DNA of 64,000 bases, from contig NZ_CAMVDO010000009.1 in assembly GCF_947166265.1 (NCBI RefSeq), positions 1-64,000 on the forward strand, read 5' to 3'. Below are positions 1 through 64,000 of the stretch, piece after piece (positions within the stretch are counted from its first letter, which is position 1; every line of letters starts with the position of its first letter). The notes beneath the pieces are model-generated. The model had not been told where the DNA came from. It searched no databases and saw nothing but the letters and a program-made list of their open reading frames with translations. The position numbers were made by a program, and so were the translations under genes. The stretch is from an uncultured Fibrobacter sp. GTDB lineage: Bacteria; Fibrobacterota; Fibrobacteria; Fibrobacterales; Fibrobacteraceae.

Positions 1-67
1 CCAAAAGCAGACTTTTCGTCGCCATAGACAGACGTAAATAAGCGCCAACACCGCGAACACAAACCCC

Positions 68-396
68 ATGCCAGTGCATGCATTCGGGTTCGACACGACC
101 CTCGGCAACGTCCTTTTCGCCTCGACATTCCTCGCGACCGATATGATGAGCGAACTCTACGGCAAAAGGGAAGCGAGCCGCTGCGTTAAGATAGGCTTTC
201 CACATTGGTAAGCCAGCTGATTAACGTGATTGCCTTCAACCTGCTCGCCTTCGCAGGAACATTCCCGTGGAAAACTCTCGGTGAAATCCTTATTCTCGGT
301 TACGCCATCTTTATCGTGACATCGCTAATGGACACACCGTTCGTTTACCTTGCCCGAAGAATCGCCGAAAAGCATCCGGACCTGCTGAAGAACTAA
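68..396 (+). pseudogene. Remnant of YhhQ/VUT-family queuosine precursor transporter
   Basis: Two pieces of one family lie in different frames. The first reads MPVHAFGFDTTLGNVLFAST and ends in KREASRCVKIGF, which matches the conserved first part of the family. It stops at TAA around 207. The second starts in another frame with STLVSQLINVIAFNLLAF and runs to the stop at 396, matching the C-terminal helices. The family is usually about 220 residues, so roughly 100 central residues are missing and the frame is broken at the junction near 200. Intact members import queuosine precursors across the inner membrane (family knowledge). The gene should be non-functional. The true 5' end may lie before 68, since the upstream bases do not give an obvious membrane helix. 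Confidence 0.7.
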
Positions 397-414
397 CGAA
401 CGACATTCTTAAAG

Positions 415-1701
415 TCATTCTTGGTCGACTTTAGGAGCGAAGGAATCCTGGGTATGTTCCCTAAAAATTTCCTTCGGCAGTTCCTTGCCCTGCTTTTTCC
501 AGGAGCTATATTCTGCAGTCGCCGTAAAGATGACATCCGTCGAAGAATTTAGGGCTGTTTCGAGGCTGTCCTGCACCACGCTGATCATAAGGCCCACAGC
601 CACCACCTGCATGGCAATGTCCGAAGAAATTCCTAAAGGGGCACAAGCAAGAGGGATCAAGAGCAGAGAGCCCCCCGTCACGCCACCCGCCCCACAGGCG
701 GAAAGCGTTGCAAACAGGCACACGACCAGGGCACTCGTAAAGCTGACCTGTATTCCAAGGGTATGCGCCGCGGCAAGCGTCATGATCGCAATGGTAATGG
801 CGGCCCCGCTCATATTAATCGTCGCCCCTAGCGGAATGGACACCGAATAAAGCTTGCGGTCAAGTTCCAACTTTTTGCAAAGCGCCATGTTCACGGGGAT
901 ATTCGCCGCCGAACTGCGCATAAAGAATGCCGTCACGCCAGAACTCTTGTAGCAACGCAGAATCAGGGGGAAAGGATCTCGACGAAGTACAACCCCCACA
1001 ATGAGAGGTGTCACGACAAAAGCCATAAAGAGCATCGTTCCCACCAGCAAAAGAATCAGCGAACCATACGTCTTGAAAATTTCGATACCGTTCGTAGAAA
1101 CCGACGTAAACATAATTCCCATAATGCCGAAGGGCGCAAGGTTGATAATCCAGCGCACCACCAGGGAAACGGCATTCGCCAAGTCGCGAAGGACCGCAAA
1201 AGTCGTATCGCTCGACATCTTCTTCAGCGCAAAACCAAGACACATCCCCCATACCAAAATACCGATATAGTTGGCATCGACAATGGCCGCCAGCGGATTC
1301 GACACCGCACGGACGAGCAGGTTATGGAGGACATCTAAAATATCCGTTGGCGGAGCCCCCGTCTCTACGGCATTTACCAGGTACAATTTCTGCGGACAAA
1401 ACGTCCCTGCCAGCACGGCGACTACAGACGCAAGTGTCGTACTGACCAGATACAACAAAATCACTTTCGCAAAACGACGGTCTAAATGCGATTTTCCTAG
1501 CGAAAGGGAACAAACGATCAATATAAAGACCAGTATCGGGGCGACCGCCTTGAGCGCGCTCACGAAAATGACACCCAGTTCCCCGATCCACTTTTGTGAG
1601 GGCAGCAGTAAGCCGAAGATGGCTCCCCAAAAAATGGCAATCACTATACGTAGCACCAAATTCGAACTATTATATGTTTTTACCCATCCGTGTATTTTCA
1701 T
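415..1701 (-). CDS. sstT: Serine/threonine:sodium symporter, SstT-like (DAACS family)
   Basis: A 428-residue multi-pass membrane protein of the dicarboxylate/amino acid:cation symporter family, close to the length of E. coli SstT (414). The N-terminal part contains the family pattern around VSALKAVAPILVFILI. The C-terminal half holds the re-entrant hairpin region with MRSSAANIPVNMALCKKL and the substrate-binding stretch GATINMSGAAITIAIMTLAA. It is expected to take up serine and threonine with Na+. I chose the ATG at 1701 over longer upstream starts because a GAAGG ribosome-binding site sits just before it and because the preceding residues have no family match. It is divergent from the glycosyltransferase at 1844, so the 142 bp between them should hold both promoters. 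Confidence 0.88.
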   Translation of the reverse strand: MKIHGWVKTYNSSNLVLRIVIAIFWGAIFGLLLPSQKWIGELGVIFVSALKAVAPILVFILIVCSLSLGKSHLDRRFAKVILLYLVSTTLASVVAVLAGTFCPQKLYLVNAVETGAPPTDILDVLHNLLVRAVSNPLAAIVDANYIGILVWGMCLGFALKKMSSDTTFAVLRDLANAVSLVVRWIINLAPFGIMGIMFTSVSTNGIEIFKTYGSLILLLVGTMLFMAFVVTPLIVGVVLRRDPFPLILRCYKSSGVTAFFMRSSAANIPVNMALCKKLELDRKLYSVSIPLGATINMSGAAITIAIMTLAAAHTLGIQVSFTSALVVCLFATLSACGAGGVTGGSLLLIPLACAPLGISSDIAMQVVAVGLMISVVQDSLETALNSSTDVIFTATAEYSSWKKQGKELPKEIFREHTQDSFAPKVDQE

Positions 1702-1843
1702 TACAACCTTCTTTTTTACAGATGTAATATAAATATAAATTTGCCGTTTTTGCAAAAAAAACGCAAGGCGAGCAAGAAAACACCTCCATTTTCCAAAAGT
1801 TGCTTTCGCAAATCCGCCCCGATGAACTAAATTTTTGCGCGAA

Positions 1844-2977
1844 ATGTTTTTTACGGTGCTCACATACCTGGTCATCGGCCTTTTGGCAGTGTTTGGACTA
1901 TTCTATATAGTCCTCGAAGTCCGTTTTTTCCGGGCTCTAGGCAGCGTACGCACTGGCACGTCCGACGTGGAACCGCCACCCAAGGTGAGTATCCTGATTT
2001 CGGCGCGAAACGAATCCGCCGGAATTCGCGAAACACTGGACTCGGTTCTTGCACAGGACTACCGTGGAGACTGGGACGTGTGGGTCGCCGACGACAGAAG
2101 CGATGACGACACCCCGACGATTCTCGCCGAATACGCCGCCAAGAACCCTAGACTGCATGTTCTAACCATCAAGGAAATTCCCGAAGGCGTAAGCCCCAAA
2201 AAACACGCTCTATCGCAACTTATAGAGGCCTGCGAAGGCGAAATCCTATGCCTTACGGACGCCGACTGCCTCGTAAAGCCTACCTGGGTTTCGGGAATTA
2301 TAGCCGAATTTGAACCTGGAATCGAACTGGTTGCCGGACACTCCTACATTCCGACCGTTCCCGGAAAATCGAGTCTACTGATATGCATGCAGGCGGTAGA
2401 AACCCTGATTTACCGCGTGGCAGGAACCGCAGGGCTTGCCATGAGGCTCCCGCTCACCAGCACCGGCAACAACCTCGCCTACCGCAAGAGTTTCTTCAAG
2501 AGCGTGCATGGATTCGACAACGTGATTAAAATCCAGAGCGGCGACGACGACCTGCTGATGCAAAAACTCGCCGCAGACCGCCCATGGGCCATGCGCTACT
2601 GCATCGCGGAATCCACCTTCGTGACGACAAACGGCAAGGAAACGCTGAAGGAACTCTGGGAACAGCGCAAGCGCTGGGCTTCGAAGACTATATACTATAC
2701 ACCGAAAATCGTGTTCGTACTCAGCATGGTGTTCCTTTTCCTTACGATGCTGTGTGTCGCGGCGGTGCTTTCACCGTTCAGCTTTGCAGTCTTTATCGCA
2801 ACCCTTAGCGCATTTGTCGCCAAGTGCATTGGCGATTCGATCTTAATACTCCGCGGGCTTCGGATATTCAGGCAACAGCACCTGTTAAAATGGTGCATTC
2901 CCGTCGAATTTATTCACGCCCCCTTTACCGTGCTGGCCGTGCTTTTTGGCCTGTTCGGACGATTTAAATGGAAATAA
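1844..2977 (+). CDS. Membrane-anchored family 2 glycosyltransferase
   Basis: A 377-residue GT-A fold enzyme that transfers an activated sugar to an envelope acceptor at the inner face of the membrane. Residues 1-28 form an N-terminal membrane helix. The donor-binding core starts at VSILISARNES (about 48), with acidic residues in DDRSDDD (83-89) and a second acidic site in CLTDADCL. The catalytic SGDDDLL and the acceptor motif QRKRW follow, and two or three helices close the C-terminus. That layout is typical of processive or lipid-acceptor GT2 enzymes. The substrate cannot be told from sequence. The ATG at 1844 is preferred over a TTG at 1835; no strong ribosome-binding site is visible for either. 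Its stop overlaps the topB start region, suggesting co-transcription. Confidence 0.83.
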   Translation: MFFTVLTYLVIGLLAVFGLFYIVLEVRFFRALGSVRTGTSDVEPPPKVSILISARNESAGIRETLDSVLAQDYRGDWDVWVADDRSDDDTPTILAEYAAKNPRLHVLTIKEIPEGVSPKKHALSQLIEACEGEILCLTDADCLVKPTWVSGIIAEFEPGIELVAGHSYIPTVPGKSSLLICMQAVETLIYRVAGTAGLAMRLPLTSTGNNLAYRKSFFKSVHGFDNVIKIQSGDDDLLMQKLAADRPWAMRYCIAESTFVTTNGKETLKELWEQRKRWASKTIYYTPKIVFVLSMVFLFLTMLCVAAVLSPFSFAVFIATLSAFVAKCIGDSILILRGLRIFRQQHLLKWCIPVEFIHAPFTVLAVLFGLFGRFKWK

Positions 2978-5529
2978 AGATGGCAACTACGACAAAAAAA
3001 GCAACTACGACTAAAACGACCGCAACCAAGACCGCCGCTAAAACGGCAAAGACTGTGACCAAAACAGCCGCAACAAAAAAGACGGTCGCCGCAGGTGAAG
3101 GCAAGACCCTGATTATCGCCGAAAAACCGAGTGTCGCCCTCGACCTGGTTCGCGTGCTCGGCCAAAAGAACTTCAAGAACGAAAAGACGCATTACGAAAG
3201 CGATACCACCATCGTGAGCCATGCCATCGGCCACCTGGTCGAAATCGCCGACCCGAAAGAAATCGACGAAAAGTACAAGAAATGGGAAATGAGCACGCTC
3301 CCCATGCTTCCGAAGGAATTCCCGCTGGTCGCAACGCCTGCCACCCGCGGACAGCTTTCCGCCTTAAGCAAACTCATCAAGCGTAAGGACGTGACGACCA
3401 TCGTGAACGCATGCGATGCGGGCCGCGAAGGTGAACTGATTTTCTTCTATATATTACAGTACGTGCTCAAGGGCAAGTTCACGGGCAAGACCATCAAGCG
3501 CCTGTGGATGCAGAGCATGACCCCGGCCGCCATCAAGGATGCGTTCGAAAACATGCGCGACGGCGCCGAAATGGAAAACCTGAAGGCCGCAGCCCTTTGC
3601 CGTAGCGAAGCCGACTGGCTGATCGGCATGAACGGAAGCCGCGGCCTTACCGCCTACAATAGCAGTATGGGCGGATTCCAAGTGACTCCGTGCGGACGTG
3701 TGCAGACGCCGACGCTTGCCATTATCGTGAACCGCGAAGAAGAACGCCTGCAGTTCGTGCCGCAAAAGTTCTGGACCGTGGAAGCCGAATTCGACAACGA
3801 CGGCAGCCACTACCAGGGCAAGTGGTTCACCACCAGCAAGGAAGACGGCAAGGACAAGGTCAAGCAGATTTTTGACGAAGCCCGCGTCAAAGAGATTCTC
3901 GCGAAATGCAAGGGCAAGGCAGGAACCGTCGAAGAGACTTCCGCCCCCTCGCTCCAGAAGTGCGGTCCGCTGTACGACTTGACGACGCTCCAGCGCGAAG
4001 CGAACAATCGCTTTGGCTTTAGCGCGAAGACGACCCTTTCGATTGCGCAGGCTCTGTACGAACGCCACAAGGCGACCACCTACCCGCGTACCGACAGCCG
4101 TTGCCTGCCCGAAGACTACGTGGCCCCGGTGAAGGCAACCCTCGGCAAAATCGAAGGCCCGCTCACCAAGTTTGCAGAAACCGCACTCAAGAACAACTGG
4201 GTCGTGAAGACGCCCAAGGTGTTCGATAACTCCAAGATTTCGGACCACTTCGCCATTATCCCCACCGGCGTGATGCCCTCGGGACTCACCGAAGCCGAAC
4301 AGAAGATTTTCACGATGATTTGCCAGCGATTCATCGCCGTATTCTTCCCGCCAGCCAAGTACGAAAACACCACCCGCGTAACAACCGTCGAGGGCGAAAC
4401 CTTCCTCACCGAAGGCAAGGTGCTCATCGATCCGGGTTTCAAGGCCGTGTACGGCAAGGACAGCGATGACGAATCGAGCATTCCGGCACTCAAGGGCAAG
4501 TCCGCCAAGACGGTCGCCCTCGAAGAAAAAGAAGACTTTACCAAGCCGCCTGCACACTACACCGAAAGCACGCTCCTTTCCATGATGGAAAGCGCCGGTA
4601 AGTTGGTGGAAGACGAAGAACTCCGCGACGCCATGAAGGAACGCGGCCTTGGAACGCCGGCAACGCGCGCCGCCATTATCGAAAAGCTCGTCAGCGACAA
4701 GTACGTGGTTCGCGACGGCAAGGACATGATCCCGACCGCGAAGGCATTCGACCTTATCAAGGTCTTGAAGGCAATGGACATCGAGGCGCTCACCAGCCCG
4801 GAACTCACCGGCAACTGGGAATACAAGATGGAGCAAATCGAGAAGGGCAAGGAAACCCGCGAAAAGTTCATGGAAGGCATCGTCGACATGACGCGCACCA
4901 TGGTCAAAAACATCAAGGGTTTCAAGGAAGAAAGCACCACCGGCGAAGCCCCGTTTAGCCCCGTGAACGGCAAGAAGGTCTTTGAGACCGTGAGCCGCTA
5001 CACCACCGAAGACGGCATCGTGATTCGCAAGATGATCGGCGGCAAGCGTCTTACGCCTGAAGAAATCACCGAGCTCTTGACCAACCGCAAGATTGGCCCG
5101 CTCACCGGATTCCGCAGCAAGCGCGGTTCCGAATTCTCGGCAGTCGTCATCATCAACGACGAAAACAAGATCGAGTTCGTATTCGACGAAAAGCCCGAAG
5201 AAGTGGAAGTTGGCGAAGTCGTCGGAAAGTCCCCCGTTGACGGTTCGGACGTCTACGAAACCATGACCGGTTACGTAAGCGAATCCTACCTGAAAAAAGA
5301 ACCCAGCGGAATCACGCTTCCGAAGATTCTCCTGGGCAAGGAACTTTCGCCCGACATCATCAAGACGCTGCTCGCCGGCGAAAAGACGGCGCTCATCAAG
5401 GGTTTCCGCAGCAACAAGACGCACCGGAATTTCGACGCCTACCTGAAGCTCGAAAAAGGAAAAATCAAGTTCGAATTTCCGCCGCGCGAGTTCAAGCCCC
5501 GCCGCTTTGGCAAGAAAAAAGATGCATAA
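2968..5529 (+). CDS. topB: DNA topoisomerase III (type IA)
   Basis: An 853-residue type IA topoisomerase that passes single strands through a transient break to decatenate DNA and resolve recombination intermediates. The TOPRIM domain begins at TLIIAEKPSVA (about 48) with the acidic triad in ACDAGREGE (about 150). The active-site tyrosine is Tyr372 in TYPRTDSR. Two repeats of a C-terminal domain are visible at about 670-745 and 750-845, each with a GFRS motif. There is no obvious zinc-finger cysteine cluster. The first 40 residues are almost only Lys, Thr and Ala, an unusual basic tail that could bind DNA. ATG codons at 2968 and 2980 are both possible; the first overlaps the stop of the glycosyltransferase gene. 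Confidence 0.92.
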   Translation: MEIKMATTTKKATTTKTTATKTAAKTAKTVTKTAATKKTVAAGEGKTLIIAEKPSVALDLVRVLGQKNFKNEKTHYESDTTIVSHAIGHLVEIADPKEIDEKYKKWEMSTLPMLPKEFPLVATPATRGQLSALSKLIKRKDVTTIVNACDAGREGELIFFYILQYVLKGKFTGKTIKRLWMQSMTPAAIKDAFENMRDGAEMENLKAAALCRSEADWLIGMNGSRGLTAYNSSMGGFQVTPCGRVQTPTLAIIVNREEERLQFVPQKFWTVEAEFDNDGSHYQGKWFTTSKEDGKDKVKQIFDEARVKEILAKCKGKAGTVEETSAPSLQKCGPLYDLTTLQREANNRFGFSAKTTLSIAQALYERHKATTYPRTDSRCLPEDYVAPVKATLGKIEGPLTKFAETALKNNWVVKTPKVFDNSKISDHFAIIPTGVMPSGLTEAEQKIFTMICQRFIAVFFPPAKYENTTRVTTVEGETFLTEGKVLIDPGFKAVYGKDSDDESSIPALKGKSAKTVALEEKEDFTKPPAHYTESTLLSMMESAGKLVEDEELRDAMKERGLGTPATRAAIIEKLVSDKYVVRDGKDMIPTAKAFDLIKVLKAMDIEALTSPELTGNWEYKMEQIEKGKETREKFMEGIVDMTRTMVKNIKGFKEESTTGEAPFSPVNGKKVFETVSRYTTEDGIVIRKMIGGKRLTPEEITELLTNRKIGPLTGFRSKRGSEFSAVVIINDENKIEFVFDEKPEEVEVGEVVGKSPVDGSDVYETMTGYVSESYLKKEPSGITLPKILLGKELSPDIIKTLLAGEKTALIKGFRSNKTHRNFDAYLKLEKGKIKFEFPPREFKPRRFGKKKDA

Positions 5530-5534
5530 GGAAT

Positions 5535-5628
5535 AGATTGCTTCGCTGCGCTCACAATGACATAAAAGACTACGTCATTGCGAGGAGTGTAACAAGCCTG
5601 TCCTGAGTTTGTCGAAGGAAAGCAATCC
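5535..5628. repeat. Palindromic intergenic repeats 5' of the GIY-YIG gene
   Basis: Two oppositely oriented copies of an element with conserved ends (ATTGCTTCGC ... CAATGAC) lie head to head between topB and the GIY-YIG gene: 5536-5560 and, inverted, about 5574-5628. The second has a longer interior containing CCTGTCCTGAG and TTTGTCGAAGG, a motif seen in intergenic repeats of many bacteria. Related copies occur at 5935-5965 and 63335-63370. Confidence 0.7.
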
Positions 5629-5638
5629 AAAAAAGAAC

Positions 5639-5929
5639 ATGCAAGAGAGATCTTACACTTATATTCTTTTTAATAAACCTAATGGTACTCTATATACAGG
5701 AGTTACCTCTAATCTTGTTAAAAGAATGCAAGAGCATAAATCTCTTCTCAAAGGTTTCACTAAGAAATACAATGTTACAAAACTAGGATACTTTGAAGAA
5801 CACACTTCTATAATTAATGCAATAGAAAGAGAAAAGAAAATTAAGGGCGGTTCTAGAGCTAAAAAAATTGAACTTATAAAAAGCATGAATCCTGAATGGA
5901 AAGATTTATTTGATGGTTTTAATTTGTAG
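5639..5929 (+). CDS. Small GIY-YIG domain endonuclease
   Basis: A 96-residue stand-alone GIY-YIG domain of the UvrC/Slx1-like superfamily. The paired motifs are YTYIL (about residue 5) and LYTGVT (about 17), with the catalytic arginine candidate in NLVKRMQEH. The glutamate lies in the helix INAIEREKKIKG and the asparagine in MNPEWKDLF. Such enzymes cut DNA, and many single-domain members have no known role. The base composition is much more AT-rich than topB before it and the GH3 gene after it. Palindromic repeats flank it on both sides, suggesting that the gene and repeats moved as a unit. The ATG at 5639 is chosen because the domain begins directly after it. Confidence 0.8.
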   Translation: MQERSYTYILFNKPNGTLYTGVTSNLVKRMQEHKSLLKGFTKKYNVTKLGYFEEHTSIINAIEREKKIKGGSRAKKIELIKSMNPEWKDLFDGFNL

Positions 5930-5933
5930 TTCA

Positions 5934-5966
5934 TGGATTGCTTCGCCTTTCAGGCTCGCAATGACG
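5934..5966. repeat. Palindromic repeat 3' of the GIY-YIG gene
   Basis: This copy begins five bases after the GIY-YIG stop codon. It has the same ends as the 5' copies (GGATTGCTTCGC and CGCAATGACG) around a different palindromic centre, CCTTTCAGG. Confidence 0.7.
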
Positions 5967-6035
5967 TGGGAGCCGAGAGCAGCGGCAAAGCTTGCTTTGA
6001 CATTGCCGAGGCGAACCAGTCATGCACTTTGTGCA

Positions 6036-7319
6036 ATGACGTATAGAAAAATAATCACATTTCTTTTTGCATTGGCCATAAGCGCTTTTGCGGAAGAGTC
6101 TCAGGACGAGATTCATTTTGTACCGTTGAATTCGCTGACAGAATCCGTAGCGGAACAAGTCGGTGACACCAATGCGGCCGTAAACGCAGCAGCAAGTGAG
6201 CCCGAGAACAGTTCGGCAGCAGCCATGCCGTACACCGCCGAAGCCTTGCCGCAAAACGATTCGGCAGAAACGCCTTACGGACTCCCCCGCGAGCTCTTGC
6301 CGCTGTGGGATTCCATGACAATCAAGCAGAAGGCCGCGCAGATGGTCATGGTGTACCTCACCTCGTCGCAGTTCATTATCGAAAACGAAATCGGCGGAGT
6401 GCTTATCACAGGCCAGCACCTTCGCTCCGCAAAACGCTACCTGAACACGATGGCCGAAATCGACTCCGGCCTAAGAATCCCGCTCGTCGTCGCCACGGAC
6501 CAAGAAGGCGGAATCGTCAACCGACTGGCCTCTTACTCCGATACATGGCGAGGCGTTCCCAGCGCACTGGAAATGCGACGCATGGATTCGACAGACATCC
6601 ACTCGCTCGCCAACAAAATCGGAAGCGCACTGAAAGAACTCAAAATAAACATGAACCTGGCTCCCGTTCTTGACCCTTCTAAAGACAGCCGCGGCAAGAA
6701 TTCGTTCATGGAAGAAAGCCGCCGCTCCTGGGGCAACGACACCACAAACGCATTCAAAGTAAGAGCATTCGTCAAGGGCATGAGCGAAAACGGAGTCGTC
6801 TGCGTATCCAAGCATTTTCCGGGTTACGATTCCTGGACCAACAGCGACCACCAAATTGCCGTGAGCGCAACCCCCAGGGCAAAGATTGCAAAGAACGTGA
6901 GCTTCTTCAAGACACTCGCAAACGACATTCCCGTGACCATGATGAGCAGCGTAAGCTTTGTGCGCATTTCAAGCCGTCCCGCCGTATTCGAGCCGAAAAT
7001 TGTCAAAATGGCCCGCGACATGTCTCCCGAGACCGTCATATTGACCGACGACCTGTGGGGAGTAAGCCTCCGCGCCTGGATTAGCGGCAACGAACGCGTG
7101 CGTAGCAAGAACTACCCCGCCAAGGATTTCAGAAAACTCGTGCGCACCGCCTTGATGGCCGGCAACGACATGTTCATGATTACCTACTCGTCAAAAGCGG
7201 TAGAAATGATCAACTACCTGGACGCACTATCCAAACAAAGTAAATACTACAAGCAACGTATCGAAGAATCCTCCGCCCGCATCTTAAAGATGAAATACCG
7301 GGCGGGAATTATCAAGTAG
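6036..7319 (+). CDS. Exported glycoside hydrolase family 3 protein (NagZ-like)
   Basis: A 427-residue protein with an N-terminal signal peptide ending near ISAFAEE and a low-complexity Ala/Glu/Ser region to about residue 75, then a GH3 TIM barrel. Recognisable pieces are VVATDQEGGIVNRLA, NMNLAPVLDP, the KHFPG motif and the nucleophile region TVILTDDLWG. NagZ-type GH3 enzymes remove beta-N-acetylglucosamine from muropeptides or chitin oligomers. Here the export signal points to the periplasm or surface. The usual D-S-H acid/base dyad after KHFPG reads N-S-D-H, so catalysis may differ. The ATG at 6036 is chosen because it starts the signal peptide; the upstream in-frame extension is repeat-derived. 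Confidence 0.8.
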   Translation: MTYRKIITFLFALAISAFAEESQDEIHFVPLNSLTESVAEQVGDTNAAVNAAASEPENSSAAAMPYTAEALPQNDSAETPYGLPRELLPLWDSMTIKQKAAQMVMVYLTSSQFIIENEIGGVLITGQHLRSAKRYLNTMAEIDSGLRIPLVVATDQEGGIVNRLASYSDTWRGVPSALEMRRMDSTDIHSLANKIGSALKELKINMNLAPVLDPSKDSRGKNSFMEESRRSWGNDTTNAFKVRAFVKGMSENGVVCVSKHFPGYDSWTNSDHQIAVSATPRAKIAKNVSFFKTLANDIPVTMMSSVSFVRISSRPAVFEPKIVKMARDMSPETVILTDDLWGVSLRAWISGNERVRSKNYPAKDFRKLVRTALMAGNDMFMITYSSKAVEMINYLDALSKQSKYYKQRIEESSARILKMKYRAGIIK

Positions 7320-7338
7320 CGTCTAATGATACAGGACG

Positions 7339-7692
7339 TTACTGGACGTCATTCGGCAGGATTCCCGATTCGCGGGCTTTCTCGATATCGACAATTTCAG
7401 ATTCACCAGACTTAAAGTTGCCATTTTCAACTTCATCTTTGTATAAAAGTTTTGCAGCGATTTCATCAATCATTGCCGTGATGGAATCCGCCATCGGAGT
7501 CACCCATACACTATACCACGAATAAATACGACTTTTTTCTTCCATAATGGATTCCGCGCCAAAGACTTGCATCGGATTAATCGTTATCGGCTTGGACTCC
7601 GAATGAAACAAAATGTAAAGTTGATATTAAGGACCACATAATCAAAGGGTTTCACGACATCGGTAATCGTCGTCGTATCGGTAAAACAGGTT
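7339..7692 (-). pseudogene. Probable frameshifted hypothetical gene
   Basis: The 3' part (7339-7611) is an open frame of 90 residues with no family I recognise, beginning near LFHSESKPITINPMQVFGAE. Directly upstream on the same strand, a different frame reads CFTDTTTITDVVKPFDYVVL and continues to NINFTF. The two join naturally if one base was lost or gained near 7612. No signal peptide or good start remains at the 5' end. I infer a broken gene for a small exported or lipoprotein-like product. The alternative is a genuine 90-residue protein starting at 7611. Confidence 0.35.
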
Positions 7693-7845
7693 TTCCTTAT
7701 GATTTTTTGTCATTCGACAGCTCCCCGCCATAACGGCATTTAATCTTTTAACACCACAAAAGTCAGCCCTGCAAAAAAAACGCAAAAGCACAGACTTTCG
7801 CGTTTAAATACAAATGGAAATTTACAAGATGTCTATTATTTTTCG

Positions 7846-8406
7846 TTACACCACTTTCGCTTTCTTCGGATTTGTGATGTTTTTTACTTCCTTGAGCAGG
7901 CGATCGGGCCCCACCTTATTGTAGGCGAGTTTCAGGATTTCCGCCGCCGCCATCGCATCGTCCAGGGCACGGTGGTGATTGAACTCCGGCAGTTCCAGCG
8001 ACTCCGTTAATTTATGCAGGCTGTAGCTTGGAAGTCCCGGGAAAAAGCGACGCGAAATCTTTACCGTGCAAAGTCTCGGCGGGTCGATCTTGATGCATGC
8101 GCGTCGAAGTTCTGTCCGCATAAACTTGATATCGTACTGCACATTATGCGCAACGAAAATACGGTCCTGCAAAAGTTCCGCCACTTCTTCGGCGATGGAG
8201 GCAAACTGGGGCTTTCCGCGCACCATTTCGTCGGTAATTCCCGTGAGGTTCTGCACAAAGGGCTGTATCGGCATGCCGGGGTCCACCAACGCCGAATACG
8301 TCTTAACGACCTCACAATCATCCAGGAGCACAATACCTATCTCGGTAATGCGCCCCACTTCGGCAGTGCCGCCCGTCGTTTCAAGATCCACTACAGCAAA
8401 TTTCAT
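7846..8406 (-). CDS. DnaQ-like 3'-5' exonuclease (DEDDh)
   Basis: A 186-residue stand-alone exonuclease of the DNA polymerase III epsilon family. The Exo I motif is VVDLETTG (residues 5-12), with Asp and Glu as metal ligands. Exo II is in HNVQYDIKFM (Asp about 98), and Exo III in HHRALDDAM (His and Asp about 150-155). These make the DEDDh set complete. The length matches isolated epsilon-like domains rather than a fused polymerase. Likely roles are proofreading, or trimming of DNA or RNA ends. It stands alone between the hypothetical gene at 7339 and the exported protein gene at 8485. Confidence 0.87.
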   Translation of the reverse strand: MKFAVVDLETTGGTAEVGRITEIGIVLLDDCEVVKTYSALVDPGMPIQPFVQNLTGITDEMVRGKPQFASIAEEVAELLQDRIFVAHNVQYDIKFMRTELRRACIKIDPPRLCTVKISRRFFPGLPSYSLHKLTESLELPEFNHHRALDDAMAAAEILKLAYNKVGPDRLLKEVKNITNPKKAKVV

Positions 8407-8484
8407 TGTACAAAACCAAAACAGATTTCTTTGCTAAACGCGCAAAGACGTCAATCATCATCCCACACACCTGAAACTAGAAAC

Positions 8485-9078
8485 CTATCTTACCGGGATA
8501 TCAAATTCCAATGTCTGGCGGGCAGATTCGCTGACGACCTTCGCCTTGAGTACCTTGGACTTGGGCTTTGCGTAAAGAGGCACCACCATCAGATTCGAAA
8601 TGCCACGGTCTTCGCTCGGAGTGGCTTCGCTATCGCGCGCCGTCTGCGAAAAAATCGGAGACTTTCCCTTGTCGTAAATCGAATATGTCAGTTCGCGAAC
8701 AAAGCCCTTCTTGATCTGTTCGGTAGGCACCTGGAAATACACGATACCGCCCTTGGGAACCTTGCGCAAGCTGTCACGAATTTCCTCTTCGGTCGCAAGT
8801 TCGCCTTCCATCATCATGCGAACATCCTTCTTGAGCTTATCGACGCTCTCGTAGTTGATCGTGATTTGGAACTTGGCGTCTTCGGGAATCGCACTCGGAC
8901 GCACATCGCGAATCTTCGCGTTATTCTGATAATATTCCCAGCGACCGTTATCGTGCAGTAGAACGGTAGAACCGTTCGAAGTCGTCGCGATAATGTCTGC
9001 GGCAGACGCACACGCGGCGGCACAGAATGCCACCAGGGAAAGCGATCTTGCCCATTTACACACCCGATCCCATTTCAT
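8485..9078 (-). CDS. Exported protein of unknown function
   Basis: A 197-residue protein with a signal peptide (hydrophobic LSLVAFCAAACASA, cleavage near AAD, residue 27). I do not recognise the mature part. It begins with an SH3-like short stretch (TSNGSTVLLHDNGRWEYY) that resembles the small 'displays a residue table for ligand' segments seen in many exported bacterial proteins. A mixed alpha/beta region follows. A good ribosome-binding site (AGAGG) precedes the ATG. It follows glucokinase on the same strand, with a perfect hairpin in the gap, so it may have its own transcription. Confidence 0.6.
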   Translation of the reverse strand: MKWDRVCKWARSLSLVAFCAAACASAADIIATTSNGSTVLLHDNGRWEYYQNNAKIRDVRPSAIPEDAKFQITINYESVDKLKKDVRMMMEGELATEEEIRDSLRKVPKGGIVYFQVPTEQIKKGFVRELTYSIYDKGKSPIFSQTARDSEATPSEDRGISNLMVVPLYAKPKSKVLKAKVVSESARQTLEFDIPVR

Positions 9079-9102
9079 AAGATACCTCTTCTTAATGAAT
9101 TA

Positions 9103-9126
9103 CCGCACGGTTACAAAACCGTGCGG
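9103..9126. terminator. Perfect hairpin between glucokinase and the next gene
   Basis: A 10-bp stem (CCGCACGGTT / AACCGTGCGG) with an ACAA loop lies in the 63-bp gap after glk. There is no U-run directly after it on the minus strand, so it may be an attenuator or RNA-processing site rather than a clean terminator. Confidence 0.45.
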
Positions 9127-9141
9127 CCCCTTATCCTTTTT

Positions 9142-10209
9142 TTATTTCTGCAAGTTGAGGCTTGCGTTAGCGGCACCGTACAGGCTGATGCTGTAATCCT
9201 TGATGACATACACCGGAATCTTGTTCAGCAGCGGACGAATGTTCGGGTTGTAGTTCTTTTCGAAATACTTCATGAACAGGTTGTCGCGTTCAAGCCAGCG
9301 AAGGTCTTTCTGCACCGTACCACCGGCCAGGTAGAAACCGCCGAGAGGCAGGAACAGCGTTGCGGCGTCGCTTGCAAAGCGGGCAAGCATCTTCACGAAA
9401 AGGCGCATCATTTCGGCGGCAACCGGATCGGTGTCGCTTGCGCGGCTGATGTACTTCGGGCGATCGTTCGGTTCGGTTTCTTCAATCTTCTTGAAGGCAT
9501 CGTTATCGGGAACGCCACGGGTTTCCTTCCACCATTCGTACATGTTGCGGAGCCCCATGCCGGACACGAGCGGTTCGACACCCGGAACCGTACCGATCTT
9601 CTTTTCCATGTAGTCGTGGAATTCCTGCGAATCCTTGTCGAACGGGGCAAACGTAGAATGTCCGCCTTCGGAGCAGGCCGGAATGTACTTTTCGCCGTCA
9701 AATGCGAGGAAACCCACACCCATGCCGGTACCCGGACCGATGACGGCCTTGGTCGTCTTCTGGGGAGCGGGAGTGCTACCGTCGGTGTGCACCAGCTTGT
9801 GAATCTGGGCGGGGTCATCGACATCGAGAGTCGGGATGCCGTAGCTAATGGCCATGAAGTCGTTGATGACGAGAGTCGGGATGCCGGTTGCAGCAGCCAG
9901 GGCTTCGCCATCGACGCACCACGGAAGGTTCGTCATGACACACTTGTTGTTGCATACGGGGCCTGCAGCACTGATGCAAATGTGGGACGGCTTAAGGTCA
10001 GCGCGGCTTTCGGCTGCAATCTTAAGCGTTTCACGAATCGGGGCTTCAAGACCATCGATATCCTTGGACGGGCAGTCCGTTTCCAGAATCAAGGTAAACT
10101 TGCCGTCCTTGTAGCCCACCAGGCCAAGGTTCGTATTCGTGCCACCAATATCGCCAGCCAAAACGAGGCGGTCAAACTTTGCATCGGGATTAAGCCATTT
10201 AATTTCCAT
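9142..10209 (-). CDS. glk: Glucokinase
   Basis: A 355-residue member of the bacterial glucokinase family (ASKHA fold), which phosphorylates glucose to glucose 6-phosphate in the cytoplasm. The phosphate-1 motif is LAGDIGGTNTNLGLV (about 17-31). The sugar-binding and catalytic base region is LVINDFMAISYGI, and the adenosine region is IGPGTGMGVGFLA. The SEGGHSTFAP stretch is typical of Glk rather than the ROK family, and no ROK zinc motif is seen. A GGAG site precedes the ATG. For a cellulose degrader this enzyme would handle free glucose from cellodextrin breakdown. Confidence 0.88.
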   Translation of the reverse strand: MEIKWLNPDAKFDRLVLAGDIGGTNTNLGLVGYKDGKFTLILETDCPSKDIDGLEAPIRETLKIAAESRADLKPSHICISAAGPVCNNKCVMTNLPWCVDGEALAAATGIPTLVINDFMAISYGIPTLDVDDPAQIHKLVHTDGSTPAPQKTTKAVIGPGTGMGVGFLAFDGEKYIPACSEGGHSTFAPFDKDSQEFHDYMEKKIGTVPGVEPLVSGMGLRNMYEWWKETRGVPDNDAFKKIEETEPNDRPKYISRASDTDPVAAEMMRLFVKMLARFASDAATLFLPLGGFYLAGGTVQKDLRWLERDNLFMKYFEKNYNPNIRPLLNKIPVYVIKDYSISLYGAANASLNLQK

Positions 10210-10383
10210 AAAAAAACTCCATGTTTATACAAGGAAGAATATAGTAAAGCGATTAAGGTTACAGGTTGTAGGTAACAGGTTACAGGATTATTATAGCGAC
10301 TTCGTCGCCTTATAAAACTCCCATAATAATATACGTTGAAAAAACTGACGCCTGATCCCTGAGACCTAACGCCTAAAGTTTAA
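10210..10383. repeat. Intergenic region with short repeats and a GC hairpin
   Basis: The gap between the Rrf2 gene and glk holds an imperfect tandem (AGGTTACAGG / AGGTAACAGG, 10257-10286). After it comes the hairpin GCGACTTCGTCGC flanked by TTATA on both sides (10290-10315). No gene is seen. The hairpin cassette resembles those at 17161-17300. Confidence 0.5.
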
Positions 10384-10842
10384 TCACAGATCGCATTTCA
10401 AGGGCTTGTCGCTACGTTTTTCGCGACCGCATTTCGGCTCGTTTTTCAGGAACTGTTCCAGTTTTACGCCATCCAGGTATCCCCGGATTAAGGAATTCAG
10501 TTCTTTCCACACAGGAAGCGTCACACAAAAATCTGCACGTTCGCAAGAATTTTCGGCATCATCGAGACAGGCCACCGGTGCCATCGAGGTTTCTACCATC
10601 GAAAGGACCTGCCACACGCTACATTCAGAGGGATCGCAATTCAGCCGGTAGCCCCCTGCCTTGCCACGGACACCCGTCAAGAGCTTACCGCGAACAAGGG
10701 CGCCCAAAATGCCTTCGAGATACTTTTCGGAAATCTGCTCCCGTTCGGCAAGTTCCTGCAATTTCACATAATCGTCCCTGCCGTTCTTAGCAAGGTCAAT
10801 CATCACGCGGAGCGCGTAGCGTCCTTTAGTCGAAATCCTCAC
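10384..10842 (-). CDS. Rrf2-family transcriptional regulator, IscR-like
   Basis: A 152-residue winged-helix regulator. The N-terminus (MRISTKGRYALRVMIDLA) and the recognition helix region (ISEKYLEGILGALVRGKLL) are typical of Rrf2 proteins. Cys92, Cys100 and Cys106 have nearly the spacing of the IscR cluster ligands, so a [2Fe-2S] cluster is likely; Cys69 and Cys74 are extra. IscR-type proteins sense iron-sulfur status or redox state. The gene lies two bases after the triple-FKBP gene on the same strand, an unusual operon partner. The target genes cannot be inferred. Confidence 0.85.
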   Translation of the reverse strand: MRISTKGRYALRVMIDLAKNGRDDYVKLQELAEREQISEKYLEGILGALVRGKLLTGVRGKAGGYRLNCDPSECSVWQVLSMVETSMAPVACLDDAENSCERADFCVTLPVWKELNSLIRGYLDGVKLEQFLKNEPKCGREKRSDKPLKCDL

Positions 10843-10844
10843 CC

Positions 10845-12290
10845 CTATTCTCCTAGATATTCCACCGCAAAGATCAAAGTCGAGCCACCGGGGATGGGGC
10901 CTGCACCGCGGGCACCGTAACCGAGTCCTGGGGGCACCACCAAGATTCTCTTTTCACCGGGGAGCATTCCCTGCACGCCAAGTTCCCAGCCGCGAATCAC
11001 GCGACCGGCACCCAGCGTAAAGGCAAACGCCTGTCCACGATCACGGGAACTGTCGAACTTGTAGCCGTTCGTGAGCCAGCCCGTGTAATGCACCTTCGCC
11101 ACGTTACCCTTCTGCGCAGGTTCGCCTTCGCCCTGCTTGATAATCGCATAGCGAAGTCCCTCGGAGCCGTTTTCAAGCGTCAGGGTCGTCGTATCGGGGA
11201 AGAAATCCATATTCGCGACAACGGCTTCGTCCACTTCGGAGCTTACCAGTTCCACGCGGAAAACCAGAGTCGAATTCGACGGAATCATCGAGTAGGCCGT
11301 TGCGCCATAACCCATGGCAGGCGACACGCGGAACCAGCGGACGCCGCCTTCGCGCATTCCTTCGAGGCCCACTTCCCAGCCCTTGATCATCTTGCCGGCG
11401 CCCATCACCACGGAGAGCGGCTTGCCAATATCCTTAGAAGAACCGAACTTGCGGCCCGAAAGAAGCCAGCCCGTATAATGCGTCTTGAGCACGGAACCCA
11501 CCATGGCGGGCTTTCCGCCACCGACCTTTTCGTCGTAGATTTTAAGCCCCTTGGCCGCTTCGCGCCACTTGAGAGCCTCGACATTTTTCGGGAACACATC
11601 GGGTTCCATCGGCGGATCGGCACTTACCAGTTCCACGATAAAGAACAAGTCCGAATACTCGGGAACGCCTTCCAGGGAATTTTCGCCATAACCCATCTGG
11701 TAAGGCACATACAGTTTGCGGACTTCGCCCGGTTTCATGCCGACAAGTCCCTTTTCCCAACCCTGGATCACGAGTCCCACACCGAGCGTAAACTCGAGCG
11801 GTTCGCCCCCCGTGTACGATTCCGAGAACAGCCTGAAACGGCTATCCGAGGGGACAGGGGCAATCGAATCCACAAAGGTCTTAGGAAGGGCTGTAGAATC
11901 CAGAGCAGAATCGGCAACCGCGGGCACCTGCGCTACGGTATCGACCGGAGCCTTGGAATCCTTCTTCGACTTGGATTTGTTCTTCTTATTCTTCGCAGAC
12001 TTGTCCAGGAGGGCAGTCGTGTCAACTTTTGTCACACCCGCAACCTGGTCGGAGTTAAAGTCGTTTGCAAGGCGAAGGGAATCGACAAGGCGGAGCGAAT
12101 CGGCAAGGCGAGCCTTTTCCGCCAAAATTTTCACACTGTCCAAAAAAACGTAACTTTTGTAATGAACCCGGATAAGCTGACCTGCCCGAATGGTGTCTCC
12201 AGTACCCTCCCTGACTGTTTCCACCTTGAAAGGGATAGCAAAACAGGCACTACACATCAGCAATACAAGAAAAATCTTCAATTTCGACAT
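10845..12290 (-). CDS. Exported triple-domain FKBP peptidyl-prolyl isomerase
   Basis: A 481-residue protein with a signal sequence (KIFLVLLMCSACFAI) and three FKBP domains at about 20-230, 255-350 and 375-481. Each ends with the family pattern of a GYG loop followed by ST-LIF-VEL. The first domain is split by a long Lys/Ser/Asp-rich insert (about 85-145) containing KNKKNKSKSKKDSK. The last two domains keep the most complete consensus (GREFGSS- or FDSS-type and GWELGVQGM). FKBPs catalyse cis-trans isomerisation of proline peptide bonds; this one probably works as a chaperone in the periplasm. The Cys in SAC could be a lipobox. An AGGAGA site precedes the ATG. Confidence 0.86.
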   Translation of the reverse strand: MSKLKIFLVLLMCSACFAIPFKVETVREGTGDTIRAGQLIRVHYKSYVFLDSVKILAEKARLADSLRLVDSLRLANDFNSDQVAGVTKVDTTALLDKSAKNKKNKSKSKKDSKAPVDTVAQVPAVADSALDSTALPKTFVDSIAPVPSDSRFRLFSESYTGGEPLEFTLGVGLVIQGWEKGLVGMKPGEVRKLYVPYQMGYGENSLEGVPEYSDLFFIVELVSADPPMEPDVFPKNVEALKWREAAKGLKIYDEKVGGGKPAMVGSVLKTHYTGWLLSGRKFGSSKDIGKPLSVVMGAGKMIKGWEVGLEGMREGGVRWFRVSPAMGYGATAYSMIPSNSTLVFRVELVSSEVDEAVVANMDFFPDTTTLTLENGSEGLRYAIIKQGEGEPAQKGNVAKVHYTGWLTNGYKFDSSRDRGQAFAFTLGAGRVIRGWELGVQGMLPGEKRILVVPPGLGYGARGAGPIPGGSTLIFAVEYLGE

Positions 12291-12362
12291 AAAATCTCCT
12301 GCACCACAATTTAGAAAATGCTAGTTTTTGAGAGTAACGAATAATTCCAAATGGAATAAAAT

Positions 12363-12926
12363 ATGCTATCAGTCATTATCGTCATTGCGATTATTGTCTT
12401 ATCTGTGATACTCGCCGCCATCGGTGCGTACGTCATTATCCATAGTTCCGACGAAAAGGACGAACCCAAGCGCGTCATCGATGTTTCCGGCCAGTACGCC
12501 GTAGTCGTTCGCCCCGCCCGCGAATCCCTGACAGCGGTCAAGCCCTCCGAGGCCTCGCTCAGGTCCTGGCTCGACACCCAGAATATCCCCGCCGAAAAGA
12601 AAGAAGAACTGATCGCCAATTGGAACGCCTCGATGGAAGCGACCATCCGCACCATCGACGAAGGCGACAAGAACGGCACCGCCACCTACCGTATCGAACT
12701 GGGCCCCAAGGGCAAGCAATACGTTAAGTTCGTGAGCGACGAGAACTTTATCACCCGAGAACAAATCCGCAACCACGCGGAAATTCTCCCGCCCTACGTT
12801 CTGGGCTGCGACTGCAGGCTTTTGCCCAAGCAACCCTGGGAAAACCCCAGCAAGTCCGGCTGGAAGGCTGTAGTTCCCTCGCATGGCAACCATTACGACG
12901 TCCCCGACTGGAGGCAACTTGCGTAA
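12363..12926 (+). CDS. Hypothetical protein with N-terminal membrane anchor
   Basis: A 187-residue protein. Residues 1-27 form one membrane helix and the rest is soluble and charged. I do not recognise the family. A CDCR motif near residue 150 could bind a metal or form a disulphide. The stop codon overlaps the start of the next gene by eight bases, so the two are translationally coupled and may act together in the envelope. Confidence 0.65.
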   Translation: MLSVIIVIAIIVLSVILAAIGAYVIIHSSDEKDEPKRVIDVSGQYAVVVRPARESLTAVKPSEASLRSWLDTQNIPAEKKEELIANWNASMEATIRTIDEGDKNGTATYRIELGPKGKQYVKFVSDENFITREQIRNHAEILPPYVLGCDCRLLPKQPWENPSKSGWKAVVPSHGNHYDVPDWRQLA

Positions 12927-15105
12927 ATCCCTATTTTCTCTTCTTGTATTAGCCCCCGCATTGTCCTTTGCGGCAGGTTCCGCCATTATCACCCTCGAAA
13001 TGCCCGTCGGCGCACGCCAGCTGGGTATGGGTGAAGCGGGTGCTGCCCTTGCCGATGACGCAACCGCCATGTACTACAACCCGGCAGGCCTCGCCTTTGG
13101 CCCCCTCGCCGACGAATGGCGCATGAGCTATCCGGCCGAATCCAAGACCGCCCCCTTCTTCACGAGCATGGCCGCCCGAGCAAAGAACGGGTTCTTCAGC
13201 AAGAGCGAACTCTGGGCGGGTACCGCAAACGGCATCCAGAAATTTGACGGAGAACAGTGGGTAGACTATCATTCTATTACACTGCAGGGCAACGCGAAAG
13301 TCCGCGACGCCGTCAAGATTTACGTCGGAACCGAACACGGCCTCGACGAATATGTGCGCCAAGTCAAGAAATTCAACGACATCAAATCGGCCGACGACGA
13401 AAAGCACGTGGTTGAAGTCAAGATGCCCTGGAACCTGGTCGTGAAGGACACCATTACGGCAGTCCTCTACGAAAGCCGCACCGAAAAGCTCTGGGTGGGT
13501 ACACCCAAGTCGCTCTACCGCTTCGACGGCAAGGCCTGGAAAAGCTACGACAGTGAACTCGGCAACCACCGTATTACCGCCCTTGTCAGTCAGGGCGCCT
13601 CTATCTGGATTGGAACCGAAGACGGACTTTTCGTGTACCGCAACGGCCAGTTCGAACAGAAAGGCAAGGTGCTTCCTAGCCAAAAAGTCCGTGCACTCGT
13701 ATGGTCCGAAAACAGGAAGGAACTTTACGTGGCAGTCGAAGGTGCTGGTGTCGCAAGGCTTATCCCGAAAAAGAGCGTAAACGACAAGGACCGCTGGAGC
13801 CTGTTCACCGAAGAAGACGGCGTTATGGACAAGACCCCGACCGCACTTGCCGTCGACAGTTCGGGACACGTATGGGCCGCCCACAACGGAGGCCTCTCGC
13901 ACTTTACGCTTCGCAAGTGGGAACAGGTTCAGTTCGCAGACAACAAGGTAAACGACATTTCGGTAGACCAGCGCGGAGGCATCTGGATTGCAACCGACAA
14001 GGGCGTATGGCGCCATCTGCCGGACTACGCCACCGCCAGTGGACGTAAGGCGGAACTCGAACGAGGCGCCGCCGAAGAAGAAGGCTCCACCAAGAGCGAA
14101 GACGAATGGATCCACTACCATAGCGGAAACGGACTCAGCTCCAACAAGGTGTGGGCAGTGCTTCCGCAAGGAAACGACGTATGGTTCAGTACCGCTAACG
14201 GCATGGAGCAGTTCAAGGACGCCGACTACCAGGTGACCGCCTTCTACGAAAAGCTGCTCCCGGTCTTGAACATTCCCGACCTGTACCACCTTTACGCCGG
14301 TATGACCATTCCGCTGAACGACTGGGGTACCCTCGGATTTTTCGTGAACTTCGTGAGCTTCGGTTCGACCGTCGCCTCGGGTGATGTCGACGCCGACGAC
14401 TTAGTCGCCTACAACAGTTCCGAAATCGTCGGCGGCTTCAGCTACGGTACGCGTTTCCCGAACGACTGGGGCCTCGGCCTTTCCATCAAGTTCTTCTATT
14501 CCGACCTGAGCTCCGGCGCTGCGGCTGGAGCCGAAGAGGCAACCACCTTCGGTTACGCATTCGACATCGGCCTCTTGAAAAAGAACCTGCTCGTCGACAA
14601 GCTGAACTTCGCCCTCGTCCTTGCAAACATCGGCCCGAGCGTCTACTACGTGGACAAGACGATCGAAGACCCGATTCCCCTGACCTGGCGCCTTGGACTT
14701 TCGTACGAGTTGCTCTCCCTCGCCGACTACAAGTGGACGATCGTCGCCGACTATAACCGCGAAGTGGTCTACGACGACGAAAAGGGCAACCCCGAACCAT
14801 TCTACATTTCCAGCTGGAAATCGCTCGCGAACCCCGAAAGAGAAGGCGACGGATTCACGGCCGTGAAGAACTCCATTATGCAGGGCGTGTTCAACCTGGG
14901 TACCGAATTCGTCTACGCGAACACGATCGCGCTGCGTGCAGGCTACCTGTATGACCAGACCGGAAAGCGAAACGAAGTGGACCTCGGTTTTGGCTTTATG
15001 CTCTCCGATGTGCTGCAGTTCGACTTCGCCACCATCAAGGACGTCGGCGACAACGACGGCGTCCGCGACGGCCAGATGCGCTTCGGGATGCTGTTCAAGT
15101 TCTAG
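12919..15105 (+). CDS. PorV-like outer-membrane beta-barrel with inserted beta-propeller
   Basis: A 728-residue protein. The TTG at 12919 is chosen because a GGAGG site lies five bases upstream and a signal peptide (RKSLFSLLVLAPALSFAAG) follows at once. The start of the mature protein (AIITLEMPVGARQLGMGEAG and then ATAMYYNPAGLAF) is the PorV/PorQ family hallmark. From about residue 90 to 440 the barrel is interrupted by repeated propeller blades with motifs such as LWVGTPKSLYRFDG, IWIGTEDGLFVY and VWAAHNGGLSHF. These match two-component-regulator-type propellers. The barrel resumes near LYHLYAGMTIPLNDWG and ends with the terminal strand MRFGMLFKF. It probably sits in the outer membrane as a scaffold or secretion accessory. 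Confidence 0.78.
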   Translation: MRKSLFSLLVLAPALSFAAGSAIITLEMPVGARQLGMGEAGAALADDATAMYYNPAGLAFGPLADEWRMSYPAESKTAPFFTSMAARAKNGFFSKSELWAGTANGIQKFDGEQWVDYHSITLQGNAKVRDAVKIYVGTEHGLDEYVRQVKKFNDIKSADDEKHVVEVKMPWNLVVKDTITAVLYESRTEKLWVGTPKSLYRFDGKAWKSYDSELGNHRITALVSQGASIWIGTEDGLFVYRNGQFEQKGKVLPSQKVRALVWSENRKELYVAVEGAGVARLIPKKSVNDKDRWSLFTEEDGVMDKTPTALAVDSSGHVWAAHNGGLSHFTLRKWEQVQFADNKVNDISVDQRGGIWIATDKGVWRHLPDYATASGRKAELERGAAEEEGSTKSEDEWIHYHSGNGLSSNKVWAVLPQGNDVWFSTANGMEQFKDADYQVTAFYEKLLPVLNIPDLYHLYAGMTIPLNDWGTLGFFVNFVSFGSTVASGDVDADDLVAYNSSEIVGGFSYGTRFPNDWGLGLSIKFFYSDLSSGAAAGAEEATTFGYAFDIGLLKKNLLVDKLNFALVLANIGPSVYYVDKTIEDPIPLTWRLGLSYELLSLADYKWTIVADYNREVVYDDEKGNPEPFYISSWKSLANPEREGDGFTAVKNSIMQGVFNLGTEFVYANTIALRAGYLYDQTGKRNEVDLGFGFMLSDVLQFDFATIKDVGDNDGVRDGQMRFGMLFKF

Positions 15106-15136
15106 GAATTTTCTCCGGCTAAACAAAGCCGAAGAC

Positions 15137-15173
15137 AAAAAAATTTCCGCCGGATTCTCCGGCGGATTTTTTT
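15137..15173. terminator. Bidirectional terminator between PorV-like gene and rnc
   Basis: A perfect nine-pair stem (TCCGCCGGA / TCCGGCGGA, 15146-15166) with a TTC loop has seven T on the right and seven A on the left. It can therefore stop transcription of both convergent genes. Confidence 0.85.
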
Positions 15174-15187
15174 GCATCTTTAAAGGA

Positions 15188-16039
15188 CTAGGGTAAGCCT
15201 ACGTGACGCTGCTTCTGCTTTTTAGGCTTTGGCGCGACAACTTCGGCTGGTGAATTCGCCGCATCGGCCTTTGCCTTTTCCTTCGCTTCGGCGGCTTCGG
15301 CCAATAGCATTTCGAGCGTTACGCGAGAGGCCTCTTGTTCAGCCTTCTTCTTGTTGCCGCCCACTCCGCGACCGTACACGCGACCGTCAACATGGACTTC
15401 AACCGTGAACACCTTCTGGTGTTCCGGTCCCGATTCATCGACCACCACATATTCCGGCACCGTGCGGAGCTTCCCTTGCAGATATTCCAAGAGTTCGCTC
15501 TTGTGGTTGATGAAGTCCTCGGCAGAGATAATTTCCTGCACGCGCGGGAAATGGAACTTGTTCAAGATAGCCCGAACCTCTTCGAGGCCGCCGTCCAGAT
15601 AGACCGCGCCAAGAACCGCTTCGTAGGCGTCGGCCAAAATGCTTTCCTTGCCGCGACCACCGAGTTTTTCTTCGGCCTTGCCGACCTTCACGTACTCGCT
15701 CAGACTCCATTCCTTGGACGACTGGGCGCAGGCGTGTCCCGACACGATAGCGCTCTTGCGCTTGGAAAGTTCACCTTCCGGATCGTCGGGGTAAGTCTTG
15801 TAGAGGAATTCCGTCGTAAGCATGTTCAGCACGGAATCGCCCAGGAACTCCAGGCGTTCGTTGTTGCTCACGTAGGGCAGGTCCGTACCAGTCAGGAAAG
15901 AGCGGTGCACTAGAGCGTGCGCCAGGAGTTCAGGATCCTTGAACCGGTACCCGAGCTTCGCCTCAAGCCCGCCATCGGACTTCTGGCGAAACCAGAGTTT
16001 AAGCACTTTGTGGAGTAGATTAGATTGTTCCATAGGCAT
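15188..16039 (-). CDS. rnc: Ribonuclease III
   Basis: A 283-residue double-strand-specific endoribonuclease that matures rRNA and turns over structured mRNA. The signature NERLEFLGDSVL (about 62-73) carries the first acidic metal ligands, and DAYEAVLGAVYLDGG supplies the second set. The double-stranded RNA-binding domain spans about 178-250 with GGNKKKAEQEAS. The Ala/Glu/Lys-rich tail from 255 on is longer than in E. coli RNase III (226 residues). ATGs at 16039 and 16033 are both possible. It follows acpP, as in many fab clusters, but no fabF lies between them. Confidence 0.93.
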   Translation of the reverse strand: MPMEQSNLLHKVLKLWFRQKSDGGLEAKLGYRFKDPELLAHALVHRSFLTGTDLPYVSNNERLEFLGDSVLNMLTTEFLYKTYPDDPEGELSKRKSAIVSGHACAQSSKEWSLSEYVKVGKAEEKLGGRGKESILADAYEAVLGAVYLDGGLEEVRAILNKFHFPRVQEIISAEDFINHKSELLEYLQGKLRTVPEYVVVDESGPEHQKVFTVEVHVDGRVYGRGVGGNKKKAEQEASRVTLEMLLAEAAEAKEKAKADAANSPAEVVAPKPKKQKQRHVGLP

Positions 16040-16060
16040 CTAGGATTTAGATAAACAGAA

Positions 16061-16085
16061 AGGGTAACCCGAGCCGGGTCACCCA
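16061..16085 (-). terminator. Possible terminator or attenuator between acpP and rnc
   Basis: On the minus strand an interrupted stem (GGGTGACCCGG / CTCGGGTTACCC) is followed by CTTTCTGTTT. It may reduce read-through from acpP into rnc. Confidence 0.5.
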
Positions 16086-16115
16086 GTCTAGTTTCTTATC
16101 GAAAGAGGCTAATAA

Positions 16116-16355
16116 TTAAGCCTTCTTAGCTTCGATGAAGGCAACCACGTCGGCAACCTTGGCAAACTTTTCGGCGTCGGAGTCGAGGATTTCGACTTCG
16201 AATTCGTCTTCGAGGGCCATCACGAGTTCCACGCGGTCGAGGGAGTCGGCACCGAGGTCGTTACCGAATTCGGATTCCGGCTTCACATCTTCAGCCTTAA
16301 CGCCGAGCTTGTCAACGATAACAGCGGTGACCTTCTTGAAAATTTCTTCGTTCAT
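16116..16355 (-). CDS. acpP: Acyl carrier protein
   Basis: A 79-residue acidic helical carrier. Ser38 in GADSLDRVE is the attachment site for 4'-phosphopantetheine, which holds growing acyl chains during fatty acid synthesis. The ATG at 16355 ([10 protein letters not shown]) is chosen over an in-frame upstream ATG. It gives the normal ACP length, and a GGAGA site precedes it by five bases. It lies downstream of fabD and fabG, so its transcript is likely shared with them. Confidence 0.95.
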
Positions 16356-16407
16356 TGTAATCTCCATTTGGATTTGATTGTTTGAGTTCAAATTTAGTAA
16401 AAAATGC

Positions 16408-17148
16408 CTAGGCGTTCAACCCACCATCGACGCCAAGAATCTGGCCGGTGATGTAGCAGGCGTCGTCAGATGCCAAAAATGCGACTGCATTGGCCACATC
16501 TTCGGGTTTTCCGATACGTCCGAGCGGAATCTGGGCCGCATACTTTTCCTTGGTAGCGTCATCCATGGCAGCGGTCATGTCGGTACCGATAAAACCGGGG
16601 GCAATGGCGTTCACGGTAATACCGCGAGAGGCAAATTCCATGGCGTTGGAGCGGGTCATACCGATAATGCCAGCCTTGGCTGCGGCATAGTTCGCCTGAC
16701 CGGCCTGGCCGTGCAGGGCGTTAATGCTAGAAATGTTCACGATACGGCCGGTACGCTTGCCCATCATGGTGCGGGCGACCGCGCGAGTGCAAAGGAACAC
16801 GGAACGCAGGTTCGTAGCGATCACGGCGTCGAAGTCTTCGTCCTTCATGCGCATCAGCAAGCCATCGCGGGTAATACCGGCGTTGTTCACCAGGATGTCG
16901 ACCGTGCCCATGTCAGCAATAATCTGCTTGAACACGCTCTGCACCGTTTCGGAGTCGGCCACGTTGCAAGCATAGCTCTTGACCTGCACCCCAAGTTCGG
17001 CGGAAAGTTTGGCGGCCAAATCTTCCTTGACCGAGGTGGAAAGGATGGCGACGTCAGCACCTTCGCTGGCGAGCTTGGTCGCAATGGCAAGACCGATACC
17101 GCGGGAAGCGCCGGTCACGATTGCCTTTTTACCAGTAAGTTTACCCAT
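16408..17148 (-). CDS. fabG: 3-oxoacyl-[acyl-carrier-protein] reductase
   Basis: A 246-residue classical short-chain dehydrogenase. It reduces 3-oxoacyl-ACP with NADPH in the elongation cycle. The nucleotide-binding motif TGASRGIG lies at 12-19, and NNAG at 88-91. The catalytic set is Ser141, Tyr154 and Lys158 in YAAAK. The C-terminus DGGLNA matches FabG of many bacteria. It sits between fabD and acpP in the standard order. Confidence 0.93.
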
Positions 17149-17302
17149 AGTAGTTACCTGTGGTTAGTAGTTAATAGCTTTGAGGTCGTGCTTCGCACTT
17201 TGAGGTATGAGGTCGGGGCTACGCCCCTTTGAGCTTTTTATAATCGCGCCTCCGGCGCCTTACTTTAGCTCAGAGCGAAGCGACCTCATCGCTCACTGCT
17301 CA
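17149..17302. repeat. Hairpin-cassette repeats between fabD and fabG
   Basis: A 154-bp spacer made of successive short GC hairpins with similar AT-rich joints: GTGCTTCGCAC, GGGGCTACGCCCC, GGCGCCTCCGGCGCC and a GCGAAGCGA stretch. They are separated by TTTGAG-type sequence. Stems differ while the joints are alike. No gene is present. The function is unknown; it could be mRNA stabilising or processing sequence inside the fab transcript. Confidence 0.6.
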
Positions 17303-18223
17303 TTACCCCTTCAATGCCTGGAAAGCTTCAATCGTTTCCACCGGAGTGACCTTCACGTCGCGGCTGATCTTACGCATCAGGCCCATGAGCACCTTGCCGG
17401 AACCCACTTCGACACCCTGCGTCACGCCCAAGGACATGGCCTTGTTCATGCAGTCATTCCAACGGACCGGAGATACCAGTTGTTTCACCAAAAGTTCGGC
17501 AAGTTCGGCACCCTTCGTCACCGGTTCGGCAATCACGTTGGCGATAACCGGCTTTTCGACATCGTTAAACTTGGTCTTTGCAATCGCTTCGGCAAGGCCT
17601 GCCTGAGCGAACTGCATGAGCGGGCTGTGGAAGGCGCCGGACACGGCGAGCGGAATGGCCTTGATACCGGCGGCAACGCAGTTTTCGACGAGCTTGTTCA
17701 CGCCAGCGACCGCACCGGACACCACGATCTGGCCCGGGCAGTTGATGTTTGCCGGAACCACGGTCCCCGCATCCTTCACGGCTTCGCAAAGTTCAAGAAT
17801 CTTGGCTTCGTCCTGGCCCATGATAGCAGCCATGGCACCCGGATTCTTGGAACCAGCAGAGGCCATGAGTTCGCCACGGGTACGCACCAGGCGGAGGCCT
17901 TCTTCGAAGCTGAAACCACCAGCGGCGTAAATAGCGGAGTATTCACCGAGGGAGTGACCGGCCACGTAGTCAAAGGCAAAGCCTTCGGACTTGAGGAGTT
18001 CCATCACCATGGCAGACACGGTAAACAGAGCCGGCTGAGTGTTGTCGGTGCTCTTCAGAACATCTTCGGGGCCTTCGGCCATGAGCTTGGAAAGCGAGAA
18101 ACCAAGAATTTCATCGGCAGCCTGCATGAGCTTCTTGGCCGGTTCAAAAGTAGAAGCGAGCGTCTGGCCCATGCCCACGTACTGGGCACCCTGGCCCGGG
18201 AAAAGCAAAATCGTCTTAGACAT
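17303..18223 (-). CDS. fabD: Malonyl-CoA:acyl carrier protein transacylase
   Basis: A 306-residue acyltransferase that loads malonate onto ACP for fatty acid synthesis. The N-terminal oxyanion motif FPGQGAQYVGMG is at 8-19, and the nucleophile Ser91 lies in GHSLGEYSA. The catalytic His (about 201) is in SGAFHSPLM. The length is standard. An AGAGG site precedes the ATG. It leads the fabD-fabG-acpP set; fabH is not adjacent. Confidence 0.95.
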   Translation of the reverse strand: MSKTILLFPGQGAQYVGMGQTLASTFEPAKKLMQAADEILGFSLSKLMAEGPEDVLKSTDNTQPALFTVSAMVMELLKSEGFAFDYVAGHSLGEYSAIYAAGGFSFEEGLRLVRTRGELMASAGSKNPGAMAAIMGQDEAKILELCEAVKDAGTVVPANINCPGQIVVSGAVAGVNKLVENCVAAGIKAIPLAVSGAFHSPLMQFAQAGLAEAIAKTKFNDVEKPVIANVIAEPVTKGAELAELLVKQLVSPVRWNDCMNKAMSLGVTQGVEVGSGKVLMGLMRKISRDVKVTPVETIEAFQALKG

Positions 18224-18368
18224 TATATATACCTCTGCGGCTATACCGCACTTTCAAAGTTTCGCCCACAATTTAGAAAATACGGGATAGACAAAAACGT
18301 CCCGACAGCACCGCGAGCAAGAAAACCGAAAAATAAGATTTACGGAACAATTTTAAAAGTTCGAAAAA

Positions 18369-18503
18369 TTAACCTGCTGGACCACGATAACATTGTGTCG
18401 AATCTGGATCACTGCACTGCAACAGATTCAGCTGATGCTTGACTTCCACCACTTCCATCTTCGGAGCGGAATATTCCTTTTTCTGTTCGATTTCGTTCTT
18501 CAT
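18369..18503 (-). CDS. Short peptide of 44 residues with two cysteines
   Basis: An open frame with ATG at 18503 and TAA at 18369, between hisH and fabD. The N-terminal half is charged and contains KKEYSAPKMEVVEVKHQ; the C-terminal half reads LLQCSDPDSTQCYRGPAG. A polar leader with a Y-x-x-P-x-x-EVVE motif, followed by a short tail rich in Gly, Ser and Cys, recalls small-peptide genes common in Bacteroidota and relatives (family knowledge, not a search result). AGG lies five bases before the ATG. It could be a ribosomally made secreted peptide or a small regulator. I see no maturation enzyme nearby. Confidence 0.5.
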   Translation of the reverse strand: MKNEIEQKKEYSAPKMEVVEVKHQLNLLQCSDPDSTQCYRGPAG

Positions 18504-18539
18504 ATAAACCTAATAGGTTGCTAGTTTAATTTTTTTCAG

Positions 18540-19163
18540 TTAAACATTCCAGTCGCAGAAATTCTTGAGCATCAAAAGGCCCACATCGCCACTCTTTTCC
18601 TGATGGAACTGGGTGGCAATCAGGTTGTCGCGCCCGACCATTCCCTGGAAAGTCTGCGTTCCATAAGTCGTTTCGGCAAAGGCGTATTCAGAAGGCACCA
18701 CCGGGTGATACGAATGCACGTAGTAGAAATCGCAACCGCTGCGGATACCCTTCATAATCGGATGTTCACGGGTAAATTCCACCTGGTTCCACCCCATGTG
18801 CGGAATTTTCAGTCCCGGTTCGTCCTTGAAGCGCACCGCCTTTCCAGGCAAAAGTCCCAAGGTCTTTACGCCGCCATCTTCCTCGCTTTCTTCGAGGATA
18901 ATCTGGCAGCCGATGCAGATGCCAAGTACCGGTTTCCCGGCATTCACCACCGTCTTGATTGCATCGCCAATACCTGTGCGGGTAAGCGTTTCCATGGCCG
19001 AGGCGGCAGCGCCGACCCCCGGGAAAATCAGGCGGGACGCCTTTGCAATTTCATCGGCATCGCGGCTAGACTTCGCATTGGCACCAATTCGTCCAAGCGC
19101 ATTCATCACCGACGTCAAGTTGCCGGCATTATAGTCAACCACGATAATAGGATCTGTAGACAT
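18540..19163 (-). CDS. hisH: Imidazole glycerol phosphate synthase glutaminase subunit
   Basis: A 207-residue class I glutamine amidotransferase. It supplies ammonia to HisF in step five of histidine synthesis. The N-terminus DYNAGNLTSV is typical of HisH. The nucleophile Cys83 is in LGICIGCQ, and the His/Glu pair is in FHQEKSG near 191. HisF and the other his genes are not in the window, so the pathway is split. An AGAGG site lies before the ATG. Confidence 0.92.
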   Translation of the reverse strand: MSTDPIIVVDYNAGNLTSVMNALGRIGANAKSSRDADEIAKASRLIFPGVGAAASAMETLTRTGIGDAIKTVVNAGKPVLGICIGCQIILEESEEDGGVKTLGLLPGKAVRFKDEPGLKIPHMGWNQVEFTREHPIMKGIRSGCDFYYVHSYHPVVPSEYAFAETTYGTQTFQGMVGRDNLIATQFHQEKSGDVGLLMLKNFCDWNV

Positions 19164-19223
19164 GAAAACCTCTCTTGGAACAAAGCTAGAAAAAATTCTC
19201 CTAGCCCAAGGCGACAGGAAACA

Positions 19224-19571
19224 TCATTTGTCCAAAAAATCGAGCGCTTCGCCGGCGAGTTCGACGCAACGGTTGCAAGGAATCACCGCATTGGGGCGAA
19301 TTTCCTTGCACTTGGTACAGCCCTTTGCACCGCGCTTGAAAAAGTCCTCGATTGCATCGGCATGGTCCGGTTGCATGAGCTTTGCCGTGTAGAGCGCCCC
19401 ACAGAACCCCTCCGGCGCCTGGCCTCCGCCAAAGCCGCGAAACGTCTGCGCGGCATCCGTCGATTCCAATTCTGTCTTGCCCGTACCACGGGCATACCCG
19501 TACGCCACCGCCATGGCACAGTTGCCACGCTTATCGGCATGAAACTTTTTTGCTTCTTCTGCAATAGACAT
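19224..19571 (-). CDS. C_GCAxxG_C_C family protein
   Basis: A 115-residue protein with the pattern of this cysteine-rich family: GNCAMAV near the start, APEGFCGALYTA in the middle, then GCTKCKEI and CNRCVE. Its members are thought to have redox or metal-related roles, but no reaction is proven. The ATG at 19571 is chosen because a GGAGG site lies before it; an in-frame ATG at 19598 would overlap the upstream lipoprotein gene. It is probably the last gene of the collagen-like lipoprotein operon. Confidence 0.72.
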   Translation of the reverse strand: MSIAEEAKKFHADKRGNCAMAVAYGYARGTGKTELESTDAAQTFRGFGGGQAPEGFCGALYTAKLMQPDHADAIEDFFKRGAKGCTKCKEIRPNAVIPCNRCVELAGEALDFLDK

Positions 19572-19590
19572 CACTGCCTCCTTGTTAAAA

Positions 19591-21681
19591 TCAATCATGG
19601 ATGCAACGGACGGAATATCCGCGATCTTTTCCGATAACCATCATCATATATCCATTTTCTATACTTTGGGTCGTTTCTCTAAAGGCTGCCATAATTTGTA
19701 TCGTTGACGCTCCATAATAATCGTACATACTGGATGTCCAAAACCAAGCATACCTAAATTCGTCGCTCCTATCACAGAAGCTTCCTGGAGTAGAAGGAGT
19801 ACCCGTATAGGAACAGCCTGCAGGAACTGCCGTAAAGCCGTAATCATCGGTCCCAGACCAAAGCTCATCATAATCTTTCGCCATCATCGCCTCGGGATTA
19901 CTCCCCATAAACTCATAAAGAATTTTCCATTCCATAGAATCTGGTAAATGCCACCTTTCGGGGCAGACTCCCCGAATGGGATACACGGGGGAACACGTCA
20001 CATAGGCTCCGCACCCCTTTGCATTTGTTCCATACATGCCCACGCTATCCACAGCGGCAGACCATGAATACAGGCGACCAAACCGGGCACAACTATCGGC
20101 ATCATCATAGCACCTAGAATTCCACCCCCGCAGCCCCGGATTCGCAAGCGTATCCCCGTAATTCAGGTTTTCGGCAAACCACAGCTGGTCCCCGATATAG
20201 ACCGTACGGTAGACATTTCCGTCGCGAAGGTCGCGCATCCGGTTGATTTTCCATTCCCCCTTGTCGCACCTCAGGCTTTGCACAGACACATCCGTTCCGG
20301 CGATTTCAAGCGTATCGCCTTCCAATGACGCCGTACACTTTCCCACCTTCAGTTCCTTCATCCAGTAGTTACGTATAAACTTTTCAAAATTAGGAACGGA
20401 AGCATATCCCCAGGACTTCACATTCGCGCGAATTTTGGAGAGCCCACCAGACAGATCCGCATTGATCGCCCAGTCAGCCATTTCACGTTTCGTCTTTGAA
20501 TCGTCCCACGTTCCTTCCAGCTCAAACGCATTCGAAATTTCTGTCAAGAGGACCATCATATCGCTTTCGCTACGTTCCCCCTGCAAAAGAACCGACACTG
20601 CAAGGAGAGCGGCGTCGGCATTCGTCTTTCCAAATACATCCATGTCCTCGGACTGTGTTTTAAGGCCCGTCGTATCGATGTGGAAAAGTTTCATCAATTC
20701 AGCTTGCGCCTTGCTTTTGGCCGCACGGACTGTCATCTTGTCGCGGGTCACCAGGCGGTACACGCGATCATACTCCAGATGAGTCAAGAGGTTTACGTTC
20801 GCAGACCTACGCGAGAGCATGTTTGTAATGGCGCGCAACTTGATCGGCGCATTGGAAGGTTCCCCCGTCACCTCGTTACGGTAATAACCGTCCACCACAA
20901 GCAACGCGTACTGACTCACCAAATTGCGTGAAGTAAACTTGTAGTGGCCATCATCCTGCGTAATGTTACTCGTAAAGTTACCATTCGTCTGTTTTAGGGT
21001 GCGGCCATCCGAAAGTTCGTACAAATAAACAACCGACCCTTTCAGGAAAGGTCCCTTTTGCGTATAGCCCACCAAGGAATCCAGGGAAATGGGAACCACC
21101 TCCGAATCGAGAGGAAGCTCTCCCCCGACCTGGTTCAGGTACAGGGTCAGTTCATTTTCGCCACAGACGATTGTCACTAGCGAATCCGACTGGTTTACAA
21201 TGGAGCAGTCCGAACCGTTCGCACCGTTTTCGCCATCGGTGCCATTTTCACCCTTATCACCCTGAACACCATCGGTTCCGTTTTTGCCATTTTCGCCATC
21301 GGAACCCTTTTGCCCCTTACGACCATTTTCACCATTCGTTCCGTTGATGCCTTTACTGATAAAGCCGACACTATCACCGTCACACACAATCTTATAGCCA
21401 TTTCTTGTGGGCAATTCCGCCATGGAGCAATTATGCAAAGTATCCTTGAAAGAATCCTCTGTCGCTACCCATTTTCCCGCAGAACAGGTCCGAGTGGATT
21501 TGTCCTTCTTTATCCACGCCATGGAGCCTTCGTTTTCGGCACCACATTCGGGAAGCTTTTCGACAGTCTCCGCAACAACCATATCGGAATTCCACACCTC
21601 GGTCACCGATTCAATGGTTTTCTGTTCACCGCAAGCAACAAGAATCAATGCTAACAGACAAATAAAGTACTTTATATTCAT
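19591..21681 (-). CDS. Collagen-repeat lipoprotein with C-terminal FISUMP domain (copy 1)
   Basis: A 696-residue lipoprotein. The signal ends in a lipobox (ALILVAC, Cys17). A Gly-x-y collagen-like run with many GENG, GTDG and GDKG triplets spans about 112-160. The central block (about 200-470) is shared by all three paralogues and contains GYTQKGPFLKGS, then VYLYELSDGRTLKQTNG. The C-terminal FISUMP domain has MRDLRDGNVYRTVYIGDQLW, AENLNYGD and VCPERWHLPDS. Its last residues YSVRCIHD match the usual ending. The function is unknown; a surface location is inferred. It starts three bases after the stop of copy 2. Confidence 0.85.
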   Translation of the reverse strand: MNIKYFICLLALILVACGEQKTIESVTEVWNSDMVVAETVEKLPECGAENEGSMAWIKKDKSTRTCSAGKWVATEDSFKDTLHNCSMAELPTRNGYKIVCDGDSVGFISKGINGTNGENGRKGQKGSDGENGKNGTDGVQGDKGENGTDGENGANGSDCSIVNQSDSLVTIVCGENELTLYLNQVGGELPLDSEVVPISLDSLVGYTQKGPFLKGSVVYLYELSDGRTLKQTNGNFTSNITQDDGHYKFTSRNLVSQYALLVVDGYYRNEVTGEPSNAPIKLRAITNMLSRRSANVNLLTHLEYDRVYRLVTRDKMTVRAAKSKAQAELMKLFHIDTTGLKTQSEDMDVFGKTNADAALLAVSVLLQGERSESDMMVLLTEISNAFELEGTWDDSKTKREMADWAINADLSGGLSKIRANVKSWGYASVPNFEKFIRNYWMKELKVGKCTASLEGDTLEIAGTDVSVQSLRCDKGEWKINRMRDLRDGNVYRTVYIGDQLWFAENLNYGDTLANPGLRGWNSRCYDDADSCARFGRLYSWSAAVDSVGMYGTNAKGCGAYVTCSPVYPIRGVCPERWHLPDSMEWKILYEFMGSNPEAMMAKDYDELWSGTDDYGFTAVPAGCSYTGTPSTPGSFCDRSDEFRYAWFWTSSMYDYYGASTIQIMAAFRETTQSIENGYMMMVIGKDRGYSVRCIHD

Positions 21682-21684
21682 AAC

Positions 21685-24057
21685 TTAGTTATCCTTTACG
21701 CAGCGAACCGGGTACGCATCATATTTTAAAGGAAGGATATTTCCCCAATATACATAGGCATAAATACCATTATACATCGTCGAGCTCCAGAAAACTTTAC
21801 GATCTATGGGTAATGCGGAAAATCCATATTCATCCAAGCCATAGCTTCCCCAACCCGTCCGAGACTGGAATGCACTCGGATTCGCCAACCTTTGCAGAGA
21901 CTTATATTCCGCAGTATCTGGCAAATGCCAATTTTCGGGACAAATTCCACGAACAGGATAGGTAGGAGCAATTCTATTGTTATAGCCACAGAACCTAGCA
22001 TTATTGCTGAAAACAGCTGCACTATCCATCGCAGCGGACCATGTATACAAGCGGCCTCCGATCTCACAATGAGAATCTATGTGATCAGGGCACCAACTAT
22101 GTTCCTTTAGGCTTGGAGCCGTCACACTGTCGGCATAGTTCAAGTTTTCCGCCATCCAGACCTGATCGCCAATTTTAGTAGTCCTATAGACCTTGCCATC
22201 TCGTGCATCGACAATCGAATCATACGCAAAATCTGGATTAAAACGCATTACCTTTGGGACATCCCAGCTCCATGCCAAATAATCAATCCATCCGCTTGAT
22301 GTACAATAGTACTTGTGGTCTTTATCGACAACGCCATCTATCACCGTTCCCACTTCGGAACATTCCTGCTGATACGTATTCTTTTCTATATCGGTTGCAT
22401 AGCGCCATTTAAAGCCACTCGATTTATCGCATATAAAATAATCCAACGAATCTATACGACCAAACAAGACTACGCCATCTTTACCGGCAGAACAATCCTT
22501 ATCGAAAGTATTTTTTTCAACATCGGTTGCAACCCGCCACTTGGCACTGTCGGCGTCCACGCAAATAAAGCGTATTTCCGTATTCGTCGTATCCTCGTAA
22601 GACGAAGCGTAGAAAGCGGAATTCTTGTTCGTCACATTTTTGGCAAGCCCCACGGGAACACTGTCGCTTCCGCAAACCCCAAGGCCATTTTCGATACTCC
22701 AGAACTTACGCAAATGCTTCTGGAAGTGCGGAACATTTCCCAAGTTCCAGCCCACAACATTCTTATGGATGGTCGCATACCGGCCCGAAGAATCCGCCAC
22801 TAACGCCCAGTCCGCCATTTGCACCTTGCCTAAAGTATCTTTCCACGTACTATCCGATTCCAAGTCAAAGGAAATGTTCGACAAAAGTTCCGACAGTTGC
22901 CTTTCGTTACGGTCTCCGAGCAGCAATACCGACACCGCAAGGAGCGCCGCATCGGCATCCGTTTTTCCAAATACATTCATATCTTCGGATTCCGTCTTGA
23001 AACCCGTCGCATCGATATGGAACATTTTCAGAATTTCAGACTGCGCCTGTCTTTTTGCCGCCCTTACACTCATCCCCGCCTGCGTCACCAACCGATAAAC
23101 GCGGTCATATTCCAGATGAGTGAGCAGATTCACGTTTGCCGACCGGCGCGAAAGCAAATTACTGACGGCATGAAGCTTGATTGGCTTATCGGAATTTTTT
23201 CCCGAGACCTCGTTACGGTAAAAGCCGTCCACCACGATAAGCGCATACTGACTCACCAAGTCACGCGAAGAGAACTTGTAACGTCCGTCATCTTGCGTTA
23301 TATAGCTGACAAAATTGCCGTTCGTCTGTTTTAGCGTACGGCCATCCGTCAATTCGTACAGATAGACCATGGAGCCCTTAAGGAACGGCCCTTTCTGGGA
23401 ATACCCCACCAGGGAATCCAGCGACACAGCAATCACTTCCGAATCAAGCACCAGCGTATCCGCAGAAAGCGGATTAAACAGATCCAGTACCAGGGAATCT
23501 TTTCCACAACGGATAGTCACCGAAGAATCGGTTTGATTTGCAATGGTACAGCCGGTGCCGTCTTCGCCATCGGTGCCCTTCTTGCCCGCATCACCATCTT
23601 CGCCCTTGTCCCCCTTTTGCCCGTCTGTGCCATTGATGCCGTCAGCACCGTTTTCACCGGGCTCACCCTTTTGACCGTTTTCACCGTTGCGGCCATAAGG
23701 AACCGTGCCTATAGAATCTCCATTACAAAGAATCTTGATTCCGCTCGCATCGGCAAGTTCCACGGAGCTACAAGCGATGTCGCCCTTCTTTACCGTATCG
23801 CGCGAAGAGACCGTGGCAAACCATTTTCCGTCGACGCATACTCGTGCAGAAACTTCATTTTTCACCCAGGCCATTTCGCCATTATTTTTTTTACTGCACT
23901 TGGGCAGTTCCCCCACCGAGGCGTAGATATCCACCGGAGAGGCCTCATGGGAAACATTCTCGGTCGTCGTTTCCTCACCACAGGCCATAAGCCCCAAAAG
24001 TGAAAACAAGCTAAACGAAAGGACCAATCTTGATTTTTTCAGGGAATAAGACATCAT
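21685..24057 (-). CDS. Collagen-repeat lipoprotein with C-terminal FISUMP domain (copy 2)
   Basis: A 790-residue paralogue. The lipobox is LLGLMAC. The collagen-like segment (about 125-170) has GENGQKGEPGENGADG. The shared central block includes GYSQKGPFLKGS. Unlike the other copies, it carries an extra tandem segment before the last domain: two similar stretches with VEKNTFDKDCS and IEKNTYQQECS, each about 45 residues. The FISUMP domain contains VDARDGKVYRTTKIGDQVW and ICPENWHLPDTAEY. Its ATG follows directly on the TAG of copy 3 (TAGATGATG) with GGAGG upstream, so the pair is translationally coupled. Confidence 0.85.
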   Translation of the reverse strand: MMSYSLKKSRLVLSFSLFSLLGLMACGEETTTENVSHEASPVDIYASVGELPKCSKKNNGEMAWVKNEVSARVCVDGKWFATVSSRDTVKKGDIACSSVELADASGIKILCNGDSIGTVPYGRNGENGQKGEPGENGADGINGTDGQKGDKGEDGDAGKKGTDGEDGTGCTIANQTDSSVTIRCGKDSLVLDLFNPLSADTLVLDSEVIAVSLDSLVGYSQKGPFLKGSMVYLYELTDGRTLKQTNGNFVSYITQDDGRYKFSSRDLVSQYALIVVDGFYRNEVSGKNSDKPIKLHAVSNLLSRRSANVNLLTHLEYDRVYRLVTQAGMSVRAAKRQAQSEILKMFHIDATGFKTESEDMNVFGKTDADAALLAVSVLLLGDRNERQLSELLSNISFDLESDSTWKDTLGKVQMADWALVADSSGRYATIHKNVVGWNLGNVPHFQKHLRKFWSIENGLGVCGSDSVPVGLAKNVTNKNSAFYASSYEDTTNTEIRFICVDADSAKWRVATDVEKNTFDKDCSAGKDGVVLFGRIDSLDYFICDKSSGFKWRYATDIEKNTYQQECSEVGTVIDGVVDKDHKYYCTSSGWIDYLAWSWDVPKVMRFNPDFAYDSIVDARDGKVYRTTKIGDQVWMAENLNYADSVTAPSLKEHSWCPDHIDSHCEIGGRLYTWSAAMDSAAVFSNNARFCGYNNRIAPTYPVRGICPENWHLPDTAEYKSLQRLANPSAFQSRTGWGSYGLDEYGFSALPIDRKVFWSSTMYNGIYAYVYWGNILPLKYDAYPVRCVKDN

Positions 24058-26190
24058 CTATTCCTCCAGTCCAAGGACGCAGCGGATTGAATGAAAACTG
24101 ATTTTTTCATTCGAATAAATATTGAAATAAGCGGTAGAGGAAGACCCCGGATACACATAGAATCGGTATGCCGATTTATTGTCACCATACGAATTCTGGG
24201 CCGACGTCCAGAAGGATGCTCCAGTGCCAATGCTACGGTATTCGCCACTGTAATCATAGTAATTCGCTAAATATATCGTCATTCCATATTCATCCGTCGG
24301 ATTGTCCCAATCTGCATAGGAAGGCGAAATATCCGCAAGCACAATTTCGTCCGAAAGCAAGGCGACCGTGTTGTTCCCCGTAGCCTCATACAAGGCCATC
24401 CATTCCAGCGAATCGGGCAAATGGAATCCTTCCGGGCAAATTCCCCGCACCGGATACGTCGGCGAAAGGACATTTTCCCACCCGCAGCCCTTTGCATTAT
24501 CGCCAAACACGGCGGCACTATCCATCGCCACAGACCACGTATAATGACACCCATACTTATAGATGCTGTCGGCCGTGCTAAAGCACTTCATTCGACCTTG
24601 CAAGGCAGGGTAGCCGACACTATCGACATAGCGCATATTTTCAGCCATCCACAGCTGGTTTTCTATCGTAGTCACACGATAAACGTTTCCATCGCGCAGA
24701 TCTCGAATCCGATGAATGCGCCACGCCCCATCGACACATTTGAGACTCTGTACCGACAAGTCACTTCCTTTCAATTCGAGAGTATCGCCATTCATCGACT
24801 TGCTGCATTTGCCGACATTCAATTCCTTTTGCCAGAACCCACGCAAGTACTTTTCAAAGTCGGGAACCGTTTCCGAAAGCTTCCACCCGGCCACGTTATT
24901 TCGAATGCGGATCAGGCGCCCCGTCAAGTCCGTGCGTAAAGCCCAGTCCACCAATTTTCTTTTCGTCGCCTCATCATTCCATTCTCCGTCCTGCTCCATG
25001 TCACTTGCAATTTCGGCCAAGAGGGCGACCATTTCCGCTTCGGTGCGGTCCCCCTGCAAAAGCACCGACACCGCAAGGAGCGCCGCATCGGCATCCGTTT
25101 TTCCAAATACATCCATATCCTCGGATTCTGTCTTAAAGTCCGTTGCATCGATATCGAAAATGTTCATCAGTTCCGATTGTGCCATACGCTTTGCGGCCCG
25201 AACAGTCATCTTTTCATGCGTCACCAAGTAGTATACACGGTCGTATTCCAAATGCGTAAGCAGGTTCACGTTCACCGATTTTCGCATGAGCATATTCGTT
25301 ACCGCACGTAGCTTAATCGAAGCCTTAGAAGGCACGCCCGTCACCTCGTTGCGATACTCCCCGTCCACCACGATAAGCGCATATTGGCTTACCAGGTCGC
25401 GGCTCGCAAATTTATAGCGACCGTCATCGCGTGTAATGTAGCTTACAAAGTTTCCGTTCGTCTGCTTCAGGGTACGACCATCCGAAAGTTCGTACAGGTA
25501 CACCGTCGCGCCCTTAAGGAACGGCCCCTTCTGCGACAATCCTGTCAAGGAATCCAGAGCGACCGCCACCTTTTCCGAATCAAGTTCCACGCTTGCGTGC
25601 GCAAAGCCCTTCAGTTCAATAATTTCTCCGTCGCAAAGAATCTTTACCGTAGAATCACTCTGGTCGACAATGGTACATCCCTCGCCATCGGCACCTTTCT
25701 TGCCGTTTTCACCAGCGTTTCCGGAATCCCCCTGATCGCCCTTGGCGCCGTTCTTACCATTCGAGCCATTTTTTCCGTTTCGGCCCTTTTCCCCCTCGGG
25801 GCCATCGACACCGTTCAGGCCATTCAGCACGACTCCGATGGAGTCCCCGTTACACACGACCTTGAAACCCGTTGAATCATCCAGTTCTTCTGAATAACAG
25901 AAGAAATTTTCGCCCGCAGATACCGAATCCCTAGCCGTCGGAACCGTCGCGTACCAAAGACCATCGACACAGACGCGCACCGAAGATTCCCCCTTCACCA
26001 GGATTCGCTCGCCCTCAATGGAACGTTCGCATTTCGGAAGGTCTTCGACAGAGGATACCACCTCCGACTTGGACAGAACGACTTCCGTCACTTTTTCAGT
26101 CGTAGAACCATCGCCACACGCCGCAAAGACGACGGCTAATAGTCCAACCAGCCAAGTCCACTCCCCCATTCCAATTTTCAAGCATTTCAT
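24058..26190 (-). CDS. Collagen-repeat lipoprotein with C-terminal FISUMP domain (copy 3)
   Basis: A 710-residue paralogue and the first gene of the three-gene set. The ATG at 26190 is preferred over an upstream TTG (26214) because GGGAAAAG precedes it. The signal ends at VVFAAC. The collagen-like segment runs from about 125 to 180 (GEKGRNGKNGSNGKNG and onward). The central block has GLSQKGPFLKGA. The FISUMP domain begins at IRDLRDGNVYRVTTIENQLW and includes ICPEGFHLPDSLEW. The Gly-x-y repeats should form trimeric stalks if enough hydroxylation-free stability exists, as in other bacterial collagens. Surface display is inferred. Confidence 0.83.
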   Translation of the reverse strand: MKCLKIGMGEWTWLVGLLAVVFAACGDGSTTEKVTEVVLSKSEVVSSVEDLPKCERSIEGERILVKGESSVRVCVDGLWYATVPTARDSVSAGENFFCYSEELDDSTGFKVVCNGDSIGVVLNGLNGVDGPEGEKGRNGKNGSNGKNGAKGDQGDSGNAGENGKKGADGEGCTIVDQSDSTVKILCDGEIIELKGFAHASVELDSEKVAVALDSLTGLSQKGPFLKGATVYLYELSDGRTLKQTNGNFVSYITRDDGRYKFASRDLVSQYALIVVDGEYRNEVTGVPSKASIKLRAVTNMLMRKSVNVNLLTHLEYDRVYYLVTHEKMTVRAAKRMAQSELMNIFDIDATDFKTESEDMDVFGKTDADAALLAVSVLLQGDRTEAEMVALLAEIASDMEQDGEWNDEATKRKLVDWALRTDLTGRLIRIRNNVAGWKLSETVPDFEKYLRGFWQKELNVGKCSKSMNGDTLELKGSDLSVQSLKCVDGAWRIHRIRDLRDGNVYRVTTIENQLWMAENMRYVDSVGYPALQGRMKCFSTADSIYKYGCHYTWSVAMDSAAVFGDNAKGCGWENVLSPTYPVRGICPEGFHLPDSLEWMALYEATGNNTVALLSDEIVLADISPSYADWDNPTDEYGMTIYLANYYDYSGEYRSIGTGASFWTSAQNSYGDNKSAYRFYVYPGSSSTAYFNIYSNEKISFHSIRCVLGLEE

Positions 26191-26253
26191 TTTCTTTTCC
26201 CAGCTTTCTTTCAAAATTTCTGTTTCTAGGGACTCTGTAACGGCCCCTACAGC

Positions 26254-27144
26254 CTACGGTCTCTTTATCGTCGGGACGCTTGCAAGCAGTTTCTTGGTAT
26301 AATCATGTTGCGGGTTTGTCAGTACGACATCGGCGGCTCCGCGTTCCACCACATGCCCAAAATACATCACCAGCACTTCATCGCTCAAGGCGCGAACCAC
26401 CTGCATATCGTGACTGATAAAAAGAATCGAAAGTCCGAACTCGTTTCTTAGGTCGTCGAGCAAATGAAGGATCTGCGCCTGCACCGAAACATCGAGTGCG
26501 CTAGTCACCTCGTCGCACAAAAGAATCTTCGGACGCACCATGAGGCTCCGGGCAATGCATAGGCGCTGCCGCTGGCCCCCCGAAAATTCGTGGGGGAACT
26601 TCTGGAGTGATTCCACGGGCATCGACACGCGCTCCAGAAGTTCTTTTGCGCGCGCCTCCGCAGATTCAAGTTTCACCCCGCGCGCAACCAGCGGCGCCGT
26701 GAGGATTTCTGCGACCGTCTGCCGCGGGTTCAAGCTGCTGAACGGATCCTGAAAAATCATCTGCACAAGATCGGACACTCGGCGGTGCTTTCTCGTAGCC
26801 CCGTTCGACGGTCCACCCTCCGTAGCGGTCGATTTCACCGAGACCTTTCCTGATTCGACCTTTTCGCCAAAAATCCGGTACTCGCCACAGCTCATAGGAA
26901 CAAGCCCCACAAGCGACTTCGCAAGCGTCGACTTTCCACAGCCCGACTCGCCCACCACGGCAAGGATTTTCCCCTGCGGAAGCGAAAAGGACACATCGTC
27001 CACTGCGGTAAAATAGCTCTGGATCTTACCGAAAACGCCCCCGCGCATCGGGAACTTCACCGTAAGATGCGACACCTCCAGGGCATAGCCCTGAGCCGCA
27101 TTTTCAATACCGGTAGGCATTCTTTCGGGCTTATCCAAAGACAT
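26254..27144 (-). CDS. ABC transporter ATP-binding protein, OppF/DppF-like
   Basis: A 296-residue ATPase of the oligopeptide/dipeptide importer type. Walker A is GESGCGKST, the signature is FSGGQRQRL, Walker B is ILLCDEVTSALD, and the switch histidine is in LFISHDMQ. The C-terminal tail with HDYTKKLLASVP is typical of OppD/OppF proteins. No permease, binding protein or OppD partner lies beside it. It starts inside the stop region of xseB, so both share a transcript. A TAG-overlapping start and the absent partners suggest that its permeases are encoded elsewhere. Confidence 0.82.
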   Translation of the reverse strand: MSLDKPERMPTGIENAAQGYALEVSHLTVKFPMRGGVFGKIQSYFTAVDDVSFSLPQGKILAVVGESGCGKSTLAKSLVGLVPMSCGEYRIFGEKVESGKVSVKSTATEGGPSNGATRKHRRVSDLVQMIFQDPFSSLNPRQTVAEILTAPLVARGVKLESAEARAKELLERVSMPVESLQKFPHEFSGGQRQRLCIARSLMVRPKILLCDEVTSALDVSVQAQILHLLDDLRNEFGLSILFISHDMQVVRALSDEVLVMYFGHVVERGAADVVLTNPQHDYTKKLLASVPTIKRP

Positions 27145-27147
27145 TGG

Positions 27148-27366
27148 CTAGGTTCCGGACTCCGTTTCACCATCGAGCCCGGCAAGGGCTTCCTGAACAC
27201 TCTTTTCGGTAGAAAGCAAAATCTGGCGGCACTTGCGCAAGAGTTCGGTCGCTTCTTTAACCGCTCCGGCCAATTCGTCGATTTCCATTTCTGAATTGTC
27301 GATCCGTCCAAGGATGCCTTCTAGGCGCTCCATTGCCGTTTTGTATTCAAGATTTTCGGTACTCAT
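27148..27366 (-). CDS. xseB: Exodeoxyribonuclease VII small subunit
   Basis: A 72-residue helical protein. The motif YKTAMERLEGILGRIDNSE at the start, followed by a long helix with LAGAVKEATELLRKCRQIL, is the XseB pattern. Several copies pair with XseA to form an exonuclease that degrades single-stranded DNA to short oligonucleotides. XseA is not in the window. The ATG at 27366 gives the family length. Confidence 0.88.
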   Translation of the reverse strand: MSTENLEYKTAMERLEGILGRIDNSEMEIDELAGAVKEATELLRKCRQILLSTEKSVQEALAGLDGETESGT

Positions 27367-27409
27367 GCCAACGAATATAGTTATCTTTAAACTAGTGAGT
27401 TTTCCCCGT

Positions 27410-28108
27410 ATGTCCATAAAGCGCTTTTTAGGCATCAGCCTTACCGTAGCGGCCTCCGCTGTTTCGGTCGCATGCCTCGACATACCCCACAGCCCAAACA
27501 CCGACGGTAAAATTAAGACAGTCGATGTCTATGTCCGTCAGTTCGGCGAAAGCAAGAGCGAACCGCTCAAGGTGAGTTCCAAGGATTCCGCAAGCCTGAT
27601 TGCATCGGTATCCCCCGACACCTACAGGGATGACGTCCGCTATTATTGGTATAACGACGATGAACTCATGGACAGCGGGCGCACGTATTCGATACCGATC
27701 GAATTCATGCAGTCGAGCTATATCAGCAAAAACTTCATCCCCAACCGTCTTTCTATCGTTGACGATGAAGGAAACGAAATGGGAACCGAATTCCACGTCA
27801 TTGTCAACGAGCCCCCCGAACTTTCGTCCAGGACCATCCCCGCAGACGGTGACACCCTTTACGGAAATTCGGCCACCCCGATGCTTTTCCGCTGGTATAT
27901 CTACGACAACAGCGATATCGACACGTTGCAAAGTTTTCTGGAAATAGACGGGATTTCCTACCCGGTGGGGGGACTGACACTGATACAGCAATCGGGGTTC
28001 GACGAGGGTGTACACACCTTTAGAATCATCGTCCAGGATTCCTACGGCGACATGGACTCGACCGAATTGAAGGAATTTTTCGTCATCGACACCTTGGGGG
28101 GCACATGA
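27410..28108 (+). CDS. Lipoprotein with Ig-like extracellular domains, operon gene 1
   Basis: A 232-residue lipoprotein. The signal region is LGISLTVAASAVSVAC, with a lipobox Cys near residue 22. The mature part is beta-rich. It contains two stretches that look like immunoglobulin-like or cadherin-type surface domains, for example YYWYNDDELMDSGRTYSI and FRWYIYDNSDIDTLQSFLEI. I recognise no named family. Its stop overlaps the next start as ATGA, and genes 1-5 of the run have gaps of at most seven bases. That suggests one complex at the cell surface. Confidence 0.72.
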   Translation: MSIKRFLGISLTVAASAVSVACLDIPHSPNTDGKIKTVDVYVRQFGESKSEPLKVSSKDSASLIASVSPDTYRDDVRYYWYNDDELMDSGRTYSIPIEFMQSSYISKNFIPNRLSIVDDEGNEMGTEFHVIVNEPPELSSRTIPADGDTLYGNSATPMLFRWYIYDNSDIDTLQSFLEIDGISYPVGGLTLIQQSGFDEGVHTFRIIVQDSYGDMDSTELKEFFVIDTLGGT

Positions 28109-29400
28109 AGCACTTTTCAATACTCCCCCCTAAAACGGTCCTAGCATTCCTCGTCCTTTTTTTCGCATGCGCCTGTACCGATTCCGACCAGTTCCTTTTT
28201 AACGAAACCGAAAATACGGAATTCATCAAGGTCGAAGCGACCGTGACCACATCGTTCGACTCCACGGCAAGCAGGTCCAAGGCGGACACCATCAAGCCAG
28301 GGGATTCGCTGATTTTCCTTACAAACGTCATTCCCTCTAAGTCCATCCGCAACCAGGAATACTTCTGGACCCTAGACGGGAAACTCTTTTCAAACGAGTT
28401 CAGCGTCAAGAGCACCATCAAGGCCCCCGGCATCCACGACGTGGAATTCGTCTTTGTAGACTTCTTCGGCGACACCCTAAAAGATTCCCTCACCATCACG
28501 GTCGCAAGCCCGCCCCAGCTTGACAACGTGAACTACATTCCCGCATCGCTTACGCAAGGAATCCGGCAGAACGATTTTCTCCGCTTCGTCTGGAGAGCAT
28601 ACGACCCCGATTCCATGTGGAATCTCCATTCCAGGTTTACGTTGCAAGAAGAATATTCCGACAGTCTCCTGGTCGACACCCTTCTAGACTCACCACAATT
28701 TATCTATACCGGTCATCTGAAAACGCTCCAAAAATACACCTGGCAAGTATCCGTACAGAACCAGTTCGGGCAAGCCGCAGAGCAACAACTAGAAGGCATT
28801 TTCTACACGACCGGAATCGACGGAGAAAATGCCATCTGCGGAAAACTGGAGACCACCACACGAGAAAACGATTTCACGTTCCAGGTTCTCCTGACGGACT
28901 CAGCGCAACAAACTCTCTACAAGAAAAAATTCAAGAGTAGCGACAGCCACTTTTCCATAAAGCCCCTTCCCGAAGGCAGCTACACCCTCTACACCCTCGT
29001 AGAAGATTATCCCGATTTCAAACCCGACACCCTGGACATCACCTTAAGGGGCGGCACCGTAAAAGAAATTCCCTCCATCACGTTTTACGACAGCATTCCC
29101 CCGACCATCGAAAGTTTGACCTCTAGCGACACGTTGGATATCGCCGATACGTTACATTTCAAGGTTTATGACGGCGGGGGCACTCTACAGCTATCAAAGA
29201 TTCGCGCGATGCTTGATAGCCACACCCTTACGGGACTTTCGCTTTCTCACGACACGCTCGCGATTCCATTAGACCCAAGTGCCCTGTACTGGAGCTACAG
29301 AATTATCGCCATTACCCTTGCCGACAATAGCGAAAACAAAACGCAAAGGAAATTCTACCTCCGTCCCAACGCCACCTTACCGGAGGTATTCAGTGAATAA
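28105..29400 (+). CDS. Lipoprotein with Ig-like domains, operon gene 2
   Basis: A 431-residue lipoprotein. The signal is hydrophobic (VLAFLVLFFACAC) with a lipobox Cys near 24. Beta-strand-rich domains follow. The first half resembles gene 1 (YFWTLDGKLFSNEFSVKS and FRFVWRAYDPDSMWNL). Residues about 240-330 contain GSYTLYTLVEDYPDFKPDTL, a carboxypeptidase-regulatory-like fold. The product is presumably anchored in the outer membrane. It overlaps gene 1 by four bases and gene 3 by eight. Confidence 0.72.
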   Translation: MKHFSILPPKTVLAFLVLFFACACTDSDQFLFNETENTEFIKVEATVTTSFDSTASRSKADTIKPGDSLIFLTNVIPSKSIRNQEYFWTLDGKLFSNEFSVKSTIKAPGIHDVEFVFVDFFGDTLKDSLTITVASPPQLDNVNYIPASLTQGIRQNDFLRFVWRAYDPDSMWNLHSRFTLQEEYSDSLLVDTLLDSPQFIYTGHLKTLQKYTWQVSVQNQFGQAAEQQLEGIFYTTGIDGENAICGKLETTTRENDFTFQVLLTDSAQQTLYKKKFKSSDSHFSIKPLPEGSYTLYTLVEDYPDFKPDTLDITLRGGTVKEIPSITFYDSIPPTIESLTSSDTLDIADTLHFKVYDGGGTLQLSKIRAMLDSHTLTGLSLSHDTLAIPLDPSALYWSYRIIAITLADNSENKTQRKFYLRPNATLPEVFSE

Positions 29401-30760
29401 GTTCCTCGCCTCCATTCTATTTTTATCGATGTGCCTTTTGGTTTCGTGCGGAGACGATTCGCTGATTAGGGAATCCGAAGGGGAACTCCACCAGTATGTC
29501 TACGGCGTTCCGGACCGCTATGCGGGAAATATCGTAGGCAACTTTACCCCGCTAGGGAACCTGTACATAGAACAGGGGCAAACGGTCCGATTCTACGCCG
29601 GATATTCCAACGGAGAACAGATCTACATCGACGAAACCCTGCAGCAGTACTACGGCGGACATTCCTGGAAAATCGGCGACGAGGACTACAACCTGAACAC
29701 ATTCCGCCACACGTTCAATTCGGCTGGGGAAGTCGTCGGAAGCCTCGAAACCGTAGACCTCTACGGTGACACGCTTCGAAACGAGTTCCATATCTACGTC
29801 AATACGCCGAACAGCATCGAGCTCACCTACCCCTACGACGGCTACAACCAGGCAAGTCCCGAACTCAATCAACAGCAGCCCCTCTACTGGACCATCCACG
29901 GAATCGATCCCTGGGAAACCGCCCTGTGTCAAGTTTTCGCCTCGTATTACCGAGACTCCGTCTGGGACAAGCCCATCGGATATGTCGACTGCAATTCATA
30001 CGCCCTGCTCGCCGGTTCGCTCCTCGATTCAGTGGCATACCATGAAAATAAATACGTCGCCCAAGACAGTTCCTTTACACTCTACTGGGCTATCATTCTC
30101 CAGACCCAAATCGAAACCGGCAAGCGTGAAAGGGATTCTTCGAGCATCTTCCATTTTTCGACCAGAATCCTGAGCGATTCCTCGACGATCAGGATTCCCA
30201 TCGTATACGATCGGTACCGCGACAATGTGCTCCTACAAACCCAGGTTCATCTGATAACGGCCAAGGGGGACACCCTGAAGACCCTCGTCAATGAAAGTCC
30301 TTCGGGCACCGTGACTGCCAAGGTAGAAGCACAGACCGGCCTCAAGATTTTCATCGAGGAAATGTTCCGCAAGGAGTACGCCCCCGAAAGCACAACCATC
30401 GATATTTCTCCGTACACCGTTCTGGAGCTAGACACGGTCCGCCTAGGCGATGCGATTCCCCCGCAAATCGCCCCCTTCGCCCCCACCATTTCCATCAAGG
30501 ATTCCATCGCCTTTTTGGTCTACGACGACGGTTCTGGAATCAACCCCTCGAAACTCAAGGTCGTCGTGAACAGGGACACCGTGGAAAGCGACTTCCACAC
30601 CCCCATGCTCCTGTTCAAGGCGAAATGCACACTCGCCTGCAACGTCAAGATCATTGGCGAAGACTACGCAAGAAACCCGCTCCCGCAAGTCTACTGGTAT
30701 ATCGAAAACAAGTCGAATACCTATACTATCTCGGGACCATTCGCAAGCGAGGAGCCCTAG
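29393..30760 (+). CDS. Lipoprotein with Ig-like domains, operon gene 3
   Basis: A 455-residue lipoprotein. The GTG at 29393 is chosen because GGAGG lies six bases upstream and the signal peptide (KFLASILFLSMCLLVSC) follows at once; the lipobox is LLVSC. The mature part repeats the architecture of genes 1 and 2: an Ig-like stretch with SWKIGDEDYNLNTFRHTFNS, then PLYWTIHGIDPWETALCQV, and a regulatory-type beta domain near the end. Function is unknown. The start overlaps the stop of gene 2. Confidence 0.72.
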   Translation: MNKFLASILFLSMCLLVSCGDDSLIRESEGELHQYVYGVPDRYAGNIVGNFTPLGNLYIEQGQTVRFYAGYSNGEQIYIDETLQQYYGGHSWKIGDEDYNLNTFRHTFNSAGEVVGSLETVDLYGDTLRNEFHIYVNTPNSIELTYPYDGYNQASPELNQQQPLYWTIHGIDPWETALCQVFASYYRDSVWDKPIGYVDCNSYALLAGSLLDSVAYHENKYVAQDSSFTLYWAIILQTQIETGKRERDSSSIFHFSTRILSDSSTIRIPIVYDRYRDNVLLQTQVHLITAKGDTLKTLVNESPSGTVTAKVEAQTGLKIFIEEMFRKEYAPESTTIDISPYTVLELDTVRLGDAIPPQIAPFAPTISIKDSIAFLVYDDGSGINPSKLKVVVNRDTVESDFHTPMLLFKAKCTLACNVKIIGEDYARNPLPQVYWYIENKSNTYTISGPFASEEP

Positions 30761-31381
30761 ATGTTTCGCCTACTGCTAGCATTGATGATTCTTGCAAGTA
30801 GCGCCCTTGCGCAACGGGTTCTACACGTATCGACGATTCCCTCGAACGCCGATATCTACCTAGACGAAATCTCTCCCGACCACACAAGCAACCCGGACTA
30901 CGTCTCGCCCGCCTTTATTGAAATTGACGAAGACCAGGCCATCGAGGGAACGATACTCCTTTCGCTATTCCACCGTACCTTCGCCGACACCACCATCAGG
31001 GTTACGCTTTCCGACAGGGACACTTCGTACCTCATTGTCTCGGGGCGGCCCCTCATCGAAGAGGCGCTTATCGAGGCACAGGACAGCGAACTTTCCAAGA
31101 GGTCTCGGAAAAATTTCGGAAGAAAACTGATGATAGCCTCTATCATCCCCTTCGCCGTAAGCGCCATCGCCGGAGCCTACACCTACTACGAAATTGAAAA
31201 GGCGAACGACTGCAAAAGTTCCCTCAAGAATTCCGCCATCAGCGAAAGTTCGCATTTCCACGACACCCAAAAGGATTTCAAGGATCACCGTCAAAAAGCA
31301 AAACACGCAAAATACGCCACACTCACGGGACTTGGGCTAGGAAGTGCGCTTTTGACTATCGGATTCATCTTATCATTCTAG
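30761..31381 (+). CDS. Exported PEGA-like protein with C-terminal membrane hairpin, operon gene 4
   Basis: A 206-residue protein. A signal peptide ends near SSALAQ. A PEGA-like motif (VSTIPSNADIYLDE) starts the mature part. The C-terminal 90 residues have two membrane segments (MIASIIPFAVSAIAGAYTYY and TLTGLGLGSALLTIGFILSF) around a charged loop. This C-terminal module also ends gene 5, where the motif is KNFIGRTLMGTSIAPFLLGA. The ATG directly follows the TAG of gene 3 with GAGGAG upstream. Confidence 0.68.
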   Translation: MFRLLLALMILASSALAQRVLHVSTIPSNADIYLDEISPDHTSNPDYVSPAFIEIDEDQAIEGTILLSLFHRTFADTTIRVTLSDRDTSYLIVSGRPLIEEALIEAQDSELSKRSRKNFGRKLMIASIIPFAVSAIAGAYTYYEIEKANDCKSSLKNSAISESSHFHDTQKDFKDHRQKAKHAKYATLTGLGLGSALLTIGFILSF

Positions 31382-31388
31382 GTCGGCT

Positions 31389-33002
31389 ATGAAAAAGTTT
31401 CTATTCACCTTATTGTTCTTCGGAATCGCATGGTGCCTTGCCGCCGAAATGCCGGGCGTCCGGGCAACCGTCGAACTCGTATCGGGCGCGACGCAATCCG
31501 CCCAGTTCCTTGGGATTCAAAACGATACCGTAAGCCTCGGCGGGTCCATCAAGGGGCATTTCACGGTCGTGAAAATTCCGGTACACCGTTTTAAAAGCAT
31601 CATCGACGAACAGGGAAACAGCCTCTTGCCGCCCCCCGACACTGCGGCCGTCCCCAACGCGGCACCTGCTTCAGCCCCTTCTTCGGCCCCTGATTCCTCC
31701 GAAAGCAAGGACACCCTTACCCAGGGGAATGCACCCAGAGATTCCATGAACGTGGATTCACTCGCACAGGATTTACCCAGGGAGCGCACGCTCCTGGACT
31801 CCGTAGAAGGCAAGCATATTTTCGTATCGCTGGAACGACGCAGCCGGGACTCGGTCCTCGCAGAACAGCTTGAGAACCTAATCGTCCGACTCCTCAAGGA
31901 ATCGGGAACCCCCATCACCATCGCAAGGGGAGCCTCGCTTAGCTTCTGTTCCGACGCGGGATGCATCAGGGATTCCCTTTTTGCCCATGGCGCAACATCC
32001 GTATACACAGGGCGCATTACCGCTGCACGGGCACCGGATTCCGTTGCCATGCAAGCGACACACTACATCGCCGAAGATTCCACCGTCAAGACATTCCCCG
32101 CGCAAATAAGTTTATCTGCAATCAGGCCCTTCGGCGACGCCCTAGGGGACAGCAAGCTTAGCCTATTCGTAGCCACCCTGCAAGGAGAAAAAATAACAGG
32201 AGCAGGCGCTCCCCCCAAGGACAACAAGAGTCTCATCCACGTCGAAACGGACCCCGAGGGAGCAAGCATCGCCATCCACGGCCAAGAAGATGTCTGCAAA
32301 AGCCCTTGCACATTCGCCACGACCGACACGGGCAAAGTCATCCTGTACGCCTACTGGAACGTGAACCGACAGCTGTGGAGCGCAAAATCCACCATCAAGC
32401 CCATTCCCGGAGACACCGCGAAGATTTCGCTCAAGCTTAAAAAGGTAAGGCCGGAAATTCGTGTCAGTACCACCCCCGAAGGCGCCGAAATTTACGCCGG
32501 TTCCGCTCCGCTTACCCCAAGATCAAGCCCCATCGGATATTCGCCGAACAAGTTCCCCATCGATCTTCCGGGACTTTCGACCGTACAGGTGCGCAAGGTC
32601 GGCTTCCGCGACACCCTGGTCATGTTTTTCGCCTCGCCAACCGAAATTACCGATATCAACATAGAACTCACCCCCATCACAAGCATCCAGGAACAAATCG
32701 CGCAGGACGAATGGCAGCATATCCGCAAGAAAAATTTTATCGGACGCACCCTGATGGGAACATCGATTGCGCCTTTCCTGCTAGGAGCCCTTTTCACCTA
32801 CCTCGCCACTGTAGATTACGACGATGCCGACCGCATCAAGGATAACCTGAATTTTCCTGCCTCCGGTGGAGAAAACTACAAGGCACAAGTCCAGAAAAAC
32901 AAGGACCTAGTCGATAGCGGCGACCGGAAAATGATTATCGGAGGCTCTTTACTCGGTGTCGGGGCTATACTTTTGGGAGTCGGATTCGTCCTGACTTTCT
33001 AG
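31389..33002 (+). CDS. Exported double-PEGA protein with C-terminal membrane hairpin, operon gene 5
   Basis: A 537-residue protein. A signal peptide ends near WCLAAE. A Pro/Ala/Ser-rich stretch spans about 80-120. A soluble region (about 135-255) includes GCIRDSLFAHGATSVYTGRI. Two PEGA-type beta domains begin at HVETDPEGASIAIHG and RVSTTPEGAEIYAGS; such domains occur in surface and wall-linked proteins. The C-terminal module with two hydrophobic helices is shared with gene 4. It starts seven bases after gene 4. I infer a structural envelope protein that works with the lipoproteins before it. Confidence 0.68.
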   Translation: MKKFLFTLLFFGIAWCLAAEMPGVRATVELVSGATQSAQFLGIQNDTVSLGGSIKGHFTVVKIPVHRFKSIIDEQGNSLLPPPDTAAVPNAAPASAPSSAPDSSESKDTLTQGNAPRDSMNVDSLAQDLPRERTLLDSVEGKHIFVSLERRSRDSVLAEQLENLIVRLLKESGTPITIARGASLSFCSDAGCIRDSLFAHGATSVYTGRITAARAPDSVAMQATHYIAEDSTVKTFPAQISLSAIRPFGDALGDSKLSLFVATLQGEKITGAGAPPKDNKSLIHVETDPEGASIAIHGQEDVCKSPCTFATTDTGKVILYAYWNVNRQLWSAKSTIKPIPGDTAKISLKLKKVRPEIRVSTTPEGAEIYAGSAPLTPRSSPIGYSPNKFPIDLPGLSTVQVRKVGFRDTLVMFFASPTEITDINIELTPITSIQEQIAQDEWQHIRKKNFIGRTLMGTSIAPFLLGALFTYLATVDYDDADRIKDNLNFPASGGENYKAQVQKNKDLVDSGDRKMIIGGSLLGVGAILLGVGFVLTF

Positions 33003-33085
33003 AATAACAGCGAAAAAACGATAAAAAGGCGCTCATTTCCGTTAAACTTTCCACCAAAACCTCCAGAAAAATTAAATTTTGCACG

Positions 33086-34696
33086 ATGCGTAAACTGTTA
33101 GCCATTTTGTCTTTATTGGCGGCTGCCTCGTATGCAGCCGATTTTGAGCGATCCAACTGGCGTACCCAGCTGTACCTGCAAGGAGAGCCTGCATTCTTGA
33201 ACTTCAAGGCAGACTCAAGCCACACCCTGATCAACGGGGGAATCGACAAGGACCTGATGACCATCCCTGTCTCGCTGGGCGTTTTGTGGTCTCCGCTGAT
33301 TACCCCCGCCTGGAAAGCGGACATTCCGTTCACCTTCTGGCTGGGTCTCGAAGTGAACTCGTTCCAGTTCGGCACCATCGAAGATTCTCCCGAATACACG
33401 TTCACGAAAGAGAAAAACGGTAAGACGGTCGCCGACACGACCAACCCCCTCGACGACGAGAAGCTTTCGTTCCACACTTACGCGCCCTCGGTGCTCGCCG
33501 GTTTCTCGTTCAACCTCGTAGGCGACCTTGACCTCAGGGTTCTGGGCGGCTTCGGTTTCTACTTCTTCTCGTTCTACGACGAATTTGGCGGAAACACCAA
33601 GCAAGAAACGGTCATGGCCAAGACGGCCTTCGTCTCGTCCGCACTCGAATACCGCATCGCCGAGCTGTTCAAGGACGTCGACCTCAAGATCGGCATCAAT
33701 GTCCGCAAGGAATTCCTGCCCTACGAAAACATCAAGGCTAGAAAGAAAGACGACAGAGTCACCCCGTCGCCCTACTCCGACCTCGAGTTCAGCGAAATTT
33801 CCTACAAGTGGCCCGTCCGCGTCGGTCTAGAACTCTCGCTTGACTTCGGCCGCGAAAGCCGCCGTGACCGCCGTATGCGCTACGCCCTGCATGACCGCGA
33901 CGACGTGCTGCGCAAGTACAGCGAAGTCAAGGATACCCTGAGCGACTGGGACTGCATGGCCATTGAACGCGACTACCGCTTCTACCTCGATGCCGACGGA
34001 AAGCTCCCCGACATGAGCGAAGCCTACACCCGTACCCAGTTCGCCGACGTTCTCGAAAGCTTCCTTGCCTTCTGCCACCCGGCAGACCTCGCTACCAAGG
34101 AACTGCTCTACGCGACACTCGATAGCGGCAAAGTTCAGCTGAAGGAATACCAGGTCCGTCAGGAAGATTCCCGTTTCGACCAGGTGATGGCGTCCAACGA
34201 TCCCGAAATGCTCGAAATGTTCTTGCAGTACTACCCCGACTCCCCGCGCAGGGCCGAAGTCGAAGCCAAGCTGCGTTCTCTTAGCGAATACGACAAGTTC
34301 CGCGTCATCCAGGCGCAGAACACCTTCAAGGCCTACCTCACCTACCTGAACGACAATCCGAACGGAGCATTCCGTGACGAAGCCGAAGCAGGCATCTTCG
34401 AACTGGTGAAGAACGGCAACCGCCTCAAGGACTACGAAATCTACCTGAAGCGTTTCCCGAACGGTAAGTACGTGGAAGAAGCGAAGGCGGCCCTCAACAG
34501 GGCAAACAGCCAGGAAAATTCCATTATCGAATACCAGACGGGCGAAACCTACAGCGAACCGGCACACGAGGCTGAAGAGCCCGCCGCCGTCGAAGAAGAC
34601 GAAGAGGAAGAACAGCCGGTCAAGAACAAGAAGAATTCCAAGAAGGCAAACAAGAAAGCCAAGAAACAGAACAAGAAGTCCAAGAAGAAAAAATAA
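33086..34696 (+). CDS. Exported protein with N-terminal barrel-like region and TPR-like C-terminus
   Basis: A 536-residue protein. A signal peptide ends at AASYAAD. Residues about 20-270 alternate polar and hydrophobic residues in a barrel-like manner (LRVLGGFGFYFFSFYDEFGG). Residues about 275-480 contain helical repeats of the tetratricopeptide type (LQYYPDSPRRAEVEAKLRSL, LKRFPNGKYVEEAKAAL). The last 45 residues are an acidic patch followed by a Lys/Asn tail (KNSKKANKKAKKQNKKSKKK). The protein may link outer membrane and peptidoglycan. The 83-bp gap to gene 5 and the terminator after it leave open whether it belongs to the same operon. Confidence 0.65.
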   Translation: MRKLLAILSLLAAASYAADFERSNWRTQLYLQGEPAFLNFKADSSHTLINGGIDKDLMTIPVSLGVLWSPLITPAWKADIPFTFWLGLEVNSFQFGTIEDSPEYTFTKEKNGKTVADTTNPLDDEKLSFHTYAPSVLAGFSFNLVGDLDLRVLGGFGFYFFSFYDEFGGNTKQETVMAKTAFVSSALEYRIAELFKDVDLKIGINVRKEFLPYENIKARKKDDRVTPSPYSDLEFSEISYKWPVRVGLELSLDFGRESRRDRRMRYALHDRDDVLRKYSEVKDTLSDWDCMAIERDYRFYLDADGKLPDMSEAYTRTQFADVLESFLAFCHPADLATKELLYATLDSGKVQLKEYQVRQEDSRFDQVMASNDPEMLEMFLQYYPDSPRRAEVEAKLRSLSEYDKFRVIQAQNTFKAYLTYLNDNPNGAFRDEAEAGIFELVKNGNRLKDYEIYLKRFPNGKYVEEAKAALNRANSQENSIIEYQTGETYSEPAHEAEEPAAVEEDEEEEQPVKNKKNSKKANKKAKKQNKKSKKKK

Positions 34697-34719
34697 GGAC
34701 TTCCGGTAAACTTTAGACA

Positions 34720-34752
34720 ACCCCTGACGCTGCGTCAGGGGTTTCTTTTTTA
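34720..34752 (+). terminator. Intrinsic terminator after the surface-protein run
   Basis: A stem of ten or eleven pairs (ACCCCTGACGC and the matching GCGTCAGGGGT) is followed by TTCTTTTTT. It ends transcription of the genes at 27.4-34.7 kb. Confidence 0.85.
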
Positions 34753-34801
34753 AGCATCACCTTGTTTTAGCCGAAGATTCAAACTTTCTATATTTACCCC
34801 T

Positions 34802-35533
34802 ATGAATAAAAAGATCTTTATCACCATTCTTATTACTTTATTTACAACAATGGCTTTCGCGGATGCCTCCGTCGCCGACACGGTATCGCAGGCTGCCCCG
34901 GCCAAGTCCACGGGAATTTACACCCAAATTATCGACTGGTACAATGCGCACCTGAACTATTGGTCCATTGCACTCCTCATGGCGATCGAAAGTTCGTTCA
35001 TTCCGTTTCCGTCGGAACTGGTGGTGCCTCCCGCCGCCTACAAGGCGCTGCAGCCAGGTTCGGGCCTCAGCATCGTGCTGATCGTGCTTGCCGCAAGTGC
35101 AGGTGCCCTCATTGGGGCCTTCATCAACTACTTCCTCGCCAAGTTCCTCGGGCGCCCGATCATCTACAAATTCGCCGACAGTCGCCTCGGACATTTCCTG
35201 TTGCTAGACACGCAGAAACTTGAAAAGGCGGAAACCTACTTCCGCGAACACGGCGCCATTTCCACGTTCGTAGGGCGCCTCATCACCGTCATCCGTCAGC
35301 TGATTTCGATTCCGGCAGGCATCGCGAACATGAAGCTGATTCCGTTCACGCTCTACACCTTCCTCGGTGCGACCATCTGGAACTGCGTCCTTGCAGGGCT
35401 CGGCTACCTCGCCCATGGTCAAAAGGACATTATCGAGAAATACAACTCCGAACTCGCCATCGCGCTCCTCGCCTTTGGCGCCCTCTTTATCGGCTACATG
35501 GTCTGGAACGCCGTCAAAAAGAGAAAGGACTAA
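34802..35533 (+). CDS. DedA-family membrane protein
   Basis: A 243-residue inner-membrane protein of the DedA/SNARE-associated family, whose members move undecaprenyl phosphate or other lipids across the membrane (family knowledge). Motifs include AIESSFIPFPSELVVPPAAY (about 60-80), with the conserved Glu and Pro residues. FVGRLITVIRQLISIPAG lies near 155-172. An N-terminal signal-like segment (residues 1-22, ending at MAFADA) is an extra not found in all DedA proteins. It overlaps the convergent PPTase gene by 20 bases. Confidence 0.85.
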   Translation: MNKKIFITILITLFTTMAFADASVADTVSQAAPAKSTGIYTQIIDWYNAHLNYWSIALLMAIESSFIPFPSELVVPPAAYKALQPGSGLSIVLIVLAASAGALIGAFINYFLAKFLGRPIIYKFADSRLGHFLLLDTQKLEKAETYFREHGAISTFVGRLITVIRQLISIPAGIANMKLIPFTLYTFLGATIWNCVLAGLGYLAHGQKDIIEKYNSELAIALLAFGALFIGYMVWNAVKKRKD

Positions 35534-36218
35534 CGGCAACGCATAGCGACGCGGGTACGGACATTCCGACCGATGCGCTATCGACATCGACTAGATACAC
35601 CTTCCCGCTTCGAGAACTTCCCGCCTGCAAAGCAGGCGGGCTTTTTTTGTCGAACGGAACAATCACCGGATTCTGAAGCATCGAACGGCGAAGCACGCCC
35701 TCGAAAAAATCGCCCCCAACGCACTTGTAAAAAGCTTCCTTGCGGCTCCACAGGCAAAAGAATTCCCGTTCGGCAGCATCATTCGCATTTTCAGACGCCA
35801 ACGCATTCTCCGTTGTACACGGCTTTTCCATGAGCGACTTTACAAGCTGAGCCTCTTCTACACTAAAGAATCGCTCTGCCAGGTGCAGACGCCTTGGCGA
35901 ATAGCGCTCCAGGTCCACGCCAATGTGCATAAGGCCCTTCGAACCACGCTCTCCATACGCGCACACACAGTAGCCGTTGGAATGCGTCCAGTTCACGTCA
36001 AAATCAAGTTTTTCAAAATGCGGACGGGGATTTTCCCTAGACTCCCCCAAATCGGCAGCCGTAACGGGTTCACCACAAAATTCCGAAAGAATGGAAAATA
36101 TCACCGAACGATGATCCGGTTTCTGCGCAAAACCCACCAGGTGAACCACTCCAAGCGGAGTATCCACATCAAGGCGTCGAAGAACGCGGGCGTCATATCG
36201 GCAAGATCCATCTAGCAT
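35514..36218 (-). CDS. 4'-phosphopantetheinyl transferase superfamily protein
   Basis: A 234-residue Sfp-type transferase, which moves phosphopantetheine from CoA to a serine on carrier proteins. The motif IGVDLERYSPR (about 103) supplies the first metal-binding Asp and Glu. The second part has FFCLWSRKEAFYKCVGG, the WxxKEA motif. It may activate the AcpP at 16116 or secondary-metabolite carriers. A perfect hairpin with a T-run on the opposite strand lies within its 3' end, likely the terminator of dedA. Confidence 0.82.
   Translation of the reverse strand: MLDGSCRYDARVLRRLDVDTPLGVVHLVGFAQKPDHRSVIFSILSEFCGEPVTAADLGESRENPRPHFEKLDFDVNWTHSNGYCVCAYGERGSKGLMHIGVDLERYSPRRLHLAERFFSVEEAQLVKSLMEKPCTTENALASENANDAAEREFFCLWSRKEAFYKCVGGDFFEGVLRRSMLQNPVIVPFDKKSPPALQAGSSRSGKVYLVDVDSASVGMSVPASLCVAVSPFSF
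35620..35648 (+). terminator. dedA terminator embedded in the 3' part of the convergent PPTase gene
   Basis: A perfect stem (CCCGCCTGC / GCAGGCGGG, loop AAA) is followed by CTTTTTTT on the plus strand. The same bases encode SPPALQAG in the PPTase frame. It lies about 90 bases past the dedA stop codon. Confidence 0.75.
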
Positions 36219-36257
36219 TGCAAAACCTGCCCCAAAGATAATTTCTAGTTTAGGGGC

Positions 36258-36836
36258 ATGAAAATCCGCACCAAGACAAAAGCCGCAATTGCCCCATTTT
36301 TGCCCCGTATAATCTCTATCGGGACCATCTTCGCGGCATTCTCCCTAGTGGGCTGCGGAGACATCAACAGCAGCTGGGAAAACAAGGGTGGAGGCTACAT
36401 CAAGTACACCATCGACGGAGAAGGCCCTTACAGCATCGAACTCGCAAAAAACGACGTAGAACCGCCCTATTACGTAAACAACAGCCACCACTACTTCTTT
36501 TTCCGCACACGCCTCCAGGAAAGCGACCGTGGCGACCAAATATCGCTCATGGTCAACACTCCCCAAACCGGCAAAAAACTCAGGCCAGTCGCACGCGCAA
36601 GCGTCAACGGTGGCTACCAGTATGTCAGCTGGATGCGCGAACAGTATTCCTCCGAAGCCCCCCTCATTCCAGACAGCAGCACCATCAAGTTCGACGAAAT
36701 CATCAACGATTCGCTCTGGACCGCCGATCTGGACCTCTATTTCAAGGATTGCCGCACAGGAACCTGTAGCAACAACAAAGCCCCCCTACACCTCCAGGGC
36801 CGACTGCGTTACTGGGTTCCCGCCTCGGAAAGATAA
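36258..36836 (+). CDS. Hypothetical lipoprotein
   Basis: A 192-residue protein with a long basic N-terminus, a hydrophobic stretch (IISIGTIFAAFSLVGC) and a lipobox Cys near 34. The mature part is beta-rich with two Cys near the C-terminus (DCRTGTC). I recognise no family. It starts 39 bp after the divergent PPTase gene. Confidence 0.6.
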   Translation: MKIRTKTKAAIAPFLPRIISIGTIFAAFSLVGCGDINSSWENKGGGYIKYTIDGEGPYSIELAKNDVEPPYYVNNSHHYFFFRTRLQESDRGDQISLMVNTPQTGKKLRPVARASVNGGYQYVSWMREQYSSEAPLIPDSSTIKFDEIINDSLWTADLDLYFKDCRTGTCSNNKAPLHLQGRLRYWVPASER

Positions 36837-36850
36837 GTTCTAATAACCCC

Positions 36851-36879
36851 TTGACAAAAGAAAAAGTCTTTTCTATATT
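36851..36879 (+). promoter_or_regulatory. Sigma-70 type promoter of tRNA-Val
   Basis: TTGACA (36851-36856) and TATATT (36874-36879) are separated by 17 bases. The -10 element ends 12 bases before the tRNA. Confidence 0.85.
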
Positions 36880-36891
36880 TGGACTCACCTC

Positions 36892-36965
<74 letters not shown>

Positions 36966-36968
36966 CTC

Positions 36969-36996
36969 AAAAAGCTCCGCAATAGCGGAGCTTTTT
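36969..36996 (+). terminator. Intrinsic terminator after tRNA-Val
   Basis: Stem AAAGCTCCGC / GCGGAGCTTT with an AATA loop and a following T-run, 4 bases after the tRNA. Confidence 0.85.
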
Positions 36997-37092
36997 CGTT
37001 ATCCGTCATTTCCTCATCCGCCATTTCGTTATACCAGCAGCCTTCATTGGCAGTCTCAACTCCCCGCCTAGATAGGCCGCCTTAATATACAG

Positions 37093-37118
37093 AAAGCCCC
37101 GGCTTTTCGCCGGGGCAT
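37093..37118. terminator. Hairpin downstream of secDF
   Basis: GCCCCGGC / GCCGGGGC with loop TTTTC. On the minus strand it lies about 75 bases past the secDF stop and is followed by TTTCT. Plausible, weak terminator for secDF. Confidence 0.55.
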
Positions 37119-37120
37119 TT

Positions 37121-37182
37121 TCTGTAGGCGCGTTCACTGCGCCGTTCTCTAGTCTGTAGCGAGCGACGCGAGCGTCCTCTCG
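37121..37182. repeat. Two tandem TCTGTAG...CTCTCG hairpin repeat units
   Basis: Two units side by side (37121-37152 and 37153-37182). Each starts with TCTGTAG, has a GC-rich stem-forming centre of differing sequence (GGCGC...GCGCC, then GACGC-GA-GCGTC) and ends with CGTTCTCTAG or CGTCCTCTCG. Copies also occur at 46521-46556 and 46616-46664. Confidence 0.6.
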
Positions 37183-37188
37183 TCTAAC

Positions 37189-39858
37189 TTACACACCCTT
37201 CTTGAAGCGCTTGCTCCACCACAGAACGATCGGAGAGCAGATGCACACAGAAGAGTAGGTACCGATAAGGATACCGAAGCACTGGACCAAGCCGAAGTCG
37301 CGGATCGAAGAACCGCCCATCACAGCGAGGATCACGCACACGAACAAGGTCGTGAGAGAGGTCACCATGGTACGGCTGAAGCACTGGTTCATAGAGCGGT
37401 TGATGGTTTCGGCGAAATTGCTGGAACCATACACGGCAGTGTTTTCACGAATGCGGTCGAAATTCACGATAGTGTCGTTCACGGAGTAACCGATCATGGT
37501 GAGGAGCGAGGCAATCAGGGCTCCGTCGAAAGAAAGACCGAAGGCAGAGATGAAGCCAAGCGTAATCACAGTATCGTGCACCAGGCCAAGCACGGCAGCG
37601 ACACCGAAGCCGAGACCGAACTTACCGAAGCGGAACCACACGTAAATCAGAATGCCGAGCCATGCGAGAATCACAGACAAAATAGCGTTGAAACGGAGTT
37701 CCTTACCGATGGTCGGACCCACATTGTCCTTAGCGACGATTTCGCACTTCTGACCGGCCTTTTCGAAAGCCTGAGCCATCTTGACTTCGAACTGTGCGTC
37801 GTCAGAGGCTCGCATGCTGATCTGGTAGGAGTTAGCGGAAGTACCACCGAGAGTACGAACCTTCGTGCCAGAGATGCCGGCAGCGGAGAGAGCGTTGCTC
37901 AAATCCTTTTCGTGCTTGTCACTATCCTGATACTGCACGGTGTAGACCTGGCCACCCGTGAAGTCGATGCTGAAGTCAAAGCCCTTGATTGCGACGAAGG
38001 CGATAGAAGCAATAATGAGGATTGCAGAAATGAGACCGAAACGACGGCGGTTCGGAATGATCTGGAGGTTAGCTTCGTTGATAGCCTTGAAGCCGCCACC
38101 GATCGAAAGGGTCGTTGCGTCGCGCTTGGCAAGCTTCCAATCCAAGATGGAGCGGGTCACCGTGATAGCGCAGAACAAGGAAGTCAAGATACCGATCGTA
38201 AGCGTAAGACCGAAACCCTTCACGGAACCGGTACCAATCTTATAGAGGATAAGGCCAGTAAGCACGGTAGTCAAGTTGGAGTCCAAAATGGCACCGAAGG
38301 CGCGTTCGTAACCCTTGGCCACAGCGGCGCGGGCAGTCAGGCCGTTCTTGAGTTCTTCACGGATACGTTCGTAAATAATCACGTTGGCGTCGAGAGACAT
38401 ACCGACCACGAGGATGAAACCTGCGATACCCGGCAAGGTCAACGTAGCGTTAAACACAGACATCACGGCGGCAGTCACCAAGGTGTTGATCACCATACCG
38501 AAGCTTGCAATCAAACCACCGAGGCGGTAGTAGGCAACCATGAACACCAAGCAGAGGATAAGGCCGATTGCACCGGAACCGAAGCCCTGCACAATGTTTT
38601 CTTCACCGAGGGTTGCACCCACGCTGCGGCTTTCAATAATCTTCATCGGGGCCTTCAGGGCACCGGCGCGGAGCACCACGGAGAGGCGGTTAGCTTCGGC
38701 CATGTCGTCGAGACCCGTAATCTGGGCTTCGCCGTTCGGGATACGGTCGCGGATCACCGGAGCAGAAATCACCTGGTTGTCGAGCACGATAGCCATCTGC
38801 TTGCCAATGTTTGCGGCAGTCACAGCAGAGAACTTTTTCGGACCGATGCCACCGAACTTGAGGCTCACGGCCACTTCACCGGCGCTCACACCGTCAGACA
38901 CGCGGTAGGGGCGAGCATCGACCACATCGTCACCGGCCATTTCAGCACGGCGCTTGAGGAGGTAAAGACGCTTGGCCTTGATCTTGGAATCGCGTTGCAC
39001 CGGTTCGAGACCGCTGCCGAAAGCGAAAGCGACATCGCGCGGAATCAGCTTCTGCACACCGTCGGTAGCAAGGAGCTTCTTCACCTTTTCAACGTTTTCT
39101 TCGGCGATAAAGCCACCATTACCAAAACTCAGGTAGTAAGCGGAAAGGGCAACGCCGACCTCAGATGCCGGTTGAGCCTCGACTGCGGCAGAATCCTTTG
39201 CGGAATCGGTAGCAGCGACTTCAGCGGCAGGAGCCTTACCGAGCAATTCGTCATCGGAAAGGGCCTTGGTAGCTTCCTTAGGAAGCGTATCCTTGGCGGA
39301 ATCAGCCTTGGCAACCGTAGAATCCTTGGCAGGCGCAGCCGTAGAATCCGTTGCGGCGGAATCAGCCACGATGTCGGTCGTCTGGCGGGTCAGGTACTGG
39401 TCGATGAGGCCAACCACCTGCGTAAACTTTTCGGCTTCGGCCAGAATCTTGAATTCGAGCTTAGCGGTCGAACCCACGAGAGCCTTTGCAGTGGAGTCAT
39501 CCACGCCTGCCAGTTCAACCACGATTCGGTCGTCGCCGGACGGGGAAATCTGCGGTTCAGAAAGACCGTACTGGTCAACGCGGTTACGGATGATTTCGAG
39601 GGACTGTTCCTGAATGTCCTTGATATCGTCGCCCTTGACGTTCGACTTGTCGATTTCGAGCGTAATGGCCGTACCGCCGGCAAGGTCCAAACCGAAGTTG
39701 ATGGACTTTGCACCCACCTTCGGATTTTCCTTGAGGAAGGTCTGCTTTTCTTCGCCCTTCTTGGTGTGAACCTGGATAGAAGGCCATACCGTGTAGGCCG
39801 ACAAAACAATGACGAGGAGAATAATCAGTTCTCGCATGCCGAATTTTTTCTTGTTCAT
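37189..39858 (-). CDS. secDF: Protein translocase subunit SecDF (fused)
   Basis: An 889-residue fused SecD-SecF of the RND type, which uses the proton gradient to pull secreted proteins through SecYEG. The SecD half starts with one helix (LIILLVIVLSAYTVWPSIQV) and a large periplasmic domain with FGLDLAGGTAITLEI. An Ala/Asp/Ser-rich insert (about 155-225) with repeats such as ADSAKD is unusual. The SecD membrane part has PGIAGFILVVGMSLDANVII. The SecF half begins near GFDFSIDFTGG (about 620) and includes IGYSVNDTIVNFDRIREN. The gene is preceded by GGGAT. Confidence 0.93.
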   Translation of the reverse strand: MNKKKFGMRELIILLVIVLSAYTVWPSIQVHTKKGEEKQTFLKENPKVGAKSINFGLDLAGGTAITLEIDKSNVKGDDIKDIQEQSLEIIRNRVDQYGLSEPQISPSGDDRIVVELAGVDDSTAKALVGSTAKLEFKILAEAEKFTQVVGLIDQYLTRQTTDIVADSAATDSTAAPAKDSTVAKADSAKDTLPKEATKALSDDELLGKAPAAEVAATDSAKDSAAVEAQPASEVGVALSAYYLSFGNGGFIAEENVEKVKKLLATDGVQKLIPRDVAFAFGSGLEPVQRDSKIKAKRLYLLKRRAEMAGDDVVDARPYRVSDGVSAGEVAVSLKFGGIGPKKFSAVTAANIGKQMAIVLDNQVISAPVIRDRIPNGEAQITGLDDMAEANRLSVVLRAGALKAPMKIIESRSVGATLGEENIVQGFGSGAIGLILCLVFMVAYYRLGGLIASFGMVINTLVTAAVMSVFNATLTLPGIAGFILVVGMSLDANVIIYERIREELKNGLTARAAVAKGYERAFGAILDSNLTTVLTGLILYKIGTGSVKGFGLTLTIGILTSLFCAITVTRSILDWKLAKRDATTLSIGGGFKAINEANLQIIPNRRRFGLISAILIIASIAFVAIKGFDFSIDFTGGQVYTVQYQDSDKHEKDLSNALSAAGISGTKVRTLGGTSANSYQISMRASDDAQFEVKMAQAFEKAGQKCEIVAKDNVGPTIGKELRFNAILSVILAWLGILIYVWFRFGKFGLGFGVAAVLGLVHDTVITLGFISAFGLSFDGALIASLLTMIGYSVNDTIVNFDRIRENTAVYGSSNFAETINRSMNQCFSRTMVTSLTTLFVCVILAVMGGSSIRDFGLVQCFGILIGTYSSVCICSPIVLWWSKRFKKGV

Positions 39859-39991
39859 TTGTAATCCCTATAAGGCATTATTCACTAAGTTTTGCGCGCA
39901 AAGATAGAAAAAGGCGAGAGACGCGGCAAAGCCATTTATGGATTTGACATGGCCGAGCCGCCCTATCTTGTGCGCTAAGGCGCACCAAGGT

Positions 39992-40023
39992 AAAAAAAGA
40001 ACGGAACCCCGCTGGGATTCCGT
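39992..40023 (-). terminator. Terminator of the yceD-rpmF-plsX operon
   Basis: Imperfect stem (ACGGAA-CCCC / GGGATTCCGT, 40001-40023). On the minus strand it is followed by TCTTTTTTTACC. Confidence 0.8.
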
Positions 40024-40057
40024 CCTTAAACCTGGTTTTATAAGCTAATCAGCGAGC

Positions 40058-41047
40058 TTACTTTGCTTCGGAGGGTTCATCCTTAATCGCGAGCAGGCGT
40101 TCGTTGACGTTTTTCGAGACACCCTTTTCGGCGTACTTGGCAGCCACTTCCACAGCCTTTTCGATAGCGAGAGCATCGGAACGACCGTGAGCGATGATGC
40201 CGGTACCGTTCAGACCAAGCAGCAAGGCGCCACCCGTCATGCGGTAGTCCCACATTTCGTCGAAACGACGACCATTCGGGGTATCGATGACACCGAACAT
40301 CTTCTTGTGCAGTTCGTAGAAGCCTTCGAGCATCTTCAGGACAACGTTACCCGTAAAGCCGGAGGTCACCACCACGTCGGCCACGCCTTCGATAAGCGTT
40401 TCGCCTTCGATGTTACCGATAAAGTTTACCGGGGCAGCCTTCAGCAACTGGTGAGCTTCCTGCAGCACAGCCGGGCCCTTGTGTTCTTCTTCGCCCATAT
40501 TGAGGAGGCCAACCTTCGGCTTTTCGTAACCGAAGTAGGTCTCGGCGAAAGCGGAACCTGCAATGGCGAAATCCACCAAGGTAGCGGCACGTTCATCGAC
40601 GTTAGCACCGGCATCGACCAAGATGATCGGGCGGTCAGCGGTCGGAATCACGCAGCCGATAGGCGGACGGCTGAATTTGTCTGTAGTACGGCCAAGAAGC
40701 ATAAGGCAGCTAGCCATCATGGCGCCAGAGTTACCGGCACTCACGGAGGCATCCACCATGCCCTTCTTCTGCAAGGCAACGCAAGTCACCAAGCCGGAAT
40801 GGGGCTTCTTCTTGAGGACTTCGACAGGATGTTCATCCATGGCCACAGGATCCGGTGCATCGACCACGGAAATGCCTTTGCCAGCATAGCCAAGCTTTTC
40901 GAGCTTAGCCTTGACCTCGGCCTCCGGTCCGCACAGAACCACGTGCAGGTTAGCATTCTTGTTGACGGCGTTAACCGCACCTTCAATCACTACGTCTGGG
41001 GCGAAATCGCCACCGAGAGCATCAAGAGCAACTTTTACCATGGACAT
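40058..41047 (-). CDS. plsX: Phosphate acyltransferase
   Basis: A 329-residue enzyme that turns acyl-ACP into acyl phosphate, the first step of phospholipid synthesis in most bacteria. The N-terminal motif VALDALGGDFAPD (about 5-17) and GNSGAMMASCLML (about 108) are typical. FTGNVVLKMLEG and GLNGTGIIAHGRSDA complete the family. ATGs at 41047 and 41041 are both usable. It is the last gene after yceD and rpmF, a widespread arrangement; the fab genes lie 23 kb away. Confidence 0.93.
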   Translation of the reverse strand: MSMVKVALDALGGDFAPDVVIEGAVNAVNKNANLHVVLCGPEAEVKAKLEKLGYAGKGISVVDAPDPVAMDEHPVEVLKKKPHSGLVTCVALQKKGMVDASVSAGNSGAMMASCLMLLGRTTDKFSRPPIGCVIPTADRPIILVDAGANVDERAATLVDFAIAGSAFAETYFGYEKPKVGLLNMGEEEHKGPAVLQEAHQLLKAAPVNFIGNIEGETLIEGVADVVVTSGFTGNVVLKMLEGFYELHKKMFGVIDTPNGRRFDEMWDYRMTGGALLLGLNGTGIIAHGRSDALAIEKAVEVAAKYAEKGVSKNVNERLLAIKDEPSEAK

Positions 41048-41072
41048 CTCCTTACAACAGTAGAACCGTTAA

Positions 41073-41261
41073 TTAGGCTTCGGCATCCTTCATGTTGATC
41101 ACTTCGACACCATTGTAGTAGCCGCAAACCGGGCACACGCGGTGCGGGCGCTTCACGGAACCGCAATGATCGCAGGTAGCCATAGCGGGCACTTCCATCT
41201 TCCAGTGGGTGCGGCGCTTGTCACGACGGGCGGTCGAGGTTTTTCTTTTAGGTACTGCCAT
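41073..41261 (-). CDS. rpmF: Ribosomal protein bL32
   Basis: A 62-residue ribosomal protein. It starts MAVPKRKTSTARRDKRRTHW and carries a four-Cys zinc ribbon (CDHCG and CPVCG). It lies between yceD and plsX. Confidence 0.95.
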   Translation of the reverse strand: MAVPKRKTSTARRDKRRTHWKMEVPAMATCDHCGSVKRPHRVCPVCGYYNGVEVINMKDAEA

Positions 41262-41263
41262 TT

Positions 41264-41791
41264 TTAACTCCTATTTTCCATTTTGCTCTTAAGAGCCTTG
41301 AGTTTATCCCAACGGGGATCCATGGGTTTTTCGCCCGAGTCACCACCGTCGGCTTGTTTGTTTGTTACAAAGATAAAATCTTCGTCAGGATTTTTCACGG
41401 GCGCGACTGGTTCTTGCAATATAACCAGCTGTCGGATGCACTCGGAAACATCTACGAAGCTCTGCCCCTGGGGAATCTGGTAGGCAAAAACGTCAACATC
41501 GTCTTCGTCCAGTTCCTGTTTAGCCACCTGGGTACGCGTCACCTCGATCACGACTTCGGTCGTAAAGGGGCGGTCGAACGGCTCCAGGGTGCGGGAGCAG
41601 GTCAGAGTTTGCACTCCGGAGATAGAACCTGTCACAAGGCACTTGCTTTCGCCTTCGGGGCTTACCAACACCTCGGCTACCAGGTCGCCCTTGAGGTGCA
41701 GTTCGTCGAAGATCTCGGGGGCATCGGAGCGGGACCAGACCACCCGGCGGTCTTCGGAATCAACAAGTTTTTGTGCAATATCTAGTCTCAA
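41264..41791 (-). CDS. DUF177/YceD family protein (23S rRNA accumulation)
   Basis: A 175-residue protein of the YceD family, linked in other bacteria to 23S rRNA accumulation. It has the typical beta-rich core with GESKCLVTGSISGVQTLTCS and the acidic D-D-V-D-V-F-A-Y region. It begins the operon and ends two bases before rpmF. This yceD-rpmF pairing is found in many bacteria. Confidence 0.82.
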   Translation of the reverse strand: MRLDIAQKLVDSEDRRVVWSRSDAPEIFDELHLKGDLVAEVLVSPEGESKCLVTGSISGVQTLTCSRTLEPFDRPFTTEVVIEVTRTQVAKQELDEDDVDVFAYQIPQGQSFVDVSECIRQLVILQEPVAPVKNPDEDFIFVTNKQADGGDSGEKPMDPRWDKLKALKSKMENRS

Positions 41792-41837
41792 AGTAGCCCA
41801 AATTTAATAAAAAACGGGATACAAGTCAAATTACAAA

Positions 41838-42070
41838 TAGCTTTATTTAGGATTTGGGGGGAAGAATCCCCCTGGCGAAAGCCTTGACTTATTCAACGAA
41901 AGCCTCCTTACGATATTTGCACTCACTCGCTAGCCGGTTTCACCGGGGGTCGTTCGCCACAAATCCCGTAGTCGGCCTAAAACATCGGTCCAAGTCTTTC
42001 GCCACCCCCTCGCCTAAGGGGTTCCACCCCCTAACACCCCCGGCATCTAGCTGTCACCAGCATCCAACAA
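41838..42070. other. Strand-asymmetric structured intergenic region
   Basis: About 230 bp between yceD and the higBA remnant with C-rich tracts on the plus strand and short hairpins: GGGGGAAGAATCCCCC, CCGGTTTCACCGG and AAGGGGTTCCACCCC. Open frames through it have no recognisable domains. I read it as non-coding, possibly a dispersed repeat. Confidence 0.4.
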
Positions 42071-42178
42071 CTTCGGCATTTTGCTTTGTAAAAAGAAATA
42101 AATTTTCCGGAAAATCGGCATAAAATCTCCCCAAAAAGCGTGTATAGTAATAGAGGGAGGGCACCACATTATACCCAC

Positions 42179-42207
42179 TTGACGTATACATACGAAATAG
42201 GTATATT
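42179..42207 (+). promoter_or_regulatory. Promoter of the higBA remnant
   Basis: TTGACG and TATATT are separated by 17 bases (42179-42184, 42202-42207). The -10 ends two bases before the presumed toxin ATG, so the message would be leaderless or start within the gene. GTATACATAC overlaps the promoter and could be an operator for the antitoxin. Confidence 0.6.
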
Positions 42208-42209
42208 AA

Positions 42210-42328
42210 ATGATACAAAGTTTTGCAGACAGAGAAACAGAACTCGTCTATAACCAAGAGTTTTCAAGACGGCTGCCTCAATGAACGAAGGGCTCTTTTA
42301 TAACGTTGAGATTGTTGATTATCACTAG
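42210..42328 (+). pseudogene. HigB-type toxin gene with internal deletion
   Basis: The N-terminus reads MIQSFADRETELVYNQEF and then SRRLPQ before a stop. The last part, in another frame, reads NEGLFYNVEIVDYH and ends at TAG. Both match the two ends of RelE-like HigB toxins of about 93 residues. About 55 codons in the middle, including the catalytic core, are missing, so the toxin is dead. The antitoxin follows nine bases later with its own ribosome-binding site (AGGAG). Confidence 0.8.
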
Positions 42329-42337
42329 GAGCAGACC

Positions 42338-42634
42338 ATGAGCAAGCATATTGAAACGCCCACTATCGGAAAAATCCTGAACGAAGATTTTATCACGCCT
42401 ATGGGATTGTCCGCCTACAAGGTCGCCCAGGCAATCAACGTCCCTGTTTCAAGAATTCAAGACATTCTTCATGACCGCAGACGGATTACAGTCGACACTT
42501 CTTTGAGACTTGCCAAGTTCTTTGGCGTTTCAGATGATTACTTCATCTCCTTGCAAGATGATATCGACATTCGTAACTTGAAAATCGAAATCGCCGAGGA
42601 ACTCGAGAATATCAAGACCTTTGTGCCGGTCTAG
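42338..42634 (+). CDS. higA: HigA-family antitoxin (orphan)
   Basis: A 98-residue helix-turn-helix protein of the HigA/XRE type. It starts SKHIETPTIGKILNEDFI, with the DNA-binding region AYKVAQAINVPVSRIQDIL and DTSLRLAKFFGVSDDYF. The family binds a toxin and represses its own operon. Here the toxin gene directly upstream has lost its centre, so the protein survives as an orphan antitoxin or plain regulator. No frame damage is seen in this gene. AGGAG lies six bases before the ATG. Confidence 0.88.
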   Translation: MSKHIETPTIGKILNEDFITPMGLSAYKVAQAINVPVSRIQDILHDRRRITVDTSLRLAKFFGVSDDYFISLQDDIDIRNLKIEIAEELENIKTFVPV

Positions 42635-42656
42635 AAACTTCTTTAACAACTAGTTG

Positions 42657-42699
42657 AAAAAAAAATGAGCTATCCAAAATTTCCGGATAGTTCAATTTT
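42657..42699. terminator. Bidirectional terminator between higA and macA-like gene
   Basis: Nine-pair stem (GAGCTATCC / GGATAGTTC). AAAAAAAA lies on the left and AATTTTT on the right, so it serves both convergent genes. Confidence 0.8.
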
Positions 42700-42702
42700 T
42701 AA

Positions 42703-44061
42703 TTACTTCTTCTTTTTGCCGGGGGGCCCTGGCATGAAGGGGCTAGAGGCGGCAGATTTTTCCTTGGTAGAACCGAGGGATTCTTGGCTTACGACCACGG
42801 AGTCACCCACGGAGAGGCCCTTGAGAATCTGGATGTTCACGCCGTCGCTGATACCGGTCTTGACGGGGCGCGGGGCGGCCTTACCATCGATGCTTACCCA
42901 CACAAGGTTGCCACTCGGCTTCTTGCCATCGGAGCGTTTCTTGAAGGACTTGGGCGGACCGAACTTTCCAGGAGCGCCGCCGCCCATGCCAGGGGGCGGT
43001 CCCATTCCCGCGGGAGGTGCCGGAAATTCACCCTTCTTGAAGTCACCTTTCGGGAAATCTCCCTTGGCAAAGGTACTGTCGCCGAATTCACCGTGCGGCG
43101 GGCGCATGCCCTTGGGAGGTTCCGCCATCGGGGTGCCGTCAGCCGGAGTAAACTTGAGTGCCTTCACCGGGATCGCGATGGCGTCGGTGATTTCCTGAGT
43201 TACGATGGTGCAGGTCGCTGTCATGCCGGGAAGCAGTTTCTGTTCCGGGTTCTCGGCAGTAATCACGACGGTGTAGGTCACCACGTTGCTCGTGGTCGTC
43301 GGGTTCAGGCGGACTTCCTGTACGGTACCGTTAAAGGTATCGTTCTGGAAGGCGTCCACGGTAAACGTGACGCGCTGTCCTTGCTTGACCTGGCCGATAT
43401 CGGCTTCGTCCACGGCGGCCATCACCTTCATCTGACTCAAGTCCTTGGCGATTACAAACAAAGTAGGCGTACTCATGGAGGCGGCCACCGTCTGACCGAC
43501 TTCTACGGCACGCTTCAGGACCACACCGTCGATAGGGCTCTTGATGGTCGCGTAGCTCAAGTTGAGGCGAGCCTGGTTGACTTCGTTCTGGCTGCGTTCT
43601 ACGGAAAGCTTTGCCGAATTCATGTTGTATTCGGCGGTTTCGAGTTCCACGGCGCTTGCGGAATGGCTTTCGGAAAGTTTCCTCACGCGGTTGTAAGTCG
43701 ATTCCTTGTACTTGTAGTCCGTTTCGGCACTGCGGAAGGCAATTTCGGCCTGCGTGAGCGTGGCCTTGAGCTTGGACTTGTCGAGTTCGGCGATGACCTG
43801 GCCCTTCTTGACCTTAGAATTGAAATCGGCGTAAATCTTGGCGATGTCGCCCGACACCTGCGTACCGACTTCCACCTGGTCGACGGGTTCCAGCGTGCCG
43901 GTTGCAGAAATGGTCGTCGAAATCGTGGTCTGCACCACCTTGGTGCTTACGAGCGGGCCTGCGGCATTTTCAGCGCTTGCCGAAAAAAAGAACATCTTGA
44001 CGCCATAAGCGATAGCGCCAAGAATCACCAGGATGATAAAGATTTTCAGAAGCTTTTTCAT
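42703..44061 (-). CDS. MacA/HlyD-like efflux adaptor
   Basis: A 452-residue periplasmic adaptor of the RND/MacA type. It has an N-terminal membrane helix (KIFIILVILGAIAYGV). The barrel-lipoyl part reads SATGTLEPVDQVEVGTQVSG. The coiled-coil hairpin spans about 95-165, and the second lipoyl half has ATIKSPIDGVVLKRAVEVG. Adaptors of this kind bridge an inner-membrane pump and an outer-membrane channel. A Gly/Pro/Lys/Phe-rich insert (about 320-385, such as KGDFPKGDFKKGEF) is an oddity. It ends in a basic PPGKKKK tail. No MacB or TolC gene is adjacent. Confidence 0.82.
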   Translation of the reverse strand: MKKLLKIFIILVILGAIAYGVKMFFFSASAENAAGPLVSTKVVQTTISTTISATGTLEPVDQVEVGTQVSGDIAKIYADFNSKVKKGQVIAELDKSKLKATLTQAEIAFRSAETDYKYKESTYNRVRKLSESHSASAVELETAEYNMNSAKLSVERSQNEVNQARLNLSYATIKSPIDGVVLKRAVEVGQTVAASMSTPTLFVIAKDLSQMKVMAAVDEADIGQVKQGQRVTFTVDAFQNDTFNGTVQEVRLNPTTTSNVVTYTVVITAENPEQKLLPGMTATCTIVTQEITDAIAIPVKALKFTPADGTPMAEPPKGMRPPHGEFGDSTFAKGDFPKGDFKKGEFPAPPAGMGPPPGMGGGAPGKFGPPKSFKKRSDGKKPSGNLVWVSIDGKAAPRPVKTGISDGVNIQILKGLSVGDSVVVSQESLGSTKEKSAASSPFMPGPPGKKKK

Positions 44062-44143
44062 AAACGCAACCTAAAAATAGAAAGTCTTACCCTTTTTTCG
44101 AATATTTAGATGCGCAGGGGGCCAGTTTGGTTGCGCCCCTTCA

Positions 44144-44602
44144 TCACTCAATAACAGTCGCCGTCACATAGGCGTGACCGACCTTATCGAGGCCAATCTT
44201 TTTACCCGCAGCAACACTCAAATCAAGGATTCTGTCACCTACATAGGGGCCGCGGTCGTTCACGCGAACCTCGACACTTTCTCCATTGTCCTTGCGAACT
44301 ACCTTAAGCTTGGTTCCGAAAGGCAACGTTTTGTGCGCACAGGTATAGTCGTCCTGATCAAAAATTTCACCGCTAGCCGTTTGCTTGCCATCAAATCCGG
44401 GACCGTAATAGCTCGCGTCCCCTTCGATCTTGGTCCCTATTTCAGCTTTTTCCCCGGCGGCGTACTGTTTTCCCGGAAAACGGACATACCCTTTGCGGGA
44501 TGCAATTTTTTCGTTCCAGGAGGCGCACCCCGAAACAACCAGCAGAAGTGCTATCAAGGCGGCCCTTACCGCGAACAAGGCATGTTTGCTATTCAAAATC
44601 AT
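44144..44602 (-). CDS. rlpA: RlpA-like septal ring lipoprotein
   Basis: A 152-residue lipoprotein with a double-psi beta-barrel. The lipobox is LLVVSGC. The domain runs from ASYYGPGFDGKQTASGEIFD to VRVNDRGPYVGDRILDLS. RlpA proteins cut or bind denuded peptidoglycan strands. The usual C-terminal SPOR domain is absent. The ATG at 44602 is chosen because it gives a signal of normal length; a start at 44635 would add 11 residues. It overlaps the stop of the upstream TPR gene. Confidence 0.82.
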   Translation of the reverse strand: MILNSKHALFAVRAALIALLLVVSGCASWNEKIASRKGYVRFPGKQYAAGEKAEIGTKIEGDASYYGPGFDGKQTASGEIFDQDDYTCAHKTLPFGTKLKVVRKDNGESVEVRVNDRGPYVGDRILDLSVAAGKKIGLDKVGHAYVTATVIE

Positions 44603-46499
44603 ACATGCTGTTGTAGGTATTTTCGAGGATTTCATCTTCCTTGCTCTTGACTTCCGCCTGCTTTTCTTCGGGAGCCTTATTCAGAGTCTCGTAATACTGC
44701 GAAGACATCTTATTGATATGTTCTTCGCTGCTTTTTACGCGCTTGCGCAAGCGTTCCAAATCCTGATCCGACAGCGAAAGGCGGGTATTCGTCATCTTTG
44801 CCGCCTGCTTTCCCCAGGGAGTCTGCCCGTGCTTATCTCGCAAGAACTTATAAACTGCCATCGCGCTATCGGCACGCTCCGGGTTCATCTGGAAATAAAT
44901 CGCCTTCATGTAAAGCGCCTGTATTCCCGCCTGCGTTTCGGGGAATTCCCGATAAAGGCTATCGAACTGCGTAAAGGCCAAGGCATACGCCGAATCAACG
45001 TTATCCATTTGATCCAAGGGCATTTCGGCAGCGACAGTCCACAGACTTTCGGCCTCCATGTATTTTTCCTTCGCCAAATCTTCGCGGGTCTTGAGTGTCA
45101 CGCGCATACCGAGGTTCACCTGAGCCTGCTTTGCGTACTCCGTGTCAGGATACTTTTCAATAATTTCCTTGTAGATTTCTTCGGCGGCATCGGGATCGTG
45201 CATGTATTCATCGTAAATAAACGCCTTGGCATAAATTGCACGCAACGTCTTAGCACTGTCCCCCGATTCTTCGATAACCGTATTCAGACGCGTAATGGCG
45301 CTATCCACTTCGTTCAGCTTGAACAGGAAAAGTTCCGCGATCAGGAACTCGGACTTGAAGAAATTGTCGACATTCGGAATCGAGTCCTTGCGTTCCTTGT
45401 CATTCTGGTTACGCATAGCGATCAGGCGTTTCAGGGCATCACGGCGATCACGGCTTTCTTGGCCCCACTTGCTGATGGTTCGCGAAATAAAGCTACTGTC
45501 ATAATAGACAACCGCCTTGTCGTAATCAATGCGCTTGTGCTGTTCGTAATCACCCAGGCAGAAATAGCTGCGCGAAGCAAATTCCGTACGCGGGTATTCC
45601 GAGTTCACCTTCTGCAAGATAATGATGGCATCGGGATAACGTTCCGCAAGCATCGAAATTTCACCGATTCTAACCAAGTATTCCGGATGTTTCGATTCGT
45701 AGTCTGGATTCTTGTAGAGTTCCTTGTACTCATCGGCAGCCGGCAAGTATTCCTTACGGTTCACCAGGCATTCCGCAGCCTGCTCGCCCGCCGTCTGCTG
45801 TTCGCGCGGGTTCAGTTCCTTGATTTCTTTGGCGGTGTAATGTTCGCGAGACTTGTCCCAGTTCTCTTTCTTATAATACAGTCCTGCAAGTCTAAAGTGC
45901 GCCTTGCCCCGCATAAACGGGGTTCCCGCCGTGTCGGCAAGCAGCGCTTCCAACGACGCAATCGCCTGGTCTGGCGCCTCGGACTGTTCATCGAGGAGCG
46001 AAAGCAGGTTCAGCCCCTGAAAATAGTAAGGATGGTCCTTGGAGGCGACAACCGGTTCCAAGGCGAAGCGGCTAATGTTGTATTCCTGGTTTCGGTAAAG
46101 GCAATAGGCTCGCTGGTATTCCACGGCTCTCATGGAATCGTGGTCGGCAAAGTAGCGTTCAAATTCGTCGTACTTGGTAATGGCCTTGCTCCACTCGTGC
46201 TTGTGCCTAAAGGATTCACCAATCAGGAACACGGCCTGAGCCGTCCGTTTCTTGTTATCCGGGAAACGTTCCAAGACACGGGAACCCTTTTCAATAATCT
46301 TATCGTACTTTTGGCGTTCCTCGAACCCGGGCATGGAATTCTCGCCGTCGGGAATGCTGTCCAGACGCGCCGCCCGCATTTCACCCGCCTGTTCGTCAAG
46401 ACGTTCCGCATTGAACAGGTGATTCAAATAAGCACAGCAAGTACACCCCTCGAAAAAAAGGGCTAACACGGCAAGCGCTATATAGCGGATACGTAACAT
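44589..46499 (-). CDS. TPR-repeat lipoprotein
   Basis: A 636-residue lipoprotein. The signal ends in ALFFEGC, with a further Cys pair after it. Almost all of the rest is helical repeats of the tetratricopeptide type, for example AVFLIGESFRHKHEWSKAI, AHFRLAGLYYKKENWDKS and EEIYKEIIEKYPDTEYAKQA. The product is likely an outer-membrane-anchored assembly platform, similar in build to BamD but much longer. It is followed by rlpA, with which it overlaps. Confidence 0.75.
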   Translation of the reverse strand: MLRIRYIALAVLALFFEGCTCCAYLNHLFNAERLDEQAGEMRAARLDSIPDGENSMPGFEERQKYDKIIEKGSRVLERFPDNKKRTAQAVFLIGESFRHKHEWSKAITKYDEFERYFADHDSMRAVEYQRAYCLYRNQEYNISRFALEPVVASKDHPYYFQGLNLLSLLDEQSEAPDQAIASLEALLADTAGTPFMRGKAHFRLAGLYYKKENWDKSREHYTAKEIKELNPREQQTAGEQAAECLVNRKEYLPAADEYKELYKNPDYESKHPEYLVRIGEISMLAERYPDAIIILQKVNSEYPRTEFASRSYFCLGDYEQHKRIDYDKAVVYYDSSFISRTISKWGQESRDRRDALKRLIAMRNQNDKERKDSIPNVDNFFKSEFLIAELFLFKLNEVDSAITRLNTVIEESGDSAKTLRAIYAKAFIYDEYMHDPDAAEEIYKEIIEKYPDTEYAKQAQVNLGMRVTLKTREDLAKEKYMEAESLWTVAAEMPLDQMDNVDSAYALAFTQFDSLYREFPETQAGIQALYMKAIYFQMNPERADSAMAVYKFLRDKHGQTPWGKQAAKMTNTRLSLSDQDLERLRKRVKSSEEHINKMSSQYYETLNKAPEEKQAEVKSKEDEILENTYNSMYDFE

Positions 46500-46520
46500 G
46501 AGTATAAAGATACAAAAATA

Positions 46521-46664
46521 GACGAGAGAACGGCGGTTCCCGCCTACAGACGAGAGATTCTAAAGTCTTAATTTTAAAAACAAAGAATTTATCACATGGA
46601 ATTTACAGAAAAAACTCTCGTCTTTCGTCTGTAGCGAAGACGAAGCCTGAGCGTTCTTTCGTCT
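46521..46664. repeat. Two inverted TCTGTAG...CTCTCG hairpin repeat units
   Basis: In the 170-bp gap between the two TPR genes, one unit on the minus strand (46521-46556) has centre GGCGGGAACCGCC. One on the plus strand (46616-46664) has centre GCGAAGACGAAGC. The shared ends are TCTGTAG and GTTCT(C/T)TCGTCT. They match the pair at 37121-37182. Confidence 0.6.
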
Positions 46665-46669
46665 AAACC

Positions 46670-48385
46670 CTAGTATTGATTCAGATACTTCGTGTAGTCG
46701 CAGAGCTTAAGTCCCGGAGGGAGAGCGGACTTGTCGAAGCGGACCATGCGAATTTCGGCAGGCTTTCCCACCACGCGGGCAAGCATTTCGAAATTATCCT
46801 GGGTTTCCCAAACGGCAGCATCCAGCACAAGGCCATCGCCACAATCCGTTTCGCCCGTACTGTTCCCGATTCCCGAAATTCTGGAATTCTGCTTCAAGAA
46901 ACGGGTAAAGATTTCAGGAGCGACCCCCAGGTGATTCGACGTCGACGAGGAATCATATACAAGTACGTGGACTTCACGGAAATGGCTCAGCGAATCGAAC
47001 ACCACCGTATAGGTATGCATATAGGGCGCAATGTAGAAGGATTCCTGCCACACATTGTTTGCAACGGGCCTGAAATTTCCGATGGAATACTTCTTGAAAA
47101 ATTCCTTCGGAGTCGCACCATAACGAACAACGTAATGACCAAGCATTGTCGTAAAATCGTGCGTCGATGCAGGCGCCATACTTTCACGCAGGCTATCGAT
47201 CGCGCGATTCAAGTTCGCGGTCAAGCCGTCACCTTTCGCCACGGGAGCAGGCCTTGTCACGTTGGCCTCCTGAATGCGCTGCTGAATTTCAGGATACTCA
47301 GGGTCAACCTTCTGGATATCCTGGAACTGCATACGGGCTCGGTCAAAAAGGCGTCCCTTTAGATAGGCGCGGCCGAGAGCCTCTTTCAGGGGGAGGTTTT
47401 CGGGATATTTTTCCACTAGGGGTTCCAGGATATCGCAGGCGACCTGCGCGCGGTCCTGCGGTGAAAGAACAACCCCCGAGCCAGAACCCGGCGGAGACTT
47501 TTCCCCCAAGGTCGCAACGGCTTCGCGCGCCGCGGTAAACCCGGGATTGAACGCAAGAATTCGCTGGTATATCTTTTCGGCGGCGTCGAAATGTCCCTGG
47601 TACTCGTTCAAATAACCTTGCAGCAGAAGAAGGTTCGCGTTCACCGGAAACTGGGAAAGAGCATACTCGACGATAGCTGCGCAACTGTCCAGTTGCCCGC
47701 TGCGACGGTAAATTTCGGCCAGGAGCTCGTACGCCCGCGGTTCATCGCCATTCGAGAGGCTCACGACCGTCTTGAGTTCATTTGACGCCTGGATAGCACG
47801 ACCGCCATCCATTAGGAGCTTTCCGTACCAAAGTCTCGTCTGGTAAAGTGCAGGAGCCTTTTCCGAGGCCATCCGCGCAAGTTCCTGGGCGGCGGTGGCG
47901 TTTCCCGAACGGTAGACCTTTCGGCTTTCCAGGTAAGCAGCAATTCCCGTTCCCGGAAAGCGTCCCTGAATCTTATCGACCAAAAGCAAAAGGCGATCCT
48001 GCTGGGCATCCGTCAAGGAATCCATCTCGAACAGCGTATTTACCTGCCCTAGCAGAGCGGGCAAAAGGTCCGGATAAAGCACGACAATTCCGTCGTAGAT
48101 ATCGTATGCCGTTCCATAAGAACCCGCACGGAAAAGCTCCGCGGCACGGCGAAGTTCCGTCTGCACCTGAACCGGGACCGACAGAAGCTCGGCAGACATG
48201 TCGGGAGTATCGCCCCGCACCACCATCGAACCCGCCGGAAGTCCGTACGGGTTTCCACCTACGACAATCTTGCTCGGGCCATAAATATCATAAGCGCGAA
48301 TACCCGCAAAAGTAAGCAGAGTTCCGCAACAGAGTGTCAAAAACAAGTATGCGGCCTTGCGGGCCGCCGAAGACGAATTCGCCAT
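46670..48385 (-). CDS. Membrane-anchored TPR protein
   Basis: A 571-residue protein with one N-terminal membrane helix (AAYLFLTLCCGTLLTFAGI). Tetratricopeptide repeats cover about 75-380, for example AELFRAGSYGTAYDIYDGIV, EKIYQRILAFNPGFTAAREA and ARMQFQDIQKVDPEYPEIQ. A C-terminal domain of about 180 residues is unknown. The start overlaps the stop of the sigma factor gene as TAATG, so it is translated together with it. The link to sigma factor may only be transcriptional. Confidence 0.72.
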   Translation of the reverse strand: MANSSSAARKAAYLFLTLCCGTLLTFAGIRAYDIYGPSKIVVGGNPYGLPAGSMVVRGDTPDMSAELLSVPVQVQTELRRAAELFRAGSYGTAYDIYDGIVVLYPDLLPALLGQVNTLFEMDSLTDAQQDRLLLLVDKIQGRFPGTGIAAYLESRKVYRSGNATAAQELARMASEKAPALYQTRLWYGKLLMDGGRAIQASNELKTVVSLSNGDEPRAYELLAEIYRRSGQLDSCAAIVEYALSQFPVNANLLLLQGYLNEYQGHFDAAEKIYQRILAFNPGFTAAREAVATLGEKSPPGSGSGVVLSPQDRAQVACDILEPLVEKYPENLPLKEALGRAYLKGRLFDRARMQFQDIQKVDPEYPEIQQRIQEANVTRPAPVAKGDGLTANLNRAIDSLRESMAPASTHDFTTMLGHYVVRYGATPKEFFKKYSIGNFRPVANNVWQESFYIAPYMHTYTVVFDSLSHFREVHVLVYDSSSTSNHLGVAPEIFTRFLKQNSRISGIGNSTGETDCGDGLVLDAAVWETQDNFEMLARVVGKPAEIRMVRFDKSALPPGLKLCDYTKYLNQY

Positions 48386-49236
48386 TACTTTTCCAAAAAA
48401 TCAGCCAGTTTTTCTTTATGCTCCTTGCTCTTTTGCAACCGACGCAAGGTCTTATTCTTGATCTGACGCACACGCTCGCGGCTCAGTTTCAAGTCCTCTC
48501 CAATATCCTTAAGCGTGGTGTCCTCGACCGTATCGAGGCCGTAGAACATTCGAAGGATTTCTTCTTCACGCTGCGGAAGGGCAGACAAGGTTTCCTGGAT
48601 GAGTTTCTTGCGTTCATCCTTTTCCATATCCTCGTCCTGATTGCCGTCGGAGCCCAAGACATCCATCAAGGTGCTGACGGTATCGCCGTTACCGCCGACA
48701 TTCGGACCATCGCCAATGGGAGCATCCAACGAGATGTCCACGATCTTTTCCATGACTTCGACGATGTCTTTTTCGAAGGGAGCAAACTCATCCATCGCAA
48801 TGGTACGGTCGTAATCGCCGTCATTTTGCATCAGGGCTCGTTTAAAGCGATTCACCAAGGCAAGCTTGTTGGGCGGAATTCGAACCGCACCCACCTGTTC
48901 AAACAGGGCCTTCTGGATAGACTGGCGAATCCACCAGACGGCATAGGAGATAAACTTGACATCCTTGCCCATGTCAAAGCGCTTAGCCGCCTTGAAAAGA
49001 CCGATATTACCTTCGTTTATCAAATCCAACAGGGAAAGACCGCGCCCCTGGTACTTTCGTGCAACACTCACCACAAAACGGAGGTTGCCGCGAATAAGAC
49101 GCTGCAGGGCTGTCTTACGGATTTCTTCCGCCTGGTCGCTCTTGATAATCGCAAGAAGAGCCTCCTCTTCCTGAGGACTCAGGGTAGGAAACCGGTTCAG
49201 GTCCCTGAAATAAAGCGCTTCGTTTGCATCACTCAT
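48385..49236 (-). CDS. RNA polymerase sigma factor of the RpoD/SigA type
   Basis: A 283-residue sigma-70 factor. Region 1.2 begins at NEALYFRDLNRFP. Region 2 has LRFVVSVARKYQGRG, LLDLINEGNIGLFKAAKRFD and the melting motif FISYAVWWIRQSI. Region 4 ends with LKLSRERVRQIKNKTLRRL, the -35 recognition helix. Region 1.1 is missing, as in primary sigma factors of Bacteroidota, so this may be the housekeeping factor. The ATG at 49236 is preferred over a TTG at 49287. It is followed by the TPR gene. Confidence 0.88.
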   Translation of the reverse strand: MSDANEALYFRDLNRFPTLSPQEEEALLAIIKSDQAEEIRKTALQRLIRGNLRFVVSVARKYQGRGLSLLDLINEGNIGLFKAAKRFDMGKDVKFISYAVWWIRQSIQKALFEQVGAVRIPPNKLALVNRFKRALMQNDGDYDRTIAMDEFAPFEKDIVEVMEKIVDISLDAPIGDGPNVGGNGDTVSTLMDVLGSDGNQDEDMEKDERKKLIQETLSALPQREEEILRMFYGLDTVEDTTLKDIGEDLKLSRERVRQIKNKTLRRLQKSKEHKEKLADFLEK

Positions 49237-49297
49237 AGAAACACATACCTTCGATTCTTCAAGATAACTTTCTTGCAGACAATCCAAATATGTCTTT

Positions 49298-49594
49298 TTA
49301 CTTTATTTTCGTCAAGGCGTATAACTTTTCGTAAGGGTAAATTCCCGAATTGTGGCCGTCGCTAAAGGTGAGGCCCGCCGCATAGCGACCGATAGACTGC
49401 ACCTTGACAAGCGCAATATCGGAAGGCACGGTAGATTCATCCAAAAGCTTTTCACCCGTATGTTCGTCAACACACAGGGCGCAGGGGCACGCAAGCCTCA
49501 AATCGCGAACGGGACACGCTCCGCGAGAACCGTCATTCCATTCAAAGCCAAGACGACCATCCTTTGTCCTGAAAACTTTTTTAGGCTGGATCAT
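49298..49594 (-). CDS. DUF971 domain protein
   Basis: A 98-residue protein with the fold of the N-terminal part of gamma-butyrobetaine hydroxylases. It has LRLACPCALCVDEHTG with three cysteines that may bind metal, and SDGHNSGIYPYEKLYAL. It overlaps the Mrp gene start-stop as ATGA. The pairing with Mrp is widespread and suggests a role in iron-sulfur assembly. Confidence 0.85.
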   Translation of the reverse strand: MIQPKKVFRTKDGRLGFEWNDGSRGACPVRDLRLACPCALCVDEHTGEKLLDESTVPSDIALVKVQSIGRYAAGLTFSDGHNSGIYPYEKLYALTKIK

Positions 49595-50715
49595 ACATCC
49601 TCCTCGGGAAGTTCCGCGAATTCGTAGTTGAACGTCTTGAGCACACCGTCACCTTCGGTCTTGAATACCGCGAGCGTACGCACCATGGCATCGGCAGCCT
49701 GCATAAACGACTTGGCCGATTCCGAATTCGGGTAGCGCAACACGGCAGGGGTTCCCTGGTCGCCACAGTCGGCAACGGCAGGTTCGAGAGGCACCTTCGC
49801 AATCACGGGCACTCCCCAGCTTTTCGCAATGCGCTCTCCACCTCCTTCGCGGAAAATGTGATGCGCCTTGCCGCACTGGTCGCAAATAAAGTAGCTCATG
49901 TTTTCAACGACGCCCACCACCGGAACTCCCACGGAATCAAACATGGCAAGTCCCTTGCGGCAGTCGGCCAAAGCCACTTCCTGCGGAGTCGTTACCACAA
50001 CGGCCCCAGCCATCGGGCAGTTCTGCGTAAGCGTCAGCTGAATATCGCCCGTTCCTGGAGGAAAGTCTACCAGCAGGTAGTCAAGCTTTCCCCAACGCAC
50101 ATGATGAATAAAGTGCTGGATCATCTGCGACACCATCGGGCCGCGCCAAATGGTCGCCTTGTCGGAATCGGCAAACATGCACATCGAAACGATGCTGATG
50201 CCACCCTTCGCTTCGACCGGGGCAATCGTATTGTCTTCAAAAACTTCGGGAGCTCGGTCGATACCGAACATGAGTCCCATGCTCGGGCCATAAATATCGG
50301 CATCCAGAATTCCCACGCGGGCACCGGAAAGACTGAGCGCCATCGCGAGGTTTGCCGTCACGGTCGATTTTCCGACACCGCCCTTGCCACTAGCAACCGC
50401 TACCACGTGCGCCACATCGCCAATGTAAGAGACCTTTGGAGCCTGCGAGGCCGTATTGGAATTTTCCACGCGGCCTTGGGCGGTAAACGTCACCTGCACA
50501 TCGGAGGCACCGAGAGACTTCACAATCGCAATGCACTGGTCCTTGAACTTGTCACGGATAGGACACGCGGGCGTCGTAAGGCGCAGATCAAAACTCACCT
50601 TGTCGCCTTCAATTTTCAAATTCTGAACAAAGTTCAGTTCGACAATGTTCTTGTGCAGGTCGGGATCTTGAACCGCCTGCAGGGCCTTGAGTATCGTTTG
50701 TTCGTTCAGTTGCAT
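49591..50715 (-). CDS. mrp: Mrp/ApbC family iron-sulfur carrier ATPase
   Basis: A 374-residue P-loop ATPase that carries and delivers iron-sulfur clusters. The N-terminal DUF59 domain (1-85) includes LRLTTPACPIRDKF. The deviant Walker A KGGVGKST is at about 111-118. DADIYGPSMGLMFG and VDFPPGTGDIQLTL follow. The cluster-binding CxxC is in YFICDQCGK. The C-terminus is acidic. DUF971 follows with a four-base overlap. Confidence 0.92.
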   Translation of the reverse strand: MQLNEQTILKALQAVQDPDLHKNIVELNFVQNLKIEGDKVSFDLRLTTPACPIRDKFKDQCIAIVKSLGASDVQVTFTAQGRVENSNTASQAPKVSYIGDVAHVVAVASGKGGVGKSTVTANLAMALSLSGARVGILDADIYGPSMGLMFGIDRAPEVFEDNTIAPVEAKGGISIVSMCMFADSDKATIWRGPMVSQMIQHFIHHVRWGKLDYLLVDFPPGTGDIQLTLTQNCPMAGAVVVTTPQEVALADCRKGLAMFDSVGVPVVGVVENMSYFICDQCGKAHHIFREGGGERIAKSWGVPVIAKVPLEPAVADCGDQGTPAVLRYPNSESAKSFMQAADAMVRTLAVFKTEGDGVLKTFNYEFAELPEEDV

Positions 50716-50730
50716 AATATGTTTATGACC

Positions 50731-52107
50731 CTACATCGAGAATTTCGGCATTCGGAGGAGGTGCGTCATGCAAGGCGGCCATTCCTCTTCGTAGTGGCTC
50801 ACCAGGATAATCGTCGTCTCCTTCGAAAGTAGCTGTAACAGGTTGAAAATCTTTTCGCGGTATTCTCCCTTGAGACCTTGCGTCGGTTCATCGAGCAACA
50901 GCACCTTGGGAGGCCTAATCGCCGCACGAGCCATCAGAACCACTCGCTTGTCAATCGGCGACAAGCTACGGTAACGGGCGTCAACATCTTCGAAACCGAG
51001 ATAATTGAGCCATTCCTTCGCCTTTGCACGTTCTTCCCAGGTGGTATTTTCCGCCTTGCAGAGATTCGACGTAAAGCCTGTGCACAGGACCTCGGACAAG
51101 CTCAAGTCCTCGCGGTACTGGAGCGCCAGTTCCGGCGAGAAGAATCCGAGTTTCGCCTTGTGTTCCCAGATGTTCAGGCCATGCCCCGGGCGTTCCCCCA
51201 AAAGCGTGATATCGTTCTTGTAAATCTGAGGATGGTCTGCCGTGAGCATTCCAAGGAGTGTACTCTTGCCAGCACCGTTCTCGCCCATGACCGCCCAGTG
51301 TTCACCCTTACGGACTGTCCAGTTCAGGTTCTTGAGCACGAGCGTATCGCCAAATTGAACGTTCACGTTTTTCAAGTCAAAAAGGATTTCCGGGTCCGAA
51401 GTATCGGGAGAGCCAAGATCAACAATCTCGTAGTCCTTGAGTTCCTTCTTGGTGTACTTGGGCGCCGCCATTTCACGCGGAAGTTCACCCACGTACTGAG
51501 AGAAAGTCTTGTTTGCATACACAAACGCAGGGATGTCTGGAAGAAGCTCATCTTCACGGGCCAAGCGCACAGCCACCTTCAGGCCCGGGCGTTTCGAAAG
51601 CGCCACCACACTTGTCGCCAAATGCCTGCGGTACTCCGGATCAAGCCCTCCGAACAGATCGTTGAAATACACCCATTCCGGCTTTTCCATCCACATGCGG
51701 GCCAAAAGTACGCGACGCAGTTCCCCGTTCGAAAGGCTCAGCAGTTTACGGTCCAAGATTTCGACCGACAAATCCGCAATCGAAAGCGCCTCATCCAACT
51801 TCACGGGGTCCGTCTCGGGCCATGCCATATCATCGATATAGCGGTCCGTCTGCAAGAAGAACTTTTTCTTCAAGAGCAGATGACGCACCAGCGGAGCTTC
51901 TTCGTCGTGCAGGCTAATAAAGCGTTGCTGAAAAAAAGGCGCAAGTGCATGCTGAATTTTACGCTGCATCGCCTCCGACATCGTGGAGACATTTTCCTGC
52001 TGGTTCAAAAAATGAGTAATGACCCGATCCAGGTCCTCGCCTTCGGTGCTGAAAATCTGCACCCGCGGAAACATTTCGATCAAGGCCTCAAAACGCTTGA
52101 ATTCCAT
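50731..52107 (-). CDS. Tandem ABC ATPase, ModF-like
   Basis: A 458-residue protein with two ABC domains and no membrane part. The first half (1-210) lacks a Walker A motif and keeps a degenerate signature (LLSLSNGELRRVLLARMW). The second half has Walker A GENGAGKSTLLGM, a signature changed to LSPIDKRVVLMARA, and Walker B VLLLDEPTQGL. The switch region is ILVSHYEEEWPPCMTH. The layout matches ModF/PhrA-type soluble ATPases, whose function is unclear. It precedes mrp by 15 bases and may be co-transcribed with it. Confidence 0.75.
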   Translation of the reverse strand: MEFKRFEALIEMFPRVQIFSTEGEDLDRVITHFLNQQENVSTMSEAMQRKIQHALAPFFQQRFISLHDEEAPLVRHLLLKKKFFLQTDRYIDDMAWPETDPVKLDEALSIADLSVEILDRKLLSLSNGELRRVLLARMWMEKPEWVYFNDLFGGLDPEYRRHLATSVVALSKRPGLKVAVRLAREDELLPDIPAFVYANKTFSQYVGELPREMAAPKYTKKELKDYEIVDLGSPDTSDPEILFDLKNVNVQFGDTLVLKNLNWTVRKGEHWAVMGENGAGKSTLLGMLTADHPQIYKNDITLLGERPGHGLNIWEHKAKLGFFSPELALQYREDLSLSEVLCTGFTSNLCKAENTTWEERAKAKEWLNYLGFEDVDARYRSLSPIDKRVVLMARAAIRPPKVLLLDEPTQGLKGEYREKIFNLLQLLSKETTIILVSHYEEEWPPCMTHLLRMPKFSM

Positions 52108-52140
52108 ATTTCCAAAAATAGCAAAATTGACAAGGGAGAA

Positions 52141-52172
52141 AACGCCCTCCCGCTTTTTAGCGGGAGGGCGTT
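52141..52172 (-). terminator. Terminator of the CE1-like esterase gene
   Basis: A strong stem of 14 pairs (AACGCCCTCCCGCT and AGCGGGAGGGCGTT) with a TTTT loop. On the minus strand it is followed by TTCTCCC, and TTTT lies within its end. Confidence 0.85.
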
Positions 52173-52192
52173 GGGAGGTGTTTTAGGTAAAA

Positions 52193-53623
52193 CTAGAACT
52201 TGTTGAAGAATTCCCAAGTGGTCTCAGGAACCCAAGATCGTTGCTGTCCCGGATCCTTATGATCCCAAATGTGACCGCCAGACTGCGTACACCAGCGAAC
52301 CGGGAAACGTTCCTCGACCGTTTTGTAGTCGTAGCACTTATGCGGAGAATTGCGCGGAGCTTCTTCTGCCTGCTCATTTTTGGCCTGGCCACCTTCAGAA
52401 TTGAGCGTCAAGATGATGTCGCGGGCGCTGCGGCCCATTTCAGGAGTACAGAGGTTGTCATCGAGCCCCAGAACGCCCATCCAGCCGATTCCCTTATTTT
52501 CACGCTGCGGGAGCCATATATTCCGTTCAGCCGTTTCGTACACTGCAACGGCTCGGAGTACATCCTGATGGTTCCAGGAAAGACCGTTACTGAACATGGA
52601 ACCGTAGCTGAAGCCCGTAGAGAACACGCGACTAGAATCGATGCAAAGATTGCTCTGCAAGTCTGCCAGAAGTTCATCGAAAAGTAGGTAGTCATCTTGC
52701 CCCCACGGAGCCTGGTTACCGTTACCTTCGGGAGCCACAAAAATCGTCGTTTTCTCGGTATCGAGCGGTTTCAGGCCATAGTAGCCTTCCTGTTGCACGC
52801 CACCGGCCCAGCCGCCCATGCAGTGCATACCGAACACCAAACGGTAAGGTTTGTTGTTGTCATAGTTATCGGGAATATCGATGCGGATGGTGCGCTTACC
52901 CTTGCTCCACTGAAAATCGTAGCTGCCGGACTTTACGCGATTCCAAGTCTTGCCACATCCACGGGTAGGAACGGGATCGTTCTTGAGCCCCCAGCCGTAC
53001 GCATACTGCGGAGTAGACTTTGTAAGCTTGAGCGAAAGCGTAGTATCCAAATTCGAAAGGCTTACGGTAAGCGTATCAAAGCCCTCTGCAACCACGCGAA
53101 GATTGTCGGATTCGCCTTCCTTTTTAAGAGCGTTGCGGGTACTTGCCGGTTTGCCCGCAAATGCAGCGCCATAATTACCACGGGAAGTAAAGCGGATATC
53201 CCTTTGGACAGAGCCAATCTTTACACGGGCATAATAGGCTCCCTGCGCCTTGACGCAAGCCTGCAAATCAAGGCTTCCATTGCCATACAGGGTTTCATTC
53301 AGCAGGCGGTTGCCCATCATATCAAAAATCTGCACCTGGACGGGTTCGCTAGAACGCTGCGAAAACGAAAGCACCCCGTTATTCACGCTAATATAGCCCG
53401 GCATCACTCGACTCATAATCGATTCTGTCGACGAATCCTGATGCAAGCTAAATTCGCCATTAGCATCGGTCTGCGTCGAAAGACCGTTCTGCAAAAGCGA
53501 AACCGAAGCGCCACTAACGGCAGCCCCCTCAGAATCACTGACCTTGCCCGAGACGGTAAAAGCATTCGCCGATACCGCCATGGCACAGGCCAGAGCAAAA
53601 GGTTCCCAAACACTCTTTTTCAT
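52193..53623 (-). CDS. Exported CE1-like esterase with N-terminal beta domains
   Basis: A 476-residue exported esterase. The signal peptide ends near VSANAF. A carboxypeptidase-regulatory-like domain (22-65, GKVSDSEGAAVSGASVSLL) is followed by a sorting-tail-like domain (about 92-145, VQVQIFDMMGNRLLNE). The catalytic domain (about 225-476) has the oxyanion region VFGMHCMGG and the nucleophile Ser339 in GFSYGS. GLDDN and SGGHIWDH supply the acid and histidine. CE1 members remove acetyl or feruloyl groups from plant xylan, fitting a fibre degrader. The substrate is inferred. Confidence 0.8.
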   Translation of the reverse strand: MKKSVWEPFALACAMAVSANAFTVSGKVSDSEGAAVSGASVSLLQNGLSTQTDANGEFSLHQDSSTESIMSRVMPGYISVNNGVLSFSQRSSEPVQVQIFDMMGNRLLNETLYGNGSLDLQACVKAQGAYYARVKIGSVQRDIRFTSRGNYGAAFAGKPASTRNALKKEGESDNLRVVAEGFDTLTVSLSNLDTTLSLKLTKSTPQYAYGWGLKNDPVPTRGCGKTWNRVKSGSYDFQWSKGKRTIRIDIPDNYDNNKPYRLVFGMHCMGGWAGGVQQEGYYGLKPLDTEKTTIFVAPEGNGNQAPWGQDDYLLFDELLADLQSNLCIDSSRVFSTGFSYGSMFSNGLSWNHQDVLRAVAVYETAERNIWLPQRENKGIGWMGVLGLDDNLCTPEMGRSARDIILTLNSEGGQAKNEQAEEAPRNSPHKCYDYKTVEERFPVRWCTQSGGHIWDHKDPGQQRSWVPETTWEFFNKF

Positions 53624-53747
53624 AGAAACTCCTTATGACTGTATCTGTGAATATATCTCTAAAAGCAGAAACTATTCCACAAAAGACAAGCGTTTTCATG
53701 GACAATTAGTCAAAGAAGTTTTTCCATTTTTTTACACAAACTAAATA

Positions 53748-54422
53748 TCAAACCATTAACAATAGTTTACAAAGACTTTCATAGCTTTCGACCGTATTTT
53801 CAGGCGTGAGCGGCAACAGGTTTACCGGTTTTCCAAAGCCACAAAGGAGCGTAATGCAATCGACACCGGCATTGCGGGCCGCAAGAATGTCCGGTTGGTC
53901 ATCCCCCACCATCACCGTTTCTTCTTTCGATACCCCCGCCATCTCGATAATCTTCAGGAGACCCGCGGGACTTGGCTTTCGTTCAGGCGTCGTATCGCCG
54001 CAAAGGATAAATTCAAAGCGGTCGCGGAGGTGAAAATGTTCGAGGATCTTTTCGCTCGGGCGAAGCGGCTTGTTCGTAAGCATCGCCACTCGGACTGTGG
54101 TGCGGTTCAGGAAATCGACTATTCCCGGATTCGGGTGCGTACGCTCGGTACAGTGTTCCCAGTAAAAATCCGAATAGACCTTGTGAACCATTTCAATGGT
54201 TATGCCCGTGCGAGCCATATTTTCAGGGAGCGCCGCCTCCCCCATGCTACGCTCGATCAACTTCATCGAACCGTTTCCAATAAAAGTCCGCACACGCTGT
54301 TCGTCATGTTCCGGGAGGCCGAAATGACGCAGCGCATAATTTACCGCCACGGCAAGGTCGCCTAGGGTATTGAACAGCGTACCGTCGAGGTCAAATACAA
54401 TGAGGGATTTCTTTTGGAGCAT
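53748..54422 (-). CDS. HAD-superfamily phosphatase, Gph-like
   Basis: A 224-residue haloacid-dehalogenase-type hydrolase. Motif I is VFDLDGTLFNT (catalytic Asp about 11). The cap domain lies at about 20-85. Motif II is VAMLTNK and motif IV is MVGDDQPDILAARNAG. The length and cap match phosphoglycolate phosphatase, but other small phosphates are possible. It stands alone on the minus strand. Confidence 0.83.
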   Translation of the reverse strand: MLQKKSLIVFDLDGTLFNTLGDLAVAVNYALRHFGLPEHDEQRVRTFIGNGSMKLIERSMGEAALPENMARTGITIEMVHKVYSDFYWEHCTERTHPNPGIVDFLNRTTVRVAMLTNKPLRPSEKILEHFHLRDRFEFILCGDTTPERKPSPAGLLKIIEMAGVSKEETVMVGDDQPDILAARNAGVDCITLLCGFGKPVNLLPLTPENTVESYESLCKLLLMV

Positions 54423-54443
54423 GGCGCGCCCAAATGTAGAAAA

Positions 54444-54668
54444 TTACCGTATAAATTCCATTTCAACAAGAAAACGGTAAAAGCAAAGCGCCGACACCCC
54501 CAGAATAAATACGACGACGATAACAAACTGCACCGGATGCTCGTGAAAGTCATAGTCCGCCTTGCCGTAGGAAAACTTTCCACGGACAACGGCACTTACG
54601 AACAGCGCCAAAAACAAAAGGGACAACAGCAAGGACATATAAGCGAAAATATAATAATAGTCGCTCAC
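54444..54668 (-). CDS. Small two-helix membrane protein
   Basis: A 74-residue protein with two hydrophobic helices (about 8-27 and 48-65) and charged ends. The start is a GTG at 54668 with GGAG overlapping it. An ATG ten residues in is an alternative. No family is recognised. It is divergent from the symporter gene at 54713. Confidence 0.45.
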   Translation of the reverse strand: MSDYYYIFAYMSLLLSLLFLALFVSAVVRGKFSYGKADYDFHEHPVQFVIVVVFILGVSALCFYRFLVEMEFIR

Positions 54669-54712
54669 TCCAAAAATTATATATATTACAATTATCGAAA
54701 AGAGGTGGAAGC

Positions 54713-56317
54713 ATGATATTGTTCAAGGAAAACGCATATTTAACTGACGAGCAAATCTACAACTGGATTGGAGAGGCCGAAAGCGCCTACAAGCAGGTCG
54801 CCAAGAAAAGAGCCGTCAACACAACCGCATTCAGACTTTCACTGGAAGAAATCCTCTTACGTTTTCGCGAACTATACGGAACAGGTAGCCGTTGCCGCCT
54901 ATACGGCACCAAAAGTTTCGGAAACATCCGTTTCGAAGTTTCACAAAAGGGCCCCTACCACAATCCACTTGACATCGATCAAGAAAACGACCTGTCCTAC
55001 GACATTCTCGTTCGCTTGAACATGCGGCCCAATTACGAATACAAGAATGGCATCAATAAAGTTTCTATTCCCGTCCCGCTCAAGCCCCGTAAAAACGCGC
55101 TCCTCATAAGCATTTTCATTTCCGTACTTCTAGCCCTGTTGACCTGGTTTTCCTCTTCGTTTATGCCCGAAACGGTGCGTAACGAATACTTGATTCCAAC
55201 CATCAGCAATTCATTCGATAAGCTCTCCTCCGTATTTTCGGAACTGGCGACGCCACTTGTATTTTTCGCCGTGGTTTCCGGAATCTGCGGCATCGGAGGG
55301 GTATCCACCTTCGGTAAGCTAGGCGGAAGCCTCCTCAAGCGCATGATGGGTACATACTTTATCGCCATGATAGCCATGGTGGTCGTGGGGGTTGCCATAG
55401 GGCTTGTCCCCACCCACGCCGCAAGCGAAGGCGGCAACATTTTCTCCGACTTGCTGAAACTTGTACTCGACATCATCCCGAGCAATCTCATTACGCCCTT
55501 CCAAACCGACAACGACATGCAGGTGATTGTCATCGCAATCTTTATCGGTATCGTCTTGCTTTTGCTGGGCGACAAGGTCCGCATCGTCCGAAAATTTTGC
55601 GACGAGGCCGGAAGCATTATCAACCAGATGATGGCTTTTGTCTGTAAGACTCTTCCCCTATTTGTTTATCTCGGCGTCACAAACCTTCTCCTGAGCAATA
55701 TGCTTGGACAAGTGTACCTGGTATCGCGCATCTTTGTCATTTCGCTTGCCGGGGCCGCAATCACCATCGGAATTACCATCGCCCGCACCCTATACGTTAC
55801 CAAGCAACCCTTTTCGAAACTTTTCTCGGCCCAGTTACCATCGCTACTAATAAACCTGACAACCAGTTCGCAGATGTCCGCCATGCCGGAATCCATGAAA
55901 TGCTGCAAGGAAAAATGGGGCATCGACCAGAAGTTTACCGATTTCGGTCTGCCGCTCGGCGTCGTTTTCTATATGCCCAACGGGGCTATCATGCTCGGAG
56001 CGATCGTCTGGGTTCTCACGGACATTTCCCTAGGAGCAGTCGACATCATTGTACTCTTGAAGCTCGTCCTCGTCTCAGTCATTATCGCCATTGCAGCGCC
56101 CCCTATTCCGGGTTCTGCATTCGCCGTCTTGCCGATTCTTTTTTCAGCCTGCGGAACGAACTTGTCGATGATGCCCCTGGCCGTGATTATCGGATCTACC
56201 GTCGGTTACCTACTACCCGCCATGAACGGCTTCTGCCTGCAACTTGAGCTACTGATGACCGCCAAGAAAGCAAACCTCATTCGTAAAGAGGATCCCCCAG
56301 CGGAGCCTTCGACATAA
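54713..56317 (+). CDS. DAACS-family symporter with N-terminal soluble domain
   Basis: A 534-residue protein. Residues 1-125 form a soluble domain that does not occur in standard symporters. It has the pattern RLSLEEILLRFRELYG, FGNIRFEVSQKGPYHNPLD, loosely like histidine-kinase-type ATPase folds of anti-sigma proteins. Residues 130-525 are a dicarboxylate/cation symporter with TPLVFFAVVSGICGIGG, PLGVVFYMPNGAIMLGAIVW and PGSAFAVLPILFSACG. A GAGGTGG site precedes the ATG. It probably imports dicarboxylates or amino acids, with the extra domain as a sensor or regulator (inference). Confidence 0.78.
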   Translation: MILFKENAYLTDEQIYNWIGEAESAYKQVAKKRAVNTTAFRLSLEEILLRFRELYGTGSRCRLYGTKSFGNIRFEVSQKGPYHNPLDIDQENDLSYDILVRLNMRPNYEYKNGINKVSIPVPLKPRKNALLISIFISVLLALLTWFSSSFMPETVRNEYLIPTISNSFDKLSSVFSELATPLVFFAVVSGICGIGGVSTFGKLGGSLLKRMMGTYFIAMIAMVVVGVAIGLVPTHAASEGGNIFSDLLKLVLDIIPSNLITPFQTDNDMQVIVIAIFIGIVLLLLGDKVRIVRKFCDEAGSIINQMMAFVCKTLPLFVYLGVTNLLLSNMLGQVYLVSRIFVISLAGAAITIGITIARTLYVTKQPFSKLFSAQLPSLLINLTTSSQMSAMPESMKCCKEKWGIDQKFTDFGLPLGVVFYMPNGAIMLGAIVWVLTDISLGAVDIIVLLKLVLVSVIIAIAAPPIPGSAFAVLPILFSACGTNLSMMPLAVIIGSTVGYLLPAMNGFCLQLELLMTAKKANLIRKEDPPAEPST

Positions 56318-56330
56318 AGCGTCGACTCCA

Positions 56331-57344
56331 TCATTTTTCGGAATAAAGTTCCTTCAATTTTGCGGCAACTTCGGGAAAATAGCGTTCATCGACCGCGAAA
56401 GTCAACCAGCCTTTTTTGAAAACAAATCGGCAATTGCCGTTTTTGTCGTACTTTATTTTACGGGGTGCAGTCTTTTCGAACAAAAAAGATTTTTCACCAA
56501 AATGAGTGCAAAGCACGAACTTATCACTGAACCACTTTATTTTGAGAACTGCTTTCACACCGTCATACACGACACAGAAATAGCCAAATACAAATATAGC
56601 GTAACATGCAATAAAAAGAGCATTTTCCCAAGGGAAAAAGAAAGCTATGAAAGAAGCGCCAACAAGGCCTACTGCAATCCTGCTTTTTCCGCCAATATTC
56701 ACCAATGGTTTATAAATCACATATTCAAGCCCTTCATCCTGCACCACATCCTTTTCCGCCAACTTATCCAAAATTTCGCATAATTTTTGGACCACATCCG
56801 GATAATCACTATCAGACACTTGAAAAGTTTTTCCGTCTTTCTTGAAGACAAAAAGCCGTTCGTTCCATCTATCAACACTGGCCCCGTTTTTCATCAACTC
56901 ATCAAAGGGAATGTCCTTTTCGCCATAACGGGTACATAGAACAAATTTATTCTTGAACCACTTTACTTTCAAGACCTTTTTTGAAAGAATAAAAGCCATA
57001 TAAAGAAAAATGATTGCTGCGCCAAGAAAAATCAAACGCAGTGGCAGCGGAACATCGGCAAAGAAGCCACAAGGCCATGCGATACCATAAAACAGCACCA
57101 GTCCCAACCAAAAGGCGATTCCCAATATATTCAAGACATGCTTGGCCCTGTTCAGCTTGAATTCCGCACCTTCATAAAAGACTTTGCCATCCCATTCAAT
57201 CTCGCCTTGCTCTCTCTTTATAACAGAGACCTTCTTGGGAGCAGTATTCTGCATCTCCTTACCATAATTCGGATTGGGTGCATCGCACCAAAGACAGCGA
57301 GGCATATCGTCTTCGTATTTATCACCACATTTCGGACAAATCAT
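56331..57344 (-). CDS. Zinc-ribbon membrane protein with internal duplication
   Basis: A 337-residue protein. It begins with a zinc ribbon (CPKCGDKY and CLWCDAPN). Two similar units follow, each a pair of membrane helices and a PH-like soluble stretch. The shared motif is VLKVKWFKNKFVLCTRYGEK in the first and VLKIKWFSDKFVLCTHFGEK in the second. Function is unknown. The ATG at 57344 is chosen because the zinc ribbon starts there. It follows the lipoprotein gene on the same strand. Confidence 0.68.
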   Translation of the reverse strand: MICPKCGDKYEDDMPRCLWCDAPNPNYGKEMQNTAPKKVSVIKREQGEIEWDGKVFYEGAEFKLNRAKHVLNILGIAFWLGLVLFYGIAWPCGFFADVPLPLRLIFLGAAIIFLYMAFILSKKVLKVKWFKNKFVLCTRYGEKDIPFDELMKNGASVDRWNERLFVFKKDGKTFQVSDSDYPDVVQKLCEILDKLAEKDVVQDEGLEYVIYKPLVNIGGKSRIAVGLVGASFIAFFFPWENALFIACYAIFVFGYFCVVYDGVKAVLKIKWFSDKFVLCTHFGEKSFLFEKTAPRKIKYDKNGNCRFVFKKGWLTFAVDERYFPEVAAKLKELYSEK

Positions 57345-57361
57345 GAAAGCACCGACAAATT

Positions 57362-58354
57362 TCAAAATTTCTCATATCCGCGGTAGACTACGTAAATGGT
57401 GAAATCATCTTCACCGTCCGGGCCCTGTTTATTCAGATAATTCACCGTATGCCAAGGGTGGCGAATTTCGCGCACATAAGACAAATCCTTGTCTTCTGGC
57501 GGAACGGAATCCTTTACAGACTCTTTCCATTGAGAAAGCGAATACAGATTTGAAAGAGTCAATCGACCTTTTGCATGCTCATACTCAATTTTATAGCAAG
57601 GTCCTTGAATCACGTAGGCATTCGGTGTACTGATAATACCTCGCTCCACTCTATGCGTCGGACATAGGCTAGAATCTGCCATCGGATGGAAATATCCCAG
57701 CGTATCAAAACAGTAGAATGTGGAATCCGTTCGAGTGAAAGAATAAAAGAAACAGCTCTCATCCTCAGTCACTCTTGCAGACTTCGGTAACCTGGATACA
57801 TCAAAGGTGGTATCGTTACTGTAAGCCGTCAAGTCGGTTTTGGGAGGAAGATTAAAAGTAAAGGAATCCCCATAAAGTTCGTATATATTGACATAGGCAG
57901 AAAGGTCTATATCGAAGGATTTTTCCTTGTATTCTCGATCCACCAGAGTAAAACGCAGGTGATCGTCTTCACCGAGAGGAATTTCGGCATGATAACCTAA
58001 AACTCTTCCATTAACGAAAACTTCTAAATTCGACGGTTCCTCGTACTTGCTTTTTTGAGGCAAGTGATGAAGCGTTTCGTCATCACCATACTTGATACTA
58101 TCGACACAAAAGGTGCTTTGTTCCGAAACATCTTCGTCGGGAAGGTAGGCACAATCAACCGTATAAAGCCACGCCACGCGCAATGAATCATCCGCATGCA
58201 ACTCGACAGCAAACGATGTCGGACGATGACGGATTTCCGTAGAAGGCAGACACTTATGCGTATCACAATAACTTTCTTCTGGTTCAAAACTTTTAAGACA
58301 ACCGATTAGTCCCAAACTAAGGCTTAACAATAAAAAACAAATATAACGATTCAT
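57362..58354 (-). CDS. Hypothetical lipoprotein
   Basis: A 330-residue lipoprotein (signal CFLLLSLSLGLIGC). The mature part is rich in acidic and aromatic residues, has several cysteines, and shows no recognised domain. It ends 18 bases before the zinc-ribbon gene and probably shares its transcript. Confidence 0.6.
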   Translation of the reverse strand: MNRYICFLLLSLSLGLIGCLKSFEPEESYCDTHKCLPSTEIRHRPTSFAVELHADDSLRVAWLYTVDCAYLPDEDVSEQSTFCVDSIKYGDDETLHHLPQKSKYEEPSNLEVFVNGRVLGYHAEIPLGEDDHLRFTLVDREYKEKSFDIDLSAYVNIYELYGDSFTFNLPPKTDLTAYSNDTTFDVSRLPKSARVTEDESCFFYSFTRTDSTFYCFDTLGYFHPMADSSLCPTHRVERGIISTPNAYVIQGPCYKIEYEHAKGRLTLSNLYSLSQWKESVKDSVPPEDKDLSYVREIRHPWHTVNYLNKQGPDGEDDFTIYVVYRGYEKF

Positions 58355-58474
58355 AAAATTTCTAGTCCGAGATAAATTTTCGCCATATTTTAAGTAAATT
58401 TCCCAAAAAAATATATATTAAAGAATGACCAAGCCAAAAAATAGTAAGACATCATGCATATTTAAGGGGGCTTT

Positions 58475-59287
58475 ATGAAAAAATTTTTGATTTCGATGTT
58501 CATTTTGTCTACGTTAGCTCTTATGGGATGCACAACCTCAAACACTCGCCCCCATATTGATAAAGTGAGCGTATCTGCGTCTGATGCCCCTGAAGTTCAT
58601 GGACTTAACGCAAATGGGAACCCGCATTCAGCCATGTTGCGAGTCAATGGAAAGATTGGCTATTCTAAACAAAAAGATGAAAATGTTAAACCAAGTGGAA
58701 GCTACAAGTTGTGGTACGAAATGGGAGGCGTCGACGTTGCCGGCAAAATGGACGCTTTGTACAAAATAGATCATTTTGTAATTGGCGGAGGATTTGGCAT
58801 AGATGACGGAATATTTTACCACTTTACGTCAGGATGGAATTTTTCGCATTTTGAATTGGGAGCCTTTTTAGGCATTTTTAATCAGCTCTATAATGTTCAA
58901 TATAGCGGAAAAAAATGTGAGGCAACAAAAACAAGAGACATTTCATTAGACGGTCTTGTTTTAGGGAGTGAAGAATACTGCACCTCATACACTCCGTTTG
59001 AAGAAGACAAATATAAATTTGGTTTCGACCCATTTTTGGGAGTGTTTGCGGGAACGTTTATTGATAAATTTTTTGTTAATTACAGCCTGAGTTTTTATAC
59101 AAGTTACCTTGAAATAGAAAGCAAATCACTGGACATGCCACTTGTAATCTCTCATTACTTTAACTTGGGCTATAGATTCAACAAGAAATTCGATTTTAGC
59201 ATTGGTACCGTTTTGACTAAAGCGGATTCTAAAAAATCCGAATGGGTATACGGTATAAATGCAGGAATAAGTTATTTTCTTTTATAG
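58475..59287 (+). CDS. Outer-membrane-barrel-like lipoprotein
   Basis: A 270-residue lipoprotein. The signal is FLISMFILSTLALMGC. The mature part is beta-rich with alternating hydrophobic residues and Gly-rich turns (FVIGGGFGIDDGIFYHFTSG, GFDPFLGVFAGTFIDKFFVN). The last residue pair is aromatic-leucine, as in barrels. The gene and its promoter region are clearly more AT-rich than its neighbours, so recent acquisition is possible. AAGGGGG precedes the ATG. It overlaps the convergent gene by six bases. Confidence 0.62.
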   Translation: MKKFLISMFILSTLALMGCTTSNTRPHIDKVSVSASDAPEVHGLNANGNPHSAMLRVNGKIGYSKQKDENVKPSGSYKLWYEMGGVDVAGKMDALYKIDHFVIGGGFGIDDGIFYHFTSGWNFSHFELGAFLGIFNQLYNVQYSGKKCEATKTRDISLDGLVLGSEEYCTSYTPFEEDKYKFGFDPFLGVFAGTFIDKFFVNYSLSFYTSYLEIESKSLDMPLVISHYFNLGYRFNKKFDFSIGTVLTKADSKKSEWVYGINAGISYFLL

Positions 59288-60949
59288 TTTCAACAGTAAT
59301 TTCTTGTTTTCCAACAGGCCGTCGTTATCGAAGCGAACGGTCGGATTCTTGCCGCTCTTAAAGGCGTCTTCGCTTTCGTAGAGTGAAAGAGCCACGAAAA
59401 CACCCGGCTGGTTTGCGACACTCACCTTCCCCACGGGGGCTTTATACGTAAAGGAGAAATCCTTTGAAGCACCGTCCTTGAATGTAGCCTTCGGAATGCG
59501 AACCATCTCGCCGATTGGCGCAAGAGCCTTGCCCGTACTATCCACGAATTCTGCCACCAAATAGACATCGAAGAAGCACGGAGCTACGCCAGTATTCTTG
59601 ACGGTAATGTTCAGTGTGCTTGTTGTATCCTTGGAGCTTATGACAGTCTCCAGTTCCGCTTTCGTTACAGTAAAATTGTATCCGATGACCTTGCTCATGG
59701 AATCGGCAAGAGCTTTGTTGTCCTTATAAAAATTGTAACCGCAATCGCTGTCCTGGTCTAGAACGTAGTAAGTCAAGTGGGCCGTAGTAATCGCGTCCAC
59801 CCAACGCTGCGGAGTCCACTTGAGATAGCCTCCGGGAATCACATCGGTGTAATTCAGCATGGTAGTATAGCCGGCTATATTCTCGGCGATAGTCGGCAAG
59901 TTGGCCTCGTAGGCTCGCACTAGAGAATCCGGCCTGCCGGGAATGCCGATGAATCCGTCGTCACGCTTGGTTATGCCCAGTTTAAGCGCATGCGTATACA
60001 CCTCGCCCATGCCGCTAGAAGGCAACACCAGCTGAGTTTTCTTGAATACGGAGGCGTAGTAATCCAACAAATCCATCTCTATCGAATCAGACGGCATTTC
60101 ACTTCCATCCAAATGGGATGCATGCCACTCGCCCCATTCACCAAAGGTGCGGATGTCAATGTATTCAATTCGCGGGTCGCCATCATATTTTTCTGCCAGA
60201 GCCTTGGCAAATTCCTTCGCATAGTACAGGTAGACCGAGTCATCCCAGACAGGAACGGTGGCGCGGTAGCCGTTCCAATCCAAGGTGGCAGAGACCTTCT
60301 TCGCCCCCGATTCGTAGACGAAGGACGGAGTCCAGTCATATTCCTCTTCGGGCGTGTCGCTGCTTTTGATATACGACGGAGAATACGGCAGCACACGCAG
60401 GGCATAGCCCATGTTGCGTTCGGCAAGAGCGTTCAGCAGTTTTTCCAGTTCCGTCCAGTCGAAAACGCCCTTAGCCGGGTTCAGCTTGTTCCACTGCTGG
60501 TAACCGGAACCGTACGAGACCAAATCCCACGCCCTGTTGTTCAGGGAACCGTAAGGACCGTATTCGAACTCCGGCACGAACACCCAGGCGCCACCCGTCG
60601 GGACCGTGAATCCCTTGTGCGGGTTAGAAATCGGGCCGTCGAAACGCTTGAGGGCGTAAGTGATTTTTGTGGTGTCGGCAGCAAGAACCGCGGAAGTTTC
60701 TTTTTCGTCATTGCGAGAACTCGAAGAGGGAGCTAACCACGAGTTCGACGAAGTGGCAGCAATCCTTGAAGAACTTGACTCCACAACAACCGAGGAGAGC
60801 GCGAGATCCGAAGAACTCGACTCTTCAACGGCACAGCTTTCTGTATTCTCGGGTCCGGAGCTGTTCGAGTCATCGCCACAAGCGACGAACAGCGCCGCCG
60901 CGGTCATCAGAACAAACTTTCCAAGAAATTTGCTAAAAGGTTCCGTCAT
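59282..60949 (-). CDS. Lipoprotein with TIM-barrel glycosidase-like domain (DUF4832-like)
   Basis: A 555-residue lipoprotein. The lipobox is AALFVAC (Cys24). A Ser/Glu-rich linker with runs such as SSSS spans about 40-85, typical of Fibrobacter surface proteins. The main domain (about 95-430) resembles a beta-galactosidase-type TIM barrel with ISNPHKGFTVPTGGAW, FDWTELEKLLNALAERN and IRTFGEWGEWHASHL (a candidate acid/base Glu). A C-terminal beta domain has LNITVKNTGVAPCFFDVYL. A role in polysaccharide breakdown is plausible but unproven. Confidence 0.72.
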   Translation of the reverse strand: MTEPFSKFLGKFVLMTAAALFVACGDDSNSSGPENTESCAVEESSSSDLALSSVVVESSSSRIAATSSNSWLAPSSSSRNDEKETSAVLAADTTKITYALKRFDGPISNPHKGFTVPTGGAWVFVPEFEYGPYGSLNNRAWDLVSYGSGYQQWNKLNPAKGVFDWTELEKLLNALAERNMGYALRVLPYSPSYIKSSDTPEEEYDWTPSFVYESGAKKVSATLDWNGYRATVPVWDDSVYLYYAKEFAKALAEKYDGDPRIEYIDIRTFGEWGEWHASHLDGSEMPSDSIEMDLLDYYASVFKKTQLVLPSSGMGEVYTHALKLGITKRDDGFIGIPGRPDSLVRAYEANLPTIAENIAGYTTMLNYTDVIPGGYLKWTPQRWVDAITTAHLTYYVLDQDSDCGYNFYKDNKALADSMSKVIGYNFTVTKAELETVISSKDTTSTLNITVKNTGVAPCFFDVYLVAEFVDSTGKALAPIGEMVRIPKATFKDGASKDFSFTYKAPVGKVSVANQPGVFVALSLYESEDAFKSGKNPTVRFDNDGLLENKKLLLKL

Positions 60950-61117
60950 AATTTAAGTATAACAAAATATTTTTGCGAACATCGGGGCATTACAGAATTC
61001 CCTGCAACTCCAGAATGACTCCTAAGGAGGGCAAGACTGTAGGCAGGTGGGTACCGTCCCCATTGGCTAGTATTATAATCAACTCAAACTGCGTATTTTA
61101 TAAAAATAAGACACCCC

Positions 61118-61146
61118 TTGCGTTTCTCAAAAGTTTTTATTATATT
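61118..61146 (+). promoter_or_regulatory. Promoter of the higB-higA-immA module
   Basis: TTGCGT and TATATT with a 17-base spacer, 35 bases before the toxin ATG. The 200 bp upstream of it hold no gene. Confidence 0.6.
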
Positions 61147-61181
61147 AGAAAACAGGACTTTTGACTAACGGAGAGGGTTTC

Positions 61182-61496
61182 ATGAAAATTGAATACAGGA
61201 GCAGAGAATTAGAATTATGCGCAATAGACGAAGCGTATGCCTTACGGCGCATGGGCAAAAAACGGGCGACATGCTACAATTTGCGAATAAAGGCAATCAA
61301 ATATGCCGAGAACTTTGAAATTCTGAAGACTGTGCCCGGAAATTTCCATGAACTTGTGGGCAACCGCAAGGGCCAATGGGCATGCAGCCTTGACCAGCCT
61401 TATCGTCTTATAATCAAAGGCGCAGAACCGAACGAATTTGTTATCTGGGCAGAACGGCACAATGCCGAAATTATGGAAATCGTAGATTATCATTAG
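61182..61496 (+). CDS. higB: HigB-type RelE-like toxin
   Basis: A 104-residue RelE/HigB-fold protein that probably cuts mRNA on the ribosome. Family features are NLRIKAIKYAENFEILKTVP, the core GQWACSLDQPYRLII and the C-terminus EIMEIVDYH. The ATG at 61182 is chosen because GGAGAGG precedes it. The antitoxin starts 12 bases after the stop, with toxin first, as in higBA loci. Confidence 0.86.
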   Translation: MKIEYRSRELELCAIDEAYALRRMGKKRATCYNLRIKAIKYAENFEILKTVPGNFHELVGNRKGQWACSLDQPYRLIIKGAEPNEFVIWAERHNAEIMEIVDYH

Positions 61497-61507
61497 CAGA
61501 GGTAAAC

Positions 61508-62518
61508 ATGCAGAAGAATAAGGAAGCTATCGTTTGGGGAATTACCCCGCCGGGAGCGTTTCTTGAAGAAAAACTTCAGGAAATGGGCCTCGATGTCAAT
61601 GATTTTGCAGCGCGTATCGGCTACACGCCTAAAACAGTGAACGAAATTCTGAAAGGCAAGTGCAACATAACTATCGAAGTCGCACATTCCCTAGATTACG
61701 CCACCGGAATCCCGGTCAGTTTTTGGCTTAACGCCCAAAAAGGGTACGAAGAAGAACTTATGAGACTTCAAGTCAAAGAAGCCGTCAAGAACCAGGCCGG
61801 TTGGCGCAAGTTCTTCCCTATCGGTGAACTCAATCCGCGCACATGGATCAAGGACTTCAACAACAAAGAAGACGGCGTGTCGCCCATCCTCAAGTTCTTC
61901 GGGGTGGCAAGCCCCAAGGCGTGGGAAAATTACTACTACAAGAACCGCCTGAAGGTGGCCTTCCGCATCTCGCTGGCCGAAACCGAAGACCCGTACGCGG
62001 CCTCCGTGTGGATGCGCCGCGGCGAAATCCTCGCCGACGAAATCAAGATGGAAAAGCAGAACGACAAGAAGCTGCGTTCCGCCATCAAGAAGGCAATGCC
62101 GCAATTCGTGGAACTGGCCAAAAACGATGTTGCCGCGTGGGAAGATTTACGCCGCAAGAAGGCCTTGCCCAAGCCGAAGGTGGGCGAAGACTTCATTGAC
62201 GACGGCATGCACAAGCTGCAGGAACTGGGCGCAAAGTTCGGAATCAAGGTACTCTACGCGCAGAACTTCAAGTCGGCGCCGATTCATGGCATGGCCCGCT
62301 GGTACAAGGACATTCCCGTCATCCAGCTTCACGACCGTTTCAAGGACCGCAATGCATTCTGGTTCACGTTCTTCCACGAGCTCGGCCACATCGCGCTCCA
62401 CGGCAAGAAGGACATCTTCATCAAGAACGTCTATTACGGCAACAAAAACCAGCAGAAGGACGACGAGGCAAACGCATTCGCGCAAAAATACATGACGCAG
62501 GCAGGGCTAGAAGTCTAG
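61508..62518 (+). CDS. higA: HigA antitoxin fused to ImmA/IrrE-type peptidase domain
   Basis: A 336-residue protein. The N-terminal HTH (about 20-80) reads DVNDFAARIGYTPKTVNEIL and TGIPVSFWL. The C-terminal domain has the zinc-peptidase motif HELGHIALHGKKD (about 297-309), as in M78 peptidases that cleave repressors. A Glu-rich tail closes it. The HTH should bind and repress the operon and the toxin, while the peptidase could act on a repressor or toxin. It is intact and in frame. Confidence 0.88.
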   Translation: MQKNKEAIVWGITPPGAFLEEKLQEMGLDVNDFAARIGYTPKTVNEILKGKCNITIEVAHSLDYATGIPVSFWLNAQKGYEEELMRLQVKEAVKNQAGWRKFFPIGELNPRTWIKDFNNKEDGVSPILKFFGVASPKAWENYYYKNRLKVAFRISLAETEDPYAASVWMRRGEILADEIKMEKQNDKKLRSAIKKAMPQFVELAKNDVAAWEDLRRKKALPKPKVGEDFIDDGMHKLQELGAKFGIKVLYAQNFKSAPIHGMARWYKDIPVIQLHDRFKDRNAFWFTFFHELGHIALHGKKDIFIKNVYYGNKNQQKDDEANAFAQKYMTQAGLEV

Positions 62519-62536
62519 GGAAACAAGGAGCGCAGT

Positions 62537-62710
62537 ATGGCACAGGCAACAGTTTCCGCACGCATCGACAGCAAGGACAAGGAAAGTTTCGATAAGTTCT
62601 GCAGCAATGCAAGCGACATCGAAGCCCTCAAAAAAGGCATCGAACAGCTGAATGCCGGCAAGGGAATTGTAAAGACCATAGAAGAACTGGAGGCGATGGA
62701 GAATGGCTAA
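62537..62710 (+). pseudogene. DinJ/RelB-type antitoxin with internal deletion
   Basis: An open frame of 57 codons. It starts AQATVSARIDSKDKESFDKF, typical of DinJ. The tail reads IEALKKGIEQLNAGKGIVKT and ends in IEELEAMENG, also typical. The DNA-binding and dimerisation middle (about 30 residues) is gone, in frame, at FCSNAS. It overlaps the toxin remnant. The product may still bind a toxin but is shortened. Confidence 0.75.
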
Positions 62711-62821
62711 AATCGCTTTTTCGGAAGCCGCAGAATCGACGACGCAAACCGTCTGATTTATCGAATCAACGACGAATTTATCGACATTCTCTCGTGCAAA
62801 GGCCATTACGAGAACGTCTGA
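62703..62821 (+). pseudogene. YoeB/Txe-type toxin with internal deletion
   Basis: The start (MAKIAFSE) and the end (SRRIDDANRLIYRINDEFI and DILSCKGHYENV) are YoeB-like but lie in different frames. About 45-50 codons from the middle are missing. The catalytic His and Tyr near the C-terminus remain in HYE, but the frame breaks. The ATG lies inside the last codons of the antitoxin remnant. Confidence 0.78.
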
Positions 62822-62865
62822 CTAGGAAGGACGAAGCCTTTAAGTCAGATTGTTGCTTTTTTGTC

Positions 62866-62895
62866 ATGCCCGTGCAAGCGGGCTTTCTTTTCCCC
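62866..62895 (+). terminator. Terminator after the decayed TA pair
   Basis: Short stem (GCCCG / CGGGC around TGCAAG) followed by TTTCTTTT. Confidence 0.65.
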
Positions 62896-62917
62896 AAAAA
62901 AATTATATATTTATTCT

Positions 62918-63156
62918 TGAAAATAGAGTTTTCTCTTATTCTCAGCTAGAAATCTCGACAGTTTCCAGATATAGAGGATAGGACGAACGCTCACGTCTGC
63001 GGCAATTCTGTTGCCGTATCGTTTTGCTATAGGCAAATTGTATTTGCCTTTTAGTTACGCGACCTTTATTGGGGCGTGAGTTGTTTGTGTTTATTTGTAT
63101 CGGGCAGTCGAGAGCCTCTAGCTGGTAAATACATTCAACTCCACGCCTTTTTTATT
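62918..63156 (+). ncRNA. Candidate structured RNA, first copy, with terminator-like end
   Basis: A dense series of hairpins. They comprise AGAG-TTTT-CTCT, then the conserved motif 62935-62984 with a nine-pair closing stem (CTTATTCTC / GAGGATAGG), and then GACG / CGTC. CGGCAA / TTGCCG and the perfect AGGCAAAT / ATTTGCCT (63031-63049) follow. Last comes a long arm that pairs GGCGTG-AGTTG with CAACT-C-CACGCC and ends in six T at 63149-63154. Part of the conserved motif (CAGCTAGA, TCTCGACAG) can also pair with 63105-63125. No reading frame of note lies here. The direction is inferred from the T-run. Confidence 0.6.
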
Positions 63157-63194
63157 CAAAAAAATGGGTTGATTGCTGAATAAGGGTGAACTCG

Positions 63195-63330
63195 TACCGG
63201 AGTTTAACTCTTGTTCTTAGCTAGAAATCTCGACAATTTCTGATACAAAGAATAAGACTATGCTCGCCTACGCCTTTGTAATATATGGGTGTAGTGTATC
63301 CTGAGTGAATAGTATTCGCTCGGGTTTATT
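63195..63330 (+). ncRNA. Candidate structured RNA, second copy of the motif
   Basis: GAGTT / AACTC, then the second copy (63210-63258) with closing stem CTTGTTCTT / AAGAATAAG. CCTACGCC / GGGTGTAG follows, then CCTGAGTGAAT-AGT-ATTCGCTCGGG (63300-63324) and TTTATT. The conserved loop AGCTAGAAATCTCGACA is identical in both copies. Confidence 0.55.
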
Positions 63331-63334
63331 AGTC

Positions 63335-63370
63335 ATGCCATTGCGAACCTGTAAAGGAGAAGCAATCTCT
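63335..63370. repeat. ATTGC-type palindromic repeat
   Basis: CCATTGCGAA-CCTGTAAAGG-AGAAGCAATC, the same family as the copies around the GIY-YIG gene at 5.6 kb. Confidence 0.55.
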
Positions 63371-63462
63371 TGACTCATATTGCGAGTTTTGTTCTTTGAA
63401 ATGTCGTGCGTTTTGGCACTTGCGAGAGTGACTCGTTCACTTTCAGTAAGGAGTCAAATAAA

Positions 63463-64000
63463 ATGCCCGCCATTTTACGAGCTGCCAATCCATGGACACA
63501 AAAAAGCATCGACTACGCAGCAAACCTCCCCTATCTAGATGATTTGTACACAGTCTATCCTGTGGTACACGAAAATGTACGCAGAATAGATGAAAGAATC
63601 ATGCATCGCGTTGAAATGTACTTTAACGAGAGAGATAATTTCAATCTAATAGCCTCTCTGTTGGATTTAGACCTGTTTCCTGTAAAAGACAGTTATATTC
63701 CCTTCTTACGAAAATCAAAAGACGCCATTAGAAGAAATCCACAAATAATCAACCGCATCTGCGGGGATCTCTATGAAATGGGATTCAGGGAGCTCTATAA
63801 AAGATGCACCGAACCCAAAGAAGCCAATCGTCAAATGGGTCCCATGTTTCGCAATTGGCTTAATTCTGGGGCTTTAGGAATTAGACCTGTTCCTGAATCA
63901 GTTTTTGTTCGTAGTACAGGAAATGCAATTCTTGATGGATCCGACAGCTCAATGATGGATTATGCTAGACGGAATTTCGGATACAACCGAGAAAAGGGGC
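63463..64000 (+). CDS. Start of a gene resembling a type II restriction endonuclease (partial)
   Basis: An open frame with 179 visible codons, cut by the window edge. It starts MPAILRAANPWTQKSIDYAA, with AAGGAG upstream. Conserved-looking blocks are DSYIPFLRKSKDAIRRNPQI, RICGDLYEMGFREL, GPMFRNWLNSGALG and AILDGSDSSMMDYARRNFGY. The general pattern, with a GPMF-W-SGALG block before AILDGSD, recalls Tsp45I-like restriction enzymes from memory. The catalytic PD-ExK site would lie beyond the edge. It is more AT-rich than the chromosome core, and structured RNA sits upstream. The assignment is tentative. Confidence 0.45.
   Translation, partial: MPAILRAANPWTQKSIDYAANLPYLDDLYTVYPVVHENVRRIDERIMHRVEMYFNERDNFNLIASLLDLDLFPVKDSYIPFLRKSKDAIRRNPQIINRICGDLYEMGFRELYKRCTEPKEANRQMGPMFRNWLNSGALGIRPVPESVFVRSTGNAILDGSDSSMMDYARRNFGYNREKG

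Follow-up and report, generated by a model that had tools for sequence, protein, structure and literature searches.

In the window, a 64,000-nt stretch of a contig from an uncultured Fibrobacter sp. (NZ_CAMVDO010000009.1), two similar hairpin-forming motifs precede a restriction gene, which raises the question of what a structured and duplicated sequence does in this position. An earlier note had placed the copies at 62935-62984 and 63210-63258, where both are found, differing by ~8 transitions (about nine by the earlier count) and one inserted base. Both form a 9-pair stem (CTTATTCTC/GAGGATAGG and CTTGTTCTT/AAGAATAAG), in which one C-G pair is replaced by U-A through changes on both sides, and the folds of 146-nt stretches of copies 1 and 2 beat 200 of 200 dinucleotide shuffles (z -3.4 and -3.3). 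Since the same stem is ~93-99% canonical per pair in 83 non-redundant homologues, it is not a product of chance, and the selection on RNA structure proposed from the two copies is borne out. As judged from sequence comparison and modelled folds, the restriction-modification operon very probably carries a cis-acting transcription attenuator in its leader, with the motif as the 5′ half of this switch, and the RNA most likely represents a new family of such attenuators.

The leader of the restriction gene

Both copies lie inside a single ~540-nt leader (62919-63462) of a gene for a Tsp45I-type restriction enzyme, which confirms the suspected restriction gene (Table 1). The coordinates given earlier thus mark real copies but cover the element incompletely, as the RNA runs from ~62919 to a terminator at 63153 and the leader continues to the ATG at 63463. 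Copy 1 is the start of a ~230-nt structured RNA, in which two hairpins are followed by an intrinsic terminator. Its 5′ end probably lies near 62919, as suggested by a TATATT box and by conservation; a promoter scan at this end did not find a full sigma-70 match. The loop sequence of the motif is here termed the repeat (R1, R2, R3) and its complement the anti-repeat (R3′, R2′, R1′). The anti-repeat lies between the terminator arms, and its three segments are complementary to AGCTAGA, TCTCGAC, and GATATA of copy 1, as well as to the corresponding sequence of copy 2 (predicted duplex energies of -33.8 and -34.4 kcal/mol, respectively). The loop had been described as unchanged, and AGCTAGAAATCTCGACA is indeed identical in both copies of the window locus, but a comparison between loci shows the loop to change faster than any other part, with compensating changes in its pairing partner. 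The stem first noticed is one of two alternative states, and its conserved loop is half of a long-range helix with the anti-repeat inside the downstream terminator.

Table 1. Leader features and adjoining gene at the window locus, in window positions.
Feature	Position	Strand	Basis or remark
Copy-1 RNA, putative attenuator, probable 5′ end GAAAATAGAG to end of terminator U-run	62919-63153	+	Homologous along its length in the genus
H0 and S1 5′ strand (S1 5′ arm 62935-62943, the closing stem of the earlier note)	62926-62943	+	S1 ladder z 3.4
Repeat, copy 1: R1 62944-62950, R2 62953-62959, R3 62968-62973	62944-62973	+	Covaries with anti-repeat
S1 3′ arm	62974-62982	+	
Antiterminator strand CGCTCACG, partner of terminator 5′ arm	62988-62995	+	7 pairs, each canonical in 82-83 of 83 homologues
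Two variable middle-domain hairpins, 62998-63018 and 63030-63053	62998-63053	+	Predicted, MFE fold; missing in compact class III
Terminator domain: T1 arms 63071-63080 (GGGGCGUGAG) and 63139-63147 (CUCCACGCC); T2 arms 63086-63094 and 63125-63133; U-run (six T) 63148-63153	63071-63153	+	Consensus fold; T2 covariation z 5.1; T1 nearly invariant
Anti-repeat TGTATCGGGCAGTCGAGAGCCTCTAGCT: R3′ 63096-63101, R2′ 63107-63113, R1′ 63117-63123	63096-63123	+	Covariation with repeat
Element E, complementary to H0/S1 5′ strand of copy 1 and copy 2	63178-63193	+	Shuffle comparison
Copy 2: H0/S1 5′ strand 63200-63218, repeat 63219-63247, S1 3′ arm 63248-63256	63200-63256	+	Follows code of its own locus's anti-repeat
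Two class I leader hairpins, 63267-63294 and 63300-63324	63267-63324	+	
Hairpin AGTGACTCGTTCACT 63427-63441, just 5′ of ribosome-binding site AAGGAG 63448-63453	63427-63453	+	Recurs in class I leaders
Tsp45I-type restriction endonuclease gene, ATG 63463, continues beyond window	63463-64000	+	PF06300 E 3.3e-104

In a locus that extends further (L065), a second ORF overlaps the end of the Tsp45I-type gene and appears from its sequence to encode an N6/N4-type DNA methyltransferase. Just 5′ of the leader in the window, an apparently decayed YoeB/Txe-kind toxin gene (62704-62822) lies behind a small antitoxin-like ORF (62538-62711), and a fuller version of this toxin gene occupies the equivalent place in L003. 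Further upstream (61161-62518), a HigB-like/HigA-like pair was recognized by eye, consisting of a 111-aa ORF followed by one for a 336-aa protein that combines an HTH with a metallopeptidase-like HExxH motif.

Occurrence, architectures, and downstream genes

A 246-base query found matches in 37 of 37 Fibrobacter genomes examined. A covariance-model search of Fibrobacter genomes, which the earlier note had asked for, was carried out with the 84-nt 3′ module and matched 60 of 61 genomes, including 29 of the 29 high-quality ones. The model matches total ~420 over the 61 genomes, a few of them being palindrome shadows on the opposite strand, and correspond to ~400 occurrences of the RNA. Copy numbers range from ~1 to 20 per genome in Fibrobacter and close relatives; phylum-wide, four of 41 genera were positive, all within one family, with up to 24 matches per genome. 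Matches to a 17-mer outside Fibrobacter (L002, L004, and L005) were rejected, as no anti-repeat or terminator lies nearby, and viral, plasmid, and phage collections, which may hold few Fibrobacter records, gave no match to the RNA. The earlier note had recognized no known riboswitch, retron, or type III toxin-antitoxin RNA, and accordingly neither the window region nor 16 other loci match Rfam at gathering thresholds, with chance-level hits only below them. A retron or CRISPR-associated RNA likewise finds no counterpart here: besides the lack of an Rfam match, no reverse transcriptase or cas family is among those listed for the first downstream genes of about 93 loci. The sequence is a genus-wide multicopy leader RNA of Fibrobacter and close relatives that was previously uncatalogued.

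Three architectures emerged when 100 loci were fetched for comparison. Class I (41 of the 100, the window locus included) consists of the RNA with its terminator, a second copy of the repeat, and then the gene; this count accepts copy 2 at 38-62 nt past the terminator and excludes one false case (L114), a looser pattern having given 61 candidates. Class II has a single RNA with a long, hairpin-rich middle, and the gene often starts 10-90 nt past the terminator, while the compact class III has ~27 nt separating the repeat and the terminator domain. The longest downstream ORF is on the strand of the RNA in 96 of 97 loci, as compared with 37 of 96 for the upstream ORF.

Two of the three architectures most likely serve mainly restriction-modification genes. 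According to Pfam, 31 of 37 class I downstream genes belong to this group (19 C5 methylases, five Tsp45I, four EcoRI-type, and three N6/N4 methylases), and those of class III are chiefly type I, IIG, and III methylases, with a few others (UvrD, GTPase, EndoU). Class II, in which the tandem locus L164 was counted for these tallies, precedes Fib_succ_major proteins in 12 of 32 cases and otherwise zinc-ribbon/TM2 proteins, one MmeI-type enzyme, and others; lacking a common function, these genes suggest no signal. About half of the C5 methylase genes in six genomes stand behind such an RNA when positions are compared.

Several further features of these loci were observed. At class II loci such as L066, L067, and L074, the genes behind the RNA encode lipoproteins with a Fib_succ_major domain, which has been mentioned in connection with diversity-generating retroelements (PMC4159848). 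Class III RNAs occur as serial pairs 1.4-1.8 kb apart (L072/L073 on contig C48 of the window's own genome, L099/L112, L105/L110, L117/L119, and L098/L118). The two members differ in code and each precedes a gene of its own; one restriction locus can therefore carry serial attenuators. A recurrent 225-aa gene (MKIMNLYELALLLRAKLKMAKWPFNRYGFP), without a Pfam match in the tallies, directly follows a class III RNA and precedes the RNA of a type IIG enzyme at L119, L073, and L112. Class III loci such as L103 also carry a conserved GACATAGCCCCGTACCGAATGGTGCGGAGCGACC ~45-60 nt 5′ of S1, probably an extra 5′ hairpin, which is absent from classes I and II. In many class I leaders (e.g., L077, though not that of the window), a second hairpin resembling a terminator (GGCGAGGAG..CTCCTCGCC, followed by a T-rich tail) lies before the ribosome-binding site, ~170-210 nt past copy 2.

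Another explanation takes its model from type III toxin-antitoxin pairs and has the RNA act on the protein encoded downstream; in its favor, the structured motif is repeated and stands, with a terminator, immediately 5′ of a gene that may be self-damaging. This explanation is very improbable given that the downstream proteins come from many unrelated families, that two copies occur only in the tandem class and in different surroundings, and that the two-state pairings of the RNA point to control of transcription.

Two mutually exclusive folds

Across the aligned sequences, two mutually exclusive folds of the RNA are conserved. In the terminated form (fold B), the repeat lies in the S1 hairpin with R2 as the apical loop, the terminator hairpin holds the anti-repeat and has R2′, which is complementary to R2, as its apical loop, and the terminator stem is followed by six U. 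In the read-through form (fold A), repeat and anti-repeat pair over three segments in about 26 predicted bp. Nested inside this helix is a 7-bp antiterminator stem formed by the conserved CUCACG strand and the terminator 5′ arm, whose capture means that the terminator cannot form. From the topology, the full repeat:anti-repeat helix should be incompatible with the complete S1 and terminator helices, as it crosses each of them. A same-strand gene downstream, an intrinsic terminator whose stem and U-run are conserved in the family, and an alternative antiterminator fold, as expected of an attenuator, are all present.

Covariation statistics, also called for in the earlier note, were obtained from an alignment of 83 non-redundant members built without reference to structure. 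The nine top-scoring of all column pairs join repeat and anti-repeat and fall on three antiparallel ladders. Against a null in which sequences evolved along their own tree with column rates kept, these ladders reach z 15.8 (R1), 14.0 (R2), and 21.8 (R3), and the remaining ones 3.4 (S1), 5.1 (T2), 2.9 (antiterminator), and 0.6 (T1), the last being uninformative because T1 hardly varies. An independent count in 23 class III sequences found 22 of 30 pairs of the repeat:anti-repeat and antiterminator helices changed on both sides, with a covariation score of 0.558 vs. 0.046-0.118 in slid controls; for S1 and the terminator, the figures were 14 of 31 pairs and 0.259 vs. 0.066-0.101.

As the terminator 5′ arm pairs in the antiterminator stem as well as in the terminator, it has two partners, and changes within it can be followed on both. 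In L067 and L076, U85 has become C together with A73 to G and A151 to G, and in L076 the change of C83 to U is also matched on both sides. In the GTGGTGTGGG subclass (16 loci from two genera), nearly all members have CTCACAC or CTCGCAC as the 5′ partner and CCACAC as the 3′ partner; L168 retains one old partner through G-U. L150, L168, and L120 are imperfect cases, and the clean three-way compensations represent few independent events because many loci are close relatives. The mean energy difference between folds A and B is +0.6 kcal/mol in class I and -0.4 kcal/mol in class II (s.d. about 4), whereas in class III fold A is favored by 6.9 kcal/mol, so equal stability of the two folds is not universal.

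Two other explanations can be weighed against these pairings. A MITE-kind mobile DNA would be multicopy and intergenic, with inverted repeats (the H0/S1 strand against E, repeat against anti-repeat) whose ends lie ~270 bp apart, all of which is seen here. Nevertheless, such an origin is scarcely credible, as the element stands before the gene in one orientation in 96 of 97 loci, its terminator and antiterminator are conserved, and compensated repeat/anti-repeat differences among paralogues are unexplained by DNA mobility. The second explanation is a metabolite riboswitch, with the 5′ domain as a small-ligand aptamer and the repeat:anti-repeat helix as part of its fold or expression platform. 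The leader position, the terminator/antiterminator platform, and conserved junction bases would all suit a riboswitch, but the loops that would make the pocket are the most variable part, which lowers its likelihood. In addition, most of the conserved bases can be accounted for by S1, the inner hairpin, the antiterminator, or the terminator, no common pathway unites the downstream genes, and no Rfam model matches; a metabolite riboswitch is therefore considered rather unlikely.

The favored reading, a cis-acting attenuator, may be set out as a series of steps. The S1 hairpin would act as an anti-antiterminator, withholding the repeat from the anti-repeat so that termination proceeds. With R2 and R2′ both apical loops in fold B, a 7-nt kissing contact is possible, and the anti-repeat, as it is transcribed, would first touch the R2 loop. 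If S1 opens, this contact would zip up to the full duplex and transcription would continue into the genes. After read-through, fold A may be locked in place by element E, which could pair with the S1 5′ strand once this has been released. This element lies ~25-30 nt past the terminator, and its pairing to the H0/S1 5′ strand exceeds 95% of shuffles in 93% of class I, 53% of class II, and 43% of class III loci; in class I, it is able to pair with copy 2 too. As for the input that opens or stabilizes S1, a protein binding the conserved H0/S1 stem is a reasonable though tentative candidate, an unaided kinetic or stochastic switch is doubtful, a small molecule somewhat more so, and another RNA improbable.

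Private codes, copy 2, and related systems

In eight genomes, each repeat pairs with its own anti-repeat at a mean of -33.5 kcal/mol vs. -13.4 kcal/mol with those of other loci, and the own anti-repeat is the best partner in 66 of 67 cases. Such private codes could also arise from drift with compensation, without selection for orthogonality. Copy 2 in class I obeys the same code as the repeat and anti-repeat of its locus. This is illustrated by L079 and L081, in which the restriction genes are nearly identical (one difference in the first 180 nt) and the leaders differ at 22 of 526 positions outside the pairing segments but at 20 of 87 positions inside the repeat, anti-repeat, and second repeat, where the changes are in concert. 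The concerted change argues that the match of copy 2 to the anti-repeat is kept, although gene conversion from another code could also have produced it.

In the tandem form, copy 2 would offer the same anti-repeat a second partner, serving either as a further cis control step or as the site where the terminated RNA binds the mRNA leader. Folding of class I leaders revealed no role for copy 2. The Shine-Dalgarno sequence (SD), predicted to be half paired at the window locus and mostly paired in other class I leaders, is usually predicted paired whichever repeat is forced onto the anti-repeat; folding thus leaves a translational role of copy 2 unsupported, and a switch controlling ribosome access was rejected. 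A model in which a second promoter, located before copy 2, gives rise to a separate small RNA was also set aside, since the -10-like bases belong to element E and most loci outside class I are without copy 2.

It could also be supposed that the terminated copy-1 RNA is a trans-acting small RNA that binds copy 2 in its own mRNA leader and controls translation or stability, the private codes preventing cross-talk. In keeping with this idea, copy 2 remains complementary to the anti-repeat, the codes within a genome are orthogonal to one another, and in the terminated form both R2 and R2′ are apical loops. Yet the absence of copy 2 from most loci outside class I means that trans action cannot be the basic function, drift would produce orthogonality too, predicted SD access is the same with either repeat paired, and, with all pairing partners on one transcript, pairing in cis suffices. 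Trans action is hence regarded as unlikely, and cis-acting attenuation remains the preferred reading.

Like riboswitch- and T-box-type attenuators, the Fibrobacter element is a leader RNA in which antiterminator and terminator exclude each other and which precedes a gene on the same strand. It differs in that the antiterminator is a long three-segment duplex between a 5′ hairpin loop and sequence between the terminator arms, the code changes at every locus, a second repeat may follow in tandem, and no Rfam model matches. RNAI/RNAII and CopA/CopT are kissing-loop antisense pairs of plasmid copy control that are encoded on opposite strands. They share with the present RNA seven-base complementary apical loops, a contact that could extend to a longer duplex, and allele-specific codes, though kissing is inferred in this case, and here both partners lie on one transcript and are associated with chromosomal accessory genes. 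RNA-level control of restriction-modification genes is also exerted by the antisense RNAs of the EcoRI and Eco29kI systems, which come from reverse promoters on the opposite strand (PMC3874152, PMC12707154), in contrast to the repeat, anti-repeat, and copy 2, all on the + strand of one leader. Controller (C) proteins, as portrayed in two accounts (PMC6237814, PMC8053105), are similarly local control modules placed with the restriction-modification genes they would govern; the module here is an RNA instead of a DNA-binding protein and serves other genes too.

Neither "riboswitch" nor "attenuation" occurs in two reviews of restriction-modification regulation (PMC3874152, PMC12707154), and no report of a leader-RNA switch controlling restriction-modification genes was found in the literature searched, which took in few subscription papers. 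A structured-RNA survey (PMC2864571) has Fibrobacter only in a reference, and nothing relevant was found on Fibrobacter leaders or noncoding RNAs.

The attenuator probably serves to hold down a restriction operon that could damage its own cell until a given condition arises. In a more far-reaching and speculative version, which is thought improbable as a whole, a Fibrobacter genome would hold up to ~20 mutually orthogonal, self-paired RNA locks with ~20-bp private codes on its restriction-modification and accessory genes, and in the tandem form the terminated RNA would have its own mRNA as a trans target too. Several coexisting restriction systems would then be controlled by RNA only and without cross-talk, in an RNA-based parallel to controller proteins. 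The natural variants number in the hundreds and include three-way compensatory ones, so that the two-state model is directly testable by mutation. These RNAs bear on how bacteria with several restriction systems restrain potentially lethal enzymes, and, as mutually orthogonal natural switches, they might serve as gene-control parts.
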